A DNA stretch of 64,000 nt from Mesorhizobium sp. LSJC280B00. GTDB taxonomy: Bacteria > Pseudomonadota > Alphaproteobacteria > Rhizobiales > Rhizobiaceae. This document shows, piece after piece, positions 1 through 64,000 of this stretch. Where the stretch lies: NCBI RefSeq assembly GCF_000502835.1, contig NZ_AYVL01000008.1, positions 50,321 through 114,320 on the forward strand, written 5' to 3'. How positions within the stretch are numbered: position 1 is the first letter of the stretch; each line of letters starts with the position of its first letter. The notes below the pieces were generated by a model. That model was given only the letters and a program-made list of their open reading frames with translations, was not told the DNA's origin and searched no databases. Made by a program: the position numbers and the translations under genes.

Positions 1-71
1 AGCACGCCGGCGAGCAAGGCAGCCAGGCCGAGGCCTCCAAGAAGATAACGCCATAACGATGCCAAACCCAT
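1..71 (-). CDS. N-terminus of an unidentified membrane or exported protein (runs off left edge)
   Basis: Only the first 23 codons are present. The ATG at 69-71 on the minus strand is preceded by an AGGA-like ribosome site. The visible N-terminus (MGLASLWRYL, then a Gly/Leu/Ala-rich hydrophobic stretch) looks like a signal peptide or first membrane segment. It is divergent from the sugar kinase at 223, leaving about 150 bp for both promoters. The family cannot be named from this fragment. Confidence 0.45.
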   Translation of the reverse strand, partial: MGLASLWRYLLGGLGLAALLAGV

Positions 72-222
72 TCCTGTTCTGCGGATAACGTTTCGCTGGG
101 CAGATCGCGTCCCACGCCCCTGTGGGAAATCGCGCCCAGTGCAAGAATCCGCCGTTGCCAAGCATGGCGCTGCCGGTTGCAAAAAGCTACAGCACCGCAA
201 TTGCAGGATGGAGGAGTGCTTC

Positions 223-1152
223 ATGGCAGGAAACGGCATCGCCTCGATCGGCGAGTGCATGCTCGAGCTTTCGGGCCAGGCCGGGCCGAACTGGCGCATG
301 GGCTTTGCCGGCGACACGTTCAACACTTTATGGGCGCTGCATGCCTTGAGCGGCGACCGGCCGGCGACCTATGTGTCGGCCTTCGGCGACGACCCGTTCT
401 CACGCGACCAGATCAAGTTCCTGGCCGAGAACGGCATCGGCATCGGCGCCAGCCCGGTGATAGCGGGCGCCCGCCCCGGCCTCTATGCGATCACGCTGAC
501 CGGCGCCGAACGTTCTTTCACCTATTGGCGGGCCGATGCGGCCGCAAGGCAGTTGGCTTCGGACCCAGCCGCTTTGCAGAAAAGCCTTGAAAACCAGGCG
601 CTTGTCTATTTTTCCGGTATAACTTTGGCAATCCTCGACGACGACGCACGCACGGTGCTGCTGACGGCCGTGGCCAAGGCGCGCGCGGCCGGCTCGCTGA
701 TCGCCTTCGATCCCAACTACCGGCCGCGGCTATGGCGCCAAAGCGAGGAAGCGCAGGCCGCGATCCTCGAGGCGCTCGCCGTCGCCGACATCGCGCTCCC
801 GACCTTTCCCGACGAGCAGATGCTGTTTGGTGATACGACACCGCAGAAAACAGCTGAACGGCTGCGAAAGCTGGTCGGCGAAGTCGTCGTCAAGAACGGC
901 GAGGAACCGGCGCTGATCGCGCAAAACGGAACCTTGCAATCGGTGCCGGCGGTACACGTCGCCACCCCGGTCGACACCACCGGCGCCGGCGACTCCTTCA
1001 ACGGCGCCTATCTCGCCGCTCGCCTTGCCAGCCATGCCCCGGCAGAGGCGGTGCTGCGCGCCCATCGCGTCGCCGCCGCCGTCGTGCAGGTGCGCGGCGC
1101 CCTGGCGCCGTTCGAGACGCTCAAGGCTGCGTTCGAGGCAACTGCTATCTGA
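223..1152 (+). CDS. kdgK: 2-dehydro-3-deoxygluconokinase (PfkB/ribokinase family)
   Basis: This 309-residue cytoplasmic kinase should phosphorylate 2-keto-3-deoxygluconate (KDG) with ATP to KDPG, feeding the Entner-Doudoroff pathway. An N-terminal GECMLEL strand and the GFAGDTFNTLWAL motif bind the sugar. The C-terminal PfkB signature DTTGAGDSFNGAYLA holds the catalytic Asp and the anion hole. The start at 223 has a strong GGAGGAG seven bases upstream; an in-frame ATG at 139 would add 28 atypical residues and was rejected. The last 8 bases overlap the convergent oxidoreductase gene. Assignment to KDG rather than another sugar follows the family pattern; the substrate is an inference. Confidence 0.85.
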   Translation: MAGNGIASIGECMLELSGQAGPNWRMGFAGDTFNTLWALHALSGDRPATYVSAFGDDPFSRDQIKFLAENGIGIGASPVIAGARPGLYAITLTGAERSFTYWRADAAARQLASDPAALQKSLENQALVYFSGITLAILDDDARTVLLTAVAKARAAGSLIAFDPNYRPRLWRQSEEAQAAILEALAVADIALPTFPDEQMLFGDTTPQKTAERLRKLVGEVVVKNGEEPALIAQNGTLQSVPAVHVATPVDTTGAGDSFNGAYLAARLASHAPAEAVLRAHRVAAAVVQVRGALAPFETLKAAFEATAI

Positions 1153-2146
1153 CCTTGATGACGACCTTGCCCTTGGCGCGTCCTGTTTCGACATAGGCCA
1201 GAGCGTCATTGGTCGCTTCGAATGGAAAGACCCGATCCACAACCGGGCGGATCGCGCCGGCTTCGATGAGAGCGGTGATTTTGCTCAGCTGATCGCCCTG
1301 CGCCCACATGAAAAGGAACGAAAACTGCACGCCGCGGCGCTTGGCTTTGGCCCGAATTCCGCGACTCAGGAAGCGCAGCACCAGCCTCAGCATCAAGTTC
1401 AGTCCCTTTTCCCTGGCAAATTCGGGATCCGGTGGACCGGAGATGGAGATGAGCTTGCCACCCGGTTTCAGCACGCTCAGGGATTCTTCCAGTGTCTTGG
1501 CGTCCTGGCTGTTCAAGACGACATCGTAGCCCGACAGAACTTTCTCGAAGTCGTCTTTCCTGTAATCGACGACGACATCGGCGCCGAGACTTTTGACCAG
1601 ATCGGCACTCGCCGCGCTCGCGGTTGTCGCAACGGTCGCGCCGAGGTGCTTGGCTAACTGAATAGCAAATGTCCCGACGCCGCCGGAACCAGCCTGAATG
1701 AAGACCTTCTGTCCCTTCTTCAGGTTTGCCCGTTCGATGAGCGTCTGCCAGGCGGTGAGACCGACCAGGGGAATCGACGCCGCCTCTTCCATACTGAGAT
1801 TCTCGGGCCTCAAGGCTACGTCGGCCTCATTCACGGCAATGAATTCGGCGAATGTCCCAATCCGGCCATCGCGCGGCCGCGCATAGACCTCGTCGCCTGC
1901 CTTGAACTTGCTGACTTTCGATCCCACGCGGATAACCTTCCCAGCCACGTCGTGGCCCAGGATGAAGGGCCGGCGGTAGGGCAAGATGAGCTTGAATTCT
2001 CCGGTTGTGACCTTGGAATCGAGCAGGTTCACCCCTGCGGCATGGACCTCGACCAAGACATCGCTGTCCTGGAGCTCCGGCTCCGGCATTTCGGCCAGCC
2101 TCAGGGTGCCCTTTTTATTATACTTATCGACAACGAATGCCTTCAT
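1145..2146 (-). CDS. Zinc-independent MDR oxidoreductase (NADPH:quinone reductase-like)
   Basis: A 333-residue medium-chain dehydrogenase/reductase. It has the GroES-like N-terminal domain (LGHDVAGKVIRVG) and the Rossmann fold motif GSGGVGTFAIQLAKHLGA. The Cys/His ligands for catalytic or structural zinc are missing, so it belongs with the quinone reductase/enoyl reductase branch and should reduce quinones or activated alkenes with NADPH. It lies 5 bp after the alpha/beta hydrolase and downstream of an SDR gene on the same strand. These three form a likely operon divergent from a TetR regulator. The physiological substrate cannot be inferred. Confidence 0.8.
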   Translation of the reverse strand: MKAFVVDKYNKKGTLRLAEMPEPELQDSDVLVEVHAAGVNLLDSKVTTGEFKLILPYRRPFILGHDVAGKVIRVGSKVSKFKAGDEVYARPRDGRIGTFAEFIAVNEADVALRPENLSMEEAASIPLVGLTAWQTLIERANLKKGQKVFIQAGSGGVGTFAIQLAKHLGATVATTASAASADLVKSLGADVVVDYRKDDFEKVLSGYDVVLNSQDAKTLEESLSVLKPGGKLISISGPPDPEFAREKGLNLMLRLVLRFLSRGIRAKAKRRGVQFSFLFMWAQGDQLSKITALIEAGAIRPVVDRVFPFEATNDALAYVETGRAKGKVVIKVR

Positions 2147-2151
2147 GGCAG

Positions 2152-3099
2152 TTACTTTCTAAGAATGTCTGTTGTTGTTCGGGACGAAACAAGCCGAACG
2201 TTTTCAGCTGCATGGCCGCCCTGCGGCAAGGCCTCAGCCTCGAGGAAGGACAGGGCTTTCGGGACAAAATCGGCGTAGTTCTGAAATACCCCGCCATGCC
2301 CGGCATCCGGATAGATAACCAGATGCGCCCCCGGGATACGCCCGGCGAGATCATAGGTATTGCTGCTCGGCACCATCCTGTCCTGGTCGCCATTCGCAAC
2401 CAAAGTGGGAATGCGGATGGTGCTCAGGTCTTGTGGCGCCTGGAGTCCGTAGGCCTTGATCGCCTTGAGTTGCGCGCCGAACGCACTCAGCGATACCGCT
2501 TTGTCCCGGTTATTCCGGCGCTCTTTCAACCGTCGCAGAAATGCGTTTGCGGCGCGGCGGCCATTCGGCGTTCTTGTGAAGAAGAGATAGTACTTCGGAT
2601 CCCGAAAAGTCAGCGCGCCCTTGATCATGTCCACGATCGTCAGCGGCGTCACCCTGTCGATGCCTTGCCCACCGGCCGGCCCCGTGCCAGCCAGGATGAG
2701 TTTGCGCACAAGCTTGGGCTCGGTCAGCACAATCTCTTGCGCCACGAAGCCGCCGAGTGAAAAGCCGAAGAGATCGACTTCTTCGAACCCCAGCGCCCGG
2801 ACAAAGGCGACCGCATCCCGCGCCATGCCGGAAATGGTCGACGGAGTTTTGCCACCCGAAGCACCGATGCCGCGATTGTCGAAGGCAATCACCCGCCGGG
2901 TCGCAGCGAGGCCATCGACGATGCGCGGATCAAAATTGTCCAGCTGAGCAGCCAGATGGTTGAGCAGGATCACCGGCACGCCCGTCCTGGGCCCGAGTTC
3001 CCTGTACGCAAAAGCTATGCCGCCGACATCGACCGAGCGCGTTGGCGCGTCCTGGAACAACGCCGGTGAACGCGGCGACCGATTGGATCTATGTGTCAT
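2152..3099 (-). CDS. Alpha/beta-fold hydrolase
   Basis: A 315-residue hydrolase. The nucleophile elbow is FGFSLGGF (GxSxG), the acid is the Asp in NGDQDRMVP, and the catalytic His is in DAGHGGVF. The oxyanion region is ILLNHLAAQLDNFDP. The start at 3099 (MTHRSNRS) has CGGAGGCG upstream; a longer start at 3156 has no such site. It is the middle gene of the SDR-hydrolase-MDR set controlled, by inference, by the divergent TetR gene. It could be an esterase, lactonase or C-C hydrolase; the sequence alone does not decide. Confidence 0.8.
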   Translation of the reverse strand: MTHRSNRSPRSPALFQDAPTRSVDVGGIAFAYRELGPRTGVPVILLNHLAAQLDNFDPRIVDGLAATRRVIAFDNRGIGASGGKTPSTISGMARDAVAFVRALGFEEVDLFGFSLGGFVAQEIVLTEPKLVRKLILAGTGPAGGQGIDRVTPLTIVDMIKGALTFRDPKYYLFFTRTPNGRRAANAFLRRLKERRNNRDKAVSLSAFGAQLKAIKAYGLQAPQDLSTIRIPTLVANGDQDRMVPSSNTYDLAGRIPGAHLVIYPDAGHGGVFQNYADFVPKALSFLEAEALPQGGHAAENVRLVSSRTTTDILRK

Positions 3100-3185
3100 G
3101 CTTGGCGCCTCCGTTTCGAAGGGCCTGGCCAAATGTGTCGTAGTTGCTAGTCGCATGTGCGTGAAATCCTCTGGCTCGCCGTTGT

Positions 3186-4001
3186 TCAGACCGGCAGTCG
3201 GAACTGCTTGCGCAGGCTCTTGTCGAAAATCCCCGCGGGGGCAAAGCGGCGCAGCAGGCTGACCTGGCGCGCTGCCTTACCAGCGGTATAGCGCCGCCGC
3301 GGACGGGCATCGGTCGCTGCCTTGACAACCACATCCGCCACCACTTCCGGCCGATCGGCCTTGGGCATCACATCGCCCAGCAGCGCCTTGAACCCGGCTC
3401 GAGCCCGATCGTATTCCTTCAACAGCGAATCCGGCTCGATGCCGTTCTGGTCGAAGACGGTGCGGACGAATGCCGGCTCGATGACGGAAACGCGGACGTT
3501 GAAGGCGCGCACCTCGTGGTCGAGCGATTCCGAATAGCCTTCGAGCGCGTGCTTGACCGCCGAGTAATGAGCTGTGTATGGCGCGGGTACCAGTCCCAGA
3601 ATCGAGCCGATATTGATGATGCGCCCTTCGCCGCGCCGCCGCATCGACGGCAACACCGCATTGGTCATCCGCATGACGCCGAACAGATTGACGTCGAATA
3701 GGGCTTGTACCTGTGCGACCGAGGATTCCTCGGCGCCTCCTAGCAGACCGACACCGGCATTGTTGACCAGGAGGTCGATCCGGCCAGTCTGCGCAAGCAC
3801 GGTGGCAACGAGCGCATTGACGGCCGCATCATCGGTCACGTCGCATGCCAGCATGGTCACTCCGCCCGGACCATTACTGGTCTTGCGGCGACTTGTCCCG
3901 AAGACAGTGAAACCCGCCCGCGCCAAGGCCTCGGCGCTGGCGCGGCCGATGCCCGAGGAGGCTCCGGTCACGATTGCGGTTTTTTCAGAATTCCCATTCA
4001 T
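3186..4001 (-). CDS. Short-chain dehydrogenase/reductase
   Basis: A 271-residue classical SDR with the cofactor motif TGASSGIGRASAEALA near the N-terminus, the structural NNAGVG motif, and the catalytic triad Ser, Tyr, Lys in GSILGL and YTAHYSAVKHALEGY. The C-terminal part (residues 200-271) is the variable substrate-binding lobe. It is the first gene of the minus-strand operon and faces the TetR gene across about 107 bp that carry two inverted repeats. The NADP(H) preference and substrate are not determinable here. Confidence 0.85.
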   Translation of the reverse strand: MNGNSEKTAIVTGASSGIGRASAEALARAGFTVFGTSRRKTSNGPGGVTMLACDVTDDAAVNALVATVLAQTGRIDLLVNNAGVGLLGGAEESSVAQVQALFDVNLFGVMRMTNAVLPSMRRRGEGRIINIGSILGLVPAPYTAHYSAVKHALEGYSESLDHEVRAFNVRVSVIEPAFVRTVFDQNGIEPDSLLKEYDRARAGFKALLGDVMPKADRPEVVADVVVKAATDARPRRRYTAGKAARQVSLLRRFAPAGIFDKSLRKQFRLPV

Positions 4002-4048
4002 TTTTGATGTTCCAGGTTCGAGAGGTCTAGCTTATTTCCACGAATTGA

Positions 4049-4081
4049 ATTATGGTCGTAATATCAGATTATGAACATAAT
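4049..4081. promoter_or_regulatory. Twin inverted repeats, probable TetR operators
   Basis: Two 14-bp sites lie in the SDR/TetR divergent region. ATTATGAACATAAT (4068-4081) is a perfect 6-2-6 palindrome. ATTATGGTCGTAAT (4049-4062) is the same with one mismatch. Their centres are 19 bp apart, close to two helical turns. Position and symmetry suggest an operator for the adjacent TetR protein controlling both directions; this is an inference. Confidence 0.6.
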
Positions 4082-4108
4082 GCAATAGCAGGACAGGAAA
4101 GAAAGACC

Positions 4109-4693
4109 ATGCGCTACGAAAAGGGCCGAAAAGACGCGTCACGCAGCCGGATCATGGAGGTCGCCGCCGAACGTTTTCGATCTGACGGCATCGCGGCGTC
4201 CGGGCTGGCGACCATCATGAGCGACGCCGGGCTGACGAACGGCGCCTTCTATCCGCACTTCCAGTCCAAGGCGGAGCTCGTCCGTGAAAGCGTGGCGGCG
4301 GCGCTGGACGCGCAGTCGCATCAAGTGCAGGAAGCGTTGGCCGCCGGCGGTCCGGAAATGGCCATAGAGACGTATCTATCGGCCGAGCACCGGGACAATC
4401 CTGGAAAGGGTTGTGCTTCGGCCGCGTTGTTGCCGGAAATCGCGCGGCAGCCGCCTGAAACGCGAGCCCTCTATGCCGAGCGCGTTCAATCCCTGGTGCG
4501 CCAGATAGCCGAAGCTCTGCCGCCGACCGAGGATCCCGAGGGCGCTGCGTTGGGCATGTTTGCAACGCTCATCGGCGCGCTTCAACTCGCGCGCGCCGTG
4601 GAAGGGACGGAATTGTCGGATCGCATCCTTGCGGCGGGAGCAGTTGCCGCAAAGGCGCTGATCCGGCCGGTTCAAGACGAGGTGGCCCCCTGA
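4109..4693 (+). CDS. TetR/AcrR family transcriptional regulator
   Basis: A 194-residue repressor-type protein. The N-terminal helix-turn-helix (about residues 10-55) includes the family pattern AGLTNGAFYPHFQSKAELV. The C-terminal ligand domain has the pattern CASAALLPEIAR seen in small-aldehyde or xenobiotic-responsive TetR members. The start at 4109 follows a purine-rich AGGACAGGAAAG site; the upstream in-frame ATG at 4052 would run through the putative operators and was rejected. It is divergent from the SDR-hydrolase-MDR operon, its likely target. A degraded copy of its C-terminal region occurs at 10710-10817. Confidence 0.85.
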   Translation: MRYEKGRKDASRSRIMEVAAERFRSDGIAASGLATIMSDAGLTNGAFYPHFQSKAELVRESVAAALDAQSHQVQEALAAGGPEMAIETYLSAEHRDNPGKGCASAALLPEIARQPPETRALYAERVQSLVRQIAEALPPTEDPEGAALGMFATLIGALQLARAVEGTELSDRILAAGAVAAKALIRPVQDEVAP

Positions 4694-4705
4694 GGGCAGC
4701 CCGGA

Positions 4706-5704
4706 TTATTCGGCCGGCTCGAATCTGCCTTGCACCAAGACTGTCTCCACCGGCCCAAGCGGATTGATGATCCGGCTCTCCAGGACTTCGATAAGTTTGC
4801 GTCCAACACCCGCCATATCCACGGAATGAACTCCGATCTTTGCCGGCAGGAAGCGTGCCAGCCGCGTGCTGTCACGGGTGACGATGTGGACGTCGCGGCC
4901 TGGTGTAAGACCCCGCTTGCCGAGAGCGTGCAACGCTCCCAGAAGGCCCAGTTCGTTGGCGCACGCCAAGCCCGTTGGCGGATCTGATGACGCCAGCAAG
5001 CGATCGAACCAGCCTGCGCTCGATTCCATGGTGAACATGCCATGACCGATCAACGATGGGTCGATCGGAATACCAGCCTCGGCCATTGCCCTTCCATACC
5101 CGGAAAGACGCATGGCACTCGCCTGGTCCTCCGGAACGAGAAGTTGCAGCGCAATGCGTCGACAGCCCTTATCCATGAGCCGCCGGGTCGCCTCGTAGGC
5201 AATCTGTTCATTGTCGACATCGACATAAGGATACGCGATATCCATGTCGGTTCTTCCAAACGCGACGAACGGCATGCGTTTATCCAGCAGCAGCTTGACG
5301 CGCGGATCAGCCGACACCAGGCGCGTGATGACCAGGCCGTCTGCGCTGCGAGCCTGAAGCTGCCGCTGCACACTCTCAACGGGATCGTCGTCGGGAGTGG
5401 TGGAATAGATGGACAGACTATAACCGGCTTGCCGCGCCGCCAGCGTCATGCCTTCGATTAAAGGAAGCTTCAACAGATCGGACAGATGGTCTCGTGTTTC
5501 CATCGGGAGTACGGCCGTCAGCGTCTGCGTTCGACCGGTTTTGAGCGCGCGACCATGATGATTTGGTAAATAGCCGACCCGCTTAGCCGCCTCCTTGACG
5601 CGGGCTATGGTCGAGGGCTGCACTTCCGGTCCATCTTTCAGAGCGCGGGAAACCGTGGTCACCGACAGGGAAAGTTCCGCGGCGATCTGCTTTAGATTGG
5701 CCAT
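4706..5704 (-). CDS. LacI family transcriptional regulator
   Basis: A 332-residue regulator. The N-terminal LacI helix-turn-helix begins MANLKQIAAELSLSVTTVSRA, with the hinge pattern NHHGRALKTGR. A periplasmic-binding-protein-like effector domain follows. It is divergent from the ABC transporter operon starting at 5902. The chosen start at 5704 begins the HTH directly; an alternative ATG at 5755 adds 17 residues and overlaps a TAACGTTA core that looks like a second operator, which argues for the shorter form. The effector is probably the transported compound or a product of the phosphorylase-like enzyme at 9788. Confidence 0.85.
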   Translation of the reverse strand: MANLKQIAAELSLSVTTVSRALKDGPEVQPSTIARVKEAAKRVGYLPNHHGRALKTGRTQTLTAVLPMETRDHLSDLLKLPLIEGMTLAARQAGYSLSIYSTTPDDDPVESVQRQLQARSADGLVITRLVSADPRVKLLLDKRMPFVAFGRTDMDIAYPYVDVDNEQIAYEATRRLMDKGCRRIALQLLVPEDQASAMRLSGYGRAMAEAGIPIDPSLIGHGMFTMESSAGWFDRLLASSDPPTGLACANELGLLGALHALGKRGLTPGRDVHIVTRDSTRLARFLPAKIGVHSVDMAGVGRKLIEVLESRIINPLGPVETVLVQGRFEPAE

Positions 5705-5754
5705 TGTTCGCCCGACTTCATTTGCGAAAGCGCCGGCTGATTTGCTGACCGCCA

Positions 5755-5762
5755 TAACGTTA
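5755..5762. promoter_or_regulatory. Core of a second LacI-type operator
   Basis: TAACGTTA repeats the centre of the perfect palindrome at 5831-5848 and lies in the leader of the LacI gene, about 80 bp away. It could serve autoregulation or looping. It is short, so confidence is limited. Confidence 0.35.
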
Positions 5763-5830
5763 CCGAATTCGACATCCCGGTCAATCGAAACTCCCGTAGG
5801 AAGCAGCTTGACTCCAGCGCATTGAGATGC

Positions 5831-5848
5831 AATCGTAACGTTACGATT
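5831..5848. promoter_or_regulatory. Perfect 18-bp palindrome, probable LacI-family operator
   Basis: AATCGTAACGTTACGATT is perfectly symmetric with a central CG, typical of LacI/GalR-family operators. It lies between the LacI gene and the binding-protein gene, about 53 bp upstream of the latter's ATG. It is the natural control site for the 5902-10708 operon. Confidence 0.7.
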
Positions 5849-5901
5849 ACAAAATAATGGCTCTTTTGAGCGATGTTTGATAAAGTTGGGGAGGAGAACC
5901 T

Positions 5902-6942
5902 ATGTCCTGGCTACGCATTTCCTTAACAGCATTCGCAATCTCGGCTGCCCTGCCCGTTCATGCGCAAACAGTCACCATCACGACCGCAGGTGGGGATTAT
6001 GGTAACGCCATGAAGGAAGCCATGTGGGGCCCTGCTGCAAAAGAGCTTGGCTATGATGTCCGCGAGGAGACCCTAAGCGACGGCCTGGCCGCCTTGAAGA
6101 TGCAGGTCACCTCGGGTGCGGTCACGACCGACGTCATTCACCTGGGCTCACCGGAAGGTGCCCAGGCCGCCGCACAATCGCTGCTGGAGCCACTCGACTA
6201 CAAGATCATCGATCCGAAATCCGTCCCGGAGGGTGCGAAGTCCGACTACTGCTATCCGTTTGACTCCTATGGCACCGTCATGTCGTGGAACACCAAGACC
6301 TATGGCGAGAACCCGCCGAAGACATGGGCGGAATTCTGGGATGTTGCCAAATTTTCTGGCCGTCGCGCGTTGCGCGCCAATGCGCAAGACTCGATCGAGA
6401 TCGCGCTGCTCTCCGATGGCGTGGCACCGGCGGACGTCTATTCCGTGCTCAGCACCCCGGAAGGGCTAGAGCGCGCCATCAAGCGGCTTGAAGCGATCAA
6501 ACCAGATGTCGCCGTGTGGTGGACCTCGGGCGCCCAGTCCGCGCAGTTGCTGAAAGACGGTGAGGCGGATTTGGTCATTACCTGGAACGGACGCGCGCAA
6601 ACCGTGAAAGCAGATGGCGGCGCGGCTGACTACACGTTCAAGGGTTCGGTCATCGGCACGGACTGTCTTGGGGTGCCGAAGGGAGCGCCGAACAAGGAAG
6701 CCGCGATGAAGCTCATCGCAGCGATGACGCAGCCCGCGCGGGTTGCCAAGCTGACCGATTTCATTGCCTACGGCCCAGTCAATCCTGCGGCATATGAGGG
6801 TGGCCTTATTCCCGAGGACCGTCTGAAGACCCTTGCGACCGCACCTGAAAATGCTGGCACTTCGGTGTTTTCCAATTCAGAATGGTGGGTCAAGAATGGC
6901 GAGGCTGCCCAAAGAGCCTTCGATGAAATGATGGCTCGCTGA
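5902..6942 (+). CDS. ABC transporter substrate-binding protein, polyamine/PotD-like (family 1)
   Basis: A 346-residue periplasmic protein with a Sec signal peptide (MSWLRISLTAFAIS, cleavage after PVHA). The mature part starts TVTITTAGGDYGNAMKEA and has the two-lobed PotD-like pattern, including SYGTVMSWNTKTYGENPPKTWAEFWD. RBS GGGGAGGAG precedes the start. It heads the operon of ATPase, two permeases and an MTA-phosphorylase-like enzyme. By family it would bind putrescine, spermidine or a related cation; the last gene of the operon makes a nucleoside or thio-nucleoside ligand equally possible. A palindromic repeat separates it from the ATPase gene. Confidence 0.85.
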   Translation: MSWLRISLTAFAISAALPVHAQTVTITTAGGDYGNAMKEAMWGPAAKELGYDVREETLSDGLAALKMQVTSGAVTTDVIHLGSPEGAQAAAQSLLEPLDYKIIDPKSVPEGAKSDYCYPFDSYGTVMSWNTKTYGENPPKTWAEFWDVAKFSGRRALRANAQDSIEIALLSDGVAPADVYSVLSTPEGLERAIKRLEAIKPDVAVWWTSGAQSAQLLKDGEADLVITWNGRAQTVKADGGAADYTFKGSVIGTDCLGVPKGAPNKEAAMKLIAAMTQPARVAKLTDFIAYGPVNPAAYEGGLIPEDRLKTLATAPENAGTSVFSNSEWWVKNGEAAQRAFDEMMAR

Positions 6943-6956
6943 CTCTCAGCTCTGAC

Positions 6957-7050
6957 GCATGTCGCGCAAAAATGTGCAGCGCGACAACGACATGCATGAA
7001 AACAAGAACCTAAAGCGCGTCGCGTGAAGCCGGTCGAACGCGATGCGCTT
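6957..7050. repeat. Dispersed double-palindrome repeat, copy 1
   Basis: This roughly 95-bp element is repeated at 62435-62533. It starts GCATGTCGCGCAAAA and closes its first arm with CGACATGC. A second arm pair follows, from AAAGCGCGTCGC to GCGATGCGCTT. It fills the gap between binding-protein and ATPase genes and may lower readthrough or stabilise the upstream mRNA, as REP elements do. Confidence 0.75.
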
Positions 7051-7064
7051 CAAGGCTGGAGCAC

Positions 7065-8105
7065 ATGATGAAGTCGCTCGCGATCACCATCGAAAGCGTG
7101 CACAAGGCTTATGGGTCCTACGTCGCACTGGATGATGTTTCGCTCGACATTCAGGCTGGCGAATTCCTCACGCTGCTTGGACCATCGGGATCGGGCAAGA
7201 CCACGTTACTCATGGCTCTGGCCGGTTTTGTCAGGCCGGATTCCGGTAAACTTTTCTTGGGCGATCGAGACATCACCCGCCTGCCGCCCGACAAACGAGA
7301 CATCGGCATAGTATTCCAGAATTACGCCTTGTTTCCGCACATGAATGTCCTGGCGAATGTCGCGTATCCGCTGGTGCTGCGCAAGGTACCGAGAGCGGAG
7401 GCGCGTCAGCGGGCGCTTGATACCTTGGCCCGCGTGAAGCTGGATGGTCTGGCGGAGCGCAATATTGCCGCACTATCCGGCGGCCAACGTCAACGGGTGG
7501 CATTGGCGCGGGCTATCGTCTTCGAACCGCGCGTGATGTTGATGGACGAGCCGCTGTCGGCGCTCGACAAGAACCTGCGCGAGACCATGCAGTATGAGAT
7601 CCGGCGTCTGCATGATCATCTACGGATCACCACGATCTATGTAACCCACGACCAGCGCGAAGCGCTGATTATGTCTGACCGGATTGCGGTGATGAATTCT
7701 GGCCGCATCCAGCAGATAGATACGCCGCAGCGGATTTATGATCGTCCATCGACCCGCTTCGTCGCGGAGTTCATGGGCGAGGCCAACATTGTGGCCCCGG
7801 GCTCAGCGCGCAGAATCGACGGCGCCGAAGCATCACGCGAAACTCTGATGATCCGCGCCGAAAGCTTCCATCTTGATGCGAAGCTCGTCGGGGGAGACGG
7901 AGTGGCTCTCGAAGGAATACTGCGCGCCAAAGCGTTCCGCGGCGAGAACTGGCTTTTGACGCTGGCGCTTGACGGCGGGCAAGAGGTTCTTGTCTGCATT
8001 CCGGCAGCGCTGGCCGGCGGCTGCGCCGAGCTTGCCGCCGGTCAGCGGATGACCGCATATGCACCAGCAGCGAAGGTTCACGCGATACCGGGAGCGATGG
8101 CGTGA
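7065..8105 (+). CDS. ABC transporter ATP-binding protein, PotA-like
   Basis: A 346-residue ATPase energising the importer from the cytoplasmic face. Walker A is LGPSGSGKTT, the Q-loop is VFQNYALFPHM, the signature is LSGGQRQRVALARA, Walker B is VMLMDEPLSALD, and the switch His is in YVTHDQRE. The C-terminal part (from about residue 240) is the TOBE-type regulatory domain of PotA/MalK proteins. Two consecutive ATGs (7065 and 7068) sit behind a GGAG; the second has better spacing. The stop overlaps the GTG of the next gene. Confidence 0.88.
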   Translation: MMKSLAITIESVHKAYGSYVALDDVSLDIQAGEFLTLLGPSGSGKTTLLMALAGFVRPDSGKLFLGDRDITRLPPDKRDIGIVFQNYALFPHMNVLANVAYPLVLRKVPRAEARQRALDTLARVKLDGLAERNIAALSGGQRQRVALARAIVFEPRVMLMDEPLSALDKNLRETMQYEIRRLHDHLRITTIYVTHDQREALIMSDRIAVMNSGRIQQIDTPQRIYDRPSTRFVAEFMGEANIVAPGSARRIDGAEASRETLMIRAESFHLDAKLVGGDGVALEGILRAKAFRGENWLLTLALDGGQEVLVCIPAALAGGCAELAAGQRMTAYAPAAKVHAIPGAMA

Positions 8106-8989
8106 TCGTCGTCCGGGACCCGGCGCTCGCGGCGGATGCGCGGCGCGAGCGGCGGTTTTTTCTTTCACTTTCGCTCCCGGCGCTGTTCATCGTTGGACTG
8201 GCGGCGATACTGCCCATCCTTTGGATCATCCGGCAATCCTTCCTGACCACCGGGGGTGAGTACACCGTCGGCAACTACCAGAAGGTCCTTTCGAGCGGAC
8301 TGACGTGGTCGGCGCTCGTCACGACCCTCGAACTGTCCTTGGGTACGCTGGCGGGCTGCATTGTTCTCGGCACCCCGCTGGCGCTGGCGCTGGCCAGTGT
8401 CAGACCAAGGCTGGCCAACGTGCTCATGGCGTTCGTCATGCTGCCGCTGTGGACCTCTATTCTGGTGCGTACCTATGGTTGGCTCGTGCTCTTGCGGCGC
8501 GACGGCCTGATCAACGCGGCTTTGACCGGTTCAGGCCTGACGGCGGAGCCATTGCCGCTGGTCTACAACTTCACGGGAACGCTCATCGGCATGGTGCACT
8601 ACATGCTGCCACTTTTTCTGCTGCCTGTTTATGCTGCGATGCGCGATATCGACCCAAATCTCATTCGCGCGGCTGCGAGCATGGGGGCCACTCTCAGGCA
8701 GGTCATCCGCACAGTCATTATGCCGCTTTCGGCGGGCGGCGTCTTCTCGGGTTCGATCATCGTCCTCATCTACGCCATAGGTTTTTTCATCACGCCGGCG
8801 GTGCTTGGCGGCGGCAAGGTAAATCCGCTCTCTACCCGGATCGAGCGTACACTATCGACCTTTCAGGACTGGGGGTCGGCAAGCGTCCTGGGCATTCTGC
8901 TCCTCGTTCTTATGGCGCTGATCGGTGTGATGTTGCTGGCGGCACGCCGTCTGGTGGCCCAGAACACCGTGGAAGCCTCCCATGCTTGA
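8102..8989 (+). CDS. ABC transporter permease, PotB-like
   Basis: A 295-residue inner-membrane permease with about six hydrophobic segments. The EAA-type coupling loop is in IRAAASMGATLRQVIRTVIMPLSAGG, described here only by its range (residues about 185-210). It begins with GTG at 8102 in a 4-base overlap with the ATPase stop, indicating translational coupling, and overlaps the next permease by 8 bases. It forms the heterodimeric channel with the 8982 gene. Confidence 0.85.
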   Translation: MIVVRDPALAADARRERRFFLSLSLPALFIVGLAAILPILWIIRQSFLTTGGEYTVGNYQKVLSSGLTWSALVTTLELSLGTLAGCIVLGTPLALALASVRPRLANVLMAFVMLPLWTSILVRTYGWLVLLRRDGLINAALTGSGLTAEPLPLVYNFTGTLIGMVHYMLPLFLLPVYAAMRDIDPNLIRAAASMGATLRQVIRTVIMPLSAGGVFSGSIIVLIYAIGFFITPAVLGGGKVNPLSTRIERTLSTFQDWGSASVLGILLLVLMALIGVMLLAARRLVAQNTVEASHA

Positions 8990-9773
8990 AGCCTATCCGC
9001 AAAACAGGCTCGCCCGCATTTTGCTCTGGAGCTTTGCCGCTCTTGTCATGGCATTTCTGATGCTGCCGACGCTCGTGGTGGTGCCGCTTTCCTTTTCGGC
9101 GTCGAATCTCCTCGAGTTTCCGCCGCAGGCCTACTCGTTGCGCTGGTACGAGAACTTCTTCGGCTCGGCAACGTGGATGGCCGCGCTCAGAACGAGTTTG
9201 ATCCTTGGGACGTTGACGGCGTTGATCGCGGTGCCCTTCGCGCTGCTCGCCTGCATTTCAATGAATCGGCTGGGCGGAAAGACCGCTGCGGCCATCCAGA
9301 GCGTCCTGCTGACCCCCTCAATCACCCCAGGCATCCTGCTTGCAATCGGTCTCTTCTTTGTGTTGGCCGCACAACATCTGATCGGAACGCTATTCGGTGT
9401 GCTGGTCGGACATGTGGTGCTGGCTGTTCCGGTCGCCTGCATTGTGTTGCTACCCGCTCTCGCCCGCTTTGACTGGAACCAGGTTCAGGCGGCGCGCAGC
9501 CTCGGTGCAAACTGGGCCAGGTCCATTGGCGGAATCATCGTTCCGCAACTTCGGATCAGCTTGCTGTCAGCGACATTGATGGCGTTCCTGACTTCGCTCG
9601 ACGAGTCCGTGATTTCGATCTTCATCGCAAGCGGTCGCAACAGCACGATGCCGAAGCTTATGTTCCTGTCGCTGCGCGATCAGATCGATCCGACCATTGC
9701 GGCGATCTCGACATTGTGGACCGTCATCGTCGTGGCCGTGGTCCTGATTGTGACCCTTCGCCAAAAATCCTGA
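8982..9773 (+). CDS. ABC transporter permease, PotC-like
   Basis: The 263-residue second permease subunit, with about six membrane segments and the EAA loop QAARSLGANWARSIGGIIVP near residue 170. The region SFSASNLLEFPPQAYSLRWY after the first segment is typical of PotC proteins. It overlaps the preceding permease and is followed 14 bp later by the phosphorylase-like gene, so the whole set should be one transcript. Confidence 0.85.
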   Translation: MLEAYPQNRLARILLWSFAALVMAFLMLPTLVVVPLSFSASNLLEFPPQAYSLRWYENFFGSATWMAALRTSLILGTLTALIAVPFALLACISMNRLGGKTAAAIQSVLLTPSITPGILLAIGLFFVLAAQHLIGTLFGVLVGHVVLAVPVACIVLLPALARFDWNQVQAARSLGANWARSIGGIIVPQLRISLLSATLMAFLTSLDESVISIFIASGRNSTMPKLMFLSLRDQIDPTIAAISTLWTVIVVAVVLIVTLRQKS

Positions 9774-9787
9774 CCGAGACTGGAAAC

Positions 9788-10708
9788 ATGCCCACCAATT
9801 ATCATGCAGCCGACGATCTGACGGATCATTCGACGGACATCCCTCAGGTAGGGTTGGCCATCATCACCGGGTCGGCAAACTGGGGGCTTGCCTTCCCGGA
9901 AGATGTCGAATTCGATGGTGTGCGCACCTTGCGGCGCGACATGAGTTTTGAAACACCTTTCGGTCGCACCGACAACTGGAAGCTGCTCGAGTTCGATGCG
10001 TCGATCACAGCGGAAGGGAGAGCAAAACGCGCGCTGTGCATGTATTCGCACGGCAATCCCCGCGACCGTATCGACCATTCCTGCCATCGCCGCGCGTTCT
10101 GGGTATTGATGCGGGCGGGTGTACGGCAAGTTCTCGCCTGCTCGACTGTAGGCGCCGTCAACAAGGCGATCCAGCCGGGCGACATGGTGGTGACCGCCGA
10201 TATCATTGAACTGACGCAGACCCCGTTTTCACTGCTTCCTGACCGTCAGAGCTTTGACTGTTCGGGCAAGCAAATCGTGTGTCCAAGATGTGCGGCGGTT
10301 CTGGTCGAAACGGCCCGCCGTCATTGGCCAGCCGAATGCCGCGTTTATGGCATCGAACAGCAGTTGGTGGCTGCCCATTGTTATGGGCCCCGGCTGACAA
10401 CGCCTGCCGAAGCCTTGGCATATCGGGGCATGGGGGCGGATGTACTCAACCATTCCATCGCCCCTGAGGCGACCTTGTCGCGCGAGATCGGCGCGTGTTT
10501 CGTGCCTTGCGCGTTCGTGACGGCAGGCTTCAACGACTATATGGATCGCAATCGCCAGAAATTGCTGCAGGAGGACGTGCTGCCCAGTCTCTCCATGACA
10601 GCCTCGCGGGTCGCGCTGGAGACCGCCGCGCGACTTCCCGCTGATCCAGAATGCTCCTGTCACGGCTTGAAGTCGCCTCAGCCGAAAGAACGCTCCAGCC
10701 GGTTCTGA
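9788..10708 (+). CDS. MTA phosphorylase / purine nucleoside phosphorylase-like protein
   Basis: This 306-residue protein has the layout of trimeric nucleoside phosphorylases of the 5'-methylthioadenosine (MTAP) type. ITGSANWGLAFPE replaces the usual GGSG start and SFETPFGRTDNW the SxPFG phosphate loop. SHGNPRDRIDH stands where RHGxGH is usual, followed by STVGAVNKAIQPGDMVV, GPRLTTPAEALAYRGMGADVLN and VTAGFNDY. Several consensus positions differ, so the substrate may differ too. It is the last gene of the ABC importer operon. The family cleaves MTA or purine nucleosides with phosphate. Four Cys in the middle and C-terminal parts (CSGKQIVCPRC, ECSCHG) are unusual. The start at 9788 (MPTNYHAADD) was chosen over an upstream in-frame ATG at 9716 inside the permease gene. 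Confidence 0.65.
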   Translation: MPTNYHAADDLTDHSTDIPQVGLAIITGSANWGLAFPEDVEFDGVRTLRRDMSFETPFGRTDNWKLLEFDASITAEGRAKRALCMYSHGNPRDRIDHSCHRRAFWVLMRAGVRQVLACSTVGAVNKAIQPGDMVVTADIIELTQTPFSLLPDRQSFDCSGKQIVCPRCAAVLVETARRHWPAECRVYGIEQQLVAAHCYGPRLTTPAEALAYRGMGADVLNHSIAPEATLSREIGACFVPCAFVTAGFNDYMDRNRQKLLQEDVLPSLSMTASRVALETAARLPADPECSCHGLKSPQPKERSSRF

Positions 10709-10709
10709 G

Positions 10710-10817
10710 ATAACCCGCCAGATAGCTGAAGCTCTGCCACCGACCAAGAATCCCGAGGGCGCTGCATTGTGCGTGTTTGCGACGTTCGAAACGCTGAGGG
10801 CGGCGTTTGAGGATTAG
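10710..10817 (+). pseudogene. Mosaic relic: TetR C-terminal fragment joined to a KdgK-like C-terminus
   Basis: A 35-codon open stretch with no start. Its first part (RQIAEALPPTKNPEGAAL) matches the TetR gene at about 4500-4570, with roughly 87% DNA identity by eye. Its last part (FETLRAAFED then stop) resembles the C-terminus of KdgK at about 1110-1140 (FETLKAAFEA). It follows directly after the phosphorylase-like gene. It appears to be debris from an old duplication or rearrangement involving relatives of the first 5 kb. Confidence 0.6.
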
Positions 10818-11201
10818 GGTCAAAACTCAATCAGACTGGCTGCCGCCAATGGCCCAGATGGGCGGAACTTGCCGTTTGAATTAGTCGGCGGGAATGAGCA
10901 CAGAGCGCCATTTGCTGACAATCATGGCGCTTCACCATTGCGGTCGTTCTCGCTACGACCTGATGCGGACCCGAAGCGGATGGTCGTTTGATCCGGTTAA
11001 ACTCAACGCGCCACCCTACCACGTGCGCCATCTCGAGACGTTCGCGAAAACCTCCACGTCGGTCGCGACTCGACCATGGAGCGGAAGTACAGGCGAAGTC
11101 CTGTTTCGTTCGAGATGGCCTGGTTCAATCTCCAGCATCCTCCTCCTGCCATACTGGCCGGAGCGAGTGCCGGCCGCGAGCGAGTGGCCTTTGAGCGTAG
11201 C
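10818..11201. other. Intergenic region with a hairpin, no gene seen
   Basis: No convincing reading frame. AGCGCCAT (10904-10911) pairs with ATGGCGCT (10924-10931), giving an 8-bp stem with a 12-base loop. There is no T-run, so it is not a clear terminator. The short open frames here lack start sites and codon bias. Confidence 0.5.
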
Positions 11202-11738
11202 TCAGAGCGTCTTGCTCATCATCAGGATCGGAACCGGAGCGCCGCCACGGTCATCGACGAATTTCTCGGCGGGTTGGTAGCCGCAGGCTCGATAGAGCGG
11301 CTCTCCTGCCATCGTGGCTGCCAGATCGGCACGGCGGAAGCCCTCAGCCTTAGCGGCACGTTCACACAGCGAAAGGATAAGGCGGCCGACGCCTCGCCGG
11401 ACAAAATCCGGATGCGTATACATGGCTCTGATACGCGCCGCGTCCGTGGCTGGATCAAGCAGTGCCGCGTTGCGTCCCGGTGACTGATCACCACCATACA
11501 TGGTCGTGCGCCGGCTCCAGCCACCGCACCCTGCCAGGACGCCGTCGTGCTCCACGACGAAATAGGTGCCATCATCGACAAGCTGCGTGTCCAGCCCCAT
11601 GATTGCGCGGCTGGATCGGATCTGTTCATCGTCGAGAAACGGTTTCTGGAGTTCGGAGATCGCTGCATCCATGAGCGCAATCATGAAGGCGAGGTCCTCG
11701 CGTCGCGCTATCCGGTGCCGAAAGTCTTCACTGGCCAT
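11202..11738 (-). CDS. GNAT family N-acetyltransferase
   Basis: A 178-residue acetyltransferase that would transfer acetyl from acetyl-CoA to an amine. The central strand is IRAMYTHPDFVRRGVGRLIL (motif A, with the R-x-x-G-x-G/A pyrophosphate loop seen as RRGVGR), followed by CERAAKAEGFRRADLAATMAGEPLYRACGYQP, where the YRACGY element is the conserved motif B. The start at 11738 (MASEDFRHRIARRED) is the best fit to the family's N-terminus; GTG at 11771 is an alternative. No strong ribosome site is visible for either. Acceptor substrate unknown. Confidence 0.78.
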   Translation of the reverse strand: MASEDFRHRIARREDLAFMIALMDAAISELQKPFLDDEQIRSSRAIMGLDTQLVDDGTYFVVEHDGVLAGCGGWSRRTTMYGGDQSPGRNAALLDPATDAARIRAMYTHPDFVRRGVGRLILSLCERAAKAEGFRRADLAATMAGEPLYRACGYQPAEKFVDDRGGAPVPILMMSKTL

Positions 11739-11868
11739 GTTCAAGCACACCATGAGGCGAAACAAACGCACGATATGGCGAATTTCGTTCCGTCAGAAGA
11801 CCAAAATATTCGCTGCGGCAGCCTTGGGACGCCTGTCGACAGCAGGCCGAAGGTATAACCAATGACAG

Positions 11869-13605
11869 TCATTCTGGCAGCCCCGCCATGCGATAACCTT
11901 CCACGATATGCCGGCGCACGTCTTCGGCTGGGAATGGCTGCGAATCCGACCAGTGCCGGATAGTGAAGTGCGGATTGCTTATCATGAACATTTTCGCCTC
12001 CCAGCGCGCTTCCTCCAAACGGCCAAGTTGCGCAAGGCTTGCTGCAAGCAGGCGTCGTGAAGTCGTGCGATAGGTTTCGGACCTGCGCAGCGTTTGGATC
12101 GCGGATTCGTAGTCGCCCATGGCATATTGGGCCTGGCCCAACATCCAGTAATACCAACCGGGCGGGTGAGGGTTGAGTCGCAGTGCCCTGCGGACCTGCT
12201 CTATGGCTTCGGCAGGTCGGCCCTTTTCCGTCGTCAACTCGGCCTGCATTGCCCAAGCGTCGGCGTGGTTGGGGTCCAGCTCGTGGGCAGCATCGAATTC
12301 GGCATCCGATTCCACCCAGCGACTCTCATGTCCCAGTATGACGCCCAATACCCATCTGTTCCCGGCGTCGTTCGGGTCGAGTTCGACCGCCAGCTGTGCT
12401 TCGGCGAGCGCTCTTGCGCGGTTGGGGTCCATCGGTTCGTCCCAGAACTCCCAGCCCAGCCAGAGGTTGAGTGCCAGCCAACGGTGCGCCTCCGCGTATT
12501 CCGGGTCGAGCGCGATTGCCCGGTTCAGCAGCAAAATGGCCTCTTTCGCGGTGAGCGCCGTTTGCAGGCCAAGGGCCCGGGCACGCACACAGAGATCATA
12601 GGCCTCCAGGTTGCTCGGTCTGTTGCGCGCCGGCGCGGCGATCAGGCGGCCAACCAGAGCCTCGACAATCTTGCCGGTCACCTCGTCCTGAACGGCGAAG
12701 ATATCTTCTAGGCTCCGGTCGAATCTTTCGGCCCAAAGGTGGTCACCCGCGATCGCGTCGATCAGTTGGGCGTTGATACGCACCCGTCCAGCGGCCCGCC
12801 GTGCACTACCTTCAAGAAGATGGCGAACTCCCAGTTCTCGCGCGATGCGACGCACATCCACGTGCCTGCCTTTGTATGCAAATGCCGAGTTGCTGGCGAT
12901 GACGAACAACTCGCTTGTCCTCGACAGATCCGTGATCAAGTCTTCGGTGAGGCCATCGACAAATGCCTCCTGCTCCGGATCATTGCTCATGTTCGTAAAG
13001 GGGAGGACGGCAATGGAGGGCTTGGCGGGGAGCTGCAGAGGCGCTTTCTCCGCGAGCCCGCCATCGTCCGATGCGGTCGACAGCCGGATCCGGTAGACAG
13101 ACACCGGTTCGGTGACGTTCTTGATCGCTTGCGGACCAAGTTCGTCGAAGCCGCAATCGAGCTTCCGCTTGACTTGGTCGTAGACGCTGCCGGACACACA
13201 GACATCTCCTGCCCCGGCCATTGCCTGGAGCCGCACTGCGACAATGACGCCGTCGCCGAACAGATCGCCGTCCTCGACAACGACATCGCCCAGATTGATG
13301 CCGATATGCAGGTAGATTCTCCGGTCGGCGGTCACACCCTCGTTTGCGGCCGCCATCCGCTTCTGAAGGTCCACGGCGCATGACACGGCGTTCACCGCGC
13401 TTCCGAACTCGACCAGAACGCCATCACCCATCACTTTCACAATACGGCCATGACGGTCGCGGACGAGTGGTTCGAGGATTTCCTTCCTCCTCCTCCTTAA
13501 AGCGGCCAACGTTCCTTGCTCGTCCAGGTCCAGAAGTCGACTGTAGCCCACCACGTCGGCAGCCAATATGGCGGCAAGGCGGCGTTGGGCGCGTTCTTCG
13601 GCCAT
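11869..13605 (-). CDS. Class III adenylate/guanylate cyclase with TolB-like and TPR domains (substituted active-site Asn)
   Basis: A 578-residue protein. Residues about 1-170 form a class III nucleotide cyclase domain with metal Asp17 (ILAADVVGYSRL) and Asp61 (KVMGDGVLVEF). Residues about 190-320 form a TolB-like N-terminal domain (KPSIAVLPFTNMSNDPEQ). The remainder is TPR-like helices. In the normally conserved DGVNVAAR motif this protein reads DGVIVAVR. Ile121 therefore replaces the transition-state Asn, whereas the paralog at 14921-16849 keeps Asn121; Arg125 is retained. Activity may thus be lost or altered. Unlike the paralog it has no membrane segment between the cyclase and TolB-like domains. 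It is probably monocistronic. Confidence 0.85.
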   Translation of the reverse strand: MAEERAQRRLAAILAADVVGYSRLLDLDEQGTLAALRRRRKEILEPLVRDRHGRIVKVMGDGVLVEFGSAVNAVSCAVDLQKRMAAANEGVTADRRIYLHIGINLGDVVVEDGDLFGDGVIVAVRLQAMAGAGDVCVSGSVYDQVKRKLDCGFDELGPQAIKNVTEPVSVYRIRLSTASDDGGLAEKAPLQLPAKPSIAVLPFTNMSNDPEQEAFVDGLTEDLITDLSRTSELFVIASNSAFAYKGRHVDVRRIARELGVRHLLEGSARRAAGRVRINAQLIDAIAGDHLWAERFDRSLEDIFAVQDEVTGKIVEALVGRLIAAPARNRPSNLEAYDLCVRARALGLQTALTAKEAILLLNRAIALDPEYAEAHRWLALNLWLGWEFWDEPMDPNRARALAEAQLAVELDPNDAGNRWVLGVILGHESRWVESDAEFDAAHELDPNHADAWAMQAELTTEKGRPAEAIEQVRRALRLNPHPPGWYYWMLGQAQYAMGDYESAIQTLRRSETYRTTSRRLLAASLAQLGRLEEARWEAKMFMISNPHFTIRHWSDSQPFPAEDVRRHIVEGYRMAGLPE

Positions 13606-14257
13606 TTCGCGTTGCTTTCATTGAAAGCAGAAGAGCGAATTTTATGCCGCCCATTTCAAAAGTCTATCAGGTTGACTTCGAGGCTCGATCGCCAAGCAGC
13701 TACATAGGGTGATCGCGCCTGTCGATTGTCCCCACTGGGGCCACGACTTGCGCTTGGGGCTCGTCTTGGAGAAGGTCAGCAAGGCGTCAGTGCCGAGTGC
13801 CGCGAATGTCGGCTATCGGGGGTAAAATGGGCTGACGAAGGGCAGCTCAGGGTCAGATCGCGTCATGCGACGCTCGCAACTGATCGACTGCAAGGGTCGG
13901 AACTCGGTCGTCTTAGAGTGATTTGGGTTTTGGCGGCTAGAGCGGCCCGGCATGAGGTGGTCCGGACTGTGAACGAGGGTGTCGGCAGAGCGCGTCTCAT
14001 AGGGGGCCACAAGCCAGTGCCCCGCCGCCGACAAACACCGGCGGGCGGGTGCCTTGGGGACACGATGGTAGATTGCCAATGCGTTCGCGGGTGTGGCCTT
14101 AAGTCGCAAACTATTGGCTTCAGAAGCAGGGCGTCGGGCTTCATTGACGGTGCTACCAACACCATATGGTCCGTAGCCCTCCCAAACGAGAGAAGCTCGC
14201 CCCGACGGGTCGCACTGCGGCCGTCAGCCGGCAATTGCTGTGAACTAGGAAACCATC
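13606..14257. other. Intergenic region upstream of the cyclase and GcrA-like genes
   Basis: No gene with convincing coding character was found in these 650 bp; long open frames on the plus strand (13726-14265) have no recognisable domain. A segment at 13901-13944 resembles one at 17032-17074 upstream of the paralogous cyclase, with about three quarters of bases matching by eye (CGGTCGT, AGAGTGATT, GTTTTG blocks). Confidence 0.5.
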
Positions 14258-14491
14258 ATGCCTGAAAATATCAGACTAACTTCGAGAGACGTCCCTCTCA
14301 TTCAGCTAGGCCTCTATCAGTGCCGCTTCCCGGTGAGCGAAGACCCGTCAGTACCCGGCGGCTATCGTTTTTGTGCTGGGCCAACTTCGCCGGATCGCGT
14401 CTACTGCGATCACCACCACCACATTGTGACCGCCGTGGACCCTCGTCGAGCCCGTTCGGGTCTCCACCTCGCTCAACGACGCGCCGCGTAA
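14258..14491 (+). CDS. Small orphan protein with a GcrA-type C-terminal domain
   Basis: A 77-residue protein. Its core CRFPVSEDPSVPGGYRFC, then YCDHHHHIV, closely follows the C-terminal domain of the cell-cycle regulator GcrA (CRWP.., FRFCG.., YC..H). GcrA is normally about 170 residues with an N-terminal DNA-binding half, which is absent here. Three Cys and several His could bind a metal. The start has CTAGGAAAC upstream. The function is unknown; it could interact with sigma70 as GcrA does without binding DNA itself, or be a remnant. The C-terminal 20 residues are low in family similarity. Confidence 0.6.
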   Translation: MPENIRLTSRDVPLIQLGLYQCRFPVSEDPSVPGGYRFCAGPTSPDRVYCDHHHHIVTAVDPRRARSGLHLAQRRAA

Positions 14492-14920
14492 GTCTGGCTG
14501 GCGGCGGCCTCCCGGCCAGGCGCTATGCGCTCCAATGGCTACGACCTTTCCGTCGGCTCGGTCTGGCCCATCCTCCCTTATGCCGTCTTCGCCGATGTCT
14601 CCCCCTTCGCCCGATTGAGAACGACGACTTCTCGCCGAAGCGATCGCTTCGGAATGCCGTCGTAGCCCGACCCGAAGCTCAGTGAGCTTTTGTAGAGGTC
14701 GAGGGTCCAATCCAACGTCTGGACTCCACTGGAGTGCCTGCACTCGAGAGCGATTGGCTCTCCGGCAGCCGATAAGGATCCAAATTTAAGCGCCACTTGC
14801 CGCCATTCATCGTTTGGCCAGTGAACTGTCGCTTTCGATGCACAGCGGTCGTTCCTGGCAACGCGCGCCGTTCGCGCGCTGGCGAGCAGCGACCCTCGCC
14901 TTTCTTTGCACAGGGGTGTT
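14492..14920. other. Intergenic region with a perfect 18-bp palindrome
   Basis: No gene seen between the GcrA-like gene and the end of the second cyclase. CCGAAGCGATCGCTTCGG at 14635-14652 is perfectly symmetric and could be a protein-binding site or a strong hairpin. There is no following T-run. Confidence 0.5.
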
Positions 14921-16849
14921 CTATGGCTGCCCGAGAGGCTTCGCCTCCCCCGCCTCGCATTCCGACAATCGCACAGGTTTGGCGAGTTTCGCCAGCGCCT
15001 CGGGCTTGGCGCAAGCCGGAAAGCCGGCGAGCGGCATTGTTTCAATAAACCGGCTGCGCTCTTTAGTGCTCAAGCCCACTTCATTAATCATGCTCTCGAC
15101 GGTCAGGTCCGGGTACTGCTTGAGAGTTTCCCTAACCGAAGCATTCGCCTCATCCATTCGACCCAGAGCCGCAAGGGAGCTGCTAAGCACCACCCACTTC
15201 CACTTGTCGTAGTTGTTAGGCGTCATGCGCTCCAGCATCTTCAACGCGTCCTCATATCGGCCGGCCATAAAATAGGCAGGGGCGAAGAAGTTGGACGTCC
15301 ACATCGGGTAGTTCGGGTCGAGCCGCATTACTTGGTCGACCATCTGAGCGCCGCGTTCGGGTTCATTGAAGCGTGCCGCAAAGCCGGTATAGAATGTCAG
15401 GATTTCGGACGAACCGGGAGCTAGACGAAGGGCCGTGTCCAGCTCAGCCTTGGCGCGGGCGTTGTCGCCCTTCTGGCTGAGGCTCATACCAAACACGGCG
15501 TGTGCCTCAGCGTCACTTGGATCGAGCCGCACCGCGCGTTCGGCCACATCGGCAGCCGCCTTGATCTCGCTCTCGGGATTGATACCGAAGCCAGCCAATA
15601 TACCATGAGCATGATAAAGTTCTACCCAGGCCCGGGCCAGCCCGGGGTCCAGCTCAACGGCGCGGTTGAGAAGCGCGATGGCCTCCTCCTCATCCGCTAT
15701 GGTGATCTTTTCAATCTTCTCGGTCCCGAGCAGATAATAATCATAAGCATTCAGGTTTTCAGGTCGTTTACGTTTGGCCGCGGCCCGCCCGGCCGCCTGA
15801 ATCAACCCTACGCCGCCGCCCAGACGGTTGGTGACTTGCTCTGCGATCTCGGTCTGGACGGCGAAAACGTCCTCAGCAGGCCGGTCCCAACGATCCGACC
15901 AAAGATGGTTGCCGGTTTGTGCATCGATCAACTGCGCGGTGACCCGCACCCGCCCATTTTGCCGCTGGATAGAGCCTTCTAGTACGAAGCCGACATGGAG
16001 CGCACTTGCTACCTGGCGGGCATCCACCGGCTTGCCTTTGTAAACTTCCGTCGAATTCCGGGCCACGACCTTAAGTTCGGGAAACCGCGCGAGGTCGGCT
16101 ATGATATCCTCAGTCAAGCCATCGGCCAAACGCCCGGTGGCCTCGTCGCCGCCATAATTATTGAAGGGCAGCACCGCGACCGATGGCTTGGCCCCCAGCG
16201 GCGCGGGCTGAAAGAACCACCAGGTCCCTCCACCCGCCAGAGCCAGCACGACGATGGCCGCTGCAGTCGTCCTGGTCCAGCGCGGCATCGCCTTGCGTAA
16301 GGTCCAACGCACCCGCTTGCCATCGAGCCTCAGTCGGTACATCCGCACGGGGCGGCTGATGTTCTTGACCTGCTGCTCGCCGGCGAAATCGAGGGGCAAA
16401 TCAAGCTTGCCCTGCAGATGGTCAAAGGCCGTGCCCGATACGATCACGCCGCCCGGCTCAGCGAGTTGCTGCAACCGCGCGGCGACATTGACGCCGTCGC
16501 CATAGACATCGCCGTCAACCAGCGCAACGTCGCCCAGATTGACCCCGATGCGGAACACGATGCGCTCAGGCTCTGGCAGACCTTCATTGCGCGCGGCCGC
16601 CGCGCTTTGGATTTCCGCTGCGCAGGCGACTGCGTCGACCACGCTTTCGAAGGCGACAAGCGCGCCATCGCCCATCAACTTGACGACGCGGCCATGGTGC
16701 TGGGAGATGGCGGGGTCGAACACCTCGGAACGAACGGTTTTCAATCGCTCAATGGTTCCGGCCTCATCGGCCTCCATCGCCTTCGAGTAGCCAACCATAT
16801 CGGCCGCCAGGATCGCCAGCAGCTTCCGATTGAGAGGGGGAACCGCCAT
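14921..16849 (-). CDS. Class III adenylate cyclase with transmembrane, TolB-like and TPR domains
   Basis: A 642-residue paralog of the 11869-13605 protein. The N-terminal cyclase domain has metal Asp17 (ILAADMVGYSKAM), Asp61 (KLMGDGALVAF), Asn121 and Arg125 (DGVNVAARLQ), so the catalytic set looks complete. One membrane segment (AAAIVVLALAGGGTWWF, near residue 215) divides the cytoplasmic cyclase from a TolB-like domain (KPSVAVLPFNNYGGDE) and about eight TPR-like helices that would be periplasmic. The start at 16849 (MAVPPLNRK) has AAAGAGGCG upstream; the in-frame ATG at 16882 is less likely. It probably makes cAMP in response to an envelope signal; the signal is unknown. Confidence 0.87.
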   Translation of the reverse strand: MAVPPLNRKLLAILAADMVGYSKAMEADEAGTIERLKTVRSEVFDPAISQHHGRVVKLMGDGALVAFESVVDAVACAAEIQSAAAARNEGLPEPERIVFRIGVNLGDVALVDGDVYGDGVNVAARLQQLAEPGGVIVSGTAFDHLQGKLDLPLDFAGEQQVKNISRPVRMYRLRLDGKRVRWTLRKAMPRWTRTTAAAIVVLALAGGGTWWFFQPAPLGAKPSVAVLPFNNYGGDEATGRLADGLTEDIIADLARFPELKVVARNSTEVYKGKPVDARQVASALHVGFVLEGSIQRQNGRVRVTAQLIDAQTGNHLWSDRWDRPAEDVFAVQTEIAEQVTNRLGGGVGLIQAAGRAAAKRKRPENLNAYDYYLLGTEKIEKITIADEEEAIALLNRAVELDPGLARAWVELYHAHGILAGFGINPESEIKAAADVAERAVRLDPSDAEAHAVFGMSLSQKGDNARAKAELDTALRLAPGSSEILTFYTGFAARFNEPERGAQMVDQVMRLDPNYPMWTSNFFAPAYFMAGRYEDALKMLERMTPNNYDKWKWVVLSSSLAALGRMDEANASVRETLKQYPDLTVESMINEVGLSTKERSRFIETMPLAGFPACAKPEALAKLAKPVRLSECEAGEAKPLGQP

Positions 16850-17184
16850 ATGCGCCTCTTTATGGCACAACCCTACACCCATGGAAGCGTCGGAGCCAGA
16901 ACGCGCCGTTGGCCGCGCGGTGAATGACCGCTCGTCAGCCGTTCCTGACTTTCGACCGGGTGCGGATGAACGTCTTCAACGGGTCAACTTGCGTCGTCAG
17001 GGCTCTCGGCGTCAAAGGTCCGAGAGGGTTCGAAGTCGGTCGTTCAGAGTGATTGCGTTTTGACTCCAGAGCGCCGCGCGTCATTGGACGCGCAAAGGAC
17101 GCTATAACACTTTGAATTTTGCATGATCCTTTCCGAACCGGAGGTCAGCGCAGCAAAACCATGCCGGTTTCCGGGGGTCATGCC
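16850..17184. repeat. Intergenic region with cyclase-upstream repeat and a REP-like hairpin
   Basis: 17032-17074 resembles 13901-13944 upstream of the other cyclase. GCGCGTC (17076-17082) and GACGCGC (17087-17093) form a perfect 7-bp stem with loop ATTG, followed by AAAGGACGCTATAACACTTT, which I recognise as typical of short dispersed rhizobial intergenic repeats. No gene is seen. Confidence 0.5.
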
Positions 17185-18210
17185 CTAAGGCAGCCTGAAC
17201 CGGTATTCGGTCACGTGATGATAGATCTGGCCCGGCCACAGCGTGGCTTGCGGGAAATACGGCCGGTTCGGCGCATCCGGCCAGATTTGCGGCTCCAGGC
17301 AGAAGCCTGAAAACGCCTTGTACTGGCGTCCGCCCAGTCCAGGCGAGGACGGTGCCAGATACTGGCCGGTATAGAGCTGGACGCCCGGCTCGGTCGTCCA
17401 GAGCTCCATCTCGACGCCGGAATTCGCGCCTTGCGCCCATGATGCCTGCTTCAGCGGCCCGCGCGTCGAAGCGAGGCAGAAATTCTGGTCGTAGGGGAGT
17501 TGCTCGCCCTCGGTCTCCATGCGCAGCGGCCGCGCCTGGCGAAAATCGAAGGGGGTGCCGTCGACCGGCTTGACCGTGCCTGTCGGGATCAGATCCGCGT
17601 CGACCGGCAGATAGGCGCCGGCATTCAGCATCAGCCGGTGGTCGAGAATGTCGCCGGTGCCGCCGTCATCCAGGTTGAAATAGGAATGCTGCGTGAGGTT
17701 GCAGAGCGTCGGCTCCTCGCAGGTGGCGGTCAGTTCGACGCTGAGCGTGCCGGGGATCTTGAGCCGGTAGGTGCAGGTCACGTCGAGCGCGCCGGGAAAG
17801 CCCATCATGCCGTCGGGGTCGTGCAGGGTCAGCGTGACAAAATCCCTGCCATGCAGCGAAACCGCCCAGGCACGGCGCGAAAAACCTTGCGAACCGCCAT
17901 GCAGCGTGTGCTTTTCGAGGAAATTGCGCTCGGTCTGGTAGCGTTTGCCGGCAAGCGTGAAGCGGCCGTCGCGGATACGGTTGGCATAGCGCCCGACGAC
18001 AGTGCCGAAGAAGGCGGTGTCCGTCTCATAGTGCTCGAAACGATCATAGCCGAGCACCAATGGCGCCTCGTGCCCGGCCAGGTGCAGATCCTGGATGATC
18101 GCACCCAGGCCGATGATGTTGGCGGTAAGGCCGCCGCCACGAATGGTGAAACGGCGGACTTCCTCGCCCGCCTGCGTCGTGCCGAAAACCTCGCCGTCCT
18201 TCATCGCCAT
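17185..18210 (-). CDS. galM: Aldose 1-epimerase (mutarotase)
   Basis: A 341-residue GalM-family enzyme interconverting alpha and beta anomers of aldoses in the cytoplasm. Conserved elements are GRYANRI (substrate Arg), HTLHGG (His), LTQHSYFNL (catalytic His) and the C-terminal Glu in SGFCLEPQIWPDAPN (catalytic base). The length is standard. An alternative ATG two codons later (18204) is possible. It lies near a succinate-semialdehyde dehydrogenase on the same strand (about 80 bp); no functional link is evident. Confidence 0.88.
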   Translation of the reverse strand: MAMKDGEVFGTTQAGEEVRRFTIRGGGLTANIIGLGAIIQDLHLAGHEAPLVLGYDRFEHYETDTAFFGTVVGRYANRIRDGRFTLAGKRYQTERNFLEKHTLHGGSQGFSRRAWAVSLHGRDFVTLTLHDPDGMMGFPGALDVTCTYRLKIPGTLSVELTATCEEPTLCNLTQHSYFNLDDGGTGDILDHRLMLNAGAYLPVDADLIPTGTVKPVDGTPFDFRQARPLRMETEGEQLPYDQNFCLASTRGPLKQASWAQGANSGVEMELWTTEPGVQLYTGQYLAPSSPGLGGRQYKAFSGFCLEPQIWPDAPNRPYFPQATLWPGQIYHHVTEYRFRLP

Positions 18211-18292
18211 GCCCGCAAGTTCATTGATCGATGCCAGCCTGGCCTTTTCCGAAGCGGCTCAGGGTCTTTTTCGGTATTACCGCATGAGGCTT

Positions 18293-19750
18293 CTAGAGAC
18301 CAAGTCCGCCGATGCAGACATATTTGGTGTCGAGATAGTCCTCGATGCCCTGATGGCCGCCTTCCTTGCCGAGGCCCGATTCCTTGACGCCGCCGAACGG
18401 CGCCTCAGGTGTGGTGATGAGCCCTTCATTGACGCCGACCATGCCGTATTTGAGTCCTTCCATGACCCGGAAGGCGCGGCCGAGATCGCCGGTGTAGAAG
18501 TAGCAGGCCAGGCCGAACTCGGTGTCGTTGGCGAGTGCCACGGCCTCTTCCTCGGTCTCGAACTTGAACACCGGCGCCACCGGGCCGAAGATTTCTTCCT
18601 TCATGAAGCGCATCTTCGGCGTCGCATTGGCGATCACCGTCGGCTGGAAGAACGAGCCGCCGAGCGCGTGGCGCTTGCCGCCGGCGACGACCTTGCCGCC
18701 CTTGGCGGTAGCGTCGGCAATCAGCTCCTCGACCTTCTCCACCGCCTTTTCGTCGATCAGCGGCCCCTGCTGGACGCCGTCTTCGAGGCCGGAACCGACC
18801 TTCAGTCCGTCGCTCGCGGCAGCCAACTTTTCGACGAACTGGTCATAGATGCCGGCCTGCACCAGGAAGCGGTTGGTGCAGACGCAGGTCTGGCCGGAAT
18901 TGCGGTACTTGGCGGTGATGGCGCCAGCGACGGCCCGCTCGATGTCGGCGTCGTCGAAGACGATGAACGGCGCATTGCCACCGAGCTCCATCGACACTTT
19001 CTTGACGGTCACCGACGACTTCTGGATCAGGATCTTGCCGACCTCGGTCGAGCCGGTGAAGGTGATCTTCTTGACCAGCGGGTTGGCACAGATCTCGTCG
19101 CCGATCTCACCGGCGGCGCCGGTCAGGATATTGATCACGCCTTTGGGGAAGCCGACTTCCTCGGCAAGCGCGCCCCAGGCAAGACCGGAGTAAGGCGTCT
19201 GCGACGCCGGCTTAACCACGGCGGTACAGCCGGCGGCAAGCGCCGGACCGAGCTTGCGGGCCAGCATCGAGGACGGGAAATTCCATGGCGTAATAGCGGC
19301 GATGACGCCGACCGGTTCCTTGGTCACCAGGATACGGCGGTCCGCCCAGGGCGACGGCACGACGTCGCCATAAGTGCGGCGGCCTTCTTCGGCGAACCAC
19401 AATATGTAGGACGCGGCCGAGCCGATCTCGCCCTTCGATTCGAACAGCGACTTGCCCTGCTCGATGGTTAGTAGTTCGGCCAGCACGTCCTGATTGTCCA
19501 TCATCGCGTCGTGCAGCTTGCGCAACAGCTTCGAGCGTTCGAGCGCGGTGGTCTTGCGCCATGTCTTGAAGGCAGCGTCGGCGGCCTCGATGGCGCGGCG
19601 GGTCTCGGCCTTGCCCGACTTCGGCACGGTGCCGATCTTGAGGCCGGTGGCAGGATTGTTGACGTCGACCGTCTGGCCTGAATCGGCCTGCACCCATTCG
19701 CCATTGATGAGATTGGCCTGCCGCATGAAATGGCTGGTTTTCTGAAGCAT
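18293..19750 (-). CDS. gabD: NAD(P)-dependent succinate-semialdehyde dehydrogenase
   Basis: A 485-residue aldehyde dehydrogenase, best matching the GabD branch that oxidises succinate semialdehyde to succinate in 4-aminobutyrate breakdown. It begins MLQKTSHFMRQANLINGEW, with the cofactor region ITPWNFPSSMLARKLGPALA. The catalytic Glu is in SMELGGNAPFIVFDD and the catalytic Cys in NSGQTCVCTNRFLVQ. It ends with the usual PFGGVKESGLGKEGG segment. The start at 19750 has CGGAGGCGAG; an in-frame start at 19954 was rejected as it lacks family similarity. The exact substrate is inferred. Confidence 0.87.
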   Translation of the reverse strand: MLQKTSHFMRQANLINGEWVQADSGQTVDVNNPATGLKIGTVPKSGKAETRRAIEAADAAFKTWRKTTALERSKLLRKLHDAMMDNQDVLAELLTIEQGKSLFESKGEIGSAASYILWFAEEGRRTYGDVVPSPWADRRILVTKEPVGVIAAITPWNFPSSMLARKLGPALAAGCTAVVKPASQTPYSGLAWGALAEEVGFPKGVINILTGAAGEIGDEICANPLVKKITFTGSTEVGKILIQKSSVTVKKVSMELGGNAPFIVFDDADIERAVAGAITAKYRNSGQTCVCTNRFLVQAGIYDQFVEKLAAASDGLKVGSGLEDGVQQGPLIDEKAVEKVEELIADATAKGGKVVAGGKRHALGGSFFQPTVIANATPKMRFMKEEIFGPVAPVFKFETEEEAVALANDTEFGLACYFYTGDLGRAFRVMEGLKYGMVGVNEGLITTPEAPFGGVKESGLGKEGGHQGIEDYLDTKYVCIGGLGL

Positions 19751-19940
19751 GATCTCGCCTCCGTTCGGCACCTGGCGGGCCGGTCGCTGATTTCGTGAAT
19801 GGACGTGCGCGATAGCATCGCTAGAGCCACTGCTCTTAGCCCAGGGCAAGCCCCGCAAGCAATCACAAGATGGCATATAGGGTTTGGGCCAGCCAAAGCG
19901 AGAGCGATGCAGCCGGGTTCTTATCCAAAAACCCGGGCTC

Positions 19941-20891
19941 TTATCCAAAAACATGGACGACCACGGTCAGCCAAAACGCAGTGGTCACGACCGCACAGGC
20001 GGTGGCGATGGTCATCTGGTTCGACGCCAGCGCCTGGCCGGTGTTGAACTGCACCGCGATGAGATAGGAATTGATGCCGGACGGCAACGCCGCAACCATG
20101 ACCGCCACCTTGGCCGTCAATGGCGGCAGGCCGATCAGCCAGACCAGGCCGAGAACCAGCGCCGGCATTAGGAACAGTTTCAGCGCCGACAGCGCCAGCG
20201 CCGGCCTTACATTGCCGGAAATGCCGAAACGGCGCAGGCTGAGCCCCATGGCGAACAGCGCCACCGGGGCGGCCGTGCCGGCCAGCGCGTCGCTCAGCCG
20301 CGTCGCAAGCACCGGCAGCGGCGCACCGGTGAAGCGCCACGCCAGCCCGGCCAGTATGCCGATGATCAGCGGATTGATGAATACCCTCCTGAGAAAGCTC
20401 CTGACGACGCGGAGCGGATGCACAGGCTCGCTGCCGCCGCGGCCGAACATCTCGAACAGGATGATCGAGGCCATCATCATCACCGGCAGGTGAATGGAGA
20501 CGAGCAGTGACAGCACTTCGAACCCGGCCGGCCCGAACACGCCGATGATGAAGGGCGCGCCGAGCAGGACAACGTTGGAGTAGGACGACGATACGCCGCC
20601 GACGACGCCGGCGCGGGCGTCTCGTCCGAAAATGCGCGTAATGACCAGATGGCCGGTGGCCCAGGTGAGCGCGACCGCCGCGAAATAAGCGCCCCACAGC
20701 GACCACGGCGCCACGCCGTGGAAATCAGCCTTTACCATGGTCTGGAACAGCAAAAGCGGCATTGCCACGTTGATGGCGAATTCGGATACGCCCTCGCCGC
20801 TCGCCGGCTTCAAATAACCGGTGAACCCGGCAAGATAGCCGAGGCCGACGAGACTGAAGACGAAGAGGACGGTTTCGGTAAGCGGAGACAT
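19941..20891 (-). CDS. AEC family transporter (auxin efflux carrier-like)
   Basis: A 316-residue inner-membrane protein with about ten hydrophobic segments arranged as two five-helix halves, as in AEC/BART carriers. The first half contains INVAMPLLLFQTMV and the second MVAALPSGINSYLIAV, the crossover regions around a conserved Pro. The start at 20891 (MSPLTETVLF) has GGGAAAA close upstream; the start at 20960 lacks family similarity. Bacterial members export malonate, malate or other organic anions; the substrate here is not known. A 20-bp duplication straddles the stop codon (19918-19952). Confidence 0.82.
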   Translation of the reverse strand: MSPLTETVLFVFSLVGLGYLAGFTGYLKPASGEGVSEFAINVAMPLLLFQTMVKADFHGVAPWSLWGAYFAAVALTWATGHLVITRIFGRDARAGVVGGVSSSYSNVVLLGAPFIIGVFGPAGFEVLSLLVSIHLPVMMMASIILFEMFGRGGSEPVHPLRVVRSFLRRVFINPLIIGILAGLAWRFTGAPLPVLATRLSDALAGTAAPVALFAMGLSLRRFGISGNVRPALALSALKLFLMPALVLGLVWLIGLPPLTAKVAVMVAALPSGINSYLIAVQFNTGQALASNQMTIATACAVVTTAFWLTVVVHVFG

Positions 20892-21040
20892 TTTTCCCGT
20901 GATAGGCGAGCCCCGGCGGCGGCGCAATCGCCCTTCCCTCGCGAATGTACCGGCCAACAATCCGGCCGCTCGGATCTTGCCCGAATTTGCTCATGGTTGG
21001 ATGCCAGCGCTATACAGGGTTGTCGGGGGACACGCGGCGA

Positions 21041-24000
21041 ATGGGCCTTGTCGGAAATCAGCACTTCTTCAAGCAGGCGTGGCTGACGGCTTTCGTCGGC
21101 GCCATGCTTTGCCTCGTGGTGACCTCGGCTCATGCCGCGGAGCCGGCGAGCCTCAAGGGCGTGGCGCTGATTGTCGGCCAGTCGAAATACCAGCACATAG
21201 CGGCTCTTCCCAACCCCGCCAACGACGCCCGCGACATCGCCAAGATGCTGACCGACCTCGGCTTCGACGCGCGCAGTGTAACCGACCGCGACACGGCAAA
21301 GCTGAAGCGCGACCTCGAGCGTTTCGCCGAGGATGCAGAGGACGCCGACGTCGCCTTGATCTACTATTCCGGCCACGGCATCGAGGCCGGCGGCGAAAAC
21401 TATCTGGTGCCGGTCGACGCCGACGTTTCTTCATTGAAGGACGCCGATCAGGCCCTGGTGCCGATCTCCGCCGTCATGGACGAATTGAAGACGACCGTGC
21501 CGGTAACGATCATGTTTGCTCGATGCCTGCCGCACCAACCCGTTTCCGGCGGATGCGGTGCTGCGCCGGGCGCCGACGGCCTCGGCCTCCCCGATCAGCG
21601 CCGGCGGATTGGAGCCGGTGCGCGGTGCCAGGGCACTGGCAAACGCGACCGCGACGGAAAATCTGGGAACGGTGATCGGCTTTGCCGCCGAGCCGGGGCG
21701 GCCGGCACTCGACGGCATCGTCGGCGAAAACAGCCCCTACGCAGCGGCACTTCTGCGCCACCTAGCGGCAATGAAGGGCACCGAGTTCGGCTCGGTCATG
21801 CGCATGGTGACCGAGGAGGTCTATCTCGACACCAAGGCAAGGCAGCGGCCATGGGTCAATGAAAGCCTGCGCCGGCTGCTCTATTTCGGCGTTGCACCGC
21901 AGGAGCCGACCGGCGACGACGACCTGATCACCGGCGAGCGGCGGCAATTGCTGCTGACGATCGCCGAGTTGCCGAACCCCAAGCGGGCACAGGTCGAACT
22001 GGCCTCGCTGCAGGACGGCGTGCCGCTCGACGCGCTTTATGGCGTGCTGAAGGCGCTCGGCACCGAAAAGATGCCGGAGGACCCCACCGACCTGCAAAAG
22101 CTGCTCGATGCGCAGGCCGAGCGCCTGAAGAAGATGATCTCCGAGCGCAACGCGCTGCGCACCGACGACCCCGAGATCAGCCGCCTCGTCGCCTCGGCCG
22201 ACAAAGCGATCGGCCAGGGCGCCATCGTCACCGCGCGCAACTTCCTCGACCAGGCGGTGGGCCGGGTCGAGCAGGCCAGCGGCGTGGTCGATCGGGCAGA
22301 GGATCTGGTCAGGCAGAAGCGTCTTGCCGACGCGGCGATCTATGCCAGGCGCGCCGACGCTTCGGCGCTGGTCTTCGACTATCTGTCGGCCGCCAACGAC
22401 TACGGCGAGGCCTTCTCGCTGGTCGAGAGATGGGACGACAGGCTGCGCTGGAACTACAAGAACCAGGAGGCGGAAGCGCTCAACGCGCATGGCAACGCCA
22501 CCGGCGACAGGCAAGCGCTGCAGCACGCTATCGACGCCTACCGCGTCATCCTGAACTTCATCCCCAATGGCGAGCAGAACCGCGACTGGGCGATCACCCG
22601 CAACAACATGGCGGTGGTGCTGCAGACGATCGGCGAGCGCGAGCGCGAAACCGACCGGCTGGAAGAGGCAGCGAAAATCTTTCGCGATTCGCTTGCCGTG
22701 TTCGAGCGCGAGAAGGACGACATCAACTGGGCCGCGGCCCAGAACAACCTGGCCAATGTGCTGTTGAAGATCGGCGAACGCGAGAGCGACCCGAAACGCC
22801 TGAATGAGGCGGTGGTGGCGATGCGCGCCACGCTGGAGAAGCGGCCCCGCGACAAAGTCCCGCTGGACTGGGCCGCCTCGCAAAGCAACCTTGGCCTTGC
22901 GCTTTACGCGCTTTCGGAGCGCGAACCGGACGGCGAGCGCCTGACCGAGGCCGAGGCCGCCTACCGGCTGGCGCTTGAAGAATACACGCGCGAAAAGGCG
23001 CCCGTTCAGTGGGCGATGGTCCAGAACAATCTCGGCAACACGCTGGTGTCTCTCGGCACGCAACGCAACGACAAGGCAAAAATCGACGAGGCAGCCGCGG
23101 CATTCCGCGCCGCGCTCGAAATCCGCACACGCGACACCTTCCCGCTCTCCTGGGCGAGCAGCCGTCTCAATCTGGGTAACGCGCTGAGCAGTGCTGCCCG
23201 TTTCGATCTCGGCACCGGCCTGCTCGAAGAGGCGGCTGCCGCCTATGGCGACGCGCTGACCATATTCACACGCCAACGTTTTCCGACGGATTGGGCTTCG
23301 GCGGAGAACAATCTCGGCTCGATCTACCAGACGCTCGGCCAGCGCACGCGCGATCCTGCCAGGCTTGAGCAATCGGCGGCCGCATACCGGGCGGCACGGC
23401 GCGTCTACACCAAGAAGGAGTTTCCGCTCGACTGGGCGATGACCCACTACAATCTCGGCAACACGCTGCAACTGCTCGGCGGCGTGACCGACAAGCCGGT
23501 GCATTACGAGGAGGCGATCGAGGCCTATCGCGATGCACTTCGCGAATACAAGCGCGAGACGACGCCGCGGCAATGGGCACTGGCGCAGGCCGGTCTAGGC
23601 TCGGCGCTGCAATGGCTGAGCATGAGCGAGGCCGATCCCCGCAAACTGGCCGCTTCGATCGCCGCGCGCCGGGCAGCGCTGGAGGTGCTGACCTTCGAGA
23701 CCTCGCCCGTCGACTGGGCGAACGCGCAGAACGGCATCGGCATGAGCCTGATCAATCTAGGCAATCTCGAACGCACCGGCAAATATCTGGACGAAGCCGA
23801 AGCCGCCTTCGAGGCAACGCTCAAGGTCTTCACCCGCGAAAGCCAGCCGATGCAATGGGCCTTCGAGCAGAACAATCTCGGCGACGTCCACTGGAACCGC
23901 GGCAGCTATGGCGGTGGCAATGCCGAATACCAAAAGGCGATCGAATTCTTCGAGAACGCCAAGCAGGGCTTTACCGATGCTGGCTATACACTCCCCATCC

Positions 24001-24053
24001 CGCTGACCGACCGCAAGATCGATCTGGTGAAGAAGCAGATAGCGAAGAAATAG
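21041..24053 (+). pseudogene. Caspase-like (peptidase C14) TPR protein, frameshifted between catalytic His and Cys
   Basis: The first frame (21041 to 21862) has a signal peptide (QAWLTAFVGAMLCLVVTSAHA) and a caspase p20-like fold with His112 in YYSGHGIEAGGENYLVP. The catalytic Cys motif LLDACRTNPF is in the next frame, which runs to 24053. Removing one T from the TTT at 21515-21517 joins them as VTIMLLDACRTNP and gives a 1003-residue protein with Cys163. The second frame carries a helical linker and ten tandem repeats of about 47 residues (pattern DWA..QNNLGN.L..LGER) with TPR character. The protein would be periplasmic or exported. Either it is a genuine mutation, a sequence error, or less likely a programmed slip. 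A histidine phosphatase gene follows by about 106 bp. Confidence 0.8.
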
Positions 24054-24159
24054 GCGTCTCGGCCGCAGGTTGCACTCGGCTTGTCTTTCAGCCGGCTTTG
24101 CCGTCCCTATATGCCGGTCACCGGGGACCTGCCTGCCGGTCACCCGAAAAGGATGTCTG

Positions 24160-24708
24160 ATGCTTCGATTTGTGCTGGCGCTGCTGTTGCTTGCCGTTTC
24201 CGCCACAGCCCATGCGACGGAAGCCGGCTGGGCGCTGCTGCGCGACGGCGGGCATGTCGTGCTGCTTCGCCATGCCATGGTCACAGGCACCACCGATGCG
24301 GCCAATTTCGACCTCGGCAAATGCACCACCCAGGTCAATCTCTCGGAGCGCGGCAAGCAACAGGCGCGCAAGATCGGCGCGCTGTTTGGCGCCCGCGCGG
24401 CACCGGTCGAGCGCGTGCTGTCCAGCCGTTATTGCCGCTGCCTCGAGACCGCCCGCATCGCTTTCGAAAGCGAGCCGGAGCCGTTCGCACCGCTTGACCT
24501 GCTGAAGACCGACGAAAAGGAGAAGGCCGCTCAGATCGCTGCGATCCTGGCAGAGATCCGCGGCTATTCCGGCTCCGACAATCTGGTCATGGTCACGCAT
24601 CTCGAAGACATCAAGGAATTGACCGGCATCTCGCCGCGCGAAGGCGAAGCCGTGGTCGTCGAGCCGCAAGGCGACGGACTGCGCGTGCTCGGCCGCGTTA
24701 CCTTCTGA
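24160..24708 (+). CDS. Exported histidine phosphatase family protein
   Basis: A 182-residue protein with a Sec signal peptide (MLRFVLALLLLAVSATAHA). The phosphoacceptor motif is LLRHAMVTG, with RHA in place of the usual RHG. Second-site residues are in LSSRYCRCLETA and the second His is in MVTHLEDIKE. The start at 24160 has AAAAGGATG upstream. It belongs to the short branch-2-like SixA/PhoE-type phosphatases found in the periplasm. The substrate is unknown. It follows the caspase-TPR gene on the same strand. Confidence 0.75.
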   Translation: MLRFVLALLLLAVSATAHATEAGWALLRDGGHVVLLRHAMVTGTTDAANFDLGKCTTQVNLSERGKQQARKIGALFGARAAPVERVLSSRYCRCLETARIAFESEPEPFAPLDLLKTDEKEKAAQIAAILAEIRGYSGSDNLVMVTHLEDIKELTGISPREGEAVVVEPQGDGLRVLGRVTF

Positions 24709-24921
24709 CCGGGCCGGTCGCTCCTCGCGTCGAGCGAGATAGGTGTTGCCGAAATGCCACTGCCACGAGAAGCCGTGGTTGGATTCCGATCTCATCTTGC
24801 TCTGCCTGGGCAGCAATCCCATCTGCGCCCGGCGTATCAGGCCTTTTCCTGCCCGGAAAAACCGATTAGACAGCCCAAAACACATGCGGACAGATTCCGC
24901 CCGCAATCGAAGGAAAAGCCC

Positions 24922-25206
24922 TTGTCCACCACGTTCGACAAAGTCGCCAAGATCATCGCCGACACCAGCGAGATCGACATCGAGACGATCACGCCCGAAA
25001 GCCACACCATCGACGATCTCGGCATAGACAGCCTCGACTTCCTCGACATCGTCTTTGCCATCGACAAGGAATTCGGCATCAAGGTGCCGTTGGAAAAGTG
25101 GACGCAGGAGGTCAACGACGGCAAGGCCTCGACCGACGACTATTTCGTCATGAAGAACCTGTGCGCCAAGATCGACGCGCTCGTCGCCGCCAAGAACGCC
25201 ATCTAA
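24922..25206 (+). CDS. acpXL: Acyl carrier protein AcpXL for very-long-chain lipid A fatty acids
   Basis: A 94-residue dedicated carrier for 27-hydroxyoctacosanoic acid synthesis in rhizobial lipid A. The phosphopantetheine site is Ser37 in [10 protein letters not shown]. The sequence from [19 protein letters not shown] to the C-terminus follows AcpXL, which is longer than housekeeping ACP. The start is TTG at 24922, supported by GAAGGAAAAG upstream and the family's MSTTFDKV N-terminus; in-frame upstream extensions to 24754 have no similarity. It is the first gene of a five-gene plus-strand cluster ending at 29839. Confidence 0.93.
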
Positions 25207-25245
25207 GCACAGCGCTTGACGCGCCCTCACCCACAACAGCCGCCC

Positions 25246-26433
25246 ATGAACCCCCGCGACGTCGTCATATCAGGCATCGGCCTTGTCTCGTCGTTGGGCG
25301 AGGGTCCGGATGCGCATTGGCAAAAGCTCGTCCAGCCGCGCCTTGAACCGGTTCTGGAGGCCTCGCGCTTCTCGCCCTATACGGTCCACCCGCTGCCGGA
25401 GATCGACTGGAACCTGCAGATCGCCAAGCGTGGCGACCAGCGGCAGATGGAGACCTGGCAGAGGCTCGGCACCTATGCGGCCGGCCTTGCGCTCGACGAT
25501 GCCGGCATCAAGGGCAATGACGAACTCTGCGCGACCATGGACATGGTGGTGGCCGCCGGCGGCGGCGAGCGCGACGAGGCGGTCGACGCGGCCATTCTCG
25601 CAGCATCGGAAAGCCGCAATGACCGCGACGTGCTGCTCAACGAGAAGCTGACCACGGAATTGCGCCCCACGCTGTTTCTGGCACAGCTCTCCAACCTGCT
25701 CGCCGGCAACATCTCGATCGTCCACAAGGTGACGGGATCGTCGCGCACCTTCATGGGCGAGGAAGGTGCCGGCGTTGCCGCTGTCGAGACGGCGGCCGCG
25801 CGCATCCGCTCCGGCCAGTCGACGCATATACTGGTCGGCGGCGCTTTCCAGACCGAACATTCCGACATGCTGCTCGGCTATGAACTGGCCGGCTACCTGC
25901 ATCGCGGGGCGTGGCGGCCGGTCTGGCAAAGGCAAGGTGCCGAAGGCGGCGGCGTGGTGACCGGATCCGGCGGCGCGTTTCTCGTCCTGGAGCAACGCGA
26001 GCATGCGGAAAGCCGTGGCCGGAAGATCTATGCGGAACTCGGCCCGGTCCTGTCCGGCCGCGCCAGGCGCCGGCGGGGCGAACTCGATGGCGAGATCGAC
26101 ACGCTGCTGAAGCAGGCCGCATTGCCGAATGGCGAGCTGCTCGCGATCTCCGGCGCTTCGGGCGCCCATGCCGCGACCGCCGCCGAGAAATCGGCGCTCG
26201 ACGCCAATCCGGCGATCGCCGCACGCGGCTTTTCGACGTTGACCGGCCACATGAAGGAAGCGCAGTTCCCCTTTGCCGTTGCGCTGGCGGCCCTGGCTGT
26301 CGACCGCAAGGCCGCTTACCCTGTCTTCGACGCCACAGTCGAAAAACCGTTTGCCGGTGTCCCGAAGACCGTCCTTGCAACGGCGATCGGCTATCACCAA
26401 TTCGAGGGCATGGCGCTGATCAAAGCCGCCTAG
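25246..26433 (+). CDS. fabF2XL: Beta-ketoacyl-ACP synthase-like protein FabF2XL, lacking the catalytic Cys
   Basis: A 395-residue thiolase-fold protein in the position of FabF2XL in rhizobial VLCFA clusters. Where KAS enzymes have STACASG, this reads VTGSSRTFMG (residues 162-171), so the nucleophilic Cys is replaced by Ser165 or shifted. HGTST is replaced by GAHAATAAE, while the second His (TGHMKEAQFPF) remains. It may pair with FabF1XL as a chain-length-factor-like subunit, by analogy with type II polyketide synthase heterodimers; this is an inference. The start at 25246 (MNPRDVVISGIG) matches KAS N-termini; TTG at 25216 is an alternative. A REP-like palindrome starts immediately at its stop. 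Confidence 0.82.
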   Translation: MNPRDVVISGIGLVSSLGEGPDAHWQKLVQPRLEPVLEASRFSPYTVHPLPEIDWNLQIAKRGDQRQMETWQRLGTYAAGLALDDAGIKGNDELCATMDMVVAAGGGERDEAVDAAILAASESRNDRDVLLNEKLTTELRPTLFLAQLSNLLAGNISIVHKVTGSSRTFMGEEGAGVAAVETAAARIRSGQSTHILVGGAFQTEHSDMLLGYELAGYLHRGAWRPVWQRQGAEGGGVVTGSGGAFLVLEQREHAESRGRKIYAELGPVLSGRARRRRGELDGEIDTLLKQAALPNGELLAISGASGAHAATAAEKSALDANPAIAARGFSTLTGHMKEAQFPFAVALAALAVDRKAAYPVFDATVEKPFAGVPKTVLATAIGYHQFEGMALIKAA

Positions 26434-26481
26434 AGCATCGGACCGAAAAGTGTGACGCGGTTTTCGGGCGATCCGACGCTC
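26433..26481. repeat. REP-like palindrome between fabF2XL and fabF1XL
   Basis: This imperfect palindrome (GAGCATCGGACCGAAAA, then TTTTCGG, ATCCGA, GCTC) has the core CCGAAAAGTG..GTTTTCGG also present at 43388-43432. It lies inside an operon and touches the upstream stop codon. Confidence 0.6.
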
Positions 26482-26508
26482 CAAGAGAAACAGGTTTTTG
26501 GACAACAA

Positions 26509-27780
26509 ATGGCCAATCTGAACGACCACATGGGCAGGCCCATCGTCGCCGTCACCGGCATCGGCGTGGTGACGTCGCTCGGTGTCGGCAAAGCCGACAA
26601 TTGGGCGGCGCTGACATCGGGCAAATCCGGCATCCATCCGATCACCCGCTTCCCGGTCGATCATCTCAACACCCGCATCTCCGGCATGGTCGACTTCCTG
26701 CCGTCGAGCTCCAAGGGCGCCAGTCTCCTCACCTATGAGCTTGCCGAAACCGCCGCCCAGGAAGCGATGTCGGAGGCAGGCCTCGATGCCGGCGATTTCG
26801 GCGGACCGCTGTTCCTCGCTTCGCCGCCGGTCGAGCTCGACTGGAGCGAGCGCTTTTCGCTCTACAATTCCGACACGCACGACACCGGTGCCGAGAGGCT
26901 GCTGCGGGTGGCGCGCGGCCTCAGGGAACTCGACATCTTCGAGACCACCCAGTTCGGCTCGATTGCCGACCGGCTTGCCGACCGTTTCGGCACGCGCGGC
27001 CTGCCGATCACGCTGTCGACAGCCTGCGCTTCGGGCGCCACGGCGATCCAGCTCGGCGTCGAGGCGATCCGCCGCGGCGAATGCGACAGGGCGCTGTCGA
27101 TCGGCGCCGACGGCTCGGCGACCGCCGAGGCGCTGATCCGCTTCTCGCTTCTGTCCGCGCTCTCCACCCATAACGACATCCCTGAAAAGGCCTCAAAACC
27201 CTTCTCCAAGGATCGCGACGGCTTCGTGCTCGCCGAAGGCTCGGGCGCCCTGGTGCTGGAATCGCTGGAGGCAGCACTTGCCCGCGGCGCCACCGTTCTC
27301 GGCATATTGCGCGGCTGCGGCGAAAAGGCCGACGACTTCCATCGCACCCGCTCCAAGCCGGACGGTTCGCCGGCGATCGCGGCGGTGCGCGCCGCTCTTG
27401 CCGATGCCGGCTTGAGCGAGGACGGGATCGATTATGTCAACGCCCATGGCACCTCGACGCCCGAAAACGACAAGATGGAGCATTTGTCGCTGTCGACGGT
27501 GTTCGGCGAGCGGATCTCGTCAATGCCGGTCTCGTCGAACAAGTCGATGATCGGCCATACCCTATCGGCTGCCGGTGCTGTCGAGGCAGCATTTTCGCTG
27601 ATGACGATGCGCGAAAGCGTCATTCCGCCGACCATCAACTACGACAATCCCGACCCGGCGATCGTCCTCGACGTGGTGCCGAACACCAAGCGCAACGCCG
27701 AGGTCGGCACGGTCCTGTCGAACTCCTTCGGCTTCGGCGGCCAGAACACCTGCCTTGTCATGGCGCGGGAACCGGTCTAA
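26509..27780 (+). CDS. fabF1XL: Beta-ketoacyl-ACP synthase FabF1XL
   Basis: A 423-residue condensing enzyme with the complete KAS triad: Cys173 in LSTACASGATAI, a His in NAHGTSTPENDK, and a His in SNKSMIGHTLSAAGAVEA. It would elongate acyl-AcpXL with malonyl units in the cytoplasm during synthesis of the C28 lipid A acyl chain. The start at 26509 (MANLNDHMGRPIVAVTG) fits family N-termini. The neighbours are its likely partner FabF2XL upstream and AdhXL 36 bp downstream. Confidence 0.9.
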   Translation: MANLNDHMGRPIVAVTGIGVVTSLGVGKADNWAALTSGKSGIHPITRFPVDHLNTRISGMVDFLPSSSKGASLLTYELAETAAQEAMSEAGLDAGDFGGPLFLASPPVELDWSERFSLYNSDTHDTGAERLLRVARGLRELDIFETTQFGSIADRLADRFGTRGLPITLSTACASGATAIQLGVEAIRRGECDRALSIGADGSATAEALIRFSLLSALSTHNDIPEKASKPFSKDRDGFVLAEGSGALVLESLEAALARGATVLGILRGCGEKADDFHRTRSKPDGSPAIAAVRAALADAGLSEDGIDYVNAHGTSTPENDKMEHLSLSTVFGERISSMPVSSNKSMIGHTLSAAGAVEAAFSLMTMRESVIPPTINYDNPDPAIVLDVVPNTKRNAEVGTVLSNSFGFGGQNTCLVMAREPV

Positions 27781-27816
27781 GCGACCTTTTTCAGCCAGAC
27801 TGAACCGACAGGCACC

Positions 27817-28845
27817 ATGCGCGCATTGCAACTTATCGAGGACCGCCGCCTTGAAACGGTGGACCTGCCGCCGCCGCCGCCGCCTTTGCTCGGCGAGGTG
27901 ACGCTGCGCATCAAGGCCGTGGCGCTGAACCATATCGATGTCTGGGGCTGGCGCGGCATGGCCTTCGCCAAGCGCAAGCTGCCGCTGGTTGTCGGCGCCG
28001 AGGCCTCGGGCGAGGTCGAGGCGGTCGGCCCAGGCGTTTCCAGCCTTGTGACCGGGCAATTGGTGTCGATCTATGGCGCCCGCACCTGCGGTCTTTGCCG
28101 CGCCTGCCGCGAAGGCCGCGACAATCTCTGCGAGCATGTTTCGGGCGTGCACGGCTTCCATCTCGACGGCTTTGCGCAGGAAAAGATCAACCTGCCGGCG
28201 CGCCTTCTGGTCCCAGCTCCGCCCGGCGTGAGCGAAATCGGCGCGGCGGTGGCGCCTGTCACCTTCGGCACGGTCGAGCACATGCTGTTCGACAATGCCC
28301 GGCTGCAGCCCGGCGAGACGATACTGGTCCATGCCGGCGGCTCCGGCATCGGCTCCGCCGCGATTCAGCTGGCCAAGAAGATGGGCTGCACGGTCATCAC
28401 CACCGTCGGCTCGAACGACAAGATCGACAAGGCCAAGGCGCTCGGCGCCGACCACGTCATCAATTACCGCGACGACCGCTTCGAAGGCGTCGTGCGCAAG
28501 CTGACCAAGAAGAAGGGCGTCGACGTGGTGTTCGAGCATGTCGGCGCCGACACATTTGCCGCCTCGATGCTGTGCCTCAAACGCGGCGGTCGGCTGGTCA
28601 CCTGCGGCTCGACCTCCGGCGTGTCGACGCAGATCAATTTGATGCAGTTGTTCCAGCAGCAGCTGAAGCTGCTAGGCTCGTTCGGCTGCCGCATGGAAAA
28701 CATGGCTGACGCCATGCAGAAGATGGCGGCGGGCCTGGTCGCGCCGGTGATCGACACCGAGGTTGGCTTCGACGGAATCGATGCGGCGCTGAAGCGCATG
28801 GAAGGCCGCGACGTCTTCGGCAAGATCATCCTGCGCGTCGGCTGA
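27817..28845 (+). CDS. adhXL: Zinc-type alcohol dehydrogenase-like protein AdhXL of the VLCFA cluster
   Basis: A 342-residue MDR protein. It has GAEASGEVEAVGPGV in the catalytic domain, structural-zinc cysteines in CGLCRACREGRDNLC, and the Rossmann motif HAGGSGIGSAAIQLAKK. Rhizobial VLCFA clusters carry this gene between fabF1XL and lpxXL, where it is proposed to act as an enoyl or keto reductase in chain elongation. Its stop is 1 base before the lpxXL ATG, so the two are translationally linked. Confidence 0.85.
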   Translation: MRALQLIEDRRLETVDLPPPPPPLLGEVTLRIKAVALNHIDVWGWRGMAFAKRKLPLVVGAEASGEVEAVGPGVSSLVTGQLVSIYGARTCGLCRACREGRDNLCEHVSGVHGFHLDGFAQEKINLPARLLVPAPPGVSEIGAAVAPVTFGTVEHMLFDNARLQPGETILVHAGGSGIGSAAIQLAKKMGCTVITTVGSNDKIDKAKALGADHVINYRDDRFEGVVRKLTKKKGVDVVFEHVGADTFAASMLCLKRGGRLVTCGSTSGVSTQINLMQLFQQQLKLLGSFGCRMENMADAMQKMAAGLVAPVIDTEVGFDGIDAALKRMEGRDVFGKIILRVG

Positions 28846-28846
28846 A

Positions 28847-29839
28847 ATGATCGGCAACGCCTTCAGGAAGATCCGCAGGGACGTGGGATTCCGCTATGGC
28901 AGGCGGCTTCGCCAGTTCAACTACTGGCTGGTCGCGCGCGTCGCGATGATCATCATCTCCGCGCTGCGCCTGCTGCCGCCCGACAGGGCGCTCAATTTCG
29001 CCGACCGCGCTGCCCGCCGCATCGGCCCTTGGGTAGCGCGCCATCAGGTTGCTGTGGACAATCTGCGCAAGGCCTATCCGGAAAAGAGCGATGCCGAGAT
29101 CGAGGCGATCGCTTCCGACATGTGGGGCAACATGGCCCGCCTGGCCACCGAATACATCTTTCTCGATGCTTTGTTCGACTACGATCCCACTGCGACGAAG
29201 CCGGGCCGTGTCGAGGTCAAGGGCGTGGAGCATTTCGTGCGCATTGCCGGCGAGGACAAGCCGCATATCGTCTTCACCGGGCATCTCGGCAATTTCGAGC
29301 TGCTGCCAGTGGCGGCGGCGACCTTCGGCATGAACATCACGGCGCTCTTTCGCCCGCCCAACAACCCTTACCTCGCCGACTACATCCTCTCGACCCGCCG
29401 CTCGAGCATGGGATCGCTGCTGCCGTCTTCGACCGGTGCCTCGTTCGCGCTTGCGGCCATCCTGGAGAAAGGCGGCAATATCGGCGTGCTGGTCGACCAG
29501 AAATTCACGGGCGGGCTCGAGACGACATTCTTCGGCCGCCCCTGCGAGAGCAACCGGGTTCTCGGCACCCTGGCGCGGCACTATGATTGCGATGTCTACC
29601 CGGCGCGCTGCGTGCGCCTGCCGAACAACCGTTTCCGGCTCGAGATCGAGGACAAGCTCACCTTGCCGCGCACCGCCGGCGGCAGTGTCGACGTCCGCGC
29701 CACCACCCAGCTTCTCAACGACGTGGTCGAGCGCTGGGTGCGAGAAGACCCCGGCCAGTGGATGTGGTTCCACAAGCGCTGGGAGATCAGCGGCCGCAAA
29801 AAGCGTCGGCCGGCGACAGTGCGCGACAAAGCCGCCTGA
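28847..29839 (+). CDS. lpxXL: Lipid A very-long-chain acyltransferase LpxXL
   Basis: A 330-residue inner-membrane acyltransferase of the LpxL/HtrB family that transfers the AcpXL-bound C28 chain to the lipid A precursor. There is an N-terminal anchor (WLVARVAMIIISALRLL). The catalytic HX4E motif is TGHLGNFE, followed by RPPNNPYLADYI and VLVDQKFTGG. It ends the acpXL operon; a rho-independent terminator lies about 100 bp downstream. Confidence 0.9.
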   Translation: MIGNAFRKIRRDVGFRYGRRLRQFNYWLVARVAMIIISALRLLPPDRALNFADRAARRIGPWVARHQVAVDNLRKAYPEKSDAEIEAIASDMWGNMARLATEYIFLDALFDYDPTATKPGRVEVKGVEHFVRIAGEDKPHIVFTGHLGNFELLPVAAATFGMNITALFRPPNNPYLADYILSTRRSSMGSLLPSSTGASFALAAILEKGGNIGVLVDQKFTGGLETTFFGRPCESNRVLGTLARHYDCDVYPARCVRLPNNRFRLEIEDKLTLPRTAGGSVDVRATTQLLNDVVERWVREDPGQWMWFHKRWEISGRKKRRPATVRDKAA

Positions 29840-29935
29840 GCGGAACGATCTTTTTGGGCACAGGCCCTATTTTGTTCTTGCTTTGTGCCGGCAGCTATGC
29901 TATTAACTTCGGTATGGTGCTATTTGGCCCCGACG

Positions 29936-29960
29936 AACCCGCCGCTCCGGCGGGTTTTTT
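29936..29960 (+). terminator. Rho-independent terminator of the acpXL-lpxXL operon
   Basis: AACCCGCCG pairs perfectly with CGGCGGGTT over 9 bp with a 3-base loop, followed by a run of T ending at 29960. On the opposite strand no T-run follows, so it serves the plus-strand operon only. Confidence 0.85.
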
Positions 29961-29982
29961 ATTGCGGGCCGAGGAGCAGGCC

Positions 29983-30411
29983 CTAATTCGTCACGAGAAT
30001 CCGCGTATTGCCGAAGCCGGCTTTGCGCACCATCGAATAGAACGCGGCGGCGTTGCTGGGGTGGAGGCGCACACAGCCATGCGATGCCGGGCGCCCCAAT
30101 TGCCGGATCGCGCCGGTGCCGTGGATAGCATAGCCGCCGCGGAAGAACACCGAATAGGGCATCGGCGACATGTCGTATTTGCGCGAATACCACATCCGGG
30201 CCGTCCGCTGTGGGCGATAGCTGCCGCGCGGCGTGATGTAGCCTTTGCGGGCGGTGGAAACGCTCCACCGGTAATACGAAAGCCCGTATCTTACCGTCAT
30301 CGTCTGTGAGGAAATATCGATGTTCGCGACCAGGCTGGCCGCCCGGCTCTCGAACGACGAACCGAACAGCATCGCCATCAATGCCGCTGCCATGAGAACA
30401 GTGTTTTTCAT
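29983..30411 (-). CDS. L,D-transpeptidase (YkuD domain)
   Basis: A 142-residue exported enzyme that would form 3-3 cross-links in peptidoglycan or anchor proteins to it. The signal peptide is MKNTVLMAAALMAMLFGSS. The YkuD catalytic motif is IHGTGAIRQLGRPASHGCVRL, given here as its extent near residues 95-115, with the nucleophilic Cys in SHGCVRLH. The start at 30411 was chosen because it begins the signal peptide and has AAGGGG upstream; an in-frame start at 30603 gives an N-terminus without export features. Confidence 0.87.
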   Translation of the reverse strand: MKNTVLMAAALMAMLFGSSFESRAASLVANIDISSQTMTVRYGLSYYRWSVSTARKGYITPRGSYRPQRTARMWYSRKYDMSPMPYSVFFRGGYAIHGTGAIRQLGRPASHGCVRLHPSNAAAFYSMVRKAGFGNTRILVTN

Positions 30412-30633
30412 GCAATCAAACCCCTTTGATGCCCCTTGCCTGCCTGCCCTCGCGCTGTTCTCCAGCGTTTTGATGGCAAGCCAGCGAGCTAACACCCACT
30501 CCCTGACAATTTCACCAATCCAAAGCAGCGAATTTGAACGATTTCCCGCAATAGTTGCTGTAACGACACGCAATCGCCTCGCAATTCGCCATCGGGCTTG
30601 CAAAACCCCCTCATCCGCTGCTCAATTCGCCGA

Positions 30634-31923
30634 ATGAACGAACCGAACGAACGGCTCCTCAAGGCTATCGATGACCGAGCCGATGATCTGGTTGCACTGA
30701 CTGCGGATCTGATCCGCTTTCCGACCATCAATCCGCCCGGCGAAGCCTATCGGCCATGTGCCGAATATATCGGCGCGCGGCTGAAGAAGCGCGGTTTTGA
30801 GATCGAATTCATCCGTGCTGAAGGCACGCCTGGCGACACTGACCATTATCCGCGCGTCAACGTCGTCGCCCGTTTCGATGGCCGGGCGCCGGGTGCTTGC
30901 GTGCACTTCAATTCGCATATCGACGTCGTCGAGCCCGGCGACGGCTGGAGCCTCGATCCGTTCGCCGGCATCGTCAGGGATGGCAAGGTCTATGGCCGCG
31001 GCGCATGCGACATGAAAGGCGGGCTTGCCGCCTCGATCATCGCCGCTGAAGCCTTCATGGAGGTCTTTCCCGATTTTCCCGGCGCCATCGAGATTTCAGG
31101 CACGGTCGACGAGGAGTCCGGCGGCTTTGGCGGCGTCGCGCATCTGGCGAAGCTCGGCTATTTCTCCAGGCCGAAGGTCGACCACGTCATCATTCCCGAG
31201 CCGCTCAACAAGGATCGCATCTGCCTTGGCCATCGCGGCGTCTGGTGGGCGGAGATCGAGACCAAGGGCGAGATCGCGCACGGCTCGATGCCGTTCCTCG
31301 GCGACAACGCAGTGCGCCATATGGGCGCCGTGCTGCGGGCCTTCGAAGACGAATTGTTTCCGGCGCTCGACCGCAAGATGACGCGCATGCCGGTCGTGCC
31401 CGAAGGCGCAAAACGCTCGACCATGAACATCAACTCGATCCATGGCGGCCAGACGGAGGATTTCCGGCCCGGCCTGCCCTCGCCCAACGTGCCCGATTCC
31501 TGCCGGCTGACCATCGACCGCCGCTTCCTGCTCGAAGAGGATCTCGCTGCGGTCAAGAGCGAGGTGACCGATATTCTGGAACGGCTGAAGCGCGAGCGCA
31601 AAAAGTTCGATTACGAAATCCGCGATCTGATGGAGGTGCTGCCGCTGATGACCGAGCGCGACGCGCCGGTGGTTAAGGCGGTCGCGCAAGGCATCATGGA
31701 GATATTCGACCGCGAGCCGGATTATGTGATTTCGCCCGGCACCTATGACCAGAAGCACATCGCCCGCATCGGCCACATCTATGACTGCATCGCCTATGGC
31801 CCGGGCATTCTCGATCTCGCCCACCGGCCCGACGAATGGGTCGGCATTGCCGACATGCTGGACTCGGCAAAGGTGATGGCGATCGGCCTCGACGTGCTGC
31901 TGAGGGGCGCCGGCCCGCTATGA
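30634..31923 (+). CDS. M20 family deacylase (ArgE/DapE-type)
   Basis: A 429-residue dinuclear zinc hydrolase. HFNSHIDVV contains the first metal His and Asp, GRGACDMKGG the bridging Asp, TVDEESGG the catalytic Glu pair, and IPEPLN and PGTYDQKH further ligand regions. The family removes N-acyl or N-succinyl groups from amino acids or dipeptides. It directly precedes a family-5 peptide-type ABC importer on the same strand, so it probably processes the imported ligand. The start at 30634 (MNEPNERLLKAI) is the family-like one. Confidence 0.85.
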   Translation: MNEPNERLLKAIDDRADDLVALTADLIRFPTINPPGEAYRPCAEYIGARLKKRGFEIEFIRAEGTPGDTDHYPRVNVVARFDGRAPGACVHFNSHIDVVEPGDGWSLDPFAGIVRDGKVYGRGACDMKGGLAASIIAAEAFMEVFPDFPGAIEISGTVDEESGGFGGVAHLAKLGYFSRPKVDHVIIPEPLNKDRICLGHRGVWWAEIETKGEIAHGSMPFLGDNAVRHMGAVLRAFEDELFPALDRKMTRMPVVPEGAKRSTMNINSIHGGQTEDFRPGLPSPNVPDSCRLTIDRRFLLEEDLAAVKSEVTDILERLKRERKKFDYEIRDLMEVLPLMTERDAPVVKAVAQGIMEIFDREPDYVISPGTYDQKHIARIGHIYDCIAYGPGILDLAHRPDEWVGIADMLDSAKVMAIGLDVLLRGAGPL

Positions 31924-32054
31924 TCCGGCCATGGGCGAAAAAACATTCCTCCCGGCGTCGGCGGACGGTACGAAACGCAATTTACTCGGCGGCGAATTCA
32001 CGCTTCTATCCGCCGGGTTTTGAGCACGTGTTTTAGCATATGGGGAGTTGCACG

Positions 32055-33533
32055 ATGAAATTGTGGAAAACCATTCTGGCCGCCGCGGCGCTGGCGTTGG
32101 CCGCCGGAACCTCGGCGATGGCCGCGCGCACCGACCTGGTCATCGGCATTACGCTCGAACCCCCGCATCTCGACCCGACCGCGGGTGCCGCCGCGGCAAT
32201 CGACGAGGTACTCTATGCCAATGTCTTCGAGGGCCTGACCCGCATCGGCCCGAACGGCGAGGTGCTGCCCGATCTCGCCGAAAGCTGGAGCATTTCCGAC
32301 GACGGCAAGGTCTACACTTTCAAGCTGCATACAGGCGTGAAATTCCATGACGGCAGCGACTTCAACGCCGACGACGTGAAATTCTCGCTCGATCGTGCCC
32401 GCGCCGACAATTCCGTCAACGCGCAAAAGAGCCTGTTCGCCGCCATCGACAAGGTCGAGGTCGTCGATCCTACGACGGTGAATGTCACGCTGAAGAACCC
32501 GCAAGGCTCGTTCCTCTACAATATGGGCTGGGGCGACGCGGTTATCGTCGCGCCTGAGACAGCCGACACCAACAAGGAAAAACCGATCGGCACCGGCCCG
32601 TTCAAATTCCAGAACTGGGCCAAGGGCTCGTCGATCACGCTGGTCAAGTCGGAAAATTACTGGGGCGCCCCGGTGTTCCTCGACAAGGCCGAGTTCCGCA
32701 TCATTCCAGATGCCGCCGCCGCCGTTCCGGCGCTGCTTTCCGGCGACGTCCAGGCCTTTCCGTTCTTCGATCCTGACAGTGTCGCCCAGGTCAAGGACGA
32801 CCCACGCTTCAAGGTGGTGATCGGCTCGACCGAGGGTGAAACCATCCTGTCGATCAACAACAAGAAGCCGCCCTTCGACAAGCTGCAGGTCAGGCAGGCG
32901 ATTTCCTTTGCGCTCGATCGCAAGGCGATCATCGACGGCGCCTCGGCCGGCCTCGGCGTGCCGATCGGCTCGCACATGTCGCCCGCCAGCAAGGCCTATG
33001 TCGACCTCACCGGCCTCTACCCGCACAATGTGGAGAAAGCCAAGGAGTTGCTGAAGGAAGCCGGCCTGGAGAATGGCTTCAAGGCGACGCTGAAGCTGCC
33101 GCCGCCCTCCTATGCGCGGCTTGGTGGCGAGATCATCGCCTCGGAGCTTCGCGAAATCGGCATCGATCTCGAGATCATCCCGGTCGAATGGGCGCAATGG
33201 CTGGACCAGGTCTTCACCAAGAAGGATTACGACCTGACCATCGTTTCCCACACCGAGCCTAACGACATCGATATCTATTCGCGCAAGGACTATTACTTCA
33301 ACTACGACAACCCGGCCTTCGACAAGATCATCGACGAGCTGAACCTTACCTCCGACGAGGCCAAGCGCATGACGCTGCTCGGCGAGGCGCAGAAGGTCCT
33401 GGCCGATGACGCCGTGGTCGGCTTCCTCTACGAATTGCCGAAGGTCGGCGTCTGGGACGCCAAACTGCAGGGCCTGTGGGAAAACGCCCCGATCCAGGCC
33501 AACGACCTGACCAAGGTGAAGTGGACGGATTGA
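32055..33533 (+). CDS. ABC transporter substrate-binding protein, family 5 (peptide/nickel type)
   Basis: A 492-residue periplasmic protein with a Sec signal peptide (MKLWKTILAAAALALAAG, cleavage near SAMAA). Family 5 features include LEPPHLDPTAGAAAAIDEV, YANVFEGLTRIGPNGEVLP and VRQAISFALDRKAII. The start at 32055 has GGGGAG. Together with the M20 deacylase upstream and the DppBCDF-like genes downstream it suggests import of acylated peptides or similar small ligands. A 48-bp inverted repeat sits between this gene and its permeases. Confidence 0.88.
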   Translation: MKLWKTILAAAALALAAGTSAMAARTDLVIGITLEPPHLDPTAGAAAAIDEVLYANVFEGLTRIGPNGEVLPDLAESWSISDDGKVYTFKLHTGVKFHDGSDFNADDVKFSLDRARADNSVNAQKSLFAAIDKVEVVDPTTVNVTLKNPQGSFLYNMGWGDAVIVAPETADTNKEKPIGTGPFKFQNWAKGSSITLVKSENYWGAPVFLDKAEFRIIPDAAAAVPALLSGDVQAFPFFDPDSVAQVKDDPRFKVVIGSTEGETILSINNKKPPFDKLQVRQAISFALDRKAIIDGASAGLGVPIGSHMSPASKAYVDLTGLYPHNVEKAKELLKEAGLENGFKATLKLPPPSYARLGGEIIASELREIGIDLEIIPVEWAQWLDQVFTKKDYDLTIVSHTEPNDIDIYSRKDYYFNYDNPAFDKIIDELNLTSDEAKRMTLLGEAQKVLADDAVVGFLYELPKVGVWDAKLQGLWENAPIQANDLTKVKWTD

Positions 33534-33567
33534 TCGCTGACAGAAGGGCGAAAGTTGCACTCCGTCA

Positions 33568-33726
33568 CACCCCCCTCTGTCCTGCCGGACATCTCCCCCT
33601 CAAGGGGGGAGATTGAGCCCTCACCGCCGCTTTCGCTAACCACTAGCGTTGCAAGGACTGTGCCGGCGTGGAAACTGCCAATCTCCCCCCTTGAGGGGGA
33701 GATGTCCGGCAGGACAGAGGGGGGTG
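33568..33726. repeat. Perfect 48-bp inverted repeat (MITE-like) inside the ABC operon
   Basis: The arms 33568-33615 and 33679-33726 are exact reverse complements over 48 bases by my reading, separated by 63 bp. Each arm also contains a smaller internal palindrome (CTCCCCCTCAAGGGGGGAG). It resembles a non-autonomous palindromic element. It could weaken transcription from the binding-protein gene into the permease genes. Confidence 0.85.
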
Positions 33727-33787
33727 GGCGGGAACGCAAGCTTCGCCCGGGTTTTGCGTCCGGCAACACAGCGGTTCCTCAACGTCC

Positions 33788-34735
33788 ATGACCGCCTATC
33801 TCCTCAAGCGCCTCGTCATCGCCGTCGTCACGCTGGTTCTGGCCTCGATGGTCGTCTTTGCCGTGCTGGAGATCATTCCCGGCGACCCGGCGCGGCTGAT
33901 GCTTGGCCTGAACGCCAGCGCCGACCAGATCGAATTGCTGCGCAACCAGATGGGCCTCAACGCTCCCGTCATGCTGCGCTATCTGCATTGGGCCGGCGGC
34001 TTGCTGAGCCTCGATTTCGGCCGTTCCTACACCTATTCGGTGCCGGTCATCGATCTGGTCCGCGAGCGCCTCGTCGTCTCGCTGCCGCTGGCACTGATGG
34101 CGCTGGCGCTGTCCACAGTCATTGCCATTCCGGTCGGGCTGTTTTCCGCCAGCAGACGCGGCCGGGCCGGCGACACGATTGCGATGGGCGCCGCCCAGCT
34201 TGGCGTCGCCGTGCCCAACTTCTGGTTCGCGCTGATGCTCATCTATCTGTTCGCCGTCTGGCTGCGGCTGGTGCCGGGCGGCGGTTTTCCTGGCTGGAGC
34301 GCCGGTGTCTGGCCGGCGCTGAAGTCGCTGCTCCTGCCGGCAGTCGCTCTCGCTCTGCCGCAGGCGGCGATCCTCGCCCGGGTCACCCGCTCGGCGCTGA
34401 TCGAAGTGCTGAACGAGGACTACATCCGAACCGCCCGCGCCAAGGGCCTGCCCTACCGGCTTGTCTTGTGGCGGCATGCGCTGCGCAACGCCATGATCCC
34501 GGTGGTCACCATTTTAGGCCTGCAATTCGCCTTCCTGCTTGCCGGCACCATCATCATCGAGAACGTCTTCTACTTGCCCGGCCTCGGCCGCCTGGTGTTC
34601 CAGGCGATCAACCAGCGTGACCTGATCGTGGTCGAGAGCGTCGTCATGCTGCTGGTTGCAGCCGTCATCGTCGTCAATTTCGTTGTCGACCTCTCCTATG
34701 CAGTGGTCGATCCGCGCCTGAGAGGCCGGCAATGA
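33788..34735 (+). CDS. ABC transporter permease, DppB-like
   Basis: A 315-residue inner-membrane permease with about six segments. The start MTAYLLKRLVIAVVTLVLAS is typical of DppB/OppB, as is IPGDPARLMLGLNASADQIE. The coupling loop is DYIRTARAKGLPYRLVLWRH near residue 215-235. Its stop overlaps the next permease start (ATGA). It pairs with the 34732 protein in the transport channel. Confidence 0.87.
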   Translation: MTAYLLKRLVIAVVTLVLASMVVFAVLEIIPGDPARLMLGLNASADQIELLRNQMGLNAPVMLRYLHWAGGLLSLDFGRSYTYSVPVIDLVRERLVVSLPLALMALALSTVIAIPVGLFSASRRGRAGDTIAMGAAQLGVAVPNFWFALMLIYLFAVWLRLVPGGGFPGWSAGVWPALKSLLLPAVALALPQAAILARVTRSALIEVLNEDYIRTARAKGLPYRLVLWRHALRNAMIPVVTILGLQFAFLLAGTIIIENVFYLPGLGRLVFQAINQRDLIVVESVVMLLVAAVIVVNFVVDLSYAVVDPRLRGRQ

Positions 34736-35601
34736 CGCTGCACATCGACATCCCCGACGAGAATCTTGCCGGCATCCTGGCCAAGGCGTTCAAAAACCGT
34801 TCGTTCCTTGCCGGCTTCGCCATCACCGCACTGGTGGCCGCGGTCGCGATCCTCTCCTTCTTCTGGACGCCCTACGATGTCACCAAACTGGTCATATCCG
34901 ACAAGACCCAGGCGCCGTCGCTGGCGCACTGGTTCGGCACCGACCATTTCGGTCGCGACATCCTGTCGATGATCATGGTCGGCGCCCGCAACTCGATTGC
35001 CGTGGCGCTGGTGGCGGTCGGCATCGGCATGGGCATCGGCGTGCCGCTCGGCGCCTTTGCCGCGGCGCGTGGCGGCATCGTCGACGACGTGCTGATGCGG
35101 CTGAACGACCTGGTCTTCGCCTTTCCGGCGCTGCTTTCGGCAATCATGATCACCGCCATCTTCGGGCCGGGCGCGTTCAACGCCATCATTGCCATCGGCA
35201 TCTTCAATATCCCGGTATTCGCGCGCGTCGCCCGGGCCGCCGCCCTGGCGATCTGGCCGCGCGAATTCATCCTCGCCGCCCGCGCCGCCGGCAAGAGCAG
35301 GACGCTGATCAGCATCGAACATGTGCTGCCCAACATCGCCACGCTGCTGCTGGTGCAAGGCACCATCCAGTTCGCGCTGGGCATACTGGCCGAAGCAGGG
35401 CTTTCCTATGTCGGGCTGGGCACCCAGCCGCCAATGCCGAGCTGGGGCCGCATGCTGTTCGACGCCCAGACCCGCATGGTGGTGGCGCCGTGGATGGCGA
35501 TCTTTCCCGGCATGGCGATCGTCATCACCGTGCTTGGCTTGAACCTGCTTGGTGACGGCATTGCCGACATTCTCGATCCGAAATCGCGGCGGCAGCGATG
35601 A
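34732..35601 (+). CDS. ABC transporter permease, DppC-like
   Basis: The 289-residue second permease. FGTDHFGRDILSMIMVGARNS is the conserved DppC region after the first membrane segment, and EFILAARAAGKSRTLISIEH is the ATPase-coupling loop. It begins in a 4-base overlap with the first permease and ends in a 4-base overlap with the ATPase gene, so all three are tightly coupled. Confidence 0.87.
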   Translation: MTLHIDIPDENLAGILAKAFKNRSFLAGFAITALVAAVAILSFFWTPYDVTKLVISDKTQAPSLAHWFGTDHFGRDILSMIMVGARNSIAVALVAVGIGMGIGVPLGAFAAARGGIVDDVLMRLNDLVFAFPALLSAIMITAIFGPGAFNAIIAIGIFNIPVFARVARAAALAIWPREFILAARAAGKSRTLISIEHVLPNIATLLLVQGTIQFALGILAEAGLSYVGLGTQPPMPSWGRMLFDAQTRMVVAPWMAIFPGMAIVITVLGLNLLGDGIADILDPKSRRQR

Positions 35602-37217
35602 GCCTGCTCGAAATCGACAAGCTGTCGCTGACCATCGGCGGCACGCCCATCCTCAGGGACATCGAACTTTCCGTCGCGCCCGGCGAAGTCATGGGGCTGG
35701 TCGGCGAATCCGGCTCCGGCAAGTCGATGACGGCGCTCGCGGTGATGCAGTTGCTGCCCTGGGCGGCGCACGCCAGCGGACGCGTCACCTTCGACGGCAT
35801 CGACATCCTGGCGGCGAGCGAGGACCAGATGTGCGCGCTGCGCGGCGACGACATCGGCATGGTGTTCCAGGAGCCGATGACGGCGCTCAACCCGGTCAAG
35901 ACCATCGGCGAGCAGGTCGCCGAGGGTATTCGCTGGCACACCAGGGCGAGCCGCGGCGACGCCGAGGAACGGGCGCGAAAAATGCTGGACCGGGTCGGCC
36001 TGCCGGCGGCGCAGTTCCCGCTGTCGCGTTATCCGCACGAGTTGTCCGGAGGCCAGCGCCAGCGCGTCGTCATCGCCATCGCCTGTGCGCTGAAACCCAA
36101 GCTGTTGATCGCCGACGAGCCGACGACCGCGCTCGACGTGGTGCTGCAGGCGCAGATCCTCGACCTGCTGCGCGACCTCGTAGCGGAAAACCGCATGGGC
36201 CTGCTGCTGATCTCGCACGACCTCGCCGTGGTGACCGAGATGGCGGACCGCATCACCATCCTGCGCCATGGCGAGGTGATGGAGGCCGGCGACACGGCGC
36301 GCATTCTGTCCGGACAGCTTCATCCCTATACGCGCCAGCTGGCGCAGGCCTCGATGCATGTGCCCGCGCGGGCTAGGCACAGCGTCGGCCAAGGAAAACC
36401 TCTGGTTGAGGTAGAGAGCGTGACGCGCGACTATCCGGCACGGCGCATATCGCTGCTCAAGCGAGGGGCTCCCATCCGCGCCGTCGACGATGTCTCCTTC
36501 TCCATGGCGCCCGGTCAGTCGGTGGCGCTGGTCGGCCGTTCCGGTTGCGGCAAGTCGACGCTTGCCCGCATGGTCCTGGCGCTGGACAGGCCGACATCAG
36601 GGACAATCCGCTTCCGCGGCGACACCCTCACCGGCAAGAGCGAGGCGGAGCTGAGGCCGGCGCGGCGCGACATGCAGGTCGTGTTCCAGGACCCGTATGG
36701 TTCGTTCGACCCACGCCAGAAGGTCGAGAGATTGGTGGCCGAGCCGCTGCATGTGCTGGAGAAGAAGCCGGCGCCCGCCGCGCGGCGCGAGATGGTGGCG
36801 CATGCGCTGCACGAGGTCGGCCTCTCACCAGGCGACATGGACAAATACCCGCACGAGTTTTCGGGCGGCCAGCGCCAGCGCCTTTCGATCGCCCGCGCCA
36901 TCATCACCCGGCCGAAGCTGGTCGTCGCCGACGAGCCGGTCTCGGCGCTCGACGTCTCGATCCGCGCGCAGATCCTCGATTTGTTCGCCGAGCTCAACCA
37001 AAAACTCGGCATCGCCTATCTGTTCATCACCCATGATCTGACCGTCGCCCGCGCCATCACCGACGAGGTGATGGTCATGCATGACGGCAAGATCGTCGAG
37101 CGCGGCAGGACGAGCGAAGTACTCGACCACCCGCAATCAGAAGCCGCCAAGGCGCTGATCACTGCTGCTCCAGACCTGCACCGGGCGATTGCAAAACGGC
37201 TGCACGAACAGGGCTGA
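35598..37217 (+). CDS. Fused dual ABC ATPase, DppD-DppF-like
   Basis: A 539-residue protein with two complete ATPase halves. Half 1 has Walker A GESGSGKS, the signature LSGGQRQRVVIAIA and Walker B KLLIADEPTTALD. Half 2, from about residue 265, has GRSGCGKST, FSGGQRQRLSIARA and KLVVADEPVSALD. Such fusions are common for family-5 importers in rhizobia and replace separate DppD and DppF. It closes the M20/SBP/permease operon. A stem GGGGCGAG/CTCGCCCC (37268-37291) lies about 50 bp downstream, without a T-run. Confidence 0.9.
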   Translation: MSLLEIDKLSLTIGGTPILRDIELSVAPGEVMGLVGESGSGKSMTALAVMQLLPWAAHASGRVTFDGIDILAASEDQMCALRGDDIGMVFQEPMTALNPVKTIGEQVAEGIRWHTRASRGDAEERARKMLDRVGLPAAQFPLSRYPHELSGGQRQRVVIAIACALKPKLLIADEPTTALDVVLQAQILDLLRDLVAENRMGLLLISHDLAVVTEMADRITILRHGEVMEAGDTARILSGQLHPYTRQLAQASMHVPARARHSVGQGKPLVEVESVTRDYPARRISLLKRGAPIRAVDDVSFSMAPGQSVALVGRSGCGKSTLARMVLALDRPTSGTIRFRGDTLTGKSEAELRPARRDMQVVFQDPYGSFDPRQKVERLVAEPLHVLEKKPAPAARREMVAHALHEVGLSPGDMDKYPHEFSGGQRQRLSIARAIITRPKLVVADEPVSALDVSIRAQILDLFAELNQKLGIAYLFITHDLTVARAITDEVMVMHDGKIVERGRTSEVLDHPQSEAAKALITAAPDLHRAIAKRLHEQG

Positions 37218-37665
37218 GCCGCAAGGGGCACGGGCCTTCCGATCTCCCACTGTGGGGTCCGAAGGACGGGGCGAGACCGGTGGCTCGCCCCACGAGGAGG
37301 CTCCGGTGGTTGGCGACGTGGGGGAGACGACTGTTTGTGGCCAGCCTATGAAAGTAGAAAAAATATGGGGCCATTGGGCCGATCGCCGATCGCGCAACCC
37401 GGACCTGATCGTCCCTTTGCGCGCGAAGGAGATTTAGCGAACTTAGGTTTGGAAATTGCGGTATTAATGTATGTTTTCTGCCTCGCCCGTTCGGCTTTGT
37501 CCTGCCGCGTATTCTCCGCATCGTCGCGCTTAAGCTAAGCAAAACGACTGGCAGCAACGGATAGCCCCCAAACACACGAGAGCTTGGCGCTCCAACAAAG
37601 CCGTAACTAATCACCACTCGCGCCTTCCGCATCACGCCGGCATCTGTAGTAAAGGTAACCTTAAA
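37218..37665. other. Transition zone from core genome to AT-rich island
   Basis: No gene is supported. An 8-bp perfect stem (37268-37291) lies after the ABC operon. Composition falls from GC-rich to AT-rich near 37430. A short frame at 37348-37437 (MKVEKIWGHWADRRSRN) is open, but I cannot identify it. Confidence 0.5.
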
Positions 37666-38130
37666 GTGAGAAAACTACCCTACAAGGAAGGCACCCTGTT
37701 TGCCATTCCGTTGAGATCAGGTGGCTATGGGCTTGGCTTGGTAGCTCATATGGCCCCAATGGGAAAGATTATTCTAGCATATCTATTTGGACCAATGCGT
37801 CTGGAATTGCCAAAGGCGGATGAATTAAATGACCTTAGTCCAGATAATGCAGTCAGGTGCCTACGGTGTGGCGATCTCGGTTTAATAAATGGAACTTGGC
37901 CAATTATTGGTCAAATGAAGAGCTGGGCAGAAGACAAATGGCCTATGCCAACCTTCGTTCACAAAGAAAGCCTTTCCAACCGAATTCTTATTCGAAAATA
38001 CTCAGAGTCTGATCCATCGAAGCTAGAGAGCCAAACTAGCGTAGCTTCGGCGGGCGATTTGGAGCAGGACGGTTTACACGGATATCAAGCCGTCGAATTG
38101 ATTCTGATCGAGCAGCTGAAACCCCATTGA
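37666..38130 (+). CDS. Imm26-like immunity protein
   Basis: A 154-residue protein whose N-terminus (KEGTLFAIPLRSGGYGLGLV) matches the Imm26 family of polymorphic-toxin immunity proteins. The middle has CLRCGDLGLINGTWPIIG. The start is GTG at 37666 with AAAGGTAAC upstream. It is an orphan: no toxin gene is upstream. Codon use and base composition are more AT-rich than the core genes, suggesting acquisition. The toxin it counteracts is unknown. Confidence 0.65.
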   Translation: MRKLPYKEGTLFAIPLRSGGYGLGLVAHMAPMGKIILAYLFGPMRLELPKADELNDLSPDNAVRCLRCGDLGLINGTWPIIGQMKSWAEDKWPMPTFVHKESLSNRILIRKYSESDPSKLESQTSVASAGDLEQDGLHGYQAVELILIEQLKPH

Positions 38131-38422
38131 TCAAGGAATGACGGTAACGATGTGAATTACGAATTACGGTGACTCCCACTAGCCGGCCTCTCGTCAATGC
38201 CGCGCGGAACTTTTTTGGCGGCGTCAGCGGCTAATTTGCATCGGGCGGACTATTCATCCGGGGAGGAGCCCCACGACTAGTGAAGGAGGGATGTCACTGG
38301 GTTGTTTGGTGGAGAACAATAAAGACTATAACTCGCTTATGAATGTAATCGGCCCGAATAAGGTGGGTAGTGCGAGTTTACAGGTAAATGATTTCCCAAT
38401 TGGTCCGTGAGGAGTTGCCATC
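38131..38422. other. Gap between island genes with degenerate 18-mer repeats
   Basis: 38137-38175 holds degenerate copies of the GAATTACGGTGACAGTGC motif (GAATGACGGTAACGATGT, then GAATTACGAATTACGGTGACT split by a few bases). A 39-codon frame at 38291-38410 (MSLGCLVENNKDYNSLMN) with GGAGGG directly upstream may be a small gene or relic. I cannot assign it. Confidence 0.45.
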
Positions 38423-39046
38423 ATGCATTTTAAAATAGCATTGAAAATTGCCGGATTTGTTGCAATTTTGGTTTTCGGAGGATCGGCCTGTACTGTGCCA
38501 TCAACTCCTGAGATACTGAACTGTTCAAATGGAATCTTTGCAGATAATTGGCCGTTCACTTGGCGAGCAGTTGAGGAGAAATGTATATCACGCGTAACCT
38601 CGCAAATTGCGAAGGAGTTCATAGACTGGAATACGAAATATGAAGAATTTAATGAGGATACTGGTGCACTTTACCTTTTTATATGGACGAGATTGATTGA
38701 TAAGAATCTTGCGACTCCATTGCAATTGGACGAGAGAACGAAAGATTTTGATCAAGTAACTCGATCGCTTACGGACTCTTATGTTGGCATTTACGACGAT
38801 ATTGAAAAATTGCAGGAAGAATTGAAAATGTCTTTGGCCCAAAAAGGAGGCGGGGATGCGAATTCGCTTTATGCGATAAGGCTTTTAGGTTTGGTTCGAA
38901 TTGAGCACGCGCGGCCCACCATTTTGTTTCTGAAGAGTCTGGTTGATCTTGACACCCACACCATTAAGGTCACGGGACAATACGGGGAAGAGATTGTAGA
39001 AATGCAAGAGTTGTTGGATTATCGGGCCAGTGCACAAGGTCGTTAG
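38423..39046 (+). CDS. Hypothetical exported protein, possibly a lipoprotein
   Basis: A 207-residue protein of unknown function. The N-terminus MHFKIALKIAGFVAILVF followed by GGSAC resembles a signal peptide with a weak lipobox (Gly at -3 is unusual). The mature part is predicted to be mostly helical (charged, Leu/Ile/Glu-rich) with Cys near residues 34 and 54. RBS GAGGAG precedes the ATG. AT-rich and located among orphan immunity-type genes, it could be an immunity lipoprotein; nothing in the sequence proves this. Confidence 0.55.
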   Translation: MHFKIALKIAGFVAILVFGGSACTVPSTPEILNCSNGIFADNWPFTWRAVEEKCISRVTSQIAKEFIDWNTKYEEFNEDTGALYLFIWTRLIDKNLATPLQLDERTKDFDQVTRSLTDSYVGIYDDIEKLQEELKMSLAQKGGGDANSLYAIRLLGLVRIEHARPTILFLKSLVDLDTHTIKVTGQYGEEIVEMQELLDYRASAQGR

Positions 39047-39183
39047 TTGCCATTCACAGATCCTAAATGACGCGGGTCATTACTTAGTGGCCGCTATTGT
39101 GCGGCAGGAACTGGAGAGAATTTCGCAATTTCGGTGCACTTTTATCGCGTTCGCCCGGCTATCATTGCACGTAGATTGACCAC

Positions 39184-39555
39184 ATGGCCCGCCTTGCCCG
39201 CATAGCGGCGTCCGGCTTCTACAACATCGGCCAGCTCACCTCCACCAACCCTGGGGCAACGCAAGGCAACAAGTATGACGGCTTTGGCAAGCTCGCCCGC
39301 CGGGACGTCACGCTGGGCACGCTGACCCACACCACGACCAGCGTGCGCGATGCCTCCGGCCAGACGGGTTGTTGATAATACGGAGCTCGATATACGGTGG
39401 ACGTAACTGTTACAGGTCCGGCCGGCACCGTTGAGGTTCGCACCGGGTGGATTTTTAGCCCCCGGTTCAAACGTCCCGTCGCTGATGACACTATTCGTGA
39501 AGTAGAGTCCCGCTATGAAACCAAAGATCAACGACGTTGTGAGATTGATTTGTGA
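39184..39555 (+). pseudogene. Relic of an RHS-type toxin with a DUF6883-like C-terminal end
   Basis: One frame runs 39184-39555 but is interrupted by TGA TAA at 39373-39378. The part before the stops (YDGFGKLARRDVTLGTLTHT) looks like RHS/YD-repeat sequence. The part after them (YGARYTVDVTVTGPAG, then VEVRTGWIF) resembles the end of the DUF6883 domain found in polymorphic toxins. Most of the toxin is missing. The end overlaps the start of a DUF4926-like gene, the usual DUF6883 neighbour as I recall it. The GC-rich first half contrasts with its surroundings. Confidence 0.5.
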
Positions 39556-39715
39556 TATGCTGGGAGAATCCCTTCAGGCCGGAGCGTTAGGAGTCGTTGT
39601 TGAAGAGCATTCTTATCCCGAGGAGGCATACGAGATTGAATTCAGTAGCGAAAATGGGAAGACCATCGCTCAATTAGCCTTACTTCCAAACCAGTTCGTA
39701 CTGATTGCTGTGTAA
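39515..39715 (+). CDS. DUF4926-like small protein, probable immunity factor
   Basis: A 66-residue protein. KINDVVRLICDMLGESLQAG, then GALGVVVEEH and YEIEFSSENGKTIAQLALLP, follow the DUF4926 pattern (DvV.L..d..e.gl..G..GtVVe.. YEVEF.d..G.t.a). It overlaps the toxin relic upstream by 41 bases. It is intact although the toxin is not, as expected for an immunity gene kept for protection. The function of DUF4926 is not established; the link to toxins is from gene context. Confidence 0.65.
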   Translation: MKPKINDVVRLICDMLGESLQAGALGVVVEEHSYPEEAYEIEFSSENGKTIAQLALLPNQFVLIAV

Positions 39716-39750
39716 GGAATTACAGCGCACTCTTTCCATATCTCCTCTCC

Positions 39751-39786
39751 GAATTACGGTGACAGTGCGAATTACGGTAACAGTGC
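39751..39786. repeat. Tandem pair of an 18-bp island repeat
   Basis: GAATTACGGTGACAGTGC (39751-39768) is followed at once by GAATTACGGTAACAGTGC (39769-39786), one base different. Degenerate relatives occur near 38137-38175, 39118-39150 and 41037-41056, in each case between island genes. The origin is not shown by the sequence; ends of a small mobile element are one option. Confidence 0.7.
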
Positions 39787-39842
39787 ACTTTTTGTTGTGT
39801 TCGCTCGGTCGAAATAGCTAGAAGATCGGAGGCGCAGAGACT

Positions 39843-40283
39843 ATGGATATGAACGGGACTTTTGAGAGGATATTCTCAGTAACATCCGTATGGACGTCGA
39901 TTGCGACCATTCCTATTTCGCTGGCGTGGGGTGAATCCGCCTGGATGGTGGTTTTTATTTTCGCGATACTTGCTGCCTCCTTTGCATTTCCAAGAAGGTT
40001 AGCGGAGCTTCTTAATCGTTTCGAACACCCCATCGGTTATCTGGAGAGGAATTTCAAAAATGACTGGACCGGATGGTCGCATACAAAATCAAACATAAAC
40101 ATGATATATAATTTGGGTATGATCCAGAAGTATCACTATGTATTACTTTTAATTACTGTCATTCATTTTTTGATTTCAGGTGCCTTGGGTGAAAGCGAAT
40201 TAGCTGTCGCGTATCTCGCAATTATGGCTGCATTCTCTTTGATTTCCGTTGCTTTTATTGCCCGGCATAAGAGAAAGAGATAG
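39843..40283 (+). CDS. Hypothetical membrane protein of the island
   Basis: A 146-residue protein with four probable membrane segments: around residues 14-30, 32-48, 95-112 and 116-137. Between them is a polar loop (PRRLAELLNRFEHPIGYLERN). The start at 39843 has GGAGGCGCAG; ATG at 39849 is an alternative. AT-rich. No family was recognised. Its place between toxin relics fits a membrane immunity protein, but this is inferred from position only. Confidence 0.55.
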   Translation: MDMNGTFERIFSVTSVWTSIATIPISLAWGESAWMVVFIFAILAASFAFPRRLAELLNRFEHPIGYLERNFKNDWTGWSHTKSNINMIYNLGMIQKYHYVLLLITVIHFLISGALGESELAVAYLAIMAAFSLISVAFIARHKRKR

Positions 40284-40599
40284 CGCACTATGATAGTACT
40301 TTGAGCATCCGCTGGAGCGGCAAGGGGGATCTTCCCGGTTCCAAGATTGTTTCCCAAAAAGACGCTAAAATCGGTGATGTTGTTTCGTGGACTGCAAAAT
40401 TCGATGATGCCACCGGGCACACTGCAGTTTACACGGGAAGTCTGAATGTTAATGGTAGCGCGCCCCGACAGTTGCCGGCGATTTTGGAATGATTGGTGCG
40501 GGCTAGTTCGATGTTCACTACGGAACAGAGGAGGGCTTGAAGCACGATTACCCCGGGGTTTATAGCTCACCCTCTTTCAGGTCGCTTGATCCCGATTGA
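40271..40599 (+). pseudogene. Relic of an amidase/NlpC-like toxin end
   Basis: A frame without start overlapping the membrane protein's end reads AHYDSTLSIRWSGKGDLPGS and then DAKIGDVVSWTAKFDDATGH, with TAVYTG, resembling the GDVV.W...GHT.IYTG core of papain-like amidases. After a frameshift near 40450-40480 and one TAG the text resumes as VHYGTEEGLKHDYPGVYSSP, ending at 40597-40599. It is therefore broken at least twice. It is probably the tail of a former polymorphic toxin. Confidence 0.45.
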
Positions 40600-40626
40600 T
40601 GTCGACGTCAGAAATTGGGGGCTGAA

Positions 40627-40994
40627 ATGAAAATTAGTAAGCAGTGCATATTTTCGGCAGCTGTGCTGAGTGCTGTGACTGCCGTATTGGTCTTGCTTAT
40701 ATTCTATCAGAAAATCACCGGCCCTTCGTCCAGATGGAAGGACGCACTATCGCGTGAAAAATTGACCGCACAATTTGGTGACATAAAAGCCATTAGAAGA
40801 AGTCAGATTTGGACCTATCTCGGCAAGCCTGATGAACCAAATATGCCCAAGCAATACGATCTTTGGTCTGACGATGCTTTATTTGAAAATCTTTCGACGT
40901 AGTATACAGCACTGAAGAATATAAGGCGGAAACCGGATCATCAAGATCCGATCGCGGCATATATGTTTTACCAATGCACCGTTATTTTATTTGA
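40627..40994 (+). pseudogene. Small membrane-anchored protein, probably frameshifted in an A-run
   Basis: The ATG at 40627 (GGGGGCTGAA upstream) opens a frame with one membrane helix (FSAAVLSAVTAVLVLLIFY), ending at TAG 40900-40902 after 91 residues. One extra A in the AAAA at 40886-40889 would continue it as ALFEKSFDVVYSTEEYKAET and on to a stop at 40992-40994, giving about 122 residues with natural composition. The family is unknown; it may have been an immunity-type protein. The 91-residue form could also be real. Confidence 0.45.
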
Positions 40995-41201
40995 CCACAA
41001 GTTTATACTGAATTCATCACATTTGACGCTTGAGGAGTAGTGGTGACAGTGACGTGCGCTTGGCAAACTATCCCATACCCCGTGCGCCACCCGCGAATAC
41101 ACTGCACCCCGTAAGTGAGAACACAGATAATATCTGTGACAGGTTATCCTGGAGGATGGCCTATGACAGACAAAATGACGTTCAGAAAGTCAGCCGATGC
41201 C
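40995..41201. other. Right end of the island
   Basis: No gene. GTGGTGACAGTGAC at 41040-41053 is a degenerate copy of the 18-bp island repeat. GC-rich core sequence resumes about 41200. Confidence 0.45.
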
Positions 41202-41633
41202 TCAGCCTTGAGGCTTCACCACATCGGCCGGGCTGATGTCGAGCAGGTCGAGCGTGCGGCGCAACAGCTGCATTTCGCTCCCGGCGAGTTGCGAATCGGC
41301 CTTGGCGATTTCGGCCATGTGGCGGGCGAGCAGCTTGCGCCGTTCGACGTCGAGGTCGCGGAACTGCGCGACGGCTTGCGAGCCGTTGGTCTCGTAGCCG
41401 AATTCGTTGAGATATTCGATGACGCTGTCGATGCTGGTTTCGGGAATGCCGAAGGCGTCCCGGCAGATACGCCTGAAGGCTGTCATTTCGCTTTCGCTGA
41501 CCGATCCATCGGCCAATATCATACGGAACAGCATCAGCAGCTCCGCCGACAGCACCGGATCGTCCGCGACCTTGCGCACGCCAGGATCGCCGTCGAAGAT
41601 CGAGCGTATCTGGTCCAGCAATCCCATCGCCAT
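41202..41633 (-). CDS. TerB-like (tellurite resistance/DnaJ-associated fold) protein
   Basis: A 143-residue all-helical protein. ELLMLFRMILADGSVSESEM, followed by FRRICRDAFGI, fits the TerB fold with its acidic DG-containing metal-binding helix start; a second half (ARHMAEIAKADSQLAGSEM) repeats the pattern. The start at 41633 (MAMGLLDQIRSIF) has GGAAGGGG upstream; 41627 is an alternative. Single TerB-like proteins of this type occur widely in rhizobia, mostly outside ter operons. The function is not known. Confidence 0.7.
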   Translation of the reverse strand: MAMGLLDQIRSIFDGDPGVRKVADDPVLSAELLMLFRMILADGSVSESEMTAFRRICRDAFGIPETSIDSVIEYLNEFGYETNGSQAVAQFRDLDVERRKLLARHMAEIAKADSQLAGSEMQLLRRTLDLLDISPADVVKPQG

Positions 41634-41787
41634 CAGCCCCTTCCGATTCGTTCGGAAGGTAGCGCGGAATCGGATTTGCGCAAACGGGGTGCGAATGGTG
41701 GAAAAGCCGCCTGCGTGCACTCATTGGTGTGTGACCGCGCGACTGATAGTATGCCGCTGTACGAATCATGTTGAGGAGGGACCGAAC

Positions 41788-41958
41788 ATGAATCTCAGTG
41801 CGCCTACCCAGCTTATTTTCATTATATCCCTTGTCATCGCCATCATCGGCGTTCTCGCCGCGCTTGGCGTTCTTGCGTTCATCCCTTTGAATGCCGCGTG
41901 GATTGTCGTCATCGCCTACATTGTGCTGGCCGCCGGCTGCCTGATGCGCGGCGCTTAA
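41788..41958 (+). CDS. Small two-helix membrane protein
   Basis: A 56-residue protein with two hydrophobic helices (LIFIISLVIAIIGVLAALGV and WIVVIAYIVLAAGCL) and the short turn AFIPLNAA. A strong GAGGAGGG site precedes the ATG, and a rho-independent terminator follows. It is a conserved-looking small inner-membrane protein of unknown function. Confidence 0.7.
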   Translation: MNLSAPTQLIFIISLVIAIIGVLAALGVLAFIPLNAAWIVVIAYIVLAAGCLMRGA

Positions 41959-41994
41959 ACACGTCCAGACAATTCAGAATCTCAGGCAACTCGG

Positions 41995-42021
41995 AGCGCC
42001 CGGCCAAAACCGGGCGCTTTT
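41995..42021 (+). terminator. Rho-independent terminator
   Basis: AGCGCCCGG pairs with CCGGGCGCT over 9 bp around a 6-base loop, followed by TTTT. It ends the transcript of the small membrane protein 37 bp downstream of its stop. Confidence 0.8.
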
Positions 42022-42069
42022 GATTCCGGCGGATGGTCTGTTAAAGTTGCTTGGCGGAAGGAAAGCTTG

Positions 42070-42900
42070 ATGCCCGCCGACAGCAAAGACGACAGCCGCC
42101 ACGAAAGCCCAGGCCTCGATCGGTTCGAGATGGTGCGGCGCGCGCCGAGCCATCGGCTTCAGGGCGTCGTCACCAACATGTGCGGCTTTCGCGAAACCAT
42201 GCCAGGCCATTTCCGCGCCATCGAATATGCCTCGCTGACCGTGCCGCTGGTCATCAGCTTTGCCGAACCCTTTGCCATTGGGCTCGGCAGGGACCCCAGC
42301 GACAATGACCGCTTCGCCAGTTTTGCCGCCGGCCTTTATGCCGGGCCGGTGGTGATCGAATCCTGCGGCGGCACCTGCTGTATGCAGGTCAATTTCACCC
42401 CGCTCGGCGCTCGTCGCTTCTTCGGCCGGCCGATGAGCGAACTGACCGACCGCATGGTCGGCCTGGATGACGTGCTCGGCGTTGAAGGCATCGCATTTCG
42501 CGAAAGGCTCGGCAATGCGCCGGATTGGAGCTCACGCTTTGCCATCGCCGAAGCCTTCGTCGGCGATCGGTTGGCAACCGCGGACCGCACTCAAGCCGAC
42601 ATAGTCTGGGCCTATGAGACGATCGTCTCGACGCGTGGGCGGACCCGCATCTCGACGCTGGCCGAAAAGCTTGGCTGGAGCCGCAAGCATCTTAACGGAA
42701 AATTTTCGGACGCGATCGGAACCGGCCCAAAAACGCTGTCGCGCATTGTCCGCTTCAACCATGCGCTTGGGCTGTCGAGACAGTCGAACAGCGCTTGGGC
42801 CGACATCGCCGCCGACTGCGGCTATGCCGACCAGGCGCATCTGGTACGCGAGTTTCGCGACCTCGCAGGCGTCGCGCCGACGGCCCTTGCCGCCAGGTAA
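42070..42900 (+). CDS. AraC family transcriptional regulator
   Basis: A 276-residue regulator. The C-terminal 100 residues carry two helix-turn-helix units: RISTLAEKLGWSRKHLNGKF, then WADIAADCGYADQAHLVREFRD with GVAPTALAA. The N-terminal domain (about 1-170) is a DUF6597/AraC-ligand-like domain with ESCGGTCCMQVNFTPLGARRFF. RBS GGAAGGAAAG supports ATG 42070. The VOC-family gene follows by 73 bp and may be its target; this pairing is often seen. Confidence 0.83.
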   Translation: MPADSKDDSRHESPGLDRFEMVRRAPSHRLQGVVTNMCGFRETMPGHFRAIEYASLTVPLVISFAEPFAIGLGRDPSDNDRFASFAAGLYAGPVVIESCGGTCCMQVNFTPLGARRFFGRPMSELTDRMVGLDDVLGVEGIAFRERLGNAPDWSSRFAIAEAFVGDRLATADRTQADIVWAYETIVSTRGRTRISTLAEKLGWSRKHLNGKFSDAIGTGPKTLSRIVRFNHALGLSRQSNSAWADIAADCGYADQAHLVREFRDLAGVAPTALAAR

Positions 42901-42973
42901 CATTTCTTCAAGACGCGCAACCGGCCTTCGCGCAGACTGGGTTGATCGACCAACCCGCTGAAGGAGATCAGCC

Positions 42974-43393
42974 ATGCCGAACACCACCGAACCACCGCGG
43001 CTTTATCCGGCGCTGCGCTACAGGAATGCCGGCAAGATGATCGATTGGCTGTGCGAGGCCTTCGGCTTCAGCGTCCGCGCCCGCTATGGCGAAGGCGACG
43101 TGGTGCACCACGCCGAACTCGCGTTCGGCTCCTCGATCATCATGCTCGGCACGGCGCGCGACGACGCCTATGGCAAGATGGTCGGCGCGCCGGGTTCGGA
43201 CGGCGGCAAGTCGATCTACGTTGCGGTCGCTGACGCAGACGCGGCATACGCGCGGGCAAAGACCGCCGGCGCCGAGATTCTGGAAGAACTCACCGACCGC
43301 GACTATGGCAGCCGCGAATTCATCTGCCGCGATCCGGAAGGCAATGTCTGGTCGTTCGGCACCTACTGGCCGAAGGCTGACGAGAAAGCATGA
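42974..43393 (+). CDS. VOC superfamily (glyoxalase/bleomycin resistance) protein
   Basis: A 139-residue two-module VOC fold protein of the PhnB-like type. RYRNAGKMIDWLCEAFGF opens the first beta-alpha-beta-beta-beta unit and RDPEGNVWSFGTYWP ends the second. The metal-binding set is partial (His in VVHHAEL, Glu in SREFICRDPEG). RBS AAGGAGATC. No catalytic activity can be inferred. A REP-like palindrome begins in its stop codon. Confidence 0.82.
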   Translation: MPNTTEPPRLYPALRYRNAGKMIDWLCEAFGFSVRARYGEGDVVHHAELAFGSSIIMLGTARDDAYGKMVGAPGSDGGKSIYVAVADADAAYARAKTAGAEILEELTDRDYGSREFICRDPEGNVWSFGTYWPKADEKA

Positions 43394-43432
43394 TCCCGAA
43401 AAGTGGAGACCGGTTTTCGGACAAGATCATGC
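43388..43432. repeat. REP-like palindrome at the VOC gene stop
   Basis: GCATGATC (43388-43395) and GATCATGC (43425-43432) are perfect arms around CCGAAAAGTGGAGACCGGTTTTCGG-type inner arms. The same inner core occurs at 26433-26481. It separates the VOC gene from the convergent cobQ gene. Confidence 0.65.
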
Positions 43433-43445
43433 TCAAGCAAAGTAT

Positions 43446-44915
43446 CTAACGCGCCAGCCCAAAAATCGCGTCGCAGTCGAGGTGGGTTTCCAGTTCGGCT
43501 GCGATCTCGTCCAGTGCCCGTTCGACCTCGGCGCGGTAGTCGATGCCGCCGCCCTTGACGCCAAGGCTTTCGAGGAATTTCGCCCGGAAGGCATCGGCGG
43601 AAAACAGCCCGTGCATATAGGTGCCCAGCACCTTGCCGTCGGCCGAGATAGCACCGTCATCGATGCCGTTGATAACGGCGGACGGCCGCAGCGTATCCGG
43701 ACCTGTGGTGCGGCCGAGATGGATCTCGTAGCCCTCGAGCGGCAGATCGAACGGCACCGAGCGCGCGCTGACGTTGCGCACCGTCTTTTCCGGCTCCATC
43801 ACCGTTTCGACGTCGAGCAGCCCGAGGCCTTGCGTTTCTGTAACGCTGCCCTCGATGCCGTCGGGATCGCGCACGCTACGACCAAGCATCTGGAAGCCGC
43901 CGCAAATGCCGACGATATGACCACCGCGTTTCCTATGCGCGGCAAGGTCGCGGTCCCAGCCGTTCTCGCGAAATTTCAGGAGATCGCCGATCGTCGACTT
44001 CGAGCCGGGAATGACCACCAGACCCGCATCTTCGGGCAAGCGCTCACCAGGCGGCACGAACACCACCTCGACCTGCGGTTCGGCCTTGAGCGGGTCGAGA
44101 TCGTCGAAATTGGCGATGCGCGAGAGCATCGGCACGGCAACCTTCAGCGCGCGCTTCTCGCCGGACGCCAGTCGTTCGAGCACGACGGAATCTTCCGATG
44201 GCAGCCGCGCCGCCGCCTTCAGCCACGGCACGACGCCAAAACAGCGCCAGCCGGTGAATTTTTCGATCGCCTCGATGCCATCGTCGAACAGCGAGACATC
44301 GCCGCGGAACTTGTTGATAAGGTAGCCGACGATCATGCGCCGGTCCTCGTCCGGCAGGATCAGATGGGTGCCCGCGACCGAGGCGATGACGCCGCCGCGA
44401 TCGATATCGCCGACCAGGATCACCGGCACGCCGGCGCGCGTCGCAAAGCCCATATTGGCAATGTCGTGGCTCCTGAGATTGATCTCGGCCGGCGATCCCG
44501 CGCCCTCGACAATGACTAGGTCGGCGCCCTCGCCGACCGTCGCCCAGGAGTCCAGCACCGCATCCATCAGCCGGCCCTTCAGCGCCTGGTAGTCGCGCGC
44601 CCGCGCCTCGCCGAACACCTTGCCCTGCACGACGACTTGAGCGCCGACATCGGTCTGCGGCTTGAGCAGCACCGGGTTCATGTGGATCGTCGGCGCCACG
44701 CCGCAGGCGATCGCCTGCAGCCATTGGGCGCGGCCGATCTCGCCGCCGCCTGAATCGCCTGGAATATCGGCGACGGCGGCGTTGTTGGACATGTTCTGCG
44801 GCTTGAACGGCCGCACCTTCAAGCCGCGCTTCTTCGCCGCGCGGCACAGACCGGCGACGAGCACCGTCTTGCCGACATCCGAACCCGTGCCCTGCAGCAT
44901 GATCGCCTTGGCCAT
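43446..44915 (-). CDS. cobQ: Cobyric acid synthase
   Basis: A 489-residue glutamine-dependent amidotransferase that amidates side chains b, d, e and g of adenosylcobyrinic acid a,c-diamide in cobalamin synthesis. The N-terminal P-loop domain starts MLQGTGSDVGKTVLVAGLCR, with NMSNNAAV and SPAEINLRSHDIANM. The C-terminal class I-like glutaminase domain has the nucleophile Cys in GICGGFQMLGR and the His in YMHGLF near residue 430. Its ATG is 2 bp past the stop of the cupin gene, so the two are co-transcribed although no functional link is evident. Confidence 0.93.
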   Translation of the reverse strand: MAKAIMLQGTGSDVGKTVLVAGLCRAAKKRGLKVRPFKPQNMSNNAAVADIPGDSGGGEIGRAQWLQAIACGVAPTIHMNPVLLKPQTDVGAQVVVQGKVFGEARARDYQALKGRLMDAVLDSWATVGEGADLVIVEGAGSPAEINLRSHDIANMGFATRAGVPVILVGDIDRGGVIASVAGTHLILPDEDRRMIVGYLINKFRGDVSLFDDGIEAIEKFTGWRCFGVVPWLKAAARLPSEDSVVLERLASGEKRALKVAVPMLSRIANFDDLDPLKAEPQVEVVFVPPGERLPEDAGLVVIPGSKSTIGDLLKFRENGWDRDLAAHRKRGGHIVGICGGFQMLGRSVRDPDGIEGSVTETQGLGLLDVETVMEPEKTVRNVSARSVPFDLPLEGYEIHLGRTTGPDTLRPSAVINGIDDGAISADGKVLGTYMHGLFSADAFRAKFLESLGVKGGGIDYRAEVERALDEIAAELETHLDCDAIFGLAR

Positions 44916-44917
44916 TA

Positions 44918-45532
44918 TCAGCCCCTGCCCTGCGCAACAGTTCCGGTGATCGTCGACTTGGCCGCCAGTGGCCCGCCACGCCAGAGATAGAGCGCCAGCA
45001 GCGGCTCCTTGCCGGTGCGCATGGCGTGGTTGATGTCAGAGGCATGGTGGATCACCTCGCCCGCCGCTCGAAGGCGAAAACCGCCGTCGCCCATGCGCCA
45101 TTCGGTGCCGCCGGTCAGCGGGATGTAGATCTCCTCCGCGACATGGTGATGATCGGGGTAGACGATGTCGGGTCCAAGGATCAGCAGGCCGGCCGCAACC
45201 TCGTCATTGACGAAATGCCCGCGTGTACCGAACACCTCCAGCCAGCCGTAATTGTCGATGAAAACCTTGCCGAAATCCGCCTCGCCATAGGTTTGCCCCC
45301 AGCGCAGATCGCCGCGACGCTCCGCAACCAGCCGCGCCAGCGGCTTGGCCGCAGCGGGAGCGAGTTCGACGATACGGTCGAGCTGAAGGAGACAAGGCAG
45401 TGCATGCGGTTCGAGCGGCCGGCTTGGCATGTCCCAGCCGATTCGGGCCACGGCGTCGCGCACCAGCGCATCATCGAACGTCTGGAGATAGGCATGGAAG
45501 CGTCCAAGCAGTTCGTCGAAATTTGTCGTCAC
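44918..45532 (-). CDS. Cupin protein of the dimethylsulfoniopropionate lyase family
   Basis: A 204-residue cupin resembling the DddL/DddQ/DddW group. The metal-binding strand is LILGPDIVYPDHHHVAEEIY (His128-130, Glu133/134, Tyr136), and the second motif has HHASDINHAM (His169). Family members cleave DMSP to acrylate and dimethyl sulfide, but many terrestrial homologs are untested. The start GTG at 45532 (TTNFDELLGRF) has TTTGGAGC upstream and is preferred to ATG 45559. Divergent from an acyl-CoA dehydrogenase (151 bp) and 2 bp from cobQ. It may instead act on another onium or small carboxylate. Confidence 0.7.
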   Translation of the reverse strand: MTTNFDELLGRFHAYLQTFDDALVRDAVARIGWDMPSRPLEPHALPCLLQLDRIVELAPAAAKPLARLVAERRGDLRWGQTYGEADFGKVFIDNYGWLEVFGTRGHFVNDEVAAGLLILGPDIVYPDHHHVAEEIYIPLTGGTEWRMGDGGFRLRAAGEVIHHASDINHAMRTGKEPLLALYLWRGGPLAAKSTITGTVAQGRG

Positions 45533-45683
45533 ACTTTGCTCCAAAGCGCATTCGCACACAGCCGCTGCCCAGATGGTTGGATGGAGACGATCGGGTTGCG
45601 CGGCGGCATCATTGGTCTAGATTGGACTGCGCGCAAAGCCAAAAACGACAGGCCAGCAGGCCGGAAACATCAGGGAGCACGCC

Positions 45684-46850
45684 ATGGACGCCGCTGTCGA
45701 TGCGGGCACCAGCCAGTTCGAACTCAACGAAGACCAGCGCGCCATCCAGGAGATGGCGCAAGCCTTCGCCGCCGACCGTGTGGCGCCGAACGCACTCGAC
45801 TGGGATCGCAACAAGTATTTCCCCGCCGATGTGATCCGCGAGACAGGTCCGCTCGGCCTTGGCGGCATCTATGTCCGCGAGGATGTCGGCGGCTCGGGGC
45901 TCGGCCGGCTCGACGCCGTGCTGATCTTCGAAGCGCTTTCGCGGGCCGATCCGGCGTTTTCCGCCTTCATCTCGATCCACAATATGGCGGCATCGATGAT
46001 CGACCGCTTCGGCAGCGACGAGCAATGTCGGCGCTTCCTGCCGAAGCTGACCTCGATGGAATGGCTGGCCAGCTACTGCCTGACCGAGCCGGGTTCGGGA
46101 TCCGATGCCGCGGCGCTGAAGACGCGTGCGGTCAAAAGCGGCGGCGATTATGTGCTGAACGGCGCCAAGCAGTTTATCTCCGGTGCCGGCGACAGCGACC
46201 TCTATGTCGTCATGGCGCGCACCGGCGCCGACGGGCCGAAAGGCATTTCCACCTTCGTCGTGCCGAACGATGCGCCCGGCCTTTCCTTCGGCGCCAACGA
46301 GCGCAAGATGGGCTGGCACATGCAGTCGACCCGCCAGGTCGTCTTCGAGGACTGCAAGGTGCCGGCGGAAAACCTGCTGTCGGTCGAGGGCGCCGGTTTC
46401 GGCATCGCCATGGCCGGGTTGGACGGCGGCCGGTTGAACATCGCTGCCTGCTCGCTCGGCGGCGCGCAATCGGCGCTCGACAAGGCACTCGCCTACACCG
46501 CCGAACGCAAGGCTTTCGGCTCGAAGATCAACCAGTTCCAGGCGCTGCAGTTCAAGCTCGCCGACATGGAGACCGAACTGCAGGCAGCGCGCGTCTTCCT
46601 CTACACCGCCGCCTCGAAGCTCGACCGCAACGCGCCGGATGCCTCGAAATGGTCGGCGATGGCCAAGCGCTTCGTCACCGACACCGGCTTCAACGTCGCC
46701 AACGACGCCCTGCAGCTGCATGGCGGCTATGGTTACCTGCACGACTACGGCATCGAGAAGCTGGTGCGGGACCTGCGTGTCCACCAGATCCTCGAAGGCA
46801 CCAACGAGATCATGCGCGTCATCATCGCTCGCGCGCTGATCGGACGATAG
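45684..46850 (+). CDS. Acyl-CoA dehydrogenase, probable isobutyryl-CoA dehydrogenase
   Basis: A 388-residue FAD enzyme. It has CLTEPGSGSDAAALKTRA (FAD/substrate site), the middle domain KQFISGAGDSDLYVVMARTG, and the catalytic Glu in HQILEGTNEIMRVIIAR. The short ISIHNMAASMIDRFG segment is typical of isobutyryl-CoA or short-branched members. With the 3-hydroxyisobutyrate dehydrogenase gene next on the same strand it forms a valine-degradation pair. It would convert isobutyryl-CoA to methacrylyl-CoA, passing electrons to ETF. Confidence 0.85.
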   Translation: MDAAVDAGTSQFELNEDQRAIQEMAQAFAADRVAPNALDWDRNKYFPADVIRETGPLGLGGIYVREDVGGSGLGRLDAVLIFEALSRADPAFSAFISIHNMAASMIDRFGSDEQCRRFLPKLTSMEWLASYCLTEPGSGSDAAALKTRAVKSGGDYVLNGAKQFISGAGDSDLYVVMARTGADGPKGISTFVVPNDAPGLSFGANERKMGWHMQSTRQVVFEDCKVPAENLLSVEGAGFGIAMAGLDGGRLNIAACSLGGAQSALDKALAYTAERKAFGSKINQFQALQFKLADMETELQAARVFLYTAASKLDRNAPDASKWSAMAKRFVTDTGFNVANDALQLHGGYGYLHDYGIEKLVRDLRVHQILEGTNEIMRVIIARALIGR

Positions 46851-46857
46851 AGAATTT

Positions 46858-47010
46858 AGTGAATAGTGAATGGTGAATGGTGAATGGTGCATGGTGAATG
46901 GTGAGGCTATCATATAGACCATGAGGTAATACATGATCCATACTGACTACTTACTACTGACTACTGACTACTGACTACTGACTATTCACTATTCACTATT
47001 CACTATTCCA
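46858..47010. repeat. Two 7-bp-unit tandem repeat tracts with complementary ends
   Basis: 46858-46907 repeats GTGAATG-type units (GTGAATG four times, one GTGCATG). 46942-47010 repeats TGACTAC units and then ATTCACT units. The GTGAATAGTGAAT and ATTCACTATTCAC parts are complementary, so the RNA could fold. It lies between the acyl-CoA dehydrogenase and mmsB genes and is likely length-variable. Confidence 0.8.
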
Positions 47011-47026
47011 CTCACGGAGCGCCATT

Positions 47027-47911
47027 ATGACCACCATCGCCTTCATCGGCCTCGGCAATATGGGCAATCCGATGGCCTCCAACCTGGTCAAGGCCGGATA
47101 TGCCGTGCACGGCTTCGACCTGGTGCCGGAGAACCTCGTCATCGCCAGGGAACACGGCGTCGTCGTCATGGCCAACGCCGTTGCGGCGGTGAAAGACGCC
47201 GATGCGGTCATCACCATGTTGCCGGCCGGCAAGCATGTTCTGTCGGTTTACGCAGACATAGCGTCCAAGGCAAAAAAAGGCGCGCTGTTCATCGATTCCT
47301 CGACCATCGATGTCGAGTCGGCTCGAAAGGCCCATGCCATCGCCGCCAAGCACGGGTTGCTGTCGATCGACGCGCCGGTCTCCGGCGGCACGGGCGGTGC
47401 GGCGGCCGGCACGCTGACCTTCATGGCCGGCGGTTCGAAGGATGCCTTCGCCAAGGCCGAACCAATCCTCAAGCCGATGGCCGGCCGCATCGTTCATTGC
47501 GGCGACGACGGCGCCGGACAGGCGGCGAAGATCTGCAACAATATGATTTTGGGCATTTCGATGATCGGCGTTGCCGAGGCCTTCGTGCTGGCGGAAAAGC
47601 TCGGCCTGTCGCACCAGGCGCTGTTCGACGTCGCCTCGACCTCGTCCGGCCAGTGCTGGTCGCTGACCACCTATTGCCCGGTGCCCGGCCCGGTGCCGAC
47701 ATCGCCCGCCAACAATGGCTATAAGCCTGGGTTCGCGGCGGCACTGATGCTGAAGGACCTCAAACTGTCGCAGGAGGCCGCACAGAGCGTCGGTGCGGCA
47801 ACGCCGCTCGGCGCCGAGGCAGCCCAGCTCTATGCGCTGTTCAACGCACAAGGGAATGCCGGCGCGGATTTTTCCGGCATCATTAATTTCCTCCGTGGTA
47901 ACCCGGCGTAA
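47027..47911 (+). CDS. mmsB: 3-hydroxyisobutyrate dehydrogenase
   Basis: A 294-residue beta-hydroxyacid dehydrogenase oxidising 3-hydroxyisobutyrate to methylmalonate semialdehyde in valine breakdown. NAD motif IAFIGLGNMGNPMASNLVKA, substrate loop DAPVSGGTGGAAAGTLTFMA, and catalytic Lys in GAGQAAKICNNMILG. The C-terminal helical domain has GYKPGFAAALMLKDLKL. The ATG follows ACTCACGGAGCGCC. It acts after the upstream acyl-CoA dehydrogenase; the hydratase and hydrolase steps are not in this window. Confidence 0.9.
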   Translation: MTTIAFIGLGNMGNPMASNLVKAGYAVHGFDLVPENLVIAREHGVVVMANAVAAVKDADAVITMLPAGKHVLSVYADIASKAKKGALFIDSSTIDVESARKAHAIAAKHGLLSIDAPVSGGTGGAAAGTLTFMAGGSKDAFAKAEPILKPMAGRIVHCGDDGAGQAAKICNNMILGISMIGVAEAFVLAEKLGLSHQALFDVASTSSGQCWSLTTYCPVPGPVPTSPANNGYKPGFAAALMLKDLKLSQEAAQSVGAATPLGAEAAQLYALFNAQGNAGADFSGIINFLRGNPA

Positions 47912-48316
47912 GCTCCAAGTTCACAGGTTTCGATCTGCCCAAAGCGGAAAGCCGGCAAATTTAGATTTGCTTAAGCTCTTGCTAACCCTGCAGTAACGAT
48001 ATGCGTTTAAAACGGATTGCGAGGCGGACATCCGCCCGGCGCTCCGGATCAGGTCTCGCGTACCGGAGCCCGTAAGTTTCGCCGTTAGTTTCGCAAGTGT
48101 ATTGTTGGCGAAGCGCCATGCGTATCTGGCAAAGCCGCGTTCCGATGGAGCGCGGTTTTTGCGTTTCGCATTCTTCAAGGACAATGAGGCGATCGCCCTG
48201 GCGCGTCTCCAGATGATCGTCGGCGTCGTGGCTGCTGTCCTGAGCTACGTCGACCCACAGGTGGTCGCGCCCCAACCCCCCAGCGCGTCGGTGCCATGGC
48301 TCATCGGTCAGCTACG
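47912..48316. other. Intergenic region with a terminator-like hairpin
   Basis: No gene is supported. AAAGCCGCG (48131-48139) pairs, with one G-T pair, with CGCGGTTTT (48151-48159), followed by T; it may terminate plus-strand transcripts 220 bp past mmsB. Confidence 0.5.
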
Positions 48317-49141
48317 CTACTTGCGTGCGAGCACGACGTGGGCCTCTTGGGGGAACATCAGCTCCCCTTCAGTTGAATAGATTGCCAGCGAAAAATTTAG
48401 ATCACCGGTGATCGCTGCGATGACTGCTTCCCGATGTCCGGCATCCATTCCGCTGACCAGCCCGGCCTGCGGAGTCGCCGCCAATTGTAGTCGCACATAT
48501 TCCCTTGACGAGGGAAATCGGATGTTCTGTGTCGTCGTGTGGATGGTCACCTGACGAAATCCCGCCTCGGCCACCAATCGGTAAAGCTCGTCCGCATCAG
48601 CGAGTGAATGCTCAGACCTTTTCGTTGCCGAAGCGCCTGGACCGAGTTGTCGATCCAAGGCATCCGCCAGCGCCTTCGCCGCAGGAGTGTGCTCAATAGC
48701 GCTGAAAACGTTTAAAGCCAGTCGGCCGTCAGGCACCAGAACCCGGAACATCTCACGGAGCGCACTAGATCGATCCGGAAAAAACTGCAGTCCGAGCTGG
48801 CAAAGAACCAGATCGAAGGCGGAGTCAGGGAACGGCATTTCGAGCGCGCTTCCCTCGTGCCAGTCGATACGCGCTCCAGCGCCTCTCGGGAGCGACCGAG
48901 CAACGGCGAGCATGCCCGTATTGATGTCGAGGCCGACGACCTGCCCACTTCCCATACGCTCGGCCGCCGAGCGTGCCACCACGCCGGTGCCGCAAGCTAC
49001 GTCCAGAATCCGCTCACCAGATTGAGGCGCAGCACGATCCATCAGGTCCGCAGCCCACAGGGCTGTGATTGCCGGGACTAGGTAGCGCTCGTAGAGGTCG
49101 GCGGCGCTGCCTTCCAGCTGCCACTGCTCCTGTTTGGCCAT
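48317..49141 (-). CDS. Class I SAM-dependent methyltransferase
   Basis: A 274-residue methyltransferase of the UbiE/MenG-like type. SAM motif I is ILDVACGTGVVARSAAERMG, the acidic loop VVGLDINTGML, and post-I LPFPDSAFDLVLCQLGLQFF-like (seen as MPFPDSAFDLVLCQ). A C-terminal extension after residue 200 differs from UbiE. The start at 49141 (MAKQEQWQLEG) has GGGAGGGAC upstream. The methyl acceptor is not determinable. Confidence 0.83.
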   Translation of the reverse strand: MAKQEQWQLEGSAADLYERYLVPAITALWAADLMDRAAPQSGERILDVACGTGVVARSAAERMGSGQVVGLDINTGMLAVARSLPRGAGARIDWHEGSALEMPFPDSAFDLVLCQLGLQFFPDRSSALREMFRVLVPDGRLALNVFSAIEHTPAAKALADALDRQLGPGASATKRSEHSLADADELYRLVAEAGFRQVTIHTTTQNIRFPSSREYVRLQLAATPQAGLVSGMDAGHREAVIAAITGDLNFSLAIYSTEGELMFPQEAHVVLARK

Positions 49142-49189
49142 AGTGTCCCTCCCGCACAACGATCTCGGGCAACGGGCCCGATCGGCGCT

Positions 49190-49552
49190 TCAGCAGCCAT
49201 CATAAAGCGCGTGTCTGTCGACTAGCAACCGGGCAATGGAAACCGGCAGGGTGCTATTCTTCTCGTTCCGTATCACAACGGTCTTACACCATCCGCCCCA
49301 AGTAGAATCAAACTCACATTCCACTGTGCACTCCACGCGCGGCATCTCGCCAATATTTACGAGGCCGATATCCACGAGTTTGTAGCGAGCGATCGCCTTT
49401 GGATATTTCCTGAAAACACTCTCAATTTCTGACACGAAGCCCTTGTGCTCTTCTGGAACCGGCCTTTTGAAAGGTGTTTTGGCGTCCTGCGCAAGACATA
49501 CAGTGATGACCGATTGCATAACCAAGGCTAGGATCAAAGAAATGGTGCGCAT
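49190..49552 (-). CDS. Hypothetical secreted protein
   Basis: A 120-residue protein with a signal peptide (MRTISLILALVMQSVITVCLA). The mature domain has three Cys (ECTVECEF and GWCKT) plus a C-terminal Cys, and ends HALYDGC. This may be a small disulfide-stabilised periplasmic domain. No family was recognised. It lies 20 bp from another small gene on the same strand, possibly one transcript. Confidence 0.55.
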   Translation of the reverse strand: MRTISLILALVMQSVITVCLAQDAKTPFKRPVPEEHKGFVSEIESVFRKYPKAIARYKLVDIGLVNIGEMPRVECTVECEFDSTWGGWCKTVVIRNEKNSTLPVSIARLLVDRHALYDGC

Positions 49553-49571
49553 CAACTGTCTCCAATACGCC

Positions 49572-49904
49572 TTACGTGGAGAGATGTTTTGATGGTGGAT
49601 GGCCGCAACTCCGGGACGGGGGGAAGGCCGTATCGAGGGTAGTCTGCGTCAAACATGGCCCACCATCGCCCGTGTAATCGTTGCACGGGCAGTTGCCGTG
49701 CGCCTCTATGTGCGCGTTGCAAGGGTTCCCGAACCCAAACCCATCATCAGGTAAAGTTACTCCCGCCCGCGCCAGTAGCGCCGCGGCTTCTTTCCGCGCG
49801 CTAATGATCAAGAACGCGGCCTTTTCCAGGGCTTCCGATTGTTCGCGCGTGAGACCTTCCCGAGACAGATATTTAAAGATCCTCGTCTGGCGAACTCTTC
49901 GCAT
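49572..49904 (-). CDS. Small cysteine-rich hypothetical protein
   Basis: A 110-residue protein. The N-terminal helix (LTREQSEALEKAAFLIISAR, KEAAALLARAGV) is followed by a Cys/His-rich tail: NPCNAHIEAHGNCPCNDYTG, then GGPC and SCGHPPSKH. The layout suggests one zinc site and resembles, in my recollection, the DUF6422 type. The ATG at 49904 is 13 bases from a GGAG. The function is unknown. Confidence 0.5.
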   Translation of the reverse strand: MRRVRQTRIFKYLSREGLTREQSEALEKAAFLIISARKEAAALLARAGVTLPDDGFGFGNPCNAHIEAHGNCPCNDYTGDGGPCLTQTTLDTAFPPSRSCGHPPSKHLST

Positions 49905-49961
49905 GAAGCGGCATTCAATCTCCGGGCGCCCGATTACCGGGCGCCCGGCAAACGTTCCATC

Positions 49962-51341
49962 TTACCGCTTGCGCAAATCTGCTTGCGCCAGGTCGAGCGC
50001 CGTGGCGATGCGGTCGCAGGCCATGTCGATCGTCTCGCGCGTCCAGATCAGCGGCGGCGACAGGATCATCGTGTCGCCGGTAGCGCGCAGCATCATGCCC
50101 TGGACAATCGCGTGGTCGCGAACCATCACCGCCGCGCTGCCGGCCGGCAGGAAGCGCTCCTTGGTCACCTTGTCCTTGACGATCTCGATCGCCCCCATCA
50201 GCCCGAACGAGCGCACCTCGCCGACCAGATCGTGCCCACCGAGACGTTCCTGCAGGGCCCTGGCGAAGTAAGGCCCGGTGTCGTTCCTCACGCGCTCGAC
50301 CAGGCCTTCGCGCTCGATGATCTCGAGGTTCTTCAGCGCCACCGCGCAGGCCACCGGATGCCCGGCATAGGTGTAGCCGTGATAGAATTCGCCGCCCTTT
50401 TCGACCAGCGTCGCCGCGATGCGGTCGCCGACCAGCAGCGCCGACAGCGGCTGATAGCCAGAGGTCAGCGCCTTGGCCGTGGTGATGGTGTCGGGCTCGA
50501 CATCGAAGGCTTGTGCGGCGAACCACTCGCCTGTGCGGCCATATCCGGTGATGACCTCGTCCAGCATCAGCAGGACATCGTATTTGCGGCAGATGCGCTG
50601 CACCTCCGGCCAATAGCTCATCGGCGGGATCTTCACCCCGCCTGCCCCCATCACCGGCTCGCCGATGAAGGCGGCCACCTTGTCGGCGCCGGCTTCGAGG
50701 ATCGCGTCCTCGACCGCTTTTGCCGCGCGCAGGCCGAAATCATGGTCGCTTTCGCCGGGCAGTGCGAGCTCATAGGCATAGGGCATCATCACATGGACGA
50801 TGTTGGGCACGGCGCCGCCGAGCTGCTTGTGCATCAAATCCATGCCGCCGAGCGAGGCGCCGGCGATGGTCGAGCCGTGGTAGCCCATCTTGCGTGAGAT
50901 GATGCGGTTCTTCTCGGGCCTGCCTTCCAGCACCCAATAGTGACGGACCAGGCGCAGCGCCGTGTCGTTGGCCTCCGAACCGGACGAGCCGTAGAACACC
51001 TGGTTGATGTGCCTTGGCGCGATCTCCGCCAGCTTTTTCGACAGCAGAACCGGCGTCGGCGTCGAGCATTTGAAGAAAGAGTTGTAGTAGGGCAATTCCT
51101 TCATCTGGGCGTAGGCGGCGTCGGCCAGCTCGTCGCGGCCATAGCCGACATTGACGCACCACAGCCCAGCCATGCCGTCGAGGATTTCCGTCCCTTCGGC
51201 ATCATAGATGAACGGCCCGTTGGCGTGGGTGATGATGCGCGAGCCGGTCTCGCGCATCTCTTTGTGGTCGGTGAACGGATGAAGGTGATGCGCGGCATCG
51301 ATCTGCTGAAGCTGCTTCAGCGAATAATTCTGGTAGGTCAT
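49962..51341 (-). CDS. Class III (omega-)aminotransferase
   Basis: A 459-residue PLP enzyme. MAGLWCVNVGYGRDELADAA starts the class III pattern, FYGSSGSEANDTALRLVR binds phosphate, LLMLDEVITGYGRTG carries the PLP Asp, and TTAKALTSGYQPLSALLV the Schiff-base Lys. The type is beta-alanine/taurine/putrescine:pyruvate transaminase. The start at 51341 (MTYQNYSLKQLQQ) has AGGAAAGAC upstream. Neighbours do not fix the amine donor. Confidence 0.87.
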   Translation of the reverse strand: MTYQNYSLKQLQQIDAAHHLHPFTDHKEMRETGSRIITHANGPFIYDAEGTEILDGMAGLWCVNVGYGRDELADAAYAQMKELPYYNSFFKCSTPTPVLLSKKLAEIAPRHINQVFYGSSGSEANDTALRLVRHYWVLEGRPEKNRIISRKMGYHGSTIAGASLGGMDLMHKQLGGAVPNIVHVMMPYAYELALPGESDHDFGLRAAKAVEDAILEAGADKVAAFIGEPVMGAGGVKIPPMSYWPEVQRICRKYDVLLMLDEVITGYGRTGEWFAAQAFDVEPDTITTAKALTSGYQPLSALLVGDRIAATLVEKGGEFYHGYTYAGHPVACAVALKNLEIIEREGLVERVRNDTGPYFARALQERLGGHDLVGEVRSFGLMGAIEIVKDKVTKERFLPAGSAAVMVRDHAIVQGMMLRATGDTMILSPPLIWTRETIDMACDRIATALDLAQADLRKR

Positions 51342-51581
51342 GTCTGGTCTTTCCTCTTGAACCAATCCGGCAGCTTTCGCGCCGGGGCGGATTCGTCAGA
51401 GGACAGCGGGCGGCGAATAGCCGATGCGAGCGCAGAGCCGCAACAGCTCGGCGCGTAGCGTGCGCGACGACGGCGTCACCGCCACCCCAAATGCGCAACC
51501 CGATTTCGCCAGCCGAGCCATGCATGCACCTTAGGCTGCCTCGAGCCCTCAGTTCAAGCCGTGCCGGTCAAGCGACGCCGG

Positions 51582-53651
51582 TCAATTGGTGCCAGTCAGG
51601 GCCCGCTGCAGGAAGACGTACTTCATCGCCGCCTGTGCGGCCTGCGGCCGCCGGTCGCCGCGTCCGCCATGGCCGCCCTCGGTCTCCTCGAAGAACAGCG
51701 TCTTGCCGTGGCCGGCCGCCTGCAGCCGTGCCGCCATCTTGCGGGCATGCCCGGGATGGACGCGATCGTCGGCGGTCGAGGTCGTCAGCAACACCGGCGG
51801 ATAGGCTGCATCCGTGTCTACATGCTGATAGGGCGAATAGGCGGCGAGCCAGGCTGCCTCTTCCGGCTTCGCCGGATCGCCATACTCGGCCATCCATGAC
51901 GCGCCGGGCGGCAGCTCGGTGTAGCGCAGCATATCGAGCAGCGGCACGTCGATGATCACTGCACCGAACAATTCCGGGTGCTGGGTCAGCGAGACGCCGG
52001 TCAGCAAGCCACCATTCGATCCGCCCTGGATGCCCAGTGTGGCGGGCGTAGCGATGCCGCGTTTGACCAGATCTTGCGCGACGGCAGCGAAATCGTCGAA
52101 GGCATTCTGGCGATTGGCCTTGAGCGCCGCCTGGTGCCAGTTCGGGCCGAACTCGCCGCCGCCGCGGATGTTGGCCTGCACATAGGCATTGCCCTTCTCC
52201 AGCCACAGCCTGCCGCGTACGCCGGCATAGCCGGGCAGCAGCGGCACTTCGAAGCCGCCATAGCCGTAAAGCAATGTCGGCACGGGTCCATGCAAGTCGC
52301 GCCTCCTGACGACGAAGTACGGGATCATCGTGCCATCCTTCGAGCGCGCCTCGAACTGTTCGGAGACCAGGGACGACGCGTCGAAACGCGCCGGCTGCGA
52401 CTTCACCGTTGCCAGCCCCGCGGCGTTGTCGTCCGACCAGATGATCGAGCTCGGCGTCAGGAAATCGGTGAAGGAGAAGGAGACGCTGGAACCGAAATGC
52501 TCGGCATGGCTGATGCCGACATTGCCGTTTTCGGGCAACGCCACGGGCTTGAACTCCCAGCCGCTGTCGCTGCGCTTGCCGGCGACGACCTTGCCGCGCA
52601 CATTGTCCATCAAATTGATGAACAGCCGGTCCTGCGTGCGGGCAATGCCGGCGATCGAGACGCGGTGCGCCGGCTCGAGCACGGTATCGAGGGATCCGAA
52701 TAGCCCGGTTTCGATCCAGCGCTCGAAATCGAGTGAATAGAGTCCGTCGGGCTTACACAGCGTGCCGTCCGGCGCAGTCCACGGGGTACGCACGCCAAAG
52801 ACGAGCTGGCCTTTGAACAGCGCCGTATCGGTGACGTCGTCCGGCAACGGGATGCGCCTGTTTCCGCCGGAAGGCAGCCGCAGGAAGCTGTGCGAGGCGA
52901 AGAAGTCGATGGTCCGGGCGAGGAAGACATGACGCTTGTCGCCGTCGAATTCGACGGACCCGCCGGCGGCAAGATCCTGCTTCAGCGCCTCGAAGATCGG
53001 CATCGCCGCTTCCAGTGGCGTGCCGCGCCGCCAAAGCTTGACCACGCGCGGATAACCGGACTGGGTCTTGTCGTCCTCCTCGAAGGCGGCGGAAACGATA
53101 ACCGTGTCCTCGTCCAGCCAGCTAAAGCTCGATTTCGAGGCAGGAGCGCGAAAGCCGCCATCGACGAACGATCTGCTTTCGATATCGAATTCGCGCATCT
53201 CGCTGGCATCGCCGCCATCCGGCGACAGGTTGAGCAGGCAGCGGCTGAAGTCGGGGTAGAGCCGGCTGGCGCCGCTGAACACCCATTTCACCCCCTCTTT
53301 CGCCGCCAGACTGTCGAAGTCGATGATCGTCTGCCATTCCGGCTTGTCGGTCTTGTAGGAGGCGACGGTGGTGCGCCGCCAGAGGCCGAGTACGTTCGTC
53401 CGGTCCTGCCAGAAATTATAGACATAGCCGTTGATAGCGGCCCCGACGGCGATGTTATCCTCGGCTGTCATCAGGTCGAGCGCCGTCTCGAACGACGTCT
53501 GATAGGACGGATCACCCTGCAGCTCCCCGACCGTAACTGCATTTTGGTGATGCACCCAGTCGAGCGCCTGCTTGCCCCTCCTGTCCTCAAGCCAGAGAAA
53601 CGGGTCTTCGGCCGCCGAACCCGGCTGGCCCTTGGTATTCGATTTGGTCAT
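51582..53651 (-). CDS. Prolyl oligopeptidase family serine peptidase (S9A)
   Basis: A 689-residue cytoplasmic peptidase. The N-terminus EDPFLWLEDRRGKQALDWV begins the S9A pattern, followed by a beta-propeller (residues about 70-400). The hydrolase domain has the catalytic Ser in GIQGGSNGGLLTG, the Asp in STADDRVHPGHARKM and the His in EGGHGGRGDR. It cleaves short proline-containing peptides. The start at 53651 (MTKSNTKGQPGSAAED) has CCGGAGACC upstream; the frame is open to 53888 but without similarity. Confidence 0.88.
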   Translation of the reverse strand: MTKSNTKGQPGSAAEDPFLWLEDRRGKQALDWVHHQNAVTVGELQGDPSYQTSFETALDLMTAEDNIAVGAAINGYVYNFWQDRTNVLGLWRRTTVASYKTDKPEWQTIIDFDSLAAKEGVKWVFSGASRLYPDFSRCLLNLSPDGGDASEMREFDIESRSFVDGGFRAPASKSSFSWLDEDTVIVSAAFEEDDKTQSGYPRVVKLWRRGTPLEAAMPIFEALKQDLAAGGSVEFDGDKRHVFLARTIDFFASHSFLRLPSGGNRRIPLPDDVTDTALFKGQLVFGVRTPWTAPDGTLCKPDGLYSLDFERWIETGLFGSLDTVLEPAHRVSIAGIARTQDRLFINLMDNVRGKVVAGKRSDSGWEFKPVALPENGNVGISHAEHFGSSVSFSFTDFLTPSSIIWSDDNAAGLATVKSQPARFDASSLVSEQFEARSKDGTMIPYFVVRRRDLHGPVPTLLYGYGGFEVPLLPGYAGVRGRLWLEKGNAYVQANIRGGGEFGPNWHQAALKANRQNAFDDFAAVAQDLVKRGIATPATLGIQGGSNGGLLTGVSLTQHPELFGAVIIDVPLLDMLRYTELPPGASWMAEYGDPAKPEEAAWLAAYSPYQHVDTDAAYPPVLLTTSTADDRVHPGHARKMAARLQAAGHGKTLFFEETEGGHGGRGDRRPQAAQAAMKYVFLQRALTGTN

Positions 53652-53746
53652 GAGGTCTCCGGTTGAGTCGGGTGGCGACATAGCCAAGATCGACATGGGG
53701 CCGCTTACATTCAAGCCATTCGTCAGAAACGGCGGCTTTCTGGCAT

Positions 53747-54907
53747 TCACACCATCCGTCTTCGAATGACCGTTACAACTGCCAGCGCCAGGCAAATGGC
53801 ACCGAGCGTCATTGGCAGGCCGCCGGCGCCAACAACATCCATGGCGCTGCCCGCCAGCGGCGGCACGGCGATGCCGCCGACGCCCCACATCAGCGAGAAG
53901 GCGGCGTTGCCGGCGACCAGTGCCGAGCCGGTGAACCGCTCGCCGAGTTCAATGATCGACATCGTGTAAATGCCGTAGGAAACCGCGCCCCAGATGAAGA
54001 CGCACGGCCAGATCAGCGGCGTCTCGATGAGAACCGGCAACAGAACGCATCCCAGCACCGTCATCGAAACACAGATGAACCGCACCAGCCGCGCCGTCAG
54101 TCGTTCCGCCAGCAGGCCGAGCGGCACCTGCATAGCGATGTTGCCGGCGATCATCACCGACAGCAGCGCCGACATGCGCGCTTCGGCGATGCCATAATGT
54201 GTTCCGTAGACCGGCAGCAAGGCGAGCACCGCCTGTTCGAAACCGGCGGCCACGATCACTGCCGATAACAGCAGCCACGCCTGCGGCACGAACCCCAGCA
54301 CCGAAACGCGGTGCCCGCTCTCGTCGACCTTGGGCAGCCGTGCCAGCACCGAGGCGAGGCAGGCGCCGCAAAACAGGAATGCGGCGATGCCGACGAGGAA
54401 CGGCGGCCATCCCTCGGTGCCGACCGCAAGCAGGCACAGCGGCCCCGCCGCAAAGCCCGCCGAAATGATGGTCGAATAGATGCCCATGACGCGGCCGCGG
54501 CGTGTCGGCGGCGCCAGTGCGATCACCCAGACTTCGCTCAGCACGTAGAGCGGGTTGGTGACGGCGCCGATCAAAAAGCGCAGAGGAAACCACAGATAGA
54601 CATTTTGCGTCCAGCCGATCAGCGCCAGCACCAGCGCGGAAAGTGCCGCGCAAGTAAGCGCGGTGCGCCCTGCCCCGAAACGCCGCGCCAGCGCCGGAAC
54701 CAGCGGCGACGAGACGATGAAGCCGATCGGCGTCATTGCCGCCGACAGGCCGATCATGGCCGGCGAAACGCCCTGGCGCTGCAGGATGAAGCTCAACAGC
54801 GGATAGCTCAGCCCTTGCGCGATGGCGAACACCGAGACGGTGGCGATCACGCCGGTGATCGCCGCCCATTGCACTGTCTCGCCGCTGTCCTGTTTCGCCC
54901 GGTCCAT
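53747..54907 (-). CDS. MFS transporter, YcaD/YfkF-like
   Basis: A 386-residue major facilitator with twelve probable membrane segments. The first loop has SPLVPALARRFGAGRTALTC and the segment 4-5 region ALAPPTRRGRVMGIYSTIIS. The central loop near residue 200 is short. It resembles the YcaD group, with unknown cargo. Divergent from the MttB gene (about 209 bp), it may move the methylated amine used there, but this is inferred only from position. Confidence 0.8.
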   Translation of the reverse strand: MDRAKQDSGETVQWAAITGVIATVSVFAIAQGLSYPLLSFILQRQGVSPAMIGLSAAMTPIGFIVSSPLVPALARRFGAGRTALTCAALSALVLALIGWTQNVYLWFPLRFLIGAVTNPLYVLSEVWVIALAPPTRRGRVMGIYSTIISAGFAAGPLCLLAVGTEGWPPFLVGIAAFLFCGACLASVLARLPKVDESGHRVSVLGFVPQAWLLLSAVIVAAGFEQAVLALLPVYGTHYGIAEARMSALLSVMIAGNIAMQVPLGLLAERLTARLVRFICVSMTVLGCVLLPVLIETPLIWPCVFIWGAVSYGIYTMSIIELGERFTGSALVAGNAAFSLMWGVGGIAVPPLAGSAMDVVGAGGLPMTLGAICLALAVVTVIRRRMV

Positions 54908-55115
54908 GATGCAGGACTAGCGTTTCGCTTTCATCGCGGTAAGCACCGGCAACGAAAACCGCTTGCGCCAGCCGGAAGAGATAAGAGCCTGACGATCCCT
55001 CCGGCTGCCCTTCAGGCATGTCGCTTCCCTCGTCCTAGTGGTCGCCGCCTCCGCAATGGCTGGCCGGCCGGCAGTCCATTATGCCGCCGCATTGCCGCAG
55101 CGTACGAGGACTATC

Positions 55116-56693
55116 ATGACCGCCGCCCTTCAGCCCGCCGAACCTGCATTGGCAAACGACCGCGCCCGTCGCGGCGGCCGCGCGGGAAAGCGTGCCGGCG
55201 GATCGGCGGCGTTCGAGCAGCCGCCGTTTCGGCAGTTGAAGAACCCGCTGGCGCCGACCCGGCTGGTTTCCGACGACGAGCTGGAATCTATCCACCTCGC
55301 CTCTCTGCGCGTGCTGCGGGAAATCGGCGTCGACGTGCTGCATGACGAAGCCCGGCGCATCATGAAGGCGCATGGCGCCGATGTCCGCGAAGGCAGCGAG
55401 CGGGTGCGCTTCGACAGTGACATGATCCTGGAACTGGTTGCGCACTGCCCGCCGGAATTCACCATCCACGCCCGCAACCCGGCGCACAACGTGCGCTTCG
55501 GCGGCGATAATCTGATCATCTCGATGATGGCGTCGGCGCCCAATTGCTCCGACGTCGACCGCGGCCGCCGGCCGGGCAACCAGCAGGACTACCGCAACTT
55601 CCTCAAGCTTGCGCAGATGCACAACATATTGAACTGCACGGGCGGCTATCCGGTCGAGCCGATCGACATCCATCCGTCCGTCCGCCACCTTGAATGCATC
55701 CGTGACCTCGCCACGCTGACCGACAAGATGTTCCACATCTATTCGCTCGGCAAGGAGCGCAACGTCGACGGCATCGAGATCACCAGGATCGCACGTGGCA
55801 TCAGCCATGAGCAGTTGCTTGCAGAGCCGTCGGTATTCACCATCATCAACACCAATTCGCCGCTCAAGCTCGACGTGCCGATGATGGAAGGCATCATCCA
55901 GATGTCGAGCAAGGGCCAGGTGGTCATCGTGACGCCGTTCACCCTGTCCGGCGCCATGGCGCCGGTGACGATTGCCGGCGCGCTGGTGCAGCAGAATGCC
56001 GAGGCGCTGTCCGGCATCGCCTTTGCGCAGATGGTGCGCAAGGGCGCGCCTGTCGGCTACGGCGGCTTCACCTCGAACGTCGATATGAAGTCCGGCGCGC
56101 CGGCCTTCGGCACGCCGGAATATATGAAGGCGCAGCTGGTCGGCGGGCAGCTCGCCCGCCGCTACAACATCCCCTACCGCACCTCCAACACCTGCGCCGC
56201 CAACACGGTCGATGCGCAGGCCGCCTATGAAAGCGTGTTCTCACTGTGGGGCGCCATCCAGGGCGGCGGCAATCTGATGATGCATGCGGCCGGCTGGCTG
56301 GAAGGCGGCCTGCGCTGCTCCTACGAGAAGACCATCCTCGACATAGACCTGTTGCAGATGGTCGCCGAGTTCCTGACGCCGCTCGATCTTTCCGAGGAAG
56401 CACTCGGTTTCGACGCCATACAGTCCGTCGGCCCCGGCGGCCATTTCTTCGGCACCCAGCACACGCAGGACCGCTACAAGACCGCGTTCTATGCGCCTAT
56501 TATCTCGGACTGGCGCAATTTCGAGAGTTGGGCGGAGGCCGGGTCGCCGACGGCGCTCGAAAAGGCCAATCGCGTCTGGAAGGAACGGCTGGCCTCCTAT
56601 GAAGAGCCTTACATGGATCCGGCAATCAGGGAGGAGCTCAACGCTTTCGTCGACAAGCGCCGGGCCGAAGGCGGCGCGCCGACCGATTTCTGA
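55116..56693 (+). CDS. MttB-family methyltransferase (non-pyrrolysine trimethylamine methyltransferase homolog)
   Basis: A 525-residue TIM-barrel protein of the MttB superfamily. The region around IMASAPNCSDVDRGRRPGNQ and SLGKERNVDGIEITRIARGI fits. There is no in-frame TAG, so this is a member without pyrrolysine, the group that includes glycine betaine, proline betaine and carnitine methyltransferases. The start at 55116 (MTAALQPAEPAL) has GAGGAC upstream. It is followed by a dimethylglycine-dehydrogenase-like gene, which fits stepwise demethylation of a quaternary amine. The corrinoid partner is not in the window. Substrate unknown. Confidence 0.82.
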   Translation: MTAALQPAEPALANDRARRGGRAGKRAGGSAAFEQPPFRQLKNPLAPTRLVSDDELESIHLASLRVLREIGVDVLHDEARRIMKAHGADVREGSERVRFDSDMILELVAHCPPEFTIHARNPAHNVRFGGDNLIISMMASAPNCSDVDRGRRPGNQQDYRNFLKLAQMHNILNCTGGYPVEPIDIHPSVRHLECIRDLATLTDKMFHIYSLGKERNVDGIEITRIARGISHEQLLAEPSVFTIINTNSPLKLDVPMMEGIIQMSSKGQVVIVTPFTLSGAMAPVTIAGALVQQNAEALSGIAFAQMVRKGAPVGYGGFTSNVDMKSGAPAFGTPEYMKAQLVGGQLARRYNIPYRTSNTCAANTVDAQAAYESVFSLWGAIQGGGNLMMHAAGWLEGGLRCSYEKTILDIDLLQMVAEFLTPLDLSEEALGFDAIQSVGPGGHFFGTQHTQDRYKTAFYAPIISDWRNFESWAEAGSPTALEKANRVWKERLASYEEPYMDPAIREELNAFVDKRRAEGGAPTDF

Positions 56694-56825
56694 TCATCTG
56701 ATGAGTAGTCGACCCCCACTCCGTCTTGATGGCAGGCTGGCCGGAAACATCGCTGTATCCGATCTCCGCTTTGTTTTCGCGCCCCGCTCACTCGATTCAA
56801 TCTCTTCAAAAACGGAATTATCTTC

Positions 56826-59423
56826 ATGAAATCTCATGCAAAAGCGGTTGTCATCGGCGGCGGGGTCGTTGGCTGCTCGGTGCTCTATCATCTGGCCAAG
56901 GCTGGCTGGAACGACATCATGCTGATCGAGCGTTCGGAGCTCACTTCCGGCTCGTCCTGGCATGCGGCGGGCGGCTTCCATACGCTGAACGGCGATCCCA
57001 ACGTCGCCAAGCTGCAGGCCTACACGGTGCAGCTTTACAAGGAGATCGAGGAGATTTCCGGCCAATCCTGCTCGCTGCACCTGACCGGCGGCGTGATGAT
57101 GGCTGACACGCCCGAGCGCATGGACTTCTTGCGGCTCGCCCACGCCAAGGGCCGCTATCTCGGCATGGACACCGAACTGATCACGCCGTCCGAAGCCAAG
57201 GCGATGTTCCCGCTGATGGACGAGACGAATTTCGTCGGCGCCATGTGGGATCCAGTCGAGGGTCATCTCGACCCTTCCGGCACCACCCATGCCTATGCCA
57301 AGGCCGCCAGGAAGCTAGGCGCCGAGATCGTACTGCGCAACCGCGTCGTGGAACTGACGCAGGAGGTCGACGGCACCTGGAACGTCGTCACTGAGCAAGG
57401 CACAGTCAAAGCCGAGCATGTGGTTAACTGCGGCGGCCTGTGGGCGCGCGAGATCGGTCGCATGGTCGGCGTCGAACTGCCGGTGCTGGCCATGGAGCAC
57501 ATGTATCTCCTGACCGAGCCGATGCCGGAGGTCGAGGAATTCAACAAGTCGACCGGCCGCGAGATGATTGGCGTGCTCGATTTCAAGGGCGAGATCTATA
57601 CCCGCCAGGAGCGCAACGGCATCCTGCTCGGCACCTATGAAAAGGCCTGCAAGCCGTGGTCGCCGGTCAGCACGCCCTGGGATTTCGGCCACGAGCTGCT
57701 GCAGCCAGACATCGACCGCATCGCGCCGTCGCTCGAGATCGGCTTCAAGCATTTCCCCGGCATCGAGAAGGCCGGCATCAAGCAGATCATCAACGGCCCC
57801 TTCACCTTCGCGCTGGACGGCAACCCGCTGGTCGGCCCGGTGCAGGGCCTGACCAATTTCTGGTGCGCCTGCGCCGTCATGGCCGGCTTCAGCCAGGGCG
57901 GCGGCGTCGGCCTGGCGCTGTCGAACTGGATGGTCCATGGCGACCCCGGCTTCGACGTCTGGGGCATGGACGTTGCGCGCTTCGGCGAATGGGCAACGCT
58001 GCGCTATACCAACGCAAAGGTCCGCGAAAATTATTCGCGCCGCTTCTCCATCCGCTTTCCCAACGAGGAATTACCGGCGGCAAGACCAGCGCAGACGACC
58101 CCGCTTTACGACACCATGCTCGCCAACAACGCCGTCATGGGCGACAGCTGGGGTCTCGAAACCCCGCTCTGGTTCGCGCCGAAAGGCTCGGAGCCGAAGG
58201 ACGTCGTGTCCTTCCACCGCTCCAATGATTTCCGCCCGATCGGCGAGGAAGTGCGCGCCACCCGCGAGAGGGTCGGCGTCACCGAGATCGCCAACTTCGC
58301 CAAATACGAAGTCTCCGGGCCAGGGGCCGAGGACTTCCTCAACCGTCTGATGACCAATCGCATGCCGAAGACCGGCCGCATCGTGCTGACGCCCATGCTG
58401 AACGAGTTCGGCCGGCTGATCGGGGACTTCACCATTGCCAAGGCGGGCCCAAGGGGTGGGGAAGACCGCTTCATGATATGGGGTTCTTCGGCAGCGCAAA
58501 AATACCACATGCGCTGGTTCGAGAAGCATCTGCCGAAGGACGGTCCAAGGGCGTCAGAGGTGCGCATCCACCGCTTCGACCAGACGCTGGTCGGGTTGTC
58601 GATCGCCGGGCCGAAATCCCGCGACCTGCTGCAGAAACTGGTCGATGTCGACATCTCGACCAAGGCCTTCCGCTTCATGGATTTCCGCGAGATGGCGGTC
58701 GGCGGAGCGCCCTGCATGGTCAACCGGATCACCTACACCGGCGACCTCGGCTATGAGATCTGGATGGCGCCTGCCTACCAGCGCCTGGTCTACAAGGCAA
58801 TCAAGGAGGCTGGCGAAGAGTTTGGCCTTGTCGATTTCGGCATGCGGGCTTTGCTCTCGATGCGCCTTGAGAAGAACTTCCCGACCTGGTTCCGCGAGTT
58901 ACGTCCGATCTACGGACCGTTCGAAGGCTCGATGGACCGCTTCATCAAGCTAGAGAAGAACGACTTCATCGGCCGGGAAGCAGCGGCCAAGGAACAGGCA
59001 GAAGGGCCGAAACTGCGCCGTGTCTCCTTCATCGTCGATGCCGCGGATGCAGACGTCATGGGCGACGAGCCGATCTGGGCCAAGGTCGGCGGCAAGGATT
59101 ACGGCACCGTGGAAAAGCCGCATGGCTATGGCGCGCCGCGCTTCGACGCGGGCGGCAAGGAAGTGCGCGGCTCGAACGCCGCCGAAGGCGCGTCTGCCGT
59201 GCGCGGCATTGTCGACGGCGACTGGCGCGTGGTCGGCTGGGTCACCTCCGGCGGCTATGCGCATTATGTCGAGAAGTCGATGGCGCAAGGCTATGTACCG
59301 GCAGCGCTTGCCGAGAACGAGAGCGCCGGGCTGTTCGAGATCGAAATCCTCGGGCACCGGCGTCCCGCACGCATCAATGTCGAGCCGCCCTTCGACCCGA
59401 GCGGCGAAAAGATGAGGACGTAG
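56826..59423 (+). CDS. FAD-dependent dimethylglycine/sarcosine dehydrogenase-like protein with GcvT domain
   Basis: An 865-residue two-domain enzyme. The N-terminal DAO-type FAD domain begins AVVIGGGVVGCSVLYHLAKA, with GSSWHAAGGFHTL and NGPFTFALDGNPLVGPVQGL. The C-terminal half (from about residue 440) is the aminomethyltransferase/folate-binding GcvT-like domain with SGPGAEDFLNRLMTNRMPKT and TYTGDLGYEIWM. Family members oxidatively demethylate N-methylated glycines, passing the methyl carbon to tetrahydrofolate. It follows the MttB gene by 132 bp and shares a probable operon. Confidence 0.87.
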   Translation: MKSHAKAVVIGGGVVGCSVLYHLAKAGWNDIMLIERSELTSGSSWHAAGGFHTLNGDPNVAKLQAYTVQLYKEIEEISGQSCSLHLTGGVMMADTPERMDFLRLAHAKGRYLGMDTELITPSEAKAMFPLMDETNFVGAMWDPVEGHLDPSGTTHAYAKAARKLGAEIVLRNRVVELTQEVDGTWNVVTEQGTVKAEHVVNCGGLWAREIGRMVGVELPVLAMEHMYLLTEPMPEVEEFNKSTGREMIGVLDFKGEIYTRQERNGILLGTYEKACKPWSPVSTPWDFGHELLQPDIDRIAPSLEIGFKHFPGIEKAGIKQIINGPFTFALDGNPLVGPVQGLTNFWCACAVMAGFSQGGGVGLALSNWMVHGDPGFDVWGMDVARFGEWATLRYTNAKVRENYSRRFSIRFPNEELPAARPAQTTPLYDTMLANNAVMGDSWGLETPLWFAPKGSEPKDVVSFHRSNDFRPIGEEVRATRERVGVTEIANFAKYEVSGPGAEDFLNRLMTNRMPKTGRIVLTPMLNEFGRLIGDFTIAKAGPRGGEDRFMIWGSSAAQKYHMRWFEKHLPKDGPRASEVRIHRFDQTLVGLSIAGPKSRDLLQKLVDVDISTKAFRFMDFREMAVGGAPCMVNRITYTGDLGYEIWMAPAYQRLVYKAIKEAGEEFGLVDFGMRALLSMRLEKNFPTWFRELRPIYGPFEGSMDRFIKLEKNDFIGREAAAKEQAEGPKLRRVSFIVDAADADVMGDEPIWAKVGGKDYGTVEKPHGYGAPRFDAGGKEVRGSNAAEGASAVRGIVDGDWRVVGWVTSGGYAHYVEKSMAQGYVPAALAENESAGLFEIEILGHRRPARINVEPPFDPSGEKMRT

Positions 59424-59511
59424 GCGCAGCCAGCCGGTCGCATTGTGCGGAGCATACTCTTCATGCTAGCGCAGCCGGCAACACTCTGCTGGCAAGGGCG
59501 ATGAGATTTCA

Positions 59512-61089
59512 TTGAAGTACAATCTGAGATGGGCCGAGTGGCTGGCCGAGGGACGGATCGGCCCCTTCCCGGCGGCGATCGTCATGGTCGCGGCTTATTT
59601 TGCCTTGCAGACCATCATACTGTCCCTGTTGAGCTCTTGGGCGGGAACCGGCGTCGGCATCGATGATGCGGAGCAACTGATCTATGTTCCGCATCTCTGG
59701 GCTGGATATGGCGGCTCGCAACCACCTCTCTACACCTGGATCAACTGGCTGGCCGCGCATGTTTTCGGCACCAGTATCTTCACGCTGAAGCTCGTCAAAT
59801 ACTCCGTGCTGTTCCTTGCCGCCTGCAGCGTGTTCGCCGCCATGCGGCGGTTCGGCTACACCAAGGCGACAGCGGCGGCGGCCATGTTCGGCCTGTTTAC
59901 GATCCCGCAGATCGTCTGGGAATCGCAGCGCGCCTTGTCGCATTCCGTCGCCGTCGTCGGCTTCTGCTCGCTGCTCCTGCTGGCCATGGCCTATCTTCTC
60001 GAGCGGCGAAGCATGATCGCCTATGCGGCGTTTGGCCTGGCTACCGCGGCGGCAATTCTTGCCAAATATAATGATGTCTTCCTCGTGGTGGCCCTTGTTG
60101 CGGCCGTGCTGTCGCTGCGCGAATGGCGCGGCGCGATCCTCGATCCGAAGTTCGCCATCAGCATAGCAGTCGCGATATTGGTGCTGGCGCCAACCACCTA
60201 TTGGAGCCTCATGCATCCCGCCGATTTATTGTCGAGAGGCGAGAAGTTCGGAATAGACGCGCAACAAGGGCGCGTGGCGGCGGCCTTTGTCGGCGCCGGC
60301 AAGTTTATCATGGGCACCTTCAATTTCGCGGTCTTGCCCGTTCTCGTTTCCGCCCTCACTTTCTGGCTGGCGAAGTTCCGTTTCTCCGAGCGGCACCCGA
60401 AAGGTCCGGCAAGGGAAATTCTGTTGTGGCGTACTTTGGCGCTCGGCTTGGCCATGCTGGCAATACTTGTACTTGCCACCGGCGTGACGGTGGTCAAGGA
60501 CCGCTGGCTGCTGCCCGTCCTGTTCATCTTGCCGCTGGCCATCGTCGCTACAATGGAACGGCTGGCGCCGCGGGGCAGGAATGCGCAGCTTCTGGTGATC
60601 GCGGCTGGAGCGATCATCGCCGTGCTGCTCGCGCCCGCCACCTGGTACGTCCAGATAAACGGGACCAGTGGCCTCTCGCGGATGATCCGCGTGGATTACC
60701 CCGCCCTCTATCGCCAGCTGACTGCGGACGGACCGGTCAAAACCGCAATATCTGATGGTGCATGGGTCGGAAACCTGCGGTTGGTCGACGAAAAACTGGT
60801 CGCACTTGACCAGGAAGTGCCTAATTTCGAAACGCTGATGCAGGAGCCAGCCGTACTCGTCTGGCTTGACCGAGACGATCCGCGGCCGGTCATTTTGGAG
60901 CAGCTCAAAGCGGCCGGCTATGAGCCGGACGGCCAACCACGGCAAATGATGGTTCCGCTGTTGCGCGGCACCGGCAAGTCCGCCCGGGCCGGCGCCTATG
61001 TAAGATTGAAGAGAATGGCGGTGGGAGAAGCCACGGCGCCTAAGGAAGGCGTTAGCGGAGGAGCCGAGGGTGGACAGGAACCCGACTGA
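59512..61089 (+). CDS. Glycosyltransferase family 39 (ArnT/PMT-like) membrane protein
   Basis: A 525-residue polytopic protein with about eleven membrane segments. The first periplasmic loop has GTGVGIDDAEQLIYVPHLWA with the catalytic-type DD acid pair, then QPPLYTWINWL. This matches lipid-linked-sugar glycosyltransferases of the GT39/ArnT type. The start is TTG at 59512 behind AAGGGCGATGAG. It overlaps the following gene by 20 bases, indicating coupling. Acceptor unknown (a lipid A, polysaccharide or protein target). Confidence 0.8.
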   Translation: MKYNLRWAEWLAEGRIGPFPAAIVMVAAYFALQTIILSLLSSWAGTGVGIDDAEQLIYVPHLWAGYGGSQPPLYTWINWLAAHVFGTSIFTLKLVKYSVLFLAACSVFAAMRRFGYTKATAAAAMFGLFTIPQIVWESQRALSHSVAVVGFCSLLLLAMAYLLERRSMIAYAAFGLATAAAILAKYNDVFLVVALVAAVLSLREWRGAILDPKFAISIAVAILVLAPTTYWSLMHPADLLSRGEKFGIDAQQGRVAAAFVGAGKFIMGTFNFAVLPVLVSALTFWLAKFRFSERHPKGPAREILLWRTLALGLAMLAILVLATGVTVVKDRWLLPVLFILPLAIVATMERLAPRGRNAQLLVIAAGAIIAVLLAPATWYVQINGTSGLSRMIRVDYPALYRQLTADGPVKTAISDGAWVGNLRLVDEKLVALDQEVPNFETLMQEPAVLVWLDRDDPRPVILEQLKAAGYEPDGQPRQMMVPLLRGTGKSARAGAYVRLKRMAVGEATAPKEGVSGGAEGGQEPD

Positions 61090-62425
61090 CCGGCCCCGTC
61101 ATCACCGCAAGATCATGCCGTTCGAGCCCGACGGCTCGAATGATGCGCTGCACAAAAAATCGCGGCTGAAGGCCGCTGAACTCAACCAGCATGCGCTGGG
61201 CTATGGAGCGCTGGCGGAAGCCGAATGGCAGGCGGCGGGCATTGCTGCTCCTAACCTGCCCGCCATGCGCCGATACCGGCTCGAGCGCATCCGCGCCGAG
61301 CTGAAGCGCCGCGACTATGCGGGAGCCCTGCTCTACGATCCGGTCAACATCCGCTATGCCACCGACGCAACCAACATGCAGCTCTGGGTCGCACACAATC
61401 GGACCAGGCATTGTTTCGTTGCCACCGATGGCCCGGTGGTGCTGTTCGACTATTTCTCCTGCGAGCACCTTTCCGATCATTCCGGCGTCGTCGACGAGGT
61501 GCGGCCGGCGGTGTCGTGGGCTTATCTGTACAGCGGCGAGCTGACCGGAAAAGTCCGCCGCTGGGCAGCCGGCATCGCCGACCTGGTATTGGAACATGGC
61601 GGCGGCAATCGCCGTATCGCCGTCGACCATATCAATCCCGAGGGCATCGAAGAGCTCGCCCGTCTCGGCATCTCGACCGGCAATGGCGAGGCGGTGATGG
61701 AAAATGCGCGGCTGATAAAATCACCCGACGAGATCCTTGCCATGCGCCGGGCGATCGCCGCTTGCGAGGCGGCAATGGGCGAGATGGAGAAGGCGCTGAG
61801 GCCTGGCATCTCCGAGAACGAATTGTGGGCCGAACTCCATCGCGGCAACATCGCGCGCGGCGGCGAATGGATCGAAACCCGGCTCCTGTCGTCGGGTCCG
61901 CGCACCAATCCATGGTTCCAGGAGTGTTCGTCGCGGACGATCGAGGCCGGCGAGCTCGTCGCTTTCGACACCGACCTGATCGGTCCTTACGGCTTCTGCG
62001 CCGACCTTTCGCGCACCTGGCTTTGCGGTGACGCGCCGCCGTCGCATGAGCAGCGCGACCTGTTCCGCATCGCCGCCGACCAGATCGCCCACAACACGGA
62101 GCTGATGCGGTCGGGCATATCGTTCCGCGACCTCGTCGAGGGCTCGTCAGTGCCACCGGGAGACTGCTTCCCGGCCCGTTACGGGGTGCTCTATCACGGC
62201 GTCGGCCTTGCCGACGAATACCCGACTTTGCCGCATGCTAGCGACTGGACCGACGACACACCGGACGGAGTGCTCGAACCTGGCATGGTGCTGTGCGTCG
62301 AGAGCTATATCGGTCGGCTTGGCGGCTACGAAGGCGTCAAGATCGAAGAACAGATCCTGATCACTGAAACCGGCAACGAGAAGCTTTCGACCTACCCGCT
62401 CGACAATCGGCTGCTTGGCGGCTGA
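61070..62425 (+). CDS. M24-family protein closely resembling DMSP lyase DddP
   Basis: A 451-residue creatinase/aminopeptidase-P-fold protein. The stretch GGEWIETRLLSSGPRTNPWF and the following QEC are near identical to my memory of DddP. Metal ligands appear at Asp300, Asp302, Asp312, His376, Glu411 and Glu426, and Asp382 sits in HGVGLADE where the catalytic base Asp of DddP is reported; spacing matches DddP with a constant offset. DddP cleaves DMSP to acrylate plus dimethyl sulfide. The start is GTG at 61070 behind GGAGGAG. Overlaps the GT39 gene. It could still be a dipeptidase-like relative. Confidence 0.75.
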   Translation: MDRNPTDRPRHHRKIMPFEPDGSNDALHKKSRLKAAELNQHALGYGALAEAEWQAAGIAAPNLPAMRRYRLERIRAELKRRDYAGALLYDPVNIRYATDATNMQLWVAHNRTRHCFVATDGPVVLFDYFSCEHLSDHSGVVDEVRPAVSWAYLYSGELTGKVRRWAAGIADLVLEHGGGNRRIAVDHINPEGIEELARLGISTGNGEAVMENARLIKSPDEILAMRRAIAACEAAMGEMEKALRPGISENELWAELHRGNIARGGEWIETRLLSSGPRTNPWFQECSSRTIEAGELVAFDTDLIGPYGFCADLSRTWLCGDAPPSHEQRDLFRIAADQIAHNTELMRSGISFRDLVEGSSVPPGDCFPARYGVLYHGVGLADEYPTLPHASDWTDDTPDGVLEPGMVLCVESYIGRLGGYEGVKIEEQILITETGNEKLSTYPLDNRLLGG

Positions 62426-62434
62426 GCGACGCTA

Positions 62435-62533
62435 GCATGTCGCGCAAAAGTGTGCAGCGGCTTTGCGATAACGACATGCATAAAACAAGAATCTAAAGCG
62501 CGTCGCATGAGGCCGACCGAACGCGACGCGCTT
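62435..62533. repeat. Dispersed double-palindrome repeat, copy 2
   Basis: This is the second copy of the element at 6957-7050, sharing most bases by eye (GCATGTCGCGCAAAA, CGACATGCAT, AAAACAAGAA, CTAAAGCGCGTCGC, CGAACGCGA). It lies between convergent genes and ends at the stop codon of the PhnD-like gene. Confidence 0.75.
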
Positions 62534-63333
62534 TACGTGAGCGCTGCGATCGCCTCGCGCATCGCGGCGACGATCGTTTCCGGCGTCGTCCTGGCGGTGA
62601 TGAACGGCAAGCCTTTGCGCCGCCTTGTCCAGCCGACGACCGTCACCTTCTGCGCCGCCGGCTCGAAACGCTGCGCCAGCGCCCAGCTCTCGCAATCGAT
62701 CGCCGCGACGTCCGCCCTGCCCTCGGCAACGGCAACGATCGAAGCACGGTGCCCACAGCTTTCGCTCAGCGCGGAAAAGATATCCAAACTCTCGCCCAAT
62801 GCTTGCAGGTCGCGGGCTGGCGCGATGATGCCCGACATGGAATCGAGGCTGTTGAAGGTGAAGCGCTTGCTGCGAAGCTGATCGAGCGGAATGACGGCAC
62901 CGCCGTCGGCCGGCGCCCTTGCCGGCGGTGCCTCGCCCGCCCTCATGACGATGGCGCTCGAATAGAGTTCGCCCTGTCCACCCTCGAAGGCGTCGTAACG
63001 CGGCTGGCCGACGAGCTGGACACGCTGCGACAGGCCGAGTTCCATCGGTCCCCAGCAGGTTTGCGCAAAGAGCAGCGCCGGATGCAGCCAGAGCTGGTGA
63101 AAATCCAGTTCGTCCGGCGGCAATGTCGCCGGATCGGGCGCGATGGGTTTTCCCTGATCATCGCGAATACCGCCAGGCACGGGGGGCAAATCGCCGGTGC
63201 GGCGGATGATCGTCTCCGGCGCATCGATGCCTTTTTGTCTGAAAGCATCGCGCAGCCGCGCCCATTGCGCGTCGACATCGTCCCGCGCTTCCGGCCAGTC
63301 GTACATCGGCAAAGCCGCAATGAATTCGCTCAT
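62533..63333 (-). CDS. PhnD-like phosphate/phosphonate-type binding protein without signal peptide
   Basis: A 266-residue protein of the PhnD/SsuA-like type II periplasmic-binding fold. It opens IAALPMYDWPEARDDVDAQW, with RFTFNSLDSMSGIIAPARDL and DVAAIDCESWALAQRF typical of PhnD-like proteins. There is no signal peptide, so it may be cytoplasmic and act as a sensor or enzyme-like domain rather than a transport component. No permease or ATPase is adjacent. The ligand is unknown. Confidence 0.7.
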   Translation of the reverse strand: MSEFIAALPMYDWPEARDDVDAQWARLRDAFRQKGIDAPETIIRRTGDLPPVPGGIRDDQGKPIAPDPATLPPDELDFHQLWLHPALLFAQTCWGPMELGLSQRVQLVGQPRYDAFEGGQGELYSSAIVMRAGEAPPARAPADGGAVIPLDQLRSKRFTFNSLDSMSGIIAPARDLQALGESLDIFSALSESCGHRASIVAVAEGRADVAAIDCESWALAQRFEPAAQKVTVVGWTRRRKGLPFITARTTPETIVAAMREAIAALT

Positions 63334-63416
63334 GCCGGGATTTGACCGTTATGCGGGGAAATTGACAAGGTCAGGAAAGCGTCGTCCGCGCGGCACCGCC
63401 TGCAACAACGCAAGAA

Positions 63417-64000
63417 TCATTCTTTCGGCGGCTCGGCGGGTACCGGTGCGCTGCCAAGCCCATTGAGGCTGCGTGCCCTGACGCGCGGCTTGAATGCGCG
63501 TCCTGGTTCCGGCATGCGCCGCAGCACGGGATGGACGACCGGCTCCTTCGCCTTGAAGGCATAGGCCTTGAGCAGCGCGAAATAGTTCGGATAGGCGTAG
63601 CCATTGTTCATCCGCAGCCATTCGTCACGGCGGTCGCGAAACACCTTCGGCAGCCTGTACCAGGCCACCGTCGGGCTCTTGTGATGGACGAAATGCAGAT
63701 TGTTGTTGAGGAACAGGAAGGACAGCGGCGAGCGCTCGACGATGATCGTGCGGCCTTCCGGATGTTCAGACCATTGGTGCTCGGCGTAGGTGCGGATCGA
63801 AATCAGCGATTGTCCCAGCCATACCGGCACCAGAACGTAAAGCCACAACGGCATGCCGAAGCCGAACTGCACGATGGGCAGCACCACGACGAGGCCGATC
63901 GCATGCAGCAGCCATGCCTTGCGGATGGAATTGTCGCCCGCGGCAACCTGCCTGGCGTCGTCGATGAAAAAGCCGATGCAGGAAAGCCACGGGCCTAGCA
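63417..64000 (-). CDS. Fatty acid desaturase (C-terminal part; runs off right edge)
   Basis: 194 residues of a membrane desaturase. The visible part holds two hydrophobic blocks (AWLLHAIGLVVVLPIVQFGF and LWLYVLVPVWLGQSLI). Histidine boxes include RTYAEHQW and NLHFVHHKSP, which bind the diiron centre. The N-terminal box lies beyond the window. It would introduce a double bond into membrane acyl chains. The reading frame is open to base 63998 with clear family character upstream of the internal GTG at 63887, so the gene extends past the window. Confidence 0.82.
   Translation of the reverse strand, partial: LGPWLSCIGFFIDDARQVAAGDNSIRKAWLLHAIGLVVVLPIVQFGFGMPLWLYVLVPVWLGQSLISIRTYAEHQWSEHPEGRTIIVERSPLSFLFLNNNLHFVHHKSPTVAWYRLPKVFRDRRDEWLRMNNGYAYPNYFALLKAYAFKAKEPVVHPVLRRMPEPGRAFKPRVRARSLNGLGSAPVPAEPPKE

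Follow-up and report, generated by a model that had tools for sequence, protein, structure and literature searches.

The window (the whole 64,000-nucleotide stretch of DNA analyzed here) carries a dddP-like gene as the last of a run, where it is preceded in order by mttB, a dimethylglycine-dehydrogenase-like FAD/GcvT gene and a glycosyltransferase-like gene (Table 1). The reading frame proposed for it earlier, 61070–62425, was found to be complete, with a GTG start, 451 codons for amino acids and no internal stop, and its product contains the Pfam domains Creatinase_N and Peptidase_M24. The GTG start is supported by orthologues, in which a GRHRKIxPF-like stretch is conserved in frame ahead of the ATG at 61115; some of them lack that Met. 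A missing DddP N-terminal motif, suggested by an ATG-based alignment, was dropped as a difference because RKIMP lies in frame upstream. The description of the source as a soil-type genome agrees with Mesorhizobium, as the best named match (97%) was a Mesorhizobium MAG, named loci being the best 80 of 587 confirmed stretches.

Table 1. Genes and sequence features around the dddP-like gene (window coordinates).
Feature	Position	Strand	Remarks
MttB-family (MtgB-like) methyltransferase	55119..56693	+	PF06253, 661 bits; start codon chosen by us inside ORF 55038-56693
FAD/GcvT fusion	56826..59423	+	closest solved relatives are dimethylglycine dehydrogenases, 572.3 bits
PMT_2 glycosyltransferase-like gene	59512..61089	+	between FAD/GcvT and dddP-like gene in only some relatives
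dddP-like CDS, 451 aa; M24-fold DddP-superfamily enzyme of DddP sister clade	61070..62425	+	GTG start; alternative in-frame ATG at 61115
RKIMP N-terminal motif codons, residues 13-17	61106..61120	+	counterpart of RKIDP in DddP
Active-site codon stretch (D300, D302, D312, Y371, H376, D382, E411, E426)	61967..62347	+	from alignment to RlDddP numbering
PhnD-like protein, PF12974	62533..63333	-	convergent; recurrent clade neighbour
FA_desaturase-family gene, cut by window end	63417..64000	-	convergent; whole gene 340 aa, L157:1738-2760; recurrent neighbour

The window MttB scored 319.8 bits to the glycine betaine methyltransferase 9yce and is one of five MttB in its genome. A second one lies past the window end (C8:114320) on the same contig, at C8:121477-122973, and is followed by a gene for a corrinoid (B12-binding) protein at C8:123648-123977. 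The latter is 9.3 kb past the window end and outside the run, and its product scored 211.6 bits to the MtgC model (cut-off 370). The stretch from the FA desaturase to the second MttB contains genes for an ECF-type sigma factor and for a VWA/YfbK_C protein, on the same strand (L157:5073-7756). The PMT_2 gene has 46–49% identity in several relatives, 95% in one (L040), and is absent in others; it is probably not part of the function. No match to the PhnD-like protein was found among PDB sequences. When plasmid DNA was searched with the run, 320 records matched and none covered 80% of it.

Seven metal and catalytic residues named in the original prediction, D300, D302, D312, H376, D382, E411 and E426, were all found at these positions. 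In the alignment they correspond to D295, D297, D307, H371, D377, E406 and E421 of RlDddP, i.e. to the six metal ligands of DddP and Asp377, and Y371 corresponds to Tyr366, the second proposed active-site residue (roles as given in the available part of PMC4108388). The full set was present in 85 of 88 alignment rows, the remaining three having Gly, Gly and Val at Asp377. All six ligands together with Tyr366 and Asp377 occurred in 31/31 rows of the DddP clade and in 85/85 rows of the clade that holds the window protein (the window clade); among the other superfamily rows (n = 58) the ligands were kept in 58, Tyr366 in 57 and Asp377 in 55. As the set is common to nearly the whole superfamily it does not identify a DMSP lyase, and we rejected the residues as proof of that activity. 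The N-terminus matched [RKP]KIxP in 23/29 DddP-clade, 76/85 window-clade and 5/58 other rows. Trp residues at RlDddP positions 95, 248, 262 and 277 were present in every row of the DddP and window clades; in DddP, Trp and Tyr bind sulfur, the Trp being given without a number (PMC5395565, in the part available). Trp20 as a candidate substrate-binding residue was dropped, as the aligned N-termini did not bear it out.

The AlphaFold2 model of the window protein (mean pLDDT 88.0) matched RlDddP (4rzy_A) with Z 48.1 and rmsd 1.6 over 414 residues, as compared to Z 33.4 for the best prolidase, 5giu; creatinase, DoeA and prolidases were the next structural matches (Z about 30–33). D382 aligns with a His of prolidase 3q6d, the catalytic His after the HGxG motif, and this Asp-for-His exchange has been linked to lost peptidase activity (PMC5395565, in part). 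Peptidase activity of the window protein is therefore unlikely, and the residues and the predicted fold make a DddP-like chemistry plausible.

Sequence scores agreed with the predicted fold. A phmmer search of the PDB gave RlDddP (372.6 bits; E 2.4e-110 over window residues 43–450) and RdDddP (351.9 bits), followed by prolidase 3q6d with 64.2 bits. The score to the NCBIfam equivalog model for DddP (NF043017) was 472.5 bits, below the cut-off of 600. In a careful tree of 79 rows, the DddP clade (29 rows, bootstrap/SH-aLRT 100/100) contained both solved DddPs and excluded the window protein, which fell in a clade of 20 rows (98/92) from Mesorhizobium, Aminobacter, Kiloniella, Ahrensia, Roseibium/Labrenzia and several MAGs. 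The node joining both clades was weak (85/54), and the clades were likewise apart in a first, prolidase-rooted tree; the trees were built without the lyases proven in fungi, Oceanimonas and SAR116. The protein is unlikely to be an M24 peptidase and its nearest relative is DddP; it is placed in the DddP superfamily as a member of a separate sister clade to DddP. Of the original prediction of a DddP-like DMSP lyase, the likeness holds for sequence, predicted fold, Asp for His and the RKIxP-type N-terminus; the DMSP lyase part is weakened by the score under the NCBIfam cut-off, the demethylation neighbours and the tree, which puts the protein outside the DddP clade, yet not with the peptidases that had been named as the contrary outcome.

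Among 37 genomes of the same genus, 34 had an orthologue with at least 460 bits to the DddP model; G013 and G024 had no match, and G007 (86% complete) had a 105-bit fragment besides a 315-bit paralogue. In the whole search of relatives (61 genomes) only G020, of the same genus, exceeded the DddP cut-off (610.3 bits), and it also has a 464-bit orthologue, i.e. it holds both the DddP-clade and the window-clade type. Across the class, 12 of 385 genomes had a protein over the cut-off and 78 a superfamily member at E 1e-60. The genome of the window carries a second superfamily gene (L002/L146, G000:C22:318-1598) with 40% identity to the window protein and Gly at the catalytic Asp. The ORF after it resembles isochorismatase, a naming by comparison with S. 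meliloti pSymA, and paralogues of this type occur in most genomes of the genus.

An M24-type C–N hydrolase, in the style of creatinase, ectoine hydrolase or prolidase, might free a methylated amino acid that MttB and the DMGDH-like enzyme would then demethylate. The M24 fold, the structural matches next after DddP, and the isochorismatase-family genes that follow both the C22 paralogue and the S. meliloti pSymA member fit such a role. The isochorismatase family includes N-carbamoylsarcosine amidase. However, Gly takes the place of the Asp in the members linked to isochorismatase, unlike in the window protein, which has Asp in place of the peptidase His, and no clade row lacks the DddP Tyr. RlDddP was, moreover, without Val-Pro activity (PMC5395565, in part), and we regard a C–N hydrolase as unlikely.

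Gene neighbourhoods were compared by counting genes within 8 kb, with single-query searches that can miss divergent genes. At loci of the close type (74% identity or more, Mesorhizobium/Aminobacter-type) we found MttB in 59/60, FAD/GcvT in 60/60, PhnD in 59/60 and FA desaturase in 55/60. MttB and FAD/GcvT occurred together in 59 of the 60, and the lone locus lacking MttB, L193, has less than 5 kb of contig upstream. In the 17 same-genus loci MttB, FAD/GcvT and the dddP-like gene were in that order on one strand without exception. More distant members of the window clade (n = 24) had MttB in 14, FAD/GcvT in 12, PhnD in 16, FA desaturase in 14 and a corrinoid gene in 3. Four of these 24 (L130, L131, L133 and L137), none with MttB, belong to the clade by FastTree only (local support 0.85), and the careful tree places the two that it includes, L130 and L137, outside. 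MttB was absent within 8 kb in 10 of the 24; five of the ten are on contigs shorter than 13.3 kb, but not L130, L131, L133, L137 and L218. The PhnD-like and FA_desaturase genes (window 62533-64000, L157:854-2760) are found next to the dddP-like gene in other families too.

The corresponding counts in the class set were 1/22 for MttB and 3/22 for FAD/GcvT in the DddP clade, and 12/36 and 11/36 in the rest. Control stretches of 17–19 kb, taken from the same genomes at a distance of at least 38 kb and ten of them from the genus of the window, had MttB in 0/39, FAD/GcvT in 1/39, corrinoid in 0/39 and FA desaturase in 1/39. Fisher values of 5e-8 and 5e-5 are a guide only, as relatives are not independent. 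The order MttB, FAD/GcvT, dddP-like is kept in Ahrensia, Roseibium, Labrenzia and Afifellaceae at 58–62% identity, and the association recurs at 58–63% identity, also in different gene orders and on different strands. Possibly, the dddP-like gene is a bystander of a demethylation operon with an unrelated role, and the glycosyltransferase-like gene does show that unrelated genes enter the run. However, an association that recurs at this divergence and in such varied arrangements, as compared to no MttB in the controls, makes a bystander very unlikely.

Other branches of the superfamily have related neighbours. In other DEMETHYLASES, named plasmid members adjoin Rieske oxygenase and reductase genes in Rhizobium, Caballeronia and Paraburkholderia, and in NGR234, where the region is without annotation, Rieske genes lie beside the member by similarity. 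The Rhizobium loci add proline racemase or 4-hydroxyproline epimerase and a glycine betaine/proline transporter. In a proline/betaine region on pC of Rhizobium etli CIAT 652 (L150:6500-10155), a superfamily gene annotated as proline dipeptidase comes right after those for a Rieske oxygenase and a ferredoxin reductase. A Pseudomonas MPC6 locus has a ring-hydroxylating oxygenase and BCCT transporters, the S. meliloti pSymA member (Gly at Asp377) lies with MttB, isochorismatase and a gene for glycine betaine substrate binding, and a Parasedimentitalea locus has MttB, an FAD oxidoreductase and sarcosine oxidase. Beside the DddP-clade genes named dddP by PGAP in Oceanisphaera and Paracoccus yeei, none of the sought neighbours was found. 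The DddP-clade gene of G020 (L057:4794-10308), which is over the curated cut-off, has a corrinoid gene 116 bp away and MttB 2.6 kb away, so neighbours alone do not mark a function other than that of DddP. The G020 corrinoid gene is 97% identical to that of the window genome, and other ORFs of this locus resemble, by eye, the DapA and MR/MLE families.

A physiological DMSP (or DMSOP) lyase, with neighbours that handle other methylated compounds or DMSP itself, has to be weighed against this background. Residues and predicted fold are as in RlDddP, the RKIxP-type N-terminus is shared mainly with the DddP clade, and a DddP from Fusarium is reported to be active although only 32% identical to RdDddP (PMC4108388, in part), the window protein being nearer with 42%. 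The accessible text of PMC7039863 predicts dddP in Mesorhizobium from sediment metagenomes and lists the genus among the main carriers in sediment. But the model score, the position outside the DddP clade and the conserved MttB and DMGDH-like neighbours argue against this role, as does the only acuI-type (TIGR02823) match over cut-off, which sits on another contig. We find a physiological DMSP lyase rather unlikely; DMSP activity is possible, but the protein is probably not mainly a DMSP lyase.

Taken together, the reading we tentatively favor, at a little under even chances, is an M24-fold two-metal enzyme that cleaves an onium carboxylate (betaine-type or its product) within an MttB/corrinoid and DMGDH-like FAD/folate demethylation pathway. 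By analogy with DddP, the carboxylate of the substrate would be bound by the metals and its onium head by Y371 together with a conserved Trp. D382 would abstract the proton adjacent to the carboxylate, and the methylated head would be lost by beta-elimination. The methyl groups would be removed in the same pathway, by the MttB/corrinoid system and the dimethylglycine-dehydrogenase-like FAD/folate enzyme. The identity of the metals, a dimer, the elimination chemistry and an N-onium compound rather than DMSP as main substrate are what we infer, and since glycine betaine demethylation needs no lyase the proposed reaction is a guess. Against an onium enzyme of this kind stand the aligned catalytic residues, a complete DddP-type set with which DMSP cleavage is possible, the ten distant loci lacking MttB within 8 kb, the position of the corrinoid gene outside the run and its score under the MtgC cut-off, the MttB and corrinoid neighbours of the DddP-clade gene of G020, the reported activity of the Fusarium DddP, and the PhnD-like and FA_desaturase neighbours, which have no place in it.

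In most main branches of the tree other than the DddP clade, a member has MttB, FAD/GcvT or Rieske genes next to it, which is in keeping with an N-onium origin of DddP, although the root is uncertain. The superfamily may have begun as betaine (N-onium) enzymes tied to MttB/corrinoid and DMGDH-like or Rieske demethylation, with marine DddP a later offshoot that switched its substrates from N-onium to S-onium compounds and did not come directly from peptidases. The window gene would then be a living ammonium-betaine lyase of the older kind; we consider this scenario possible, although on balance doubtful.

The distinction matters for surveys, as dddP accounts for some 65% of all ddd genes in the Tara data (PMC10686828, in part). 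Published E-value cut-offs are 1e-30 (PMC8520302, which adds a tree and a residue check) and 1e-70 (PMC5395565, in part); a tree is also added in PMC7039863 (same part). An HMM of nine Roseobacter-type DddPs, with search size set to 1e6, gave E <1e-70 for all 165 other rows (22/22 DddP-clade, 85/85 window-clade and 58/58 of the rest). Neither cut-offs of that order nor the key residues separate DddP from the window clade. Soil and sediment counts of DMS potential may include betaine enzymes, and it would be premature to list the window gene as a DMS gene on its sequence alone. With the window clade the origin of DddP becomes open to testing, and corrinoid-linked demethylation in rhizobia would gain a new component. 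In a literature search that left most subscription journals outside its scope, no link was found between M24 proteins of the DddP-like kind and MttB or betaine operons; three papers contain both "dddp" and "trimethylamine methyltransferase".

Compared with known systems, the window protein is most like DddP (RlDddP 4rzy/4s00/4s01; RdDddP 4b28) in fold (Z about 48), six metal ligands, Tyr366, Asp377 and RKIxP-type N-terminus, and differs by its 42–44% identity, score below the family cut-off, separate clade and demethylation neighbours. M24B prolidases, creatinase and the ectoine hydrolase DoeA share the two-domain pita-bread fold, but score 64 bits or less by phmmer, and the window protein has Asp for the prolidase His and an extra N-terminal extension. 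The locus resembles the MtgB/MtgC corrinoid system of glycine betaine demethylation (PMC12478193, in the part available), in that the window contig has MttB-family and corrinoid proteins and a DMGDH-like enzyme. According to the same part of that paper, MtgC and MtgD are essential for this demethylation in aerobic Ruegeria, and extra pfam06253 copies are suggested to serve other methylated compounds. The words "dddp" and "peptidase" were not found in the main text of that paper. The window MttB may have another substrate than MtgB, and the M24-fold member is an extra component at the window locus as compared to the MtgB/MtgC system.
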